DNA from: a virus
DNA length: 21,318 nucleotides
IMG/VR virus record: IMGVR_UViG_3300014886_000009
Coordinates: 1 to 21,318 of that record
Strand: one strand, 5' to 3'
The first letter of the stretch is position 1. Every line of letters begins with the position of its first letter. A model generated the notes under the pieces. That model was not told the DNA's origin. It made no database searches and worked only from the letters and a program-made list of their open reading frames with translations. The translations under genes and the position numbers were made by a program. Shown here in pieces: positions 1 to 21,318 of the stretch.

Positions 1-2
1 CC

Positions 3-719
3 TTTAGCCAGAACTATGTCAACTGGCTTCTGGATCTGTACAAGGTGGACAAGAAGGCCTTCACCCGGGCCATAGCCTCCTTGCTCTTCTTGGGGGGCAC
101 GGGCAGTATTCCTTTCTGGAGGACTATCCAGAAGGAGCTGGCTTCCCATGGGATATATCTGCCTGATAGCAACTTCCTTATCTACGGTTCCCATGCTCTT
201 TTGCACTTGGATGTTCCTATGGATATCTCTGAGAGCCTCAACCCGTTTCCCATCCTCTACCCACCTGAATGGCTCCTTGGTCCTACTCTTGGCCCAGCTC
301 TTTCCATTATTTCGGCCCCAAGTATGGAGGCAAGGGCAGAAAGGGCCAAGGACATCGCAGTCAGCTTCTTCCCACCTGTGAGGGCCTTTACCAAGGGGGT
401 GCTCTACCCAACTCCCAAGACCCTTGCCGGCAGGCCCCTTGGAGAGCGGTCTGTGCTTGAGCAACTCCAGCTTTCCCCCTCCCTTGAGGCCAGACGGTGG
501 AAGTACATGGACATGTTGACCCACCTCTATTACACTCTCAGGACTACCAAGAACGCCAAGAGAAAGGCAAAGATCAGGAAAACCATCAGGGAGCTTATCC
601 AGAGGGCAAGAAAGGAAGGTATTAAGCTCACCCGCAAAGATATATCCACAGTAAAGGGGAGGGCAACCCAGAGGATACACTACGAGCAACTGCCGCTGAG
701 GGAGAGGGCATACAGGTAA
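3..719 (+). CDS. C-terminal part of a large phage protein (5' truncated)
   Basis: The reading frame is open from the first bases, so the GTG at 45 is probably an internal valine and the gene begins before the window. What remains is about 238 residues. The first half is hydrophobic and proline-rich with several LLFLGG/LGPALS-like stretches. The last 80 residues are strongly basic and helical (Lys/Arg-rich segments such as KNAKRKAKIRKTI). A hydrophobic stretch followed by a basic C-terminal helix is seen in large phage virion or injected proteins, but no family could be assigned from the fragment. It is the last gene before a new promoter, which fits the end of a late operon. The function is not recognised. 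Confidence 0.75.
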   Translation, partial: FSQNYVNWLLDLYKVDKKAFTRAIASLLFLGGTGSIPFWRTIQKELASHGIYLPDSNFLIYGSHALLHLDVPMDISESLNPFPILYPPEWLLGPTLGPALSIISAPSMEARAERAKDIAVSFFPPVRAFTKGVLYPTPKTLAGRPLGERSVLEQLQLSPSLEARRWKYMDMLTHLYYTLRTTKNAKRKAKIRKTIRELIQRARKEGIKLTRKDISTVKGRATQRIHYEQLPLRERAYR

Positions 720-734
720 GAGAAAATTTTTGTA

Positions 735-763
735 TTGACATTTTTGCCTGAATGTGGTATATA
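735..763 (+). promoter_or_regulatory. Sigma-70 promoter of the early operon
   Basis: A perfect -35 box TTGACA (735-740) is followed by a 17-bp spacer and the -10 box TATATA (758-763). The predicted start of transcription is near 770, just ahead of the GAGGAGGGG ribosome binding site for the gene at 784. It lies immediately after the stop of the preceding gene and probably drives the recombination operon. Confidence 0.8.
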
Positions 764-783
764 GGGAGGCACGAGGAGGGGCG

Positions 784-1173
784 ATGGAGGAGGAATTACT
801 GGAAAAAACGAACAAAGAATTTAAAAAGGTGGAGGCTACCTTACGGGAGAGACTCCGACGTTTAAGAGATGAGCTGTATGCCCACCGTAGCAACTTTATT
901 GGCAACTCATTCTGTGCCGCACTTCTACTTGAACTTTCATTGGAAGTGGGAAGTCTAGCCGACGTCCACTTAAGGCCAAGTAGGGAGGAAAGGATAAGGG
1001 GAATTGAGCGCCTGTTGTCTGCTCTCCATTTCTTGTGGAGGGTTTCCTTTTGGCATAGGGATAAAGCTTATCAGGATTTTTATAAGATGTTGGACAAGGT
1101 GCGTAGAGAGCTACAGGAAGTCTTGCAAGATTACCTCAAGGGCTTGGAAAAGGGGAAGTCAAATGGCATGTAA
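784..1173 (+). CDS. Hypothetical helical protein, first gene of the early operon
   Basis: 129 residues, predicted mostly alpha-helical. The N-terminus is charged (Glu/Lys/Arg-rich, coiled-coil-like over about residues 1-35), then comes a more hydrophobic middle and a charged C-terminal helix. The ATG at 784 was chosen because GAGGAGGGG lies just upstream. A possible GTG at 754 would fall inside the spacer of the promoter at 735-763 and could not be transcribed from it. The stop codon lies inside the start region of the next gene (11-bp overlap), so the two are probably translationally coupled. No family was recognised. As the first gene behind a strong promoter it may be an early regulator or host-interaction protein, which is inference only. 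Confidence 0.7.
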   Translation: MEEELLEKTNKEFKKVEATLRERLRRLRDELYAHRSNFIGNSFCAALLLELSLEVGSLADVHLRPSREERIRGIERLLSALHFLWRVSFWHRDKAYQDFYKMLDKVRRELQEVLQDYLKGLEKGKSNGM

Positions 1174-1354
1174 GTTCAGGCGGGAGGAAGAGTTGAAAAA
1201 AGAAATAGAGGAAAAGTTAAGGGAGGTAGAGGATTTGAAACCCATCCTCAAGTGCCCTGTCTTACCGAGCACTATCCGTGTTGTTCTATGGCGCATTGTA
1301 GGAGCTCTTGCTTACATATGCTTCACCTATTTTGTGTGGAGGTTTGGATCATAG
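1163..1354 (+). CDS. Small single-pass membrane protein
   Basis: 63 residues. The N-terminus MACKFRREEEL is followed by a highly charged helix. A hydrophobic segment (about residues 42-60, rich in Val, Leu, Ile, Tyr and Phe) should span the membrane. The start overlaps the end of the previous gene by 11 bp, with AGGGGAAG upstream as a moderate ribosome binding site. The next gene lies in the same frame beyond the TAG stop, but it has its own AGGAGGG site, so two separate proteins are expected. It shares its first codons (ATGGCATGTAAG) with two other genes at 1364 and 1786. The function is unknown. Confidence 0.6.
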   Translation: MACKFRREEELKKEIEEKLREVEDLKPILKCPVLPSTIRVVLWRIVGALAYICFTYFVWRFGS

Positions 1355-1363
1355 GAGGGCCAA

Positions 1364-1765
1364 ATGGCATGTAGGGGACTCGTGGGGGAATCCACTAAGG
1401 TGGCACTTGTTGGATCACGGAATATAAATGACATGGATTTTGTAGAGCGCCAGTTCTTTTGGGTATTGCGCAAAGAAGAGGTTGATGTAGATGACGTTGT
1501 GATCGTCAGTGGAGGGGCAACTGGGGTTGATACCTTAGCCCAAAGGATAGCAAGGAAGTACGGTTTGACTATTGTCATTCACTATCCGCAATGGTGGCGT
1601 TTCGGGAAAGCCGCCGGTCCTATGCGTAATGCAAAGATAGTTAAGGATGCTGACGTCGTTTTGGCTATAAGAACGGCGGTAAGTAAAGGCACTGACGATC
1701 TTATCAGGAAGGCTCATATTGCAGGGAAGAAAGTGTATGAGGTACTTTATGAGCTGAAGGAATAG
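1364..1765 (+). CDS. SLOG-superfamily (DUF2493/YAcAr-like) nucleotide-binding protein
   Basis: 133 residues. The sequence reads as a Rossmann-like SLOG domain related to DprA and Lonely-Guy proteins. It has a first strand with VALVGSR (about 13-19), the glycine-rich SGGATGVDTLA loop (about 49-59), a conserved RNAKIV segment, and a C-terminal DADVVLAIR strand followed by a serine-lysine-glycine stretch. The family binds nucleotides or nucleotide-derived ligands. Phage members are common but their ligand is rarely known. The start is the ATG at 1364, preceded by AGGAGGG, and opens with MACRG. It sits between a small membrane protein and a nuclease in the early operon. A role in sensing or removing nucleotide signals is possible but inferred. 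Confidence 0.85.
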   Translation: MACRGLVGESTKVALVGSRNINDMDFVERQFFWVLRKEEVDVDDVVIVSGGATGVDTLAQRIARKYGLTIVIHYPQWWRFGKAAGPMRNAKIVKDADVVLAIRTAVSKGTDDLIRKAHIAGKKVYEVLYELKE

Positions 1766-1785
1766 GAGGCTCGTGGAGGGGCAAG

Positions 1786-2769
1786 ATGGCATGTAAGCTG
1801 AGGAGGAAGGCGGCGGGCAAACCGTGTATCCATTATATCAAACCCGGCCTATGTGCCCTCCCGCAGTTCTTTAGGTGCATTGAATACGTTGAGAAATTTG
1901 AACCCCAGCTGTCCTATTCCTCCCTTATGTCTTTCCTCCGTTGCAGGCGCAAGTGGTACATCGAGGAGATCCTCGGTCTTGAGCCCATAGAGGAGATGAT
2001 CCCCCTGCCCTTGAAGCGGGGACGGGACATGCACTCTCTTTTGGCGGCAATGTGCGATAAGGATCAGGAGAAGGTGGCTCCTTTTATACTCAACCACAGG
2101 GATGAGCAAGAGGCTGTGGAGCTGGCGAAGATAACGGCACTTGGAAATGCCATGGAAGAGCTGGGACTGGTGGAGCCTTTGAGGGGAAAAACCGAGTGGG
2201 AGTTTACCCTTATGGAGGAAAAGTTGCCGAGGCTCCATGGGTTCATAGACGTGGTAGGTGGAGACTGGTTCGCCGAGTTCAAGTACACAGGGAGGCCTCA
2301 GGAGTACCTCCATCCCACCTTTGCCAAGTCCCAGTTGGCCATCTATTTCCTTGCTCTGCCTGATGCTGACAAGGCTCTCATGAGGCCGATCCGGGTGCCA
2401 CAGATGAGGCCGGGGGTGAATGAGGATCTGAATAAGTACACGGACAGGCTCAAGGAGGATATCCTGAGGCGTCCTGCCTTTTACTTCCCCAACTACGATA
2501 GCAAAAGGAAGATCTGGGGAAGCACCGTGTACCGGACGGAGATTGAATTCGAGGAGGTCAAGGAGAGGCTCAGGTGGGCTGTGAGGGAGATCAAGAGGAT
2601 GGTGAAGGAGGGAAGTTATTTCCGGAACGAGACTGCCTGCTTCTTCCCTGACCAGTGTCCATATCTTCAGCTTTGTGAGACTGGGCTTGCTTCTCCTTTG
2701 CTTTACAGGAGGAAAGGGGATAAGCAGGTGGGGAATGGGGAGACAAAGCCAGAGGAGGTGGCATGGTAG
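1786..2769 (+). CDS. PD-(D/E)XK nuclease with Cas4/AddB-type iron-sulfur cysteines
   Basis: 327 residues. The nuclease core shows His83, Asp155 (in GFIDVV), the E164-F-K166 motif, and a later QLAIY motif at 183-187. Together these are the catalytic signature of RecB/Cas4-like nucleases. Four cysteines, C53 (in CRRKWY) and C285, C291 and C297, are arranged as in the 4Fe-4S clusters of AddB and Cas4. An extra N-terminal segment has C14, C23 and C31 and may bind another metal. The family cuts single-stranded DNA, often as a 5' exonuclease. It lies upstream of an ATPase, an SSB-like protein and an ERCC4 nuclease, which fits phage recombination or end processing. No Cas1 or Cas2 is nearby, so a CRISPR role is unlikely. 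Confidence 0.88.
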   Translation: MACKLRRKAAGKPCIHYIKPGLCALPQFFRCIEYVEKFEPQLSYSSLMSFLRCRRKWYIEEILGLEPIEEMIPLPLKRGRDMHSLLAAMCDKDQEKVAPFILNHRDEQEAVELAKITALGNAMEELGLVEPLRGKTEWEFTLMEEKLPRLHGFIDVVGGDWFAEFKYTGRPQEYLHPTFAKSQLAIYFLALPDADKALMRPIRVPQMRPGVNEDLNKYTDRLKEDILRRPAFYFPNYDSKRKIWGSTVYRTEIEFEEVKERLRWAVREIKRMVKEGSYFRNETACFFPDQCPYLQLCETGLASPLLYRRKGDKQVGNGETKPEEVAW

Positions 2770-2981
2770 AGAAGGCCATAAAGGTGGCAGAGGTAGTGGC
2801 TGTGGTAAATTATGAACCCGGTCTTAATACCCATTTGGTTGATCTACAGGTAAGGTGGAATGGTGGGAAGGTGCAGAGGAGTTACCGGGTACATGGAACC
2901 ATGTGGGAGGAGGCGTTAAGTGTGGCTTTTAAGATAGTGAGGGATGAGATAAGGAGGCAAATAAAAGGAGGGATAGCATGA
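2763..2981 (+). CDS. Hypothetical small protein
   Basis: 72 residues. The N-terminal half looks beta-strand-rich (alternating Val/Glu and a VDLQVRW strand), and the C-terminal half is one amphipathic helix ending in RRQIKGG. The start overlaps the stop of the nuclease gene by 7 bp, with GGAGGTGGC upstream, so translation is likely coupled to the nuclease. The end overlaps the next gene by ATGA. No family was recognised. Its position between the nuclease and the ATPase suggests an accessory role in DNA processing, without direct evidence. Confidence 0.7.
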   Translation: MVEKAIKVAEVVAVVNYEPGLNTHLVDLQVRWNGGKVQRSYRVHGTMWEEALSVAFKIVRDEIRRQIKGGIA

Positions 2982-3241
2982 AGCCCAAGTTAAAGGTCAA
3001 GAATGAGGCAAAAGACTGGGCAGAGGCACTGGGAGTTGACAAAAAGAGAGCAAAGGAGAAGATTACTGCTGTTTGCAGTAGCTTCGGCCCTTCCACATCT
3101 GAAATCTTGGCTAAGCTATGGGAGGAGGCTGAGACCCCTGGGGAGGCAATGGTTATGGCCTTTTTACTTGGATTAACGGAGGGGCTGATAAGGATAAAGG
3201 AATCAGCGGATCTGATTGTGAAACGATTTGAGGAGGGCTAA
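2978..3241 (+). CDS. Hypothetical helical protein
   Basis: 87 residues, Lys/Glu-rich and predicted all-helical. A hydrophobic helix near residues 57-72 (AMVMAFLLGLTEGL) is probably buried and not membrane-spanning, because it is short and flanked by acidic residues. The start overlaps the preceding stop (ATGA), and AAAGGAGGG lies upstream. It stops 2 bp before the ATPase gene. This places it tightly between a nuclease-linked gene and the RecA-like ATPase, so it may be a partner of the recombination machinery. No recognisable domain. Confidence 0.7.
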   Translation: MKPKLKVKNEAKDWAEALGVDKKRAKEKITAVCSSFGPSTSEILAKLWEEAETPGEAMVMAFLLGLTEGLIRIKESADLIVKRFEEG

Positions 3242-3243
3242 AA

Positions 3244-4068
3244 ATGAAGATATGGAAACCAGGTGAAAAGCAAAGGTCCAACACCCCCCTTGTGCTGATC
3301 TATGGGGAGACCAACGTTGGCAAATCCACAAGCTCCCTTGCCTCTTTGCCTGAACCCATCTTGGACATCGTCACCGAGCCCCGTGATCCTGAGATCGCTC
3401 TGAGAGCCATAGGGCGGAAGGTGGATGTGACCTTTGTGATGATTGAGGATGTGGAAGAAGTATCGGATTTCCTTGGGGAAAAGAGTCTGGAATTGAAGCA
3501 GGGCAAATTTCCTTACAAGTCCATTCTCCTTGACAGCGGTTCTTATTTGCTCAACGTAGCCATGATGATGAAGGCAGAGGCTCAAACGGCAGAGGCAGGG
3601 GTGTTCAAGTCAAGGCAGAAGGTAGGGGGAGTTGTAGTGGAGAAGTTCGAAAGGCCCTTTATTGACGAGACCAGACTGGACCAAAGCGCCTGGGGAGCCA
3701 TAGGGCGGCACATGATGAGGATCACGGCCCTGCTTGGAGAGTTCGCCCGCAATGGGGTTGTGGCTGTGATGACAGCACTTCTGGACAAAGAGCCCAAGTG
3801 GGACAAGACTGGGAGGCTTAAGGCTGCACCTGCTTTTGCTGGGAAGTACTATGCTGTTAACTGCCCCTCTTACTTTGACCTCATTGGGCTTGTGACTACC
3901 AGGACGGATGAGAAGGGCGAAGTGGTCTATCCCCCGCTTGTATCCTTTGGGTCTCCCAATGATGACTTCGTTGCCAAGTGGACTGGGCCGAGAGTCAATC
4001 CTGTGGGGGTGTTGGACTTTAAGAAGATATTGGCTGTGTTCAGGAAAGGGGAGGGAAAGGAGGGGTAA
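3244..4068 (+). CDS. RecA/Sak4-like phage ATPase (AAA_24 type)
   Basis: 274 residues. The Walker A motif is GETNVGKS at 21-28. A likely Walker B is the strand SILLDS at about 93-98, with Asp97. The architecture matches the phage AAA_24/Sak4 group of single-domain RecA-like ATPases, which act in single-strand annealing or recombination and are often encoded next to an SSB-like protein. The long middle part and the C-terminal VTTRTDEKGEVVYPP beta-hairpin are typical of this group. It follows the previous stop by 2 bp, with GAGGAGGGC upstream. Downstream come two tiny paralogous genes and then the SSB candidate. Confidence in the ATPase family is high; the exact recombinase subgroup is inferred. 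Confidence 0.85.
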   Translation: MKIWKPGEKQRSNTPLVLIYGETNVGKSTSSLASLPEPILDIVTEPRDPEIALRAIGRKVDVTFVMIEDVEEVSDFLGEKSLELKQGKFPYKSILLDSGSYLLNVAMMMKAEAQTAEAGVFKSRQKVGGVVVEKFERPFIDETRLDQSAWGAIGRHMMRITALLGEFARNGVVAVMTALLDKEPKWDKTGRLKAAPAFAGKYYAVNCPSYFDLIGLVTTRTDEKGEVVYPPLVSFGSPNDDFVAKWTGPRVNPVGVLDFKKILAVFRKGEGKEG

Positions 4069-4069
4069 A

Positions 4070-4255
4070 ATGTATAAGACTTGGCGGTTCAAAAACTCTA
4101 TCTTAGGAATTGCTTGTGTAAACCAAATTGCTTTTGGTAGTGGGGTAAGGTGGTGTCTCCATGAAGCCCGTCCCCTTTGTAGCATTTGTGCTTGGCTGAA
4201 CATAGGTCCTTTGCATATATGGTTTGGATGGGACATACATGGGAGGAGGAGGTAA
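4070..4255 (+). CDS. Small Trp/Gly-rich protein, copy 1 of a tandem pair
   Basis: 61 residues beginning MYKTWRFKNSILGIA. It is clearly related to the next gene: both share MYK-WR, LGIA-V-Q-A-G-GV-W and WL-IGPLH-W in the same order and spacing, with about half the residues identical. Aromatic residues are abundant and four Cys occur in this copy only. The start lies 1 bp after the ATPase stop, with GGAAAGGAGGGG upstream. The repeated GPLH-W motif suggests a conserved beta fold. No family recognised, and the hydrophobic stretches are too short to claim a membrane helix. Confidence 0.65.
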   Translation: MYKTWRFKNSILGIACVNQIAFGSGVRWCLHEARPLCSICAWLNIGPLHIWFGWDIHGRRR

Positions 4256-4256
4256 G

Positions 4257-4439
4257 ATGTACAAGCTTTGGAGATTAGGAAATTTGGCACTGGGAATTGC
4301 CACGGTGAAGCAGTTTGCCCTTGGTGGAGGAGTAAAGTGGATTATCCGTCCCTACGGTGCTCACTATCGCCACATTTATGTTTGGCTTGACATAGGCCCC
4401 CTGCACATGTGGCTTGTATGGGAAAAGAATAAGCTTTAA
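4257..4439 (+). CDS. Small Trp/Gly-rich protein, copy 2 of a tandem pair
   Basis: 60 residues, MYKLWRLGNLALGIA at the start and IGPLHMWLVWEK near the end. It aligns over its whole length with the preceding gene and follows its stop by 1 bp, with GGAGGAGGT as ribosome binding site. The Cys residues of copy 1 are absent here, and the middle (about 29-40) is the most divergent part. Tandem duplication followed by divergence is the simplest explanation. The function is unknown; both lie between the ATPase and the SSB-like gene. Confidence 0.7.
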   Translation: MYKLWRLGNLALGIATVKQFALGGGVKWIIRPYGAHYRHIYVWLDIGPLHMWLVWEKNKL

Positions 4440-4468
4440 GAACCAAACTAATAAAAGGAGGTGTAGGC

Positions 4469-5002
4469 ATGAGGATCACGCCGACGAAAGACAAGGTAGG
4501 AGGGTTTGAGCTTCCTCCGGAGGGAGTATGGGAAGCAGCGGTACAGGTGGTAGAGGAAACGTTCAGGAGTGAGGAGGAGCGGGCGGAGTTTGATGCCCTG
4601 AGCGATGCGGAGAAGAAGAAGGCACCTGTTAACAGGATCAGGGTGCAGTTTGGCCTTCTGGAGGGGGAAGGGGAGGGATTGCCAGTCTCTCACTTCTTCA
4701 GCCTGAGGGGCAAAAAGGGAATGGCGGATCTGCTGAAGCTTCTCTATGTCACAGGAGTGCACAAGGCAATTGAGAAGAAGTATGGACTGCCTCCCATAGA
4801 AGAGGGATGGGAAGACAATGTGATTAGGTCGAGGAAGATGTTGAATGAGCTTTCCACCTCCTTGGTGGGAGCCACCTGCAAGGTGGAGATAGAGCACATA
4901 GAGCGGAACGATCGGGTTTTTGCCAACATAGTGGACTTTTTGGAGGGTGGTTCCGCAGGGCCCAAGGTGGAGAGTGGGGAAGAAGAGGACGAAGGGTGGT
5001 AA
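4469..5002 (+). CDS. DUF669-like candidate single-stranded-DNA-binding protein
   Basis: 177 residues. Beta strands alternate with charged loops (FELPPEGVWEA, NRIRVQFGLLEG, LVGATCKVEIEHI, VFANIVDFLEGG), which suggests an OB-like fold as in phage DUF669 proteins. The last residues form an acidic tail (GEEEDEGW) ending in an aromatic residue. That resembles the protein-recruiting tip of bacterial SSB, which ends in an acidic stretch plus Phe. DUF669 genes typically neighbour AAA_24 ATPases and Cas4-like nucleases, as here. The start has AAAAGGAGGTG upstream. The fold assignment is from pattern and context, not alignment. Confidence 0.7.
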   Translation: MRITPTKDKVGGFELPPEGVWEAAVQVVEETFRSEEERAEFDALSDAEKKKAPVNRIRVQFGLLEGEGEGLPVSHFFSLRGKKGMADLLKLLYVTGVHKAIEKKYGLPPIEEGWEDNVIRSRKMLNELSTSLVGATCKVEIEHIERNDRVFANIVDFLEGGSAGPKVESGEEEDEGW

Positions 5003-5025
5003 TCAAGCCGGAGATAAGGAGGGAG

Positions 5026-5487
5026 ATGCCTACTTTAGGGCTTCTCCCTCCCCCCGATGAGGGGTTCTGGATCGTGGTAGATACAAGAGAGCAGGCTCCC
5101 TATTTTAAGGATTACTCCCAGGTGGTAGTAAGGAAACTGGATGTGGGAGATTACAGCCTCAAGGGATTTGAGAAGGAAATAGCAATAGAGCGGAAAGGGG
5201 TGAATGATTTCCTGACATGCGTTGGTAAGGAAAGGGAACGGTTCCAGAGGGAGCTGGAGAGAATGGAAGGGTATAGATTGAAGGCTCTGGTAATAGAGGG
5301 CACAGAGGAAGACATCTATACCTCTGGATTCTCTCAGCTCCCGGCGGCCACCATCCGCTGGTCTCTTATGTCTTTTATGATCCGCTATGGGCTTCATGTT
5401 ATACTTGCACCAAGGAGGCAGGCGGAAAGGTGGGTTTTTGATATGCTTTATTATTACTATACCAGGAAGAGGAAAGGAACTCTGTGA
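5026..5487 (+). CDS. ERCC4/XPF-type nuclease
   Basis: About 153 residues from the ATG at 5026. The nuclease core shows VDTREQ (about 18-23), VGDYSL (about 40-45) and AIERK (about 53-57). These are the conserved acidic and basic residues of ERCC4/Mus81-type endonucleases, including the ERK catalytic triplet. A following RERFQREL helix is also typical. Family members cut branched or flapped DNA, so it may resolve recombination or replication intermediates made by the neighbouring ATPase and SSB candidate. The start is uncertain: the ATG at 5026 has AAGGAGGG only about 3 bp away, and a GTG at 4996 overlaps the previous stop. Its last base overlaps the next start (TGATG). Confidence 0.88.
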   Translation: MPTLGLLPPPDEGFWIVVDTREQAPYFKDYSQVVVRKLDVGDYSLKGFEKEIAIERKGVNDFLTCVGKERERFQRELERMEGYRLKALVIEGTEEDIYTSGFSQLPAATIRWSLMSFMIRYGLHVILAPRRQAERWVFDMLYYYYTRKRKGTL

Positions 5488-5666
5488 TGGAAGAGGATAA
5501 GGTAACAAGGAAGGGACCGTCTATGCCTGATGAGCTAAGGAGAAGCAAATTCCTGATCATAAGGCTCAGGGAGTGGGAAAAACGCAGGCTCTTTGAGCTT
5601 GCGAGGAGAAGTAGGAAAACCGTCAGTGACTTTATCCGGGAAATGATCTTTGGGAAGGAGGAATAG
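5487..5666 (+). CDS. Ribbon-helix-helix (Arc/CopG-type) DNA-binding protein
   Basis: 59 residues. After a charged N-terminus, a short strand FLIIRL (about 22-27) is followed by helix EWEKRRLFELARRS and a second helix VSDFIREMIF. This is the size and layout of a ribbon-helix-helix repressor, which binds DNA as a dimer. The start overlaps the stop of the ERCC4 gene (TGATG), and the GAAGAGGAAAGGAA stretch upstream can serve as ribosome binding site. It could bind the repeat region at 6247-6546 and control the operon, but that is inference. Confidence 0.8.
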   Translation: MEEDKVTRKGPSMPDELRRSKFLIIRLREWEKRRLFELARRSRKTVSDFIREMIFGKEE

Positions 5667-5669
5667 GAA

Positions 5670-6239
5670 ATGGTAAGGAAGATTAAACCCACAGAGGGAA
5701 AGATTGGAATCATAGACTTTGAGGAGGTCCAGAGGCACATAGAGGAGATGGCAAAGAGCGATAAGCCTCCTGTGATAGTTTCCTCTTCCGATCCAAAAGG
5801 ACACTCCATCCTCATCCGGTTTTCAGCCCCCAAGTGGTGGGCGGGGGTAGCAGAGAGGGTAATGACCCTGTATCCTCAGTGCAGATCCATCACTGATGCC
5901 TACAGGGCCTGCTTTTACGCCGGACTGGTGTGGCTGATAAAGGAAGCAGAAAGATACGATGTGGAAGTTGACGACTACACCAGAGAGCTTTACCTCTACA
6001 ACCGGATAATTGAACTGGAACTCAACCGGAGACAGATGGCAGATGTGGTGAGAGACACGGTCTCCAAACTGTCCAGCGCAGCCGAGGAAAGACTCATTAC
6101 AATGGAAGAAATGGCCACTGTAAGAGACAACCTCGTGGACAAGCTCGCCAAAGCCCTTGAGATTTCCAAAGAGGAAGCTCATTTACTGACTGCCCCACCG
6201 CAAAGAGGCAGACCAGCAAAGAAGCAAAAGGCAGAATAG
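5670..6239 (+). CDS. Putative DNA-binding protein with AT-hook-like tail
   Basis: 189 residues. A strand-helix-helix stretch at about 46-90 (ILIRFSAPKWWAGVAERV, then a second helix) could be a second ribbon-helix-helix domain. The C-terminus ends in RGRPAKKQK, close to the core Arg-Gly-Arg-Pro of AT-hook motifs that bind the minor groove of AT-rich DNA. The middle is helical with many charged residues. It follows the small RHH gene by 3 bp, with GGAAGGAGGAATAGG upstream. Directly after it begins the AT-rich repeat and palindrome region, a plausible binding target. This may be the region's initiator or partition-like protein. No family was firmly identified. Confidence 0.65.
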   Translation: MVRKIKPTEGKIGIIDFEEVQRHIEEMAKSDKPPVIVSSSDPKGHSILIRFSAPKWWAGVAERVMTLYPQCRSITDAYRACFYAGLVWLIKEAERYDVEVDDYTRELYLYNRIIELELNRRQMADVVRDTVSKLSSAAEERLITMEEMATVRDNLVDKLAKALEISKEEAHLLTAPPQRGRPAKKQKAE

Positions 6240-6246
6240 TAAGAGG

Positions 6247-6546
6247 GCATATTAGCAAATGGCAAAGGAGACAGGGAAGCATATTAGCAAATGGCAAAAA
6301 CCCATTGCTCAATGACCAAAGGACAAAAAAGCAAGAGGAAAACTTAATGCTAAATAGCCAAATAGCAAAAAGGCAAGATATAAGGCAATGGCAAGATAGC
6401 CAAATAGCCAAAAAGCGCAATAGCAAATGTCAAAAATCAGACCCAATGCATGATATATATATTATAGTATTAAGGCTTAATACTGGTATTATATATATCA
6501 TGCAATCGGGTATATTTTTGACATTTGCTTTTTTGCTATTTTGCTA
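6247..6546. repeat. Iteron-like repeat region in a 328-bp non-coding gap
   Basis: The gap between 6239 and 6568 holds no convincing gene. It contains an exact 20-bp direct repeat, GCATATTAGCAAATGGCAAA, at 6247-6266 and 6279-6298 (32-bp period). The core TAGC(C)AAA recurs at 6253, 6285, 6355, 6363, 6397, 6405 and 6421, and two inverted copies (TTTTGCTA) lie at 6531 and 6539. Copies at 6355/6363, 6397/6405 and 6531/6539 are each 8 bp apart. Repeated short sites next to AT-rich DNA and putative DNA-binding proteins resemble iterons of a replication origin or an operator array. Confidence 0.8.
6422..6529. repeat. 108-bp three-tier palindrome (origin or operator candidate)
   Basis: Three nested inverted repeats share one centre near 6475. 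The outer arms AGCAAATGTCAAAAAT (6422-6437) pair with 6514-6529, 16 of 16. The middle arms TGCATGATATATATA (6447-6461) pair with 6490-6504, 15 of 15. The core AGTATTAAG (6466-6474) pairs with CTTAATACT (6476-6484), with a single base between. The centre is very AT-rich and could melt easily or extrude a cruciform. Each outer arm carries a TTGACA pointing outwards. This may be an origin, a divergent operator or a telomere-type site; the sequence alone does not decide. Confidence 0.9.
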
Positions 6547-6547
6547 T
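6518..6547 (+). promoter_or_regulatory. Possible promoter for the 6568 operon
   Basis: TTGACA at 6518-6523 is followed, after 18 bp, by TGCTAT (6542-6547), a weak -10 match. It overlaps the right arm of the palindrome, so whatever binds the palindrome could switch it. The next gene starts at 6568 after TAGGAGGT. Confidence 0.4.
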
Positions 6548-6567
6548 GTTGCTTTAGGAGGTATTGA

Positions 6568-6786
6568 ATGAGGATAGTAAAGGTTGTGGTAAATGGGCAG
6601 GTGGAGTTAGCTGAGGGGGTGTATTGGGGGCCAAGGGATACGGTAACGGTGCATTTTCCTTCTTCTGCGGAGCCTTATTGGGAGATTTGTATTCAGCGTT
6701 CTGATGGGAGAAAGGAGGTAATAGCGGCAGATGGAAGGATTACGGTTATGTGGGAAGAGGATGGAGGGGGAAGTTCTTTGGAGTAG
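6568..6786 (+). CDS. Hypothetical small beta-rich protein
   Basis: 72 residues, alternating hydrophobic and charged residues in several short strands (RIVKVVVNGQVELA, DTVTVHF, YWEICIQ, RITVMWEE), consistent with a small beta barrel or sandwich. The C-terminus is acidic and glycine-rich. The start has TAGGAGGT upstream. It is the first gene after the palindrome region. No family recognised. Confidence 0.7.
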   Translation: MRIVKVVVNGQVELAEGVYWGPRDTVTVHFPSSAEPYWEICIQRSDGRKEVIAADGRITVMWEEDGGGSSLE

Positions 6787-6788
6787 GA

Positions 6789-6959
6789 ATGGAGGAAAAG
6801 AGGAAAAGAGTAAAATGCCCCGTATGTGGAAAGTGGGTTAAGGATTATGAAAGGGGGTGGCATCATTGTTATGTTAGGTGGATTAGGCAGGTGGAGAAGA
6901 AGCTGAAGAGTTTGGAGGAGGCTTTTCTGGAGGGAGGGAAGTATGGAAGGGAGGTTTAG
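6789..6959 (+). CDS. Small zinc-finger-like protein
   Basis: 56 residues. Cys10-X2-Cys13 and His25, His26 and Cys27 form a likely zinc site of the CPVCG type, followed by a charged helix. The ATG at 6789 was chosen because GGAG at 6780-6783 lies 5 bp upstream; an earlier in-frame GTG at 6750 lies inside the previous gene. Such short zinc proteins often act as DNA-binding or adaptor factors in phages. The specific role is unknown. Confidence 0.7.
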   Translation: MEEKRKRVKCPVCGKWVKDYERGWHHCYVRWIRQVEKKLKSLEEAFLEGGKYGREV

Positions 6960-7227
6960 TGAGAAGAAGACTATATCTGAGATTCTTGAGGACTTGGGGA
7001 TTGATGAGGATAAGCTGGTGGATAAGTGTGAGAGGCTTAGACAGGAGAGTGCCAAATGGACTGATATAGCATTGGGATTACAGGAGATGGAAGAGCTGAG
7101 GGGAAAGGAAGAGTGGGTTAAGATACTTGTTGCCTTGATCTTTGGGTTTTCTCTGGGTTGGCAGAGGGGGTTCCAAGAGGCCATCGCAGAAAGTCTCTTG
7201 AACAGGGTAGTGGAGGTGGTCCAGTGA
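6943..7227 (+). CDS. Hypothetical helical protein
   Basis: 94 residues. The N-terminal half is charged and helical (SEILEDLGIDEDKLVDKCERLR). A hydrophobic stretch at about 61-73 (ILVALIFGFSLGW) may be a short membrane or packing helix. The start overlaps the previous gene by 17 bp, with GGAGGGAAG upstream. The stop overlaps the helicase start (GTGA), so coupling to the helicase is likely. No family was recognised; it could be a helicase partner. Confidence 0.7.
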   Translation: MEGRFSEKKTISEILEDLGIDEDKLVDKCERLRQESAKWTDIALGLQEMEELRGKEEWVKILVALIFGFSLGWQRGFQEAIAESLLNRVVEVVQ

Positions 7228-8732
7228 ATGTTCCTTTTTCCAAGTTCCAAGAGCTATATCCACAGCAGAAGGAGGCCCTGGAGTTCATAGCCCGCTCTGA
7301 GGCTCCTGTTATAGGGATATCGGCTCCTACAGGATCAGGAAAGTCGCTCCTCGGCATGATGGCCTCCGAAGTGCTTAGAACTCACAAGCAGGTGTACCTT
7401 TGCTCTTCTCGTCACCTCCAAGATCAGTTACACCGAGATTTTCCCGAGGCGGTGGTGCTCAAAGGGAGGAGGAATTATCCATGCCTTCGGTTCAGTGCTT
7501 TTGATCTCACGGCTGAAGAGTGTGTGAAGGAAGGGTGTGAGCATGTGGATCGGTGTCCCTATGAGGAGGCTAAAAGGAGGGCCAAGGCGGCAAGGTGGAA
7601 GGTGATGAATTTTGCCTACTGGTTGCTTGAGGCTAACTATGTGGGGGCGTTTTCCAACCAAGACTTGGTAATCATAGACGAAGCGGATCTGCTGGAGGGG
7701 GCACTTACTGACTTTGTTTCCCTCAGCATTTCCCGTAGGAAGATGGCCAAGTTGGGGCTTAAGATGCCCAAGTTTAAGACCAAGTGGGAAGCCTTCTTGG
7801 ACTGGGCAAGGGGAGCTAAGGGGGTGGTGGAGGAAAAGGCAAGGGCCCTGAAGGTGGAAGGGCAGGAAGACCCGGAGGTGATGAAGGAATATGTGAGCTA
7901 CAGGAGGCTTGTACAGAAGCTGGATTTGCTCATCAAGTGCCTTTCTCCTTCCTGGCTTATGGAGGATACAGGGTACAGGATCACCTTCAAGCCCTTGTGG
8001 TTGGATAGGGAATTGGTGGACAGGTTTCTTCTCAGGCATTCTCAGAGGTTCCTCCTTATGTCTGCTACTCTTCCTCCCAAGCCTATCTTGTGTTCCCTTC
8101 TGGGCCTCAGGCAAGGGGAAGTGGATTACCTGGAGCTCCCCTCTTCCTTTGACATTTCCAATAGGCAGGTAGTCTATAGGCCTGTGGCAAACTTGAATAA
8201 GGAAAATCTGGATGGGCAGTTGGGAAAGCTTATAGGAACAATTAAGGACATATTGAACAGGCATGAAGATCAGAGGGTGCTTATTCACTCTGTATCCTAT
8301 TCCCTTGGGACCAAGCTGTACGAAAGCCTCTCTTCCCTCTCCCGCCCTGTATTCTTCCACAGGACTTCAGAGGGCAAGCGACAGGCCATGGAGAGGTACA
8401 TGAGCCATCCCGATGCTGTGATCATAAGCCCATCTCTGGAAAGGGGTGCAGACCTTAAGGATGACCTGTGCCGTGCGATCGTGTGGGTTAAGTGTCCTTT
8501 CCCGAGCTTGGGGGACAAGTTCACCTCCCTCCGGTTTTATTCCTCCCGCTTTGGGCGCCTGTGGTACAAGTACCAGGCGGCCTACACCCTTGTGCAGGGA
8601 GCAGGGAGGGGGGTGAGGCATAAGGAAGACTGGGCAACTACCTACATCCTTGATGGGCAGTTTGAGAGGCTGCTGAGGGATAGGGTTGGGCTATTTCCCA
8701 GGTGGTTCAGGGAGGCTGTGGTATGGGAATAA
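7224..8732 (+). CDS. DinG/XPD-like iron-sulfur superfamily 2 helicase
   Basis: 502 residues from the GTG at 7224, chosen because GGAGG lies 7 bp upstream and it overlaps the preceding stop as GTGA; in-frame starts further upstream would run deep into the previous gene. Motif I is APTGSGKS (34-41). Four cysteines between motifs Ia and II (C87, C100, C105, C111) match the 4Fe-4S domain of XPD/DinG. Motif II is DEAD at 152-155. LLMSATLP corresponds to motif III, and QGAGRGVR (458-465) is motif VI. The family unwinds DNA 5'-3'. It is shorter than E. coli DinG (about 700 residues), as usual in phages. It probably serves replication or recombination. Confidence 0.9.
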   Translation: MNVPFSKFQELYPQQKEALEFIARSEAPVIGISAPTGSGKSLLGMMASEVLRTHKQVYLCSSRHLQDQLHRDFPEAVVLKGRRNYPCLRFSAFDLTAEECVKEGCEHVDRCPYEEAKRRAKAARWKVMNFAYWLLEANYVGAFSNQDLVIIDEADLLEGALTDFVSLSISRRKMAKLGLKMPKFKTKWEAFLDWARGAKGVVEEKARALKVEGQEDPEVMKEYVSYRRLVQKLDLLIKCLSPSWLMEDTGYRITFKPLWLDRELVDRFLLRHSQRFLLMSATLPPKPILCSLLGLRQGEVDYLELPSSFDISNRQVVYRPVANLNKENLDGQLGKLIGTIKDILNRHEDQRVLIHSVSYSLGTKLYESLSSLSRPVFFHRTSEGKRQAMERYMSHPDAVIISPSLERGADLKDDLCRAIVWVKCPFPSLGDKFTSLRFYSSRFGRLWYKYQAAYTLVQGAGRGVRHKEDWATTYILDGQFERLLRDRVGLFPRWFREAVVWE

Positions 8733-8806
8733 GGATGAAGAGAAGGAAAACTATCCTTACAAGAGGGATGAAATGGATAGTGAAGCCTATTTCCTTTGGG
8801 GAATAG
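8723..8806 (+). CDS. Possible 27-residue basic peptide
   Basis: A short frame overlaps the end of the helicase gene and begins MGIRMKRRKTILTRG. Its ATG has a strong AGGGAGG site 7 bp upstream, better than that of the next gene. It overlaps the membrane-protein gene at 8773 by 34 bp in another frame. It may be real or may only serve to re-initiate translation. Low confidence. Confidence 0.3.
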   Translation: MGIRMKRRKTILTRGMKWIVKPISFGE

Positions 8807-8910
8807 CAGTGGGCATTGGGCTGTGCATCGTGAGTTTTTCCATTGTTTATTGCCTTATGGACAGGCTGGAGGAGTGGTGGTACAGACACAGACGAGGGAG
8901 GAAGCCATGA
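8773..8910 (+). CDS. Small single-pass membrane protein
   Basis: 45 residues. A hydrophobic span at about 8-28 (FLWGIAVGIGLCIVSFSIVY) fits one membrane helix. The C-terminal tail is Trp- and Arg-rich (EEWWYRHRRGRKP) and by the positive-inside rule should face the cytoplasm. The ATG at 8773 follows AAGAGGG by 5 bp. The stop overlaps the next start (ATGA). The size would suit a small holin-like or regulatory peptide, but no lysis gene lies nearby, so no function is claimed. Confidence 0.65.
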   Translation: MDSEAYFLWGIAVGIGLCIVSFSIVYCLMDRLEEWWYRHRRGRKP

Positions 8911-9104
8911 AGGTGCCAGAGTGGATTAGAATAGAAAGGGGGAAGCAAGAGGAGATAGATGGGATAAAGCTGAAGTGCTTGAGGTGCCAGGCAGAAGCGG
9001 GGATCTACACGGATGTGAAAAGGCTGAGGGAGGAGTTCGTCAGGGACTTCGTGGAGCATCATAGGAATTGCAAGAGGTGTGAAGGTGGGGTTTGTGAATT
9101 GTAG
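8907..9104 (+). CDS. Small zinc-ribbon-like protein
   Basis: 65 residues. Cys24-X2-Cys27 is followed, after a helix, by His51-His52 and Cys55-X2-Cys58, which could form one zinc site. A final Cys63 is also present. The ATG overlaps the preceding stop (ATGA), with GAGGGAGGA upstream. Helix and Cys/His spacing resemble small phage zinc proteins of unknown function, probably DNA- or protein-binding. Confidence 0.7.
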   Translation: MKVPEWIRIERGKQEEIDGIKLKCLRCQAEAGIYTDVKRLREEFVRDFVEHHRNCKRCEGGVCEL

Positions 9105-9125
9105 AAGGAAAGGGGGGGGATAAGG

Positions 9126-9311
9126 ATGCTTCCTCACTTTGAGCAACTGCTTGGAGGAGTAGTATGGCTTTCAGTTACTTCTACTCCTCAAGGAACTAAA
9201 GTGAAATGTCGGCTAAAGGGAGAGGCTGTGGTGAGGTAGGCCAAGGGCAGGGATCTTGATGAGGCGGCGGGGAGGATTCTGAGGGGAGAAGTGGAGAAAA
9301 AAAATAAATAA
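9126..9311 (+). pseudogene. Small gene interrupted by an in-frame TAG
   Basis: An ATG at 9126 with a strong GGAAAGGGGGGG site upstream opens a 37-residue frame (MLPHFEQLLGGVVWL...) that stops at a TAG at 9237-9239. The same frame then continues for another 23 codons with protein-like sequence (AKGRDLDEAAGRILRGEVEK) to TAA at 9309-9311. The downstream part has no start codon or ribosome binding site of its own. The simplest reading is one 61-codon gene with a nonsense mutation; CAG to TAG would be one change. Readthrough or a sequencing error are alternatives. The remaining gap up to 9349 is purine-rich with nothing further seen. Confidence 0.5.
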
Positions 9312-9348
9312 GAGAAAGAGGTAGGCTACCGGATGAAAGGAGGGAGAG

Positions 9349-9684
9349 ATGAAAACTATTCAAACAGAAGGAAAAGAAGCAGGTGCATCCATTCCCCCAA
9401 AAATCAAAATAGGCGGGCACTGGTTTAAAGTAGAATTCCAAGATAGGCTCACCAAGGCTTATGACAAAGCGGGATCAGCCAATTCTTTCTCAAATCTGAT
9501 TATCCTCAATGCAGAGCTAAGTTCTTCCAAAAGGTGGAGCTGTCTTTTGCATGAGATAATACATGAGCTGAACTGGCAATTGGATTTGGGACTGGAGGAA
9601 AATCAAATTGCTGGGATAGCGGAGGGATTGTTTCAGGTGCTGACGGATAATGGATTGTGGAAGTGGCAGAAAGAAAAGAAATAA
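9349..9684 (+). CDS. Small HExxH zinc metallopeptidase-like protein
   Basis: 111 residues. The motif H68-E-I-I-H72 lies in a helix (LLHEIIHELNW) and is followed about 20 residues later by a conserved-looking AEG (Glu92), the likely third zinc ligand. This is the compact layout of ImmA/IrrE-like or SprT-like metallopeptidases found in phages, where they may cleave repressors or act in other small proteolytic steps. The N-terminal half has a strand-rich stretch (IKIGGHWFKVEF) and an ILNAEL strand typical of the group. The start has AAAGGAGGGAGAG upstream. The substrate is unknown. Confidence 0.82.
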   Translation: MKTIQTEGKEAGASIPPKIKIGGHWFKVEFQDRLTKAYDKAGSANSFSNLIILNAELSSSKRWSCLLHEIIHELNWQLDLGLEENQIAGIAEGLFQVLTDNGLWKWQKEKK

Positions 9685-9696
9685 AAGGAGGATAAA

Positions 9697-9954
9697 ATGG
9701 AGATCCCGGAAGGCCGCCATTGCCTCAACTGTAAGCACTGTAAGGTTAGAATTCCCATAAGCTGGTCTTCACCTTTGGGCCGTCTCATGTGGGAGAATGC
9801 CTACATCTATTGCTCCAAGTGGTATTGGCCGGACAGGAAAAAGATCAGGTTTGTGGTCAAGATGAATGGCAAGCCTTTGCCCTGGGAAAAGAGGTTACAG
9901 ATGGTGGACACTTTCCACTTGGGGCAGGACTGTGTGGATTTTGAGGAGGCATAG
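9697..9954 (+). CDS. Cys-rich, likely zinc-binding protein
   Basis: 85 residues. Cys9-X2-Cys12-X2-Cys15 is followed by Cys39 (in IYCSKW) and Cys79 (in QDCVDF). The pattern, and Trp/Tyr-rich loops between, suggest a metal-binding fold or, less likely, an iron-sulfur cluster. AAAAGGAGGAT precedes the ATG. It lies 12 bp after the metallopeptidase and 5 bp before the next gene in the same operon. No family recognised. Confidence 0.75.
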   Translation: MEIPEGRHCLNCKHCKVRIPISWSSPLGRLMWENAYIYCSKWYWPDRKKIRFVVKMNGKPLPWEKRLQMVDTFHLGQDCVDFEEA

Positions 9955-9959
9955 GAGAA

Positions 9960-10472
9960 ATGTTGAGAGGATACTTCCGCTGTCCTTCTAAAGTAACACT
10001 TGAGGAAATAAAGCTTAGTGTTCCACCTGAGATTATTGACTCTATTGCCAAGGGAAACAATGTTCAGAGAATACCAGAGAGTATGAAACGGGTAGAAGTA
10101 GCTGAACTGCCGAAGAAGACCCTTCCACCCGTGAATGCTGAAGGCGTGGACGCCTATGTTCAGCCTAAGCGGAGAGTGCTGGAGGTTAGGAAGTGGCGTT
10201 GCACCGTTTGTGTGTCTGATAGCCTCGGTATGTATGGTTATGCGGTTTCTGCCTTAGCAATGAAGTGCCGTCAGGAGTTTGTTCGTTATCGCCGTATCTT
10301 CTTGGGGAAGGTAGAGCTGAGGAAAAGGGTAGATCGTCTGCTTACATGGTCCCTGCGTAGTAGATTGCGCTACTGGTGGCTGCGCCTTAGGAGACGCCCT
10401 ATTGACTTCAGGACTTTCCCGGGGCGGAATGGGGTTGTGTTTATCTTGCTGGTCAAAGCAGCGGTGGAATAA
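9960..10472 (+). CDS. Hypothetical basic protein
   Basis: 170 residues. The N-terminal 80 residues look mixed alpha/beta. The middle has a RKWRCTVC segment, and the C-terminal half is very basic (RYRRIFLGK, RSRLRYWWLRLRRR). Arginine codons CGT and CGC are more frequent here than in the AGG-rich neighbours, which may mark a different origin. The ribosome binding site is weak (GAGGCATAGGAG). The charge suggests nucleic-acid binding, but no domain was recognised. Confidence 0.6.
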   Translation: MLRGYFRCPSKVTLEEIKLSVPPEIIDSIAKGNNVQRIPESMKRVEVAELPKKTLPPVNAEGVDAYVQPKRRVLEVRKWRCTVCVSDSLGMYGYAVSALAMKCRQEFVRYRRIFLGKVELRKRVDRLLTWSLRSRLRYWWLRLRRRPIDFRTFPGRNGVVFILLVKAAVE

Positions 10473-10491
10473 GCAAAGGGGGGGAGGCGAT

Positions 10492-10676
10492 ATGGATATC
10501 TACCAAATGCCAGATGGTAAATAGGCTGCTATTTTCTGTGGCTTTATAGGTGACGGATTTTCTTCCCCGGGGAAGCTATTGAGTGGATTCTACAGAAGGT
10601 AGAGGAGCTATTGGTAGGGCTTACATTTTCGGTGGAAGGAGCCGTAGATACAGATGAGAAAGGAGGGTTAGGATGA
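10492..10676 (+). pseudogene. Small gene with in-frame TAG and a one-base frameshift
   Basis: The ATG at 10492 follows GGGGGGAGGCGAT and reads MDIYQMPDGK before TAG at 10522-10524. Past the stop the frame reads AAIFCGFIGDGFSSPG. A one-base slip or missing base in the GGGG run near 10570 then continues as EAIEWILQKVEELL to TGA at 10674-10676. That TGA overlaps the next start as ATGA, as expected for a real gene in this operon. The intact ancestor would be about 62 residues. Nothing else was seen in the 200-bp gap. Confidence 0.5.
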
Positions 10677-11026
10677 AGAAAGGTATTTTTGTTGTGTTTT
10701 TGGTTGTCGTTTTTCTTTCCCCTACTGTTTCTTATACTTGGGAAAGTGGCTTCTGCCTCCTAATGGCACAGGTGGGAGTACGGGCTATGAAGGTGGGTTA
10801 TGAAGGAGGGAGTTATACTACTTGCTACAATTTGCTTTCTGATATGATGGAGAAGAACCAGAAAGATCCCATTTTCCCTAAGGGCTATGAGTATTTTCTT
10901 CCTCACCTTCTGGATTATGTGGTCACCTGTTGCGTAAAAGGAGTGGAATTAGCCCGCGCGGAGAAGCCATTTTGTGAAGATGAGTTCTTGCGGATTCTGT
11001 ATTACAATTGCCTTGGACAGGAATAA
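10673..11026 (+). CDS. Secreted or periplasmic protein with signal peptide
   Basis: 117 residues. Residues 1-20 (MKKGIFVVFLVVVFLSPTVS) form a classic signal peptide: two lysines, a hydrophobic core, then small residues for cleavage near Ser20. The mature part has six cysteines, including a Cys-Cys pair at about 86-87, which could form disulfides outside the cytoplasm. The ATG follows AAAGGAGGG and overlaps the broken preceding frame (ATGA). It is the last plus-strand gene before a terminator. Prophages often encode such exported proteins, sometimes for superinfection exclusion; nothing here identifies the role. Confidence 0.75.
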   Translation: MKKGIFVVFLVVVFLSPTVSYTWESGFCLLMAQVGVRAMKVGYEGGSYTTCYNLLSDMMEKNQKDPIFPKGYEYFLPHLLDYVVTCCVKGVELARAEKPFCEDEFLRILYYNCLGQE

Positions 11027-11067
11027 AATCGGTTGCCTTCAATCCCATTAGTTTTCCTCTCTCCCCT

Positions 11068-11117
11068 CCTTCTCTTAGGAGAAGGCCCCTGCCTCCCGGT
11101 AAGTGGAAGCAGGGGCC
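11068..11117. terminator. Double hairpin between converging operons
   Basis: Two adjacent stems lie between the plus operon (ending 11026) and the minus operon (ending 11128). Stem 1 is CCTTCTC (11068-11074) with GAGAAGG (11079-11085), loop TTAG. Stem 2 is GGCCCCTGC (11084-11092) with GCAGGGGCC (11109-11117), plus three further pairs inside. They share two bases, so they may be alternatives. There is no long T run, so termination may be partial or factor-assisted. Confidence 0.65.
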
Positions 11118-11127
11118 CAATCCCCCC

Positions 11128-11319
11128 TTAGTCCTCCTGTCTTTCCTTCGCCTTCTGCAGGGTGGTATCGCTGATGTCGTTCATCAGCCTTTTAGTGGCC
11201 TCGATCACCCGATGGCGGATGACCTCAGCCGGGTGGCGGACATCGCAGAAGCCTTCCTCCCGCCGTGTCCAGAAATGGCCGTTGATAGCGACGGTTACTG
11301 AGATTTTTACGTTCTCCAT
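11128..11319 (-). CDS. Hypothetical small protein, last gene of the minus cassette
   Basis: 63 residues from the ATG whose complement lies at 11317-11319; GGAGGGAGGAAAG stands just upstream. Upstream in-frame starts exist but lie before this ribosome binding site. The N-terminal part looks beta-rich (VKISVTVAINGHF), the C-terminal part is a charged helix. A similar beta-strand then helix plan is common in small phage DNA-mimic or regulatory proteins, but no family is evident. It ends just before the double-hairpin terminator. Confidence 0.65.
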   Translation of the reverse strand: MENVKISVTVAINGHFWTRREEGFCDVRHPAEVIRHRVIEATKRLMNDISDTTLQKAKERQED

Positions 11320-11341
11320 CTTTCCTCCCTCCTTTCTGGTT

Positions 11342-11653
11342 TTATTCTTCTGGCTTAGCCTTTTCCATAAGCTCAACCACGTTACAGGCCCGGTTGATTG
11401 CCTGGTGGATCTCCTCTAGGCAGAAACCGGCCTCCCTCAGGTCTTCCTCTGTGAGCATTTTTCCTCCCTCCTTTCCGTCTTTATTCCTCCAGTTTCCTTC
11501 CATCCTCTGCAAAATATGAGTGAGACAGGTAGCACAAAGAGTGACATTCATCTCCACGACCCCTCTATCTTGGTCCTCCCAGCACTCAAGAAGAGCAACC
11601 CTCGTTCTCCTCCCGCACAAAGTGCAGATTCCCCCTTCGATGATGACTTCCAT
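11342..11653 (-). CDS. Zinc-ribbon protein, possibly two fused or nested products
   Basis: 103 residues from the ATG at 11653, which follows AGGAGGGGAAAGAG. The N-terminal part has Cys10-X2-Cys13, Cys24 and Cys40-X2-Cys43, a likely zinc site. At 11458 an internal in-frame ATG follows a strong GGAAAGGAGGGAAAA site and would start a separate 38-residue helical peptide (MLTEEDLREAGF...). The internal ribosome binding site is translated as GKEGGK in the long product. Two genes may have been fused by a lost stop, or a shorter product may be made as well. The function is unknown. Confidence 0.6.
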   Translation of the reverse strand: MEVIIEGGICTLCGRRTRVALLECWEDQDRGVVEMNVTLCATCLTHILQRMEGNWRNKDGKEGGKMLTEEDLREAGFCLEEIHQAINRACNVVELMEKAKPEE

Positions 11654-11801
11654 CTCTTTCCCCTCCTTTTTCCTCAAACTCCTCAATTATCCCCGCCAAG
11701 CAGGCCCTGCAGTTCCAGCAGATGGCACTCATCGGGGTGAAGATCTGGAAGGCCTCCTGGGCGGGCACCTGTTCACCGAGCCAGAAGCAGTCCACCTTCA
11801 T
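11586..11801 (-). CDS. Small Cys-rich protein
   Basis: 71 residues from the ATG at 11801 with GAAGGAGGTGAGACG upstream. Cys28-X2-Cys31-X2-Cys34 (CWNCRAC) plus Cys5 could bind zinc. It overlaps the next gene by 68 bp. Its C-terminal 20 residues (HHRRGNLHFVREENEGCSS) look unlike the rest, so the gene may have lost its original stop by a small indel near 11670. The start overlaps the preceding stop as ATGA. Confidence 0.55.
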   Translation of the reverse strand: MKVDCFWLGEQVPAQEAFQIFTPMSAICWNCRACLAGIIEEFEEKGGERDGSHHRRGNLHFVREENEGCSS

Positions 11802-12055
11802 CGTCTCACCTCCTTCGGCACCACCAGAAGCCCCTCCCGTGCCAGAAGGCGGGTCGGGACCCTGAGCACCAGCCTCCTGTCCTCCCTCGGCCCCAGCCTC
11901 CTGATCCACACCGGGAGGCACTCATAGAATGGCCACCAGATAGAGTTTACTTCCTGTTCAATTGGCGGGTAGTACACCCTGACGGTGGGATCTGAGAAGG
12001 CCAGCTCCCAGGCCTGGCGGGGCTGGTTAAACCTGAGTATCGCCCTTATCTTCAT
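11798..12055 (-). CDS. Hypothetical protein
   Basis: 85 residues, Arg/Trp/Pro-rich. The sequence looks beta-rich (KIRAILRF, TVRVYYPPIE) with a basic C-terminal half ending LLVVPKEVRR. GAGGAGGGAGGGGAAA precedes the ATG. It ends by ATGA overlap with the next gene, so it belongs to the minus operon. No family recognised. Confidence 0.65.
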   Translation of the reverse strand: MKIRAILRFNQPRQAWELAFSDPTVRVYYPPIEQEVNSIWWPFYECLPVWIRRLGPREDRRLVLRVPTRLLAREGLLVVPKEVRR

Positions 12056-12320
12056 TTTCCCCTCCCTCCTCTTGCTTCTGTGTGTGCAGGGTAATTCTTA
12101 TCCCGTCCTTTTGCCAAGTATAGAAGGTTGCTCCATCCGTTCTGAAGGTGCGCACCAGCACAAATCCCGCTTTTTCTATGTCTCTCCTGGCCTCTTGGCT
12201 CAAAAAACCCTGCAATACGACCTCATTTTCCCAGATGTTTGAAACGTAGAAGTCAAGGTTAAGGTCTCCAAGTACTTTTTCAGTCTCCCGGACTTTTTCC
12301 TTAAGCTCTCTAATCCTCAT
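12027..12320 (-). CDS. Hypothetical protein
   Basis: 97 residues. A charged N-terminal helix (RELKEKVRETEKVL) is followed by an alternating strand-helix region (DFYVSNIWENEVVLQGFLSQ) and a strongly acidic/Gln-rich tail. AAAGGAGGGAAGAAG precedes the ATG. It overlaps the next gene by 29 bp and the previous one by 11 bp, as is usual in this cassette. The function is unknown. Confidence 0.65.
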   Translation of the reverse strand: MRIRELKEKVRETEKVLGDLNLDFYVSNIWENEVVLQGFLSQEARRDIEKAGFVLVRTFRTDGATFYTWQKDGIRITLHTQKQEEGGENEDKGDTQV

Positions 12321-12495
12321 CTTCTTCCCTCCTTTCCCCTTCGTCTGCTATCCACACCAGTTCACCCCCGCAATCGGGGCACCTGAACCACTCCCCCGAC
12401 CAGCGCTGTCCGCACTGGGTACAACGCTGGTGGAGGTCCTCCGGATCTGCCCACCTATCCAGAAACCGGAGGTATTCATCATAAGTTCTAAACAC
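12310..12495 (-). CDS. Small zinc-ribbon protein
   Basis: 61 residues. Cys25-X2-Cys28 (CTQCG) and Cys39-X2-Cys42 (CPDCG) form a textbook zinc ribbon, followed by an acidic tail. The start is GTG at 12495, because GGAGGTGATAAC lies 7 bp upstream and no ATG is near. Zinc ribbons of this size may bind DNA, RNA polymerase or another protein; which one is not visible. Confidence 0.75.
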   Translation of the reverse strand: MFRTYDEYLRFLDRWADPEDLHQRCTQCGQRWSGEWFRCPDCGGELVWIADEGERREEDED

Positions 12496-12499
12496 GTTA

Positions 12500-12958
12500 T
12501 CACCTCCTCTCTTTTGCTTTATTAAAGGCCCTAAGAGCTTTTAGAGTTGTCATGGCAGCGAGTTCCACGTATTGCAGTTGCTCTTTCCAGTTTTGTGGAA
12601 GATAAGGAAGGTATGCTCCCCACACGTGGAAGGTGAAGTTTTCCTCAAAGTAAGGGTTGGAAGTGCGGAAGATGTCAAAGCGGAAAGCCGGAGGAGAGAG
12701 GCTTATGAAATAGATCCATTCAAGGTCAGCTTGGAAGCTGGGGAAAATGGTATCCGCCGCTTCTTCTGGAAGCCGTCCCGGTGTGTAGGCCTCAAAGTCC
12801 AGTTTGGCGAGCCCAGCTATTTGCTCCTCATTCTTTCCTTCCTTTAGCAACTGCACCAGCTCCATCCCCAAGCCTGTGGGATACCCGTCACAGTGGCGGT
12901 AATAAAGCCTCCAAGACCCATTTCCTTTTCCCATTGCTACTACTGCCCTTGTACTCAT
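12500..12958 (-). CDS. Conserved phage/plasmid protein of the MSTRA type
   Basis: 152 residues opening MSTRAVVAMGKGNGSWRLYY and continuing RHCDGYPTGLG. This opening is typical of a hypothetical protein family seen in phages and plasmids, whose members begin MSTRA, with a following R-H-x-DGYP-x-G motif. The AGGAGGGGTAAAG site and the promoter at 13006-13034 make it the first gene of the minus cassette. No biochemical function is known to me for the family. Confidence 0.75.
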   Translation of the reverse strand: MSTRAVVAMGKGNGSWRLYYRHCDGYPTGLGMELVQLLKEGKNEEQIAGLAKLDFEAYTPGRLPEEAADTIFPSFQADLEWIYFISLSPPAFRFDIFRTSNPYFEENFTFHVWGAYLPYLPQNWKEQLQYVELAAMTTLKALRAFNKAKERR

Positions 12959-13005
12959 CTTTACCCCTCCTTTCTGTTAGTTTCCTTAAGCTGTATTTTG
13001 TTTTG

Positions 13006-13034
13006 TATATACATCCCTTTTCTATTTTTCTCAA
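13006..13034 (-). promoter_or_regulatory. Sigma-70 promoter of the minus-strand cassette
   Basis: Read on the minus strand, TTGAGA (13034-13029) is followed by 17 bp and TATATA (13011-13006). This mirrors the early promoter at 735-763. The 15-mer GATGTATATACAAAA around the -10 box recurs on plus at 14395-14409. It lies about 50 bp before the gene starting at 12958. Confidence 0.75.
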
Positions 13035-13061
13035 CCCTCATTTCTCCTGTTTATTCTTTCT

Positions 13062-13077
13062 CCCGACCGATGTCGGG
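13062..13077. promoter_or_regulatory. Short palindrome in the divergent intergenic region
   Basis: CCCGAC (13062-13067) and GTCGGG (13072-13077) form a 6-bp stem with loop CGAT. It sits between the minus promoter at 13006-13034 and the plus gene at 13239. It is too short and lacks a T run to be a terminator, but could be an operator. The rest of the 280-bp gap is pyrimidine-rich, with no gene seen. No strong plus promoter was found; TTGCAT at 13189 with TAAAAG at 13212 is a weak candidate. Confidence 0.35.
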
Positions 13078-13238
13078 CAGTTAGCAGGCGAAAACCTCCC
13101 AAATTCTAAGTTTTTCTTCCTTTCTTTCCTTTTCCCCTACCCCCTCCTTACCTCATTTACCCCTTTCGTGCCCCTTAACCTCTCATTTTTGCATTGTTTA
13201 TACCCTTGTGGTAAAAGGAATAACAAGGAGGTGAGGAA

Positions 13239-14000
13239 ATGGCAAAGCAACTGAAGGAGGTTAAGGAGGCCCTGGCGAAGGGGGCGAAGTACGCAGGCAA
13301 TAAAATCAGGCAGAAGGCCCGGAAGGAGGCGCTTAAGATCATGTGGGCCCAGGTGGAAGGCCGGGAGTGGGCGCAGGTCTGGGAGTGGGTGCCCTACGTG
13401 TGTAAGTTGCTGTGGGCGACGGGGCATGAGGTGCCGGATATTCTGCGGGTGCTGGAGCAGGACATAGAGAGGCGGCGGCTTAAGGTGGCGCGGGTGTATT
13501 CGGAGTTTCAGGCTGGGCGGCTGCTGACGGAGGAGGAGGTGCAGAGGCTGTGGCTGTGGTATCGGCAGGCGGTTTATTTATGGGATTATGAGAGGCTTAG
13601 GGGGAGGCGGCTGACGGCGGCGAGGGAGTGTTTGGTGGCCTATCGGGAGTTGCAGAGTTGGATGGCGCAGAAGCACTTTAGAGAGGCCCGGGAGGAGGTG
13701 GATCAGAGGATAGTGGAGGTGGTGGAGGGGATCATGTGGAGGTTGCTTGAGGAGGCGCAGGATTCTTCAATGGTGAAGTTTTACCTGCGGGCCCGGGATA
13801 AGCGCTATAGTGCTCGGGTGGAGCTTGAGGGGGAGGTGGAGCACCGGGTGACTTTTGAGAACCTGCTTGAGCGGCTGGAGAAGGGTGAAATGGTGCTCGA
13901 TGCTGAGGTGGTGGAGGAGGGGCGGGAGTTGCCAGGTGGGGAGGAAGAAGTGGTGGAAATTGGTAAGGAAATGACCAAAGCGAAAGGAGGAGAAAAATGA
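13239..14000 (+). CDS. Helical protein, possible small terminase subunit
   Basis: 253 residues, almost entirely helical, rich in Arg, Glu and Trp. The part near 195-215 (MVKFYLRARDKRYSARVELEG) resembles the C-terminal stretch of phage small terminases, where a K/R-rich ARD-type loop is followed by a Glu-rich strand. The last 45 residues are acidic. No clear helix-turn-helix was found. Position supports packaging: it is the first gene of the head module, followed by an HNH nuclease and later the large terminase. GC-rich codons (GCG, CGG) are commoner here than in the early operon. AACAAGGAGGTGAGG precedes the ATG. The assignment is tentative. Confidence 0.75.
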   Translation: MAKQLKEVKEALAKGAKYAGNKIRQKARKEALKIMWAQVEGREWAQVWEWVPYVCKLLWATGHEVPDILRVLEQDIERRRLKVARVYSEFQAGRLLTEEEVQRLWLWYRQAVYLWDYERLRGRRLTAARECLVAYRELQSWMAQKHFREAREEVDQRIVEVVEGIMWRLLEEAQDSSMVKFYLRARDKRYSARVELEGEVEHRVTFENLLERLEKGEMVLDAEVVEEGRELPGGEEEVVEIGKEMTKAKGGEK

Positions 14001-14341
14001 CAAGGAGAAGTAGAAGGCAGGGGAATATGGACCTTTACCTTAGGGCCTTTCCCAAGTGCCAGCTTTGCGGGGACTTTGCGGCAGAAGTGCATCACATTAT
14101 CCCTTTAGGCAAAGGCGGAGAGGATAGCTTTAAGAACTATATTTCTCTCTGTCACCATTGCCACCGCCGCAAGGGACTTCATAGTAAGTGGGATGAGCAC
14201 CAAATAGAACTTTTGACGAAGAAGTTTTATAGTGAGTTGGAGGTCTTAGGAGAAACATCAGACGAGTATAATGATGAGGATTTCGCAAATCTACTAAGGC
14301 AACACTTAGCTGAGGAGAAGGCCGAGAAACAAAAGATTTAA
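13997..14341 (+). CDS. HNH endonuclease
   Basis: 114 residues. Zinc-binding Cys21-X2-Cys24 and Cys52-X2-Cys55 flank the VHHIIPL motif (His32, His33) and an asparagine at 47, the normal HNH layout with a zinc finger. HNH nucleases next to terminases cut phage DNA during packaging in HK97-like phages. The start overlaps the preceding stop (ATGA), with AAAGGAGGAGAAA upstream. The tail after residue 70 is charged and helical. Confidence 0.9.
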   Translation: MTRRSRRQGNMDLYLRAFPKCQLCGDFAAEVHHIIPLGKGGEDSFKNYISLCHHCHRRKGLHSKWDEHQIELLTKKFYSELEVLGETSDEYNDEDFANLLRQHLAEEKAEKQKI

Positions 14342-14394
14342 CTTTTCCCCGCCGCCAGCCCGCTTGAATGCTCAGTTTTCCCCCTCCCGTTCCA

Positions 14395-14409
14395 GATGTA
14401 TATACAAAA
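14395..14409 (+). promoter_or_regulatory. Copy of the GATGTATATACAAAA element
   Basis: This 15-bp sequence is an exact match, in the opposite orientation, to the -10 region of the minus promoter at 13001-13015. TATATA here (14399-14404) could be a -10 box, but only a poor -35 (TTTTCC) lies 17 bp upstream. The two copies flank the genes at 13239-14341. Confidence 0.5.
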
Positions 14410-14422
14410 GGTTGGGGTTTGC

Positions 14423-14452
14423 TTGACAGGAGGGGAGGGAAGGGGGTAAATT
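14423..14452 (+). promoter_or_regulatory. Sigma-70 promoter candidate of the packaging operon
   Basis: TTGACA (14423-14428) is followed by an 18-bp, very G-rich spacer and TAAATT (14447-14452), 4 of 6 to consensus. The next gene begins at 14486. It lies 82 bp after the HNH gene and may drive the terminase and portal genes. Confidence 0.55.
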
Positions 14453-14485
14453 AGGGGTAGGAAAAGCCCAAGGGAGGTGTTAGGT

Positions 14486-14701
14486 GTGGGATCAAGGAGG
14501 AAAAGGGGGCGTTCGGGAGACCGGGTTGTGGGAAGGTCCCGGGGAAGGTGGGGAGTTGTGGGAGGGATTGTTGGCTTCGGGCGCAAGAGGGGGTCGGTTG
14601 TGGGGATTCCTGCGTGGGTTCCCCCTGCTTTCCGTGATCCGATGATGCTTTTGCCTTCTGATATAAGGAGGACGAGGAAGCCGAAGTTAAGGAAAACATA
14701 A
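14486..14701 (+). CDS. Arg/Gly-rich basic protein
   Basis: 71 residues from the GTG at 14486, with GGGAGG 8 bp upstream; an earlier GTG at 14477 lacks a spaced site. Residues 1-40 are Arg/Gly/Val/Ser-rich (GSRRKRGRSGDR, VVGRSRGRW). The C-terminal third (IPAWVPPAFRDPMMLL) is hydrophobic, then strongly basic again (RRTRKPKLRKT). Such low-complexity proteins can arise by chance in G-rich DNA, but the ribosome binding site and position support a gene. It stops where the PP-loop gene starts. It may belong with the basic proteins at 19945-21211. Confidence 0.5.
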   Translation: MGSRRKRGRSGDRVVGRSRGRWGVVGGIVGFGRKRGSVVGIPAWVPPAFRDPMMLLPSDIRRTRKPKLRKT

Positions 14702-15358
14702 ATGGTAGAAAAAATAATTAGTTTTGGAGCCGGGGTTAATTCAACAGCAATGGTTCTTTTGCTTTATGAGCAGGGAAAGCGATTCCCAATTATATTTGCT
14801 GATACAGGTTGTGAATGGCCTGAGACTTATGAGTTTTTAGCTTTGTTTAACGACTATCTTCTTAAGACGTGGGGAACTCAGGTTTGTAGGGTACAGAGTG
14901 AAAGGGGTAATATGTATCAGTGGTACTGGGAAAGGCGCCAGATTCCTTTTATAAAAGCAAGGGTTTGCACAGGGATGTGGAAACTTGAACCTATTGCAAA
15001 AGCTTTCCCGGGGGTAAAAGTGCATTTGGTGGGCATCAGTATTGATGAGGTACACCGGGTCCGTCCCCGTGGCAGATATGCCCAACTGGAATATCCGCTA
15101 GTAGAGATTGGTATGACAAGGCAGGACTGCAAGGCGGTCATTAAGCGCCATGGGCTACCGGTACCAATCAGATCGGGTTGTTTTATCTGTCCTTTTCAGT
15201 CACTCAGAGACTTTACAAAACTGGCTGAGCTTCATCCAGACCTTTTTAATAAAGTCGTTGCTTTAGAAGAGCGATCAGGGAGGTGGTTGAAGTATGAAAA
15301 ACCTCTCAGAAAACTGGTGAATACACAGCAGCTAAGTTTGCAGATGGAGGTGAATTAA
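14702..15358 (+). CDS. PP-loop ATPase of the PAPS-reductase-like family
   Basis: 218 residues. The PP-loop SFGAGVNST (7-15) is followed by a strand ending in ADTGCEWPE (33-41), as in phosphoadenosine-phosphosulfate reductase and related adenylating enzymes. Cys89, Cys143, Cys160 and Cys163 (the last two in GCFICPF) may hold a metal or iron-sulfur cluster. The family activates a carbonyl or sulfate by adenylation; phage members may modify nucleic acid. It starts directly after the preceding stop with only AAGGAAAA upstream. The AAGGAGGTGT of the next gene follows it. Substrate unknown. Confidence 0.85.
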   Translation: MVEKIISFGAGVNSTAMVLLLYEQGKRFPIIFADTGCEWPETYEFLALFNDYLLKTWGTQVCRVQSERGNMYQWYWERRQIPFIKARVCTGMWKLEPIAKAFPGVKVHLVGISIDEVHRVRPRGRYAQLEYPLVEIGMTRQDCKAVIKRHGLPVPIRSGCFICPFQSLRDFTKLAELHPDLFNKVVALEERSGRWLKYEKPLRKLVNTQQLSLQMEVN

Positions 15359-15378
15359 ACTTAAGGAGGTGTTTCCGG

Positions 15379-15648
15379 ATGGCACGTGCCAGGCGCAAGA
15401 GGATAAGCCCCTTCAAGTTCACCGCCACCGAGCGCTACTACGCCAAGGGCCGGGGCCGCAAGAAGCTTCCCCGATCTGCTTTCCTCCTCCCTTCCAAGCG
15501 CAAATTCCCTTACAAGACCGCTTCAGGTGCTGTTTCCTGCCGGATGCTCAAGGCGGCTATCACGAGGGCGGCCCAGCATGGCTATGCGGCTGTGAGGGCG
15601 AAGGCCAAGAGGCTTTACCAGCGCTACTGTGCCCGGAAGGCGGCTTAG
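15379..15648 (+). CDS. Small basic phage protein with LPxSAF...RKFP motif
   Basis: 89 residues, very basic and rich in Arg and Lys. It contains LPRSAFLLPSKRKFPY followed by a TRAAQHGYAAVRAKAKRLYQ helix. Similar motifs (LPDSAFA, then RKYPI and a helical stretch of Ala and Arg) occur in phage structural or maturation proteins; I use this only as a family hint. TAAGGAGGTGTTTCC precedes the ATG. It is followed by a structured element and the large terminase. Strong positive charge suggests DNA contact. Confidence 0.75.
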   Translation: MARARRKRISPFKFTATERYYAKGRGRKKLPRSAFLLPSKRKFPYKTASGAVSCRMLKAAITRAAQHGYAAVRAKAKRLYQRYCARKAA

Positions 15649-15654
15649 GAGGTG

Positions 15655-15722
15655 GCCCCGGCAGGTCACCAGGCAAGGCTGGTGGCAGTCCCGCGCCGGG
15701 AGGGATGGGCTCCTGCCGGGGC
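15655..15722. other. Three-way-junction-like stem structure before the terminase
   Basis: GCCCCGGCAGG (15655-15665) pairs perfectly with CCTGCCGGGGC (15712-15722). Inside are two hairpins: CACCAG/CTGGTG (15667-15672 with 15679-15684) and TCCCG/CGGGA (15689-15693 with 15697-15701, loop CGC). It fills most of the 101 bp between the basic protein gene and the terminase. An AGGAGG at 15647-15652 precedes it without a spaced start codon. It may act as RNA or as DNA; a short coding frame at 15652 lacks a usable site. Confidence 0.75.
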
Positions 15723-15749
15723 TCTCAGAAAGCGTGAAGCGGAGGCACT

Positions 15750-17462
15750 ATGAGGATTCCCGATTTCAGGCGCTTCGAGGTTTACGCTCAGTTCCTGAAG
15801 GTCAGGCACAAGACCGAGAGGCGGCTTATTTCTTTCCATCCTGACAACTGGTACCCGGCTCAGAGGGCCTTGCACCAGACCATCGAGGCCATAAGGGGCA
15901 GGGGACAGCCGGTGTGGATTCTGCTTCTGAAAGCCCGACAGGAGGGATGCTCGACCTTTACCACCGCCCGGATCTTCCACGCCACAGCCACCCAGCGGAA
16001 CACCAATAGCCTGATCTTAGCCGACAAGAAGGATCGGGCAGAGTATATCTTCGAGATGTGCAAGACCTTCTACGATCACCTACCTGATGTGCTCAAGCCG
16101 ACTCGCAAGTATAGCAACAAGAAGGAGCTGGTTTTTGACACCCGGGATGGCCATGGCCTGAAGTCGGGCATCTACATTGCCACAGCCCTTGACCAGTTCA
16201 CGGGCCAGGGGATGACGCTCCATAACGTTCACGTGTCCGAGGCCTCCTCATTCCCTTACCTCGGCCTTGTGTTCACCACTCTCCTGCCTGCTATTCCTCC
16301 CACCTCCGACACGATGGTGATAGTGGAGACCACCGCAAAGGGGGCCGGCACCGAGTTTCACGAGGAGTGGCAGAAGGCAAAAGCAGGCCAGAGCGTTTTC
16401 GTCCCCGTATTCTTCCCCTGGTTCATCCATCCGGAGTACCGCAAGAAGCCACCAGAAGAAGAGCTGAGGCGGGGAAAGCTGATCCTGACCGAAGAAGAAA
16501 GGCGCTTGGTCAGGCAATTTCACCTTGATGATGAACAAATCTACTGGCGCAGGTACATGATCGAGCAGGTCTACCGGGGAGACGAGGAGAGCTTCGCCCA
16601 GGAATTCCCCGCCACAGACGAAGAGGCCTTCATCGTCGCCGGCAACTGCTACTTCGACAAAGCCCGCCTCAAGGAAGCACTTGTCAACTGCCGTGATCCT
16701 GTGAAGCAACTGGAGGTGGATGCAGCTCTTCGGGGACCCTACGATCTCGTCTACCGCCTCAGAGAGCATGACCGGGGCCGGCTCTGGGTATGGCATGAGC
16801 CTCAGAAAGGGCACAGGTACCGCTTGGGAGTAGATGTAGCAGAGGGCAAAGGGCAGGACTACTCGGCAATAGAAGTCTTTGACGAAACCACTATGGAGCA
16901 GGCGGCTGAGTGGATGGATAACACCGTTGACCCTATCTCATTCGCCCGCACCATAGTTGCCATTGCCAAGTGGTACAACGAAGCTGTGGTCGCCATTGAG
17001 ATCAACGGCCCTGGGCTTGCCACTCAGAACGAGGCTAAGCGGTTCTATTACAACTTCTACTTCCACCAGTACATAGACCGCTTCACCAACCGCCGGACGG
17101 ACAAGCTCGGATGGCTCACGACTCCCACTTTCAAGCGCTATCTCCTGAGCTACATGGAACACGTAATTGACCACGGAGTCTGGAAGTTTAATTCCTCCCG
17201 GCTTGTGGGGCAGTTGATGACTTTTGTGCACTCGGGAGATCTGGCAGAAGCGGCGCCAGGTACCCATGACGACCTCTGTATGGCGGCAATGATTGCTCTC
17301 TACACTGCCTATCAGGACGGCACCATCTTTTGGGACAAACAGGACACAGGAGGTGAGAGAATAATAGACCAGAAGCGGGACATCCTTGACCTTTCTCCTC
17401 CGCCGGATTATGATAGTTGGTGGGAGGAAAAGGAACAGGAAGAGCACTGGTTAGCTTTGTGA
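15750..17462 (+). CDS. terL: Large terminase subunit
   Basis: 570 residues. ATPase: a deviant Walker A at 61-69 (KARQEGCST), Walker B-like VHVSEAS at 160-166 with Glu164, and coupling motif ETTAKG at 193-198. Nuclease: Asp362 (GVDVAEGKGQD), Glu417 (AIEIN) and Asp507/508 (THDDL), the RNase H-like catalytic acids. The enzyme cuts concatemeric DNA and pumps it into the procapsid through the portal. The ATG follows GCGGAGGCACT and overlaps a TGA. It lies just after the folded element at 15655-15722. Assignment is secure. Confidence 0.95.
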   Translation: MRIPDFRRFEVYAQFLKVRHKTERRLISFHPDNWYPAQRALHQTIEAIRGRGQPVWILLLKARQEGCSTFTTARIFHATATQRNTNSLILADKKDRAEYIFEMCKTFYDHLPDVLKPTRKYSNKKELVFDTRDGHGLKSGIYIATALDQFTGQGMTLHNVHVSEASSFPYLGLVFTTLLPAIPPTSDTMVIVETTAKGAGTEFHEEWQKAKAGQSVFVPVFFPWFIHPEYRKKPPEEELRRGKLILTEEERRLVRQFHLDDEQIYWRRYMIEQVYRGDEESFAQEFPATDEEAFIVAGNCYFDKARLKEALVNCRDPVKQLEVDAALRGPYDLVYRLREHDRGRLWVWHEPQKGHRYRLGVDVAEGKGQDYSAIEVFDETTMEQAAEWMDNTVDPISFARTIVAIAKWYNEAVVAIEINGPGLATQNEAKRFYYNFYFHQYIDRFTNRRTDKLGWLTTPTFKRYLLSYMEHVIDHGVWKFNSSRLVGQLMTFVHSGDLAEAAPGTHDDLCMAAMIALYTAYQDGTIFWDKQDTGGERIIDQKRDILDLSPPPDYDSWWEEKEQEEHWLAL

Positions 17463-17475
17463 AAGGAGGGTAAAG

Positions 17476-17997
17476 ATGGCAGTAAAAGGAGCAATTCTTA
17501 ACGTTAGGCCTGAGGACAGGGATCTGGTGAGGGAAGTGGCAGAGAAGAGAGGCACCAGCATGGCCTCGGTGATAGAGGAGATCTTTGAGGTGTACCGCTC
17601 CCACCTTGCCGTTTCCCAAGATTCCACATCCCAAAGCGCTTTGGACAAGGACTACATCAGGCGAGACGACCTTGAAGCCCAAGCCCGCAATATTGTCCAA
17701 AGCATGTTCCAGCCCATAGATGCCGATTACTTCTTTGAGCTCTGCGATTTGCAGTACAAGATCCCAGCTCATTTCCTCCTTGCCGGCATCTTGAGGATCG
17801 CAAGGGAGCAGGGGCAGTGGACTGCCTTTATCCTTGACCCGGCCTGGCAGTCTGGAGGGGTATGGCAAAGGGAAGTGGTGTGTAAGTACTGCGGCAAGAA
17901 ATTCACTCCCAAGCGGATAGGCCAGATTTATTGCTCCAACGAGTGCGCTGCTAAAGATAGTCAATCCGCTGCCCAAAAGGAGGTCGCAAATGGATAA
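17476..17997 (+). CDS. Ribbon-helix-helix plus C-terminal zinc finger protein
   Basis: 173 residues. The N-terminus has a strand (AILNVR) and two helices (EDRDLVREVAEKRG, SMASVIEEIFEVYRSHL) as in ribbon-helix-helix proteins. The C-terminus has Cys136-X2-Cys139 and Cys153-X3-Cys157, a likely zinc site (CKYCGKKFT...YCSNEC). A helical linker joins them. This combination between terminase and portal could be a late regulator or a DNA-recognition factor for packaging. GAAAGGAGGGTAAAG precedes the ATG. Confidence 0.75.
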   Translation: MAVKGAILNVRPEDRDLVREVAEKRGTSMASVIEEIFEVYRSHLAVSQDSTSQSALDKDYIRRDDLEAQARNIVQSMFQPIDADYFFELCDLQYKIPAHFLLAGILRIAREQGQWTAFILDPAWQSGGVWQREVVCKYCGKKFTPKRIGQIYCSNECAAKDSQSAAQKEVANG

Positions 17998-18232
17998 CGC
18001 ATTGACCATCCTGCTTCCCTTTCTCACCATCATTGCCATTTTGCTCTTAGGCCAGATCTTTTTGCTATTTGCTATCTTGCGCAAGCTGGACCATTCCGAG
18101 GGTTTCCCGTTTCCCTTACCCCGCTTTTCCTCTCCTCCGCCACCTGAGGAGCAAATCATAGCCCCAAGCGAGGAGGAACGGGATCTTTTGGAATGGCAGA
18201 GGGAAAAGAAAGCCAAAGAGGAGGTGTCTTAA
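17990..18232 (+). CDS. Small membrane protein with Pro-rich cytoplasmic tail
   Basis: 80 residues. Residues about 5-30 are very hydrophobic (LTILLPFLTIIAILLLGQIF) and should span the membrane. The rest is Pro-rich, then strongly charged and helical (EEERDLLEWQREKKAKEE). The start overlaps the previous gene by 8 bp, with AAAGGAGGTCGCAA upstream. It sits between the RHH protein and the portal; its role in assembly or lysis is not evident. Confidence 0.7.
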   Translation: MDNALTILLPFLTIIAILLLGQIFLLFAILRKLDHSEGFPFPLPRFSSPPPPEEQIIAPSEEERDLLEWQREKKAKEEVS

Positions 18233-19948
18233 TTGGATCTCAACCAGTATTTGGATAAGATTTACCAGGAAGCTAAGTTCGCAAAAGAGGAAGTGGCCAA
18301 GAACTATGACCGCTGGCTCAACCATTACAGAGGGCAATTCTGGCCCTCCAAGCGCCCGGACTGGCGGGTTTCAGCGGTTATCAACCACTTGGCAGAGCTG
18401 ATCCAGCGGGAAGTAGCTTACCTCACCGACAGCCGCCCTGTGATCCGTGTGGTAGCGAGGAACGACCATCTCCAGCCTGTCGCCGAGGTGCTTGAGGACA
18501 TCATCGCCGCCCTCTGGGAAGAGCGCAACTGGCAGCAGAAGCAGCAGGAACTCCTCATCTTAGCTGCCATCTTCGGAGCTGCCTTTGCCCGCTGTGTTTG
18601 GAACCCCCAGTTAGATGACGGCAGGGGCGATATTGACATCGTGGTAGGCGATCCCCGGGTTTACCTTGTTGATCCTTTCTGTCTCCGGGCCAACCAGCTG
18701 GATGAAGCTGAGTACATTATCCACGAGTATGTTGTTCCCAAGAGCGTCCTTGACGAGCAGTATCCCCACTTGGCTTCCAAGATAAAGCCTACTTATGGGG
18801 CAGAAGAGGAAGAGAAAGGCTTCAAGCACTTCCTCCGCAAACTCCTCTTTGGCACAGAGAAGGAGCAAAGGGCCATTCTCCCCCGTTGCCTTGTGCAGGA
18901 GTTTTGGATCAAGGACAGGAGCCGGGTGGAGCTTGAAGATGGCCAATCAGTGCGCAAGTATCCAGGAGGCAGGCACATTGTCCGTGTTGGTCACCTCATT
19001 CTCAAGGACGAGCCCAACCCCTACATAGACGAGCGCTTCCCAATTGACATGTTTGACTGGAGCTTCAATCCCAATAGTGCTTGGGGAATTTCCGAGGTTG
19101 AGTATCTCCATAGCCTCCAAGAGATGTACAATAAGCTGATGGCTATCATAGTGGAGCATGCCATTCTCACCTGCAATGCCGTCTGGATTGGCGAGGAAGA
19201 TGCTCTAAGCCCTACTGCATGGACTCGCCTGACCAACAAACCAGGAGCTATCGTGAGAGTGCGCCCGGGTAAGACCTTGCGCCGGGAGCCTCCTCCACCT
19301 CTTCCCGCCTACATCCAGAATGCAGTCAAGTACCTTGAAACTCAGATGCAGGTGTTAAGCGGAATGACGGATGTAATGCATGGAGAGAGAGGAGCACTGA
19401 CCTCAGGGGTGGCCATTGAGTCGCTCCAGATCGCCGCTCAGGCTATCATCCGCCTCCGTGCCCGTTCCTTTGAACAATTCCTTGCCCGCATAGGCCAGAA
19501 GCTGATATCAAGGATCTTTCAGTTCTACACCACGGACAGGGTTATCAAGATCCTCGGGCCAGATGGAAACATCAGGGAATACGAGTGGGTGAGAAGGCAA
19601 ATCATGGACCCCATCCTCAAGTACTACGAAGGCGACTACCGCCAGAAACTTCATTCCGCCTTCCGGGATCTCCAGTTCAAGGTGGTCGAAGGCTCCTCTC
19701 TCGCCATGAACAAGATCCAGAAGGTCATGATGGCCATTACCTTCTACCGCATGGGTGTAATAGATGAAGAGGCATTGCTGGAGATAGCCGAGTGGCCCCA
19801 CAGGAAAGAGATTTTGGAGAGGAAAGCCCAGATGATGCAGCAGCAACAGGGCAGGCCCACCAAGGTGGTAAAAGTCCCAGAGCCCTCAAGGCGAATGGAA
19901 GCTGAGATGAGGGCAAAAGGAATGTCAGGAGAGGTGTTGAAGCCATGA
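18233..19948 (+). CDS. Portal protein
   Basis: 571 residues, a normal length for a portal. The N-terminal region has RWLNHYRGQFWP and NHLAELIQREVAYLT, and the middle reads ISEVEYLHSLQEMYNKLM and SGMTDVMHGERGALTSGVAIESLQ, typical of phage portal wing and stem regions. The C-terminus is charged. Portals form a dodecameric ring at a capsid vertex, through which the terminase packages DNA. The start is TTG at 18233, with GAGGAGGTGTCTT upstream and no better ATG. Its last four bases overlap the start of the first tiny basic protein (ATGA). Confidence 0.9.
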   Translation: MDLNQYLDKIYQEAKFAKEEVAKNYDRWLNHYRGQFWPSKRPDWRVSAVINHLAELIQREVAYLTDSRPVIRVVARNDHLQPVAEVLEDIIAALWEERNWQQKQQELLILAAIFGAAFARCVWNPQLDDGRGDIDIVVGDPRVYLVDPFCLRANQLDEAEYIIHEYVVPKSVLDEQYPHLASKIKPTYGAEEEEKGFKHFLRKLLFGTEKEQRAILPRCLVQEFWIKDRSRVELEDGQSVRKYPGGRHIVRVGHLILKDEPNPYIDERFPIDMFDWSFNPNSAWGISEVEYLHSLQEMYNKLMAIIVEHAILTCNAVWIGEEDALSPTAWTRLTNKPGAIVRVRPGKTLRREPPPPLPAYIQNAVKYLETQMQVLSGMTDVMHGERGALTSGVAIESLQIAAQAIIRLRARSFEQFLARIGQKLISRIFQFYTTDRVIKILGPDGNIREYEWVRRQIMDPILKYYEGDYRQKLHSAFRDLQFKVVEGSSLAMNKIQKVMMAITFYRMGVIDEEALLEIAEWPHRKEILERKAQMMQQQQGRPTKVVKVPEPSRRMEAEMRAKGMSGEVLKP

Positions 19949-20079
19949 GAAGGAAGAGATGTCCAGGTGGCAAGATCAGGTCTAAGGGCATGGGTAGAGG
20001 CCTTGGTATCGGTAGGGGCAGAGGCCCCATAGGAATTCCTATTGGCAAGAAGAGGAAGGCTGCTAAAAGAGCAAAATGA
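19945..20079 (+). CDS. 44-residue Lys/Arg/Gly-rich protamine-like protein
   Basis: MRRKRCPGGKIRSKGMGRGL is the start; the rest has GIGRGRGPIG and ends KKRKAAKRAK. By count it has 9 Arg, 8 Lys and 11 Gly in 44 residues and no acidic residue. GAGAGGTGTTGAAGCC precedes the ATG, which overlaps the portal stop as ATGA, and its own stop overlaps the next ATG the same way. This tight coupling supports a real gene despite the size. Likely a nucleic-acid-condensing or capsid-internal peptide; inference. Confidence 0.7.
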   Translation: MRRKRCPGGKIRSKGMGRGLGIGRGRGPIGIPIGKKRKAAKRAK

Positions 20080-20258
20080 ATCCTAAGCTACTGACCCCCA
20101 GAGATGTTGAGAAAATGATAGAGGAGGTGCGTGCCATTACCTCCCGTTATGGAGGGTGGCTTAAGCTTGAGAAGATTTACGAGAGACCTAATAGGCTTGA
20201 AAAGGTAGAACTGCATCTCCTCTTCAAACTGCCATATGGGGACAGACTAGAGGCTTGA
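20076..20258 (+). CDS. Hypothetical small protein
   Basis: 60 residues. A helix (PRDVEKMIEEVRAITSRYG) is followed by strands (LKLEKIYERP and KVELHLLFKLPYG). The balance of charges differs from its very basic neighbours. The start overlaps the preceding stop (ATGA); only a weak site is present upstream, so it depends on re-initiation. No family recognised. Confidence 0.65.
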   Translation: MNPKLLTPRDVEKMIEEVRAITSRYGGWLKLEKIYERPNRLEKVELHLLFKLPYGDRLEA

Positions 20259-20288
20259 CACTTGACATTGTGCTGAAGATGCTTTAAT
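20255..20288 (+). promoter_or_regulatory. Possible promoter with doubled TTGACA
   Basis: Two TTGACA boxes stand 1 bp apart (20255-20260 and 20262-20267). The second is 15 bp from TTTAAT (20283-20288), 5 of 6 to the -10 consensus. The spacing is short. It would transcribe into the terminator-like hairpin at 20324-20363 and the basic genes beyond. Confidence 0.35.
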
Positions 20289-20323
20289 CTCTTAGTAAGG
20301 CACAGGTAAGACATAACGCCGTG

Positions 20324-20363
20324 AAGGGGAAAGTTGCCTGTAGAGGGTAGCTTTCCCCTTTTT
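20324..20363 (+). terminator. Intrinsic terminator or attenuator in front of a basic gene
   Basis: AAGGGGAAAG (20324-20333) pairs with CTTTCCCCTT (20351-20360), 10 of 10, with a 17-base loop, followed by TTT. This has the form of a rho-independent terminator. It ends only about 6 bp before the ATG at 20370, so it may attenuate the downstream genes. Confidence 0.7.
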
Positions 20364-20369
20364 GTTGCC

Positions 20370-20660
20370 ATGGCTTTGAGTGCAGCGGAAAGAGCAAGGA
20401 GGCGCAGGTTGGCCAAGAGAGTCCTGCTTCCTGCCGCCATTCGTGCTGCAGGGCGAAAGGGGTTCTATGCCACAGCTATTGCTCTTGCCCGGCATACTGA
20501 CAGGATTTCCGATCCCCGCCGCCTTGCAGGATGGCTCAAGGCGCAGGCCCGGAAGCGGGGATGGCTCAGGCCTGAGCACATGCGCCGCTCAAGAAGTAAA
20601 AAAGTCAGACGCCTCAGGAGACAGTACCTCCGGGCAATGAGGCGTCTAGGAGTGAGGTGA
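20370..20660 (+). CDS. Very basic phage protein of about 96 residues
   Basis: From the ATG at 20370 it reads MALSAAERARRRRLAKRVLL. It continues with an Ala/Arg-rich helical part (AAGRKGFYATAIALARHTDR), a SDPRRLAGWLKAQARKRG stretch, and a C-terminus with RSRSKKVRRLRR. Arg alone makes up over a quarter. No ribosome binding site precedes the ATG because the terminator lies there. A TTG at 20409 with AAGGAGG 6 bp upstream could be the real start, giving a shorter product. The charge implies binding to packaged DNA or to a capsid component. The function is unproven. Confidence 0.7.
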   Translation: MALSAAERARRRRLAKRVLLPAAIRAAGRKGFYATAIALARHTDRISDPRRLAGWLKAQARKRGWLRPEHMRRSRSKKVRRLRRQYLRAMRRLGVR

Positions 20661-20665
20661 TAAAA

Positions 20666-20878
20666 ATGTCTAACGGTTGGGGTGCTTTCTTAGGTGGTCT
20701 CCTTGGTGGCCTTGGGGCTTATGGAGTGGCGAGGCTCCTGAGGAAGTGGGATCAAACCCAAAGGCAGAGATCCCGTACCCGCAGGCTTCCTCCCATTCCC
20801 CAGTGGCGGCCGCCAGAGTTGAGGTATTTGGGTAAGAAGTCCACGAGCTGGAGCAGGCGATGGCTAAGCGGAAGGTAA
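20666..20878 (+). CDS. Small Gly-rich membrane-anchored basic protein
   Basis: 70 residues from the ATG at 20666. The N-terminus is Gly-rich and hydrophobic (WGAFLGGLLGGLGAYGVARLL), as a membrane-inserting or amphipathic helix. The rest is basic with many Arg and Pro (RQRSRTRRLPPIPQWRPP). GTGAGGTGATAAAA precedes it, and the previous gene ends 5 bp upstream. Such a hydrophobic N-terminus with a basic tail might contact membrane or capsid and DNA. No family known to me. Confidence 0.65.
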   Translation: MSNGWGAFLGGLLGGLGAYGVARLLRKWDQTQRQRSRTRRLPPIPQWRPPELRYLGKKSTSWSRRWLSGR

Positions 20879-20988
20879 ACCGCAGGGCCTTGAGGCAGAT
20901 GAAGCAGAAGCGGGCCAGAGCCAATACCCAAAAGCGGCTTGAGGCACGCCTCGCCAAGAGGCGTCAGAAATCCAAAGTAAGGAGGTGA
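20860..20988 (+). CDS. 42-residue protamine-like basic protein
   Basis: MAKRKVNRRALRQMKQKRAR is followed by ANTQKRLEARLAKRRQ and KSKVRR. It has 12 Arg and 8 Lys in 42 residues and a single acidic residue. A long helix with basic faces is likely. The ATG overlaps the preceding gene by 19 bp, with GGAGCAGG upstream as a weak site. The sequence AGGAGGTGAG at its end is the ribosome binding site of the next gene. Confidence 0.65.
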   Translation: MAKRKVNRRALRQMKQKRARANTQKRLEARLAKRRQKSKVRR

Positions 20989-20994
20989 GAAGGG

Positions 20995-21093
20995 ATGGCC
21001 ACCAGAAGGCAGATAGCCGCTGCGAAGCGCAATATCAAGAAGGCTATCGCTGCTCGGAGGAAGCTTGGGCGCAATCCCAAGGGCAGGGGCTAA
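20995..21093 (+). CDS. 32-residue protamine-like basic protein
   Basis: MATRRQIAAAKRNIKKAIAA plus RRKLGRNPKGRG, with 7 Arg and 5 Lys in 32 residues and no acidic residue. The strong AAGGAGGTGAG site lies inside the end of the preceding gene, giving a tight translational link. An Ala/Lys-rich amphipathic helix followed by a flexible Arg/Gly tail is likely. Confidence 0.7.
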   Translation: MATRRQIAAAKRNIKKAIAARRKLGRNPKGRG

Positions 21094-21127
21094 TGGGTAG
21101 TCCCCAGAACACAAAAGGAGGTGTGTG

Positions 21128-21211
21128 ATGGCAAAAGCGAGGAAAGCTAAGAAGGGCCGCAAGAAGGTCCGCAGGGTGCGCAGGCGTAAGGCCGTAACCC
21201 GCATCATATGA
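21128..21211 (+). CDS. 27-residue Lys/Arg peptide
   Basis: It begins MAKARKAKKGRKKVRRVRRR and ends KAVTRII: 8 Arg and 7 Lys in 27 residues, over half of the chain, with no acidic residue. AAAAGGAGGTGTGTG is a near-perfect ribosome binding site. The composition is like eukaryotic protamine or adenovirus core peptide mu, which compact DNA; that is an analogy, not homology. It ends 7 bp before a hairpin. Confidence 0.75.
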   Translation: MAKARKAKKGRKKVRRVRRRKAVTRII

Positions 21212-21218
21212 CCAGGGT

Positions 21219-21244
21219 GAGGGGGAGCGAAAGTGTTCCCCCTC
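21219..21244 (+). terminator. Terminator-like hairpin after the basic gene cluster
   Basis: GAGGGGGA (21219-21226) pairs with TCCCCCTC (21237-21244), 8 of 8; in RNA two more pairs (G-U, C-G) extend it to leave a GAAAGT loop. Only a short T run (CTTT) follows some bases later. It probably ends or attenuates the basic-protein operon. Confidence 0.6.
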
Positions 21245-21318
21245 GTGATCTTTGAAAACAACATGCCCGTTCTGTCCGGTTCCTGCATTCGAGCCGGTTC
21301 GGGGACAAGGCACAGGCC

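Follow-up and report, generated by a model that had tools for sequence, protein, structure and literature searches.

Why does a tailed phage encode a run of tiny, extremely basic proteins directly behind its portal gene, and could such proteins act on the DNA inside the head? The question is raised by the window, that is, the whole 21,318-nucleotide stretch of virus DNA analysed here, for which the original prediction had proposed a multi-gene DNA-condensing set in the head module. All of its features described below lie on the plus strand. The gene at 18233-19948 encodes a P22-type portal protein of 571 aa, as judged from its matches to Pfam P22_portal PF16510 (E 1.2e-39; score 136.8 against a cut-off of 26.1 bits) and to phrog_156 (E 5.4e-54), and the terminase large subunit is encoded at 15750-17462 (phrog_2, E 1.6e-27; Terminase_6C PF17289). 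The window stops short of the scaffold and coat genes, and both were read from L002, a contig with a portal and peptide array identical to those of the window. There, the portal is followed by a scaffold gene (phrog_3927, E 1.7e-19) and then by a coat gene (phrog_9953, E 1.4e-56), the order of a P22-type head module.

Behind the portal, a 44-aa basic protein with a Gly/Arg-rich centre (19945-20079; net +17, 39% K+R, no acidic residue) starts in an ATGA overlap with the portal stop at 19945. A second ATGA overlap, at 20076, leads into a non-basic 60-aa protein of the same gene run (20076-20258; net +2), which is 85-97% identical in relatives, with synonymous change saturated. There follow a 96-aa basic protein predicted to be all-helical (20370-20660; net +28, 33% K+R, four acidic residues), a 70-aa peptide with a glycine-zipper hydrophobic N-terminal half and a basic C-terminal half (20666-20878; net +13), a 42-aa basic protein whose gene overlaps the 3' end of the 70-aa gene (20860-20988; net +19, 48% K+R, one acidic residue) and a 32-aa basic protein (20995-21093; net +12, 38% K+R, no acidic residue). 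A Shine-Dalgarno (SD) site, AGGAGGT at 21116-21122, precedes a 27-aa hyperbasic micro-peptide (21128-21211; net +15, 56% K+R, no acidic residue, no Ser and one Thr) that ends in the hydrophobic tail TRII. The frames, starts and overlaps of the 44-, 96-, 42-, 32- and 27-mers (33-56% K+R) were as originally described. The strong ribosome sites ascribed to them were recovered for three, with SD duplex energies in the near-copy L003 of -12.5 (44-mer), -13.4 (32-mer) and -12.9 kcal/mol (27-mer), whereas the 42-mer reached just -5.6 kcal/mol.

The array is present again in three related contigs (L003, L005 and L007). In dN/dS comparisons, made chiefly against L005 and L007, the 27-mer was under purifying selection (omega 0.03-0.07), having accumulated 2-3 nonsynonymous versus 9-11 synonymous changes. 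Omega was 0.06-0.12 for the 44-mer (against L003, L005 and L007; 0.08-0.12 with L005 and L007 alone), 0.06-0.19 for the 70-mer (0.17-0.19 with L005 and L007 alone) and 0.23-0.28 for the 42-mer; the 96-mer, compared with L005 only, kept 84 of 95 residues (dS 0.72, dN 0.069, omega about 0.1). The exception within the array was the 32-mer, which is weakly constrained (omega 0.58-0.68). The array thus consists of real, selected genes within the head-assembly block and is not noise, as had been argued from its ribosome sites and overlaps. Two further basic genes had been named. The 89-aa protein encoded upstream of the terminase gene (15379-15648) has a match to phrog_16160 (E 1.4e-5) and is conserved at 85-100% in six contigs; it resembles the array proteins in composition only. 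The one at 14486 (ORF 14477-14701) has a broken frame in L003 at 91% DNA identity and was dropped as not being a gene.

Conserved tiny basic ORFs had also been suggested as something to look for in related phages. We surveyed 50 clusters of phages, mostly uncultured, whose portal and coat genes are related, for polycationic ORFs of 15-45 aa with a strong ribosome site (SD cut-off -7.5 kcal/mol). Such a micro-ORF lay between the portal and the coat gene in 31 clusters, a trait shared across a broad phage lineage. On the plus strand, 35 micro-ORFs were found in 121 kb of portal-coat interval versus five in 445 kb elsewhere (binomial p 7e-19), and the minus-strand control gave two in 566 kb. Dinucleotide-shuffled intervals contained 2.4 on average and 6 at most, against 34 observed under a looser rule. 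Predicted ribosome sites of the micro-ORFs, with a median of -11.6 kcal/mol that is partly selected by the cut-off, were stronger than those of the coat (-9.3), scaffold (-8.7) and portal genes (-4.1 kcal/mol). Their portal-coat position is constant across the lineage, while gene order and neighbours vary. The multi-gene set occurs only in the window's immediate relatives; most other members of the lineage carry just one peptide, of net +6 to +17. In the L092 cluster, alleles differ at 32-36 of 66 nucleotides, about half, and still carry a net charge of +10 or +11, whereas just 20 random changes would leave +4.6 on average; we therefore conclude that selection acts on charge. According to these data, at least one tiny, unannotated gene for a polycationic peptide has been kept by evolution between the portal and the scaffold and coat genes. 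The micro-peptides are selected genes with a fixed position, selection on charge and length, a rule for the C-terminal tail and strong predicted translation.

The tail rule separates two types. All 13 type I peptides, those of the window's clade, end in a hydrophobic dipeptide, as compared to none of 12 peptides of the sister type II (permutation product for the type I tail, 10^-18.9), and three type I peptides found later end in the same way. Peptides of both types have 16-36 aa, most of them without any Glu, and type I is composed of Lys, Gly and Arg. By position, charge and tail, we assign the window's 27-mer to the lineage-wide type I. The two types are joined by position and composition alone, and their common descent is a conjecture. 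A hydrophobic C-terminal dipeptide is not what one would expect of a plain polycation.

The sub-clades L114/L117/L031/L053 and L118/L120 share the portal and coat families and have no micro-peptide, and inspection of the cultured phages Mx8, Mx9, ppBjS10J-1, Shocker, Brad, RHph_I3_18 and the TM7 phage revealed no convincing micro-ORF. Given its absence from two sub-clades and from Mx8, Mx9 and ppBjS10J-1, such heads can be built and filled without the peptide. When cultured carriers were sought by portal similarity, the L092 portal had no match, L133 retrieved just the distant Bacillus phages Pony and Palmer, and L016 just Shocker and MetMV. The cultured phages Tunturi 1 and 2, which grow on Tunturiibacter psychrotolerans X5P2, encode a 22-aa candidate, MAKESKKEMKKEELKKKKSGKK, which is missing from their GenBank annotation; their gp5 sequence begins MAGITMPKTPSK. 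With net +7 and five Glu, this 22-mer is less basic than type I or II. A scan of genome contigs gave a single hit, in an Acidobacteria MAG, where the contig encodes a type II peptide of 23 aa.

Searches of Pfam, PHROGs and NCBIfam gave no significant match for the 27-, 42-, 44- and 96-mers, and the 27- and 96-mers, the two compared with PDB chain sequences, had none up to E 10. The 32-mer matched phrog_20273 marginally (E 0.0066), a family with no assigned function. An AlphaFold2 model of the 96-mer has five helices at a mean pLDDT of 69.5, which is too low to support a search by fold, and a wider sequence search returned near relatives alone. No Rfam match that would point to a structured RNA instead of a peptide was found in the window. 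Searches of an open-access library turned up no description of such peptides, where absence is weak evidence.

What might these peptides do? The best explanation, which we hold tentatively and at somewhat under an even chance, is that the 27-mer and the peptides at the corresponding place in other phages are DNA-binding internal head (core) peptides, comparable in role to the internal proteins of T4. They would be strongly expressed from the portal-scaffold-coat operon late in the infection cycle and become enclosed in the procapsid along with scaffold and portal. Once there, the peptide would bind incoming DNA as a polycation, either lastingly or for a short time, easing the packing of the first or innermost turns and partly offsetting the charge of the DNA in addition to Mg2+ and polyamines, the usual counter-ions. 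In type I, the hydrophobic dipeptide may dock the peptide by its tail to a site on the inner surface of coat, scaffold or portal, so that the polybasic body stays free for DNA; in the window's subgroup, the set would have expanded to five or six members. That the peptides occur in the head, bind DNA and dock by their tails is what we infer from the genes.

A rather unlikely alternative is that the peptide acts transiently, linking DNA to portal, scaffold, coat or terminase while the procapsid assembles or packaging begins, and is lost before the virion is finished. The same position and expression evidence speaks for it, and absence of the peptide from whole sub-clades fits an accessory role. 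In type I, the basic-then-hydrophobic C-terminus might then act as a ClpXP degron, so that polycation left free, and potentially harmful, is removed: the endings KKGLIA, KKGVIA, KRGLIV and AVTRII resemble the ClpX signals LAA-COOH and RRKKAI-COOH (PMC7857536). However, the tails VIQ, VIC, VIMS, VIVS and VIR are poor fits to both signals, and a tail of this kind is missing from type II. We also considered a counter-ion for an acidic scaffold, as suggested by an EEEEEEEGE run in the L002 scaffold. This idea found no support, the scaffold of carriers being no more negative per residue than that of non-carriers (median net charge -0.017 vs -0.026, p 0.10), which weighs equally against a transient factor acting as such a partner.

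We consider it improbable that the peptides are host- or RNA-directed, binding ribosome, nucleoid or transcription machinery in a way that recalls tiny basic ribosomal proteins, and sitting in the head operon for late synthesis. Binding of rRNA is also typical of tiny Lys/Arg/Gly peptides, but neither the family databases nor PDB linked ours to one, and their portal-coat position persists across the lineage through changes in gene order and neighbours.

About as improbable, in our judgement, is genome condensation in the manner of protamines, with the peptides coating most of the packaged DNA and replacing polyamines and ions. Tiny size and a composition of 33-56% K+R with net +12 to +28 agree with it and, in the window's subgroup, all five basic proteins at 415 copies each would neutralise about 42% of the charge. 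Neutralising 45 kb with the 27-mer, however, takes about 6,000 copies, which makes full protamine-style neutralisation unlikely, and phages with one peptide only, which are the majority, would require about 6,000-8,000 copies, or 14-20 per coat subunit. Moreover, the tail rule is left unexplained, and close lineages do without the peptide. Because the multi-gene set is confined to the window's immediate relatives and a single peptide of +11 to +15 at coat copy number would neutralise about 5-7% of a 45-kb genome, the original DNA-condensing set survives as selected basic genes in the head block and not in the protamine sense. That no functional peptide exists, the ORFs being by-products of purine-rich coupled spacers or leaders whose translation is what counts, would suit the strong ribosome sites, coupling and low-complexity composition, yet is largely refuted by the paucity of nonsynonymous changes in the 27-mer, the charge held through sequence turnover, the conserved tail and the failure of shuffles to yield such ORFs.

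Tailed phages are thought to pack their DNA without dedicated condensing proteins, the T4 internal proteins being the best-known partial exception, with an unsettled role. It is possible, though doubtful, that this P22-portal lineage relies on one polycationic micro-peptide of 15-45 aa per genome to organise packaged DNA in the head; the two forms would then make up a protamine-like class in tailed phages, one of them anchored by its hydrophobic C-terminal tail. The recurrence of a polycationic gene at one set position in the head operon, with its charge under selection, makes a polycation role inside the tailed-phage head testable, and the cultured Tunturi 1 and 2 allow such a test. It further raises the question of why close relatives manage without a virus-encoded polycation. 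Many of these micro-genes have fewer than 30 codons, below the usual gene-calling length, an annotation blind spot that the Tunturi candidates exemplify.

Among known systems, the P22-type head module shares the portal (PF16510), head scaffolding protein (phrog_3927) and major head protein (phrog_9953) in identical order, but we know of no such peptides in the portal-scaffold gap of the characterised P22. Closer in form are phrog_2423 and BUCT555 QQM14872.1, basic proteins of 40-56 aa with a strong ribosome site, encoded just after the portal or within the same interval. In contrast to the micro-peptides, which are shorter, more densely charged and without a family, these belong to definite sequence families and contain acidic residues. 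Protamine-like virion proteins of eukaryotic DNA viruses, P6.9 and others, are likewise tiny, extremely basic and virus-encoded. Baculovirus P6.9 is, however, Arg/Ser-rich and regulated by phosphorylation (PMC6163548), whereas the micro-peptides consist mostly of Lys, Arg and Gly with few Ser, and their copies are unlikely to suffice for genome neutralisation. The T4 internal proteins IPI, IPII and IPIII share with the window's peptides that they are small, basic and encoded with head genes, but no sequence link was found, and the micro-peptides are putative head components. In T4, an N-terminal capsid targeting sequence is removed by the prohead protease, which cleaves after Glu. Because the 27-, 32- and 44-mers have no acidic residue, cleavage of this type does not extend to them. 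Of these internal proteins, about 8-20 kDa in size, T4 packs about 300-370 copies each; they bind DNA when salt is low and are associated with the assembly core (PMC9026906).

The window's 21,318 bases are a full IMG/VR record, at the end of which a terminase gene (15750-17462; phrog_2) and a P22-type portal gene (18233-19948; PF16510, E 1.2e-39; phrog_156, E 5.4e-54) are followed on the same strand by an array of small genes reaching almost to its last base. In order, their products are 44 aa (net +17), 60 aa (not basic), 96 aa (net +28), 70 aa (20666-20878, net +13; a glycine-zipper peptide whose tail is basic), 42 aa (net +19), 32 aa (net +12) and 27 aa (21128-21211; net +15, 56% Lys+Arg) long. 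The ATGA stop/start overlaps and good ribosome sites of the original prediction are seen in the window sequence. Because the contig L002, identical in portal and peptide array, runs on beyond the window's end through a 40-aa ORF into the gene for the head scaffold (phrog_3927, E 1.7e-19), with next to it that for the major head (coat) protein (phrog_9953, E 1.4e-56), the peptides lie within a head-assembly block. The glycine-zipper segment of the 70-mer is GWGAFLGGLLGGLGAYG, and this small protein may act in the membrane or in ejection. Elsewhere in the window, Pfam annotates a PAPS-reductase-domain protein (14702-15358) adjoining an HNH endonuclease, an XPD-like helicase (7158-8732), an ERCC4-type nuclease (4996-5487) and, in the early region, a SLOG-family (YspA/DprA-like) protein (1364-1765).

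The whole array is kept in L002 and L003 and, with changed sequence, in L005 and L007; the L006 contig stops after the first two array genes. Nei-Gojobori counts across relatives gave dN/dS values of 0.03-0.07 for the 27-mer (synonymous 9-11 vs nonsynonymous 2-3), 0.08-0.12 for the 44-mer, about 0.1 for the 96-mer, 0.17-0.19 for the 70-mer and 0.23-0.28 for the 42-mer, with weak constraint on the 32-mer (0.58-0.68), as compared to 0.01-0.05 for portal, scaffold and coat, the interrupted portal of L007 excepted. Of two further basic genes originally grouped with the array, that at 15379 is a conserved 89-aa ORF matching phrog_16160, and the reading frame at 14486 is broken in L003. The portal ORFs of the close relatives L005 (6001-8760) and L006 (1758-4239) carry in-frame intein- or intron-like insertions, so that the ORFs, counted from internal starts, reach 899 and 792 aa vs 571 aa in the window; the L007 portal also has an insertion, with its frame broken. 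LAGLIDADG-type ORFs (homing endonucleases of a group I intron or an intein) interrupt the coat genes of L019 (5381-6010) and L021 (5286-5954), and L032, L033 and L034 matched the coat profile only in part.

A basic micro-ORF in the portal-coat interval is a lineage-wide feature. Scanning IMG/VR with portal and coat profiles yielded 115 loci having both genes, forming 50 clusters at 90% coat identity. One definition of a micro-ORF was applied throughout: 15-45 codons beginning with ATG, a net charge of +6 or more and no less than 0.28 per residue, and a ribosome-site energy of -7.5 kcal/mol or better. The original prediction had proposed looking for conserved tiny basic ORFs behind the portal in related contigs, and they are present in 31 of the 50 clusters: the interval holds 35 in 121 kb, against 5 in 445 kb of the remaining plus strand and 2 in 566 kb of the minus strand (binomial p 7e-19, treating ORFs as independent, yet the clusters are related). 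Under a looser rule, 34 were observed, whereas dinucleotide shuffles averaged 2.4 and never exceeded 6. Ribosome sites are predicted to be stronger in micro-ORFs (median energy -11.6) than in the coat (-9.3), scaffold (-8.7) and portal (-4.1) genes, a comparison partly biased by the cut-off imposed on the micro-ORFs. At L146:12600-13000, beyond the coat gene and about 5 kb past the portal end, are two more hyperbasic micro-ORFs, MRKYTKKRQLKKRRIAHRMVRHRSRKRAMV and MRKGRKKMKMAKGHHIRHHSRKRSRKLA, and L148, L049, L051 and L043 have one similar ORF each. Searches of Pfam, PHROGs and NCBIfam matched none of the peptides save for a marginal match of the 32-mer, PDB gave no match of weight to the 27-mer or 96-mer, the two searched, and we found no paper on such peptides in the open-access literature searched.

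Type I peptides, those of the window's clade (L003, L013-L019, L021, L029, L030, L032, L034), follow the pattern M[AP]-(K/R/G-rich)-[LVIM]-[IVM]-x0-2. A hydrophobic dipeptide lies inside the final four residues in 13/13 cluster representatives (permutation product 10^-18.9), hydrophobic residues making up 0.60 of the tail vs 0.06 of the body; this rule was formulated after viewing the 13, its sole out-of-sample test being three type I peptides from a later scan, MAKKGGGRKLGGGLGKGKGGKKGGVIVS, MAKGGGGRKLGGAVKAGGGKGGKKGGGVIR and MGKRKGSGRKGSSKKGGLIQ, which conform to it. Type II peptides (16-23 aa, e.g. MRKGHKRKGHKRHGGRKSKREK) have such a tail in 0/12, and a third set near type II (18-24 aa; MINFEVKNRRKKGRHGKR and others) has an acidic or aromatic N-terminus. 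On the portal tree types I and II are each strongly clustered, two changes apiece sufficing; L018 was scored there as 'other basic', and its peptide MARRHRGKRGRKRGHRRGRKMVV places it with type I. The L092 cluster contains nine different peptides of 21-23 aa, all +10 or +11, although alleles of equal length have 32-36 of their 66 nucleotides changed relative to L092. When 20 random changes were simulated, the charge fell to +4.6 on average and stayed at +10 or more in 1.7%. Selection acts on charge and length, not on residue order.

Since sub-clades with the same portal and coat families (L114/L117/L031/L053 and L118/L120) have no basic micro-ORF, the peptide is dispensable for this head architecture. 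An acidic Gly-rich zipper-like protein of roughly 200-230 aa lies between portal and scaffold in L114 and L053. Among cultured coat relatives, no basic micro-ORF was found in Mx8, Mx9 or ppBjS10J-1, and BUCT555 has a 52-aa basic protein in its place. A candidate turned up in just two cultured relatives, Tunturi 1 and 2; these podoviruses infect Acidobacteriota, their heads measure about 64-73 nm and their genomes 63 kb (PMC11924767). Both carry the same 22-aa ORF, behind CATGCAGGAGGTTTTGAG, missing from the annotation; after it comes a basic protein of 43 aa that is annotated. With net +7 and five Glu it is less extreme than type I/II peptides, and is a candidate relative by position only.

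The most likely reading, held at somewhat under even confidence, is a putative head-internal DNA-binding peptide. It would be incorporated together with scaffold and portal, the type I tail may act as a docking element, and inside the head the peptide would bind DNA. A transient assembly factor, possibly carrying a ClpX-type degron (PMC7857536), is a possible but rather unlikely alternative, and a host- or RNA-directed role is doubtful. The original prediction of a protamine-like DNA-condensing set holds insofar as the genes are basic, under selection and in the head block; condensation on a protamine scale is not supported, because some 6,000 27-mers would have to be present to neutralise 45 kb. 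Assuming that genome length and a T=7 copy number, one peptide at 415 copies neutralises 5-7%, and the five basic proteins jointly about 42%. We thus consider the strict protamine reading improbable, and less likely than a head-internal peptide. A scaffold counter-ion role gains no support from the scaffold charges. That the peptides have no function is very improbable, and what probability remains is left to explanations we have not thought of. Tailed phages are already known to encode small basic peptides among their head genes, and the present peptides would be a variant of these. For the putative head-internal peptide, the closest precedent is the T4 internal proteins, which are basic, core-associated and present at about 300-370 copies each, and which bind DNA at low salt (PMC9026906).
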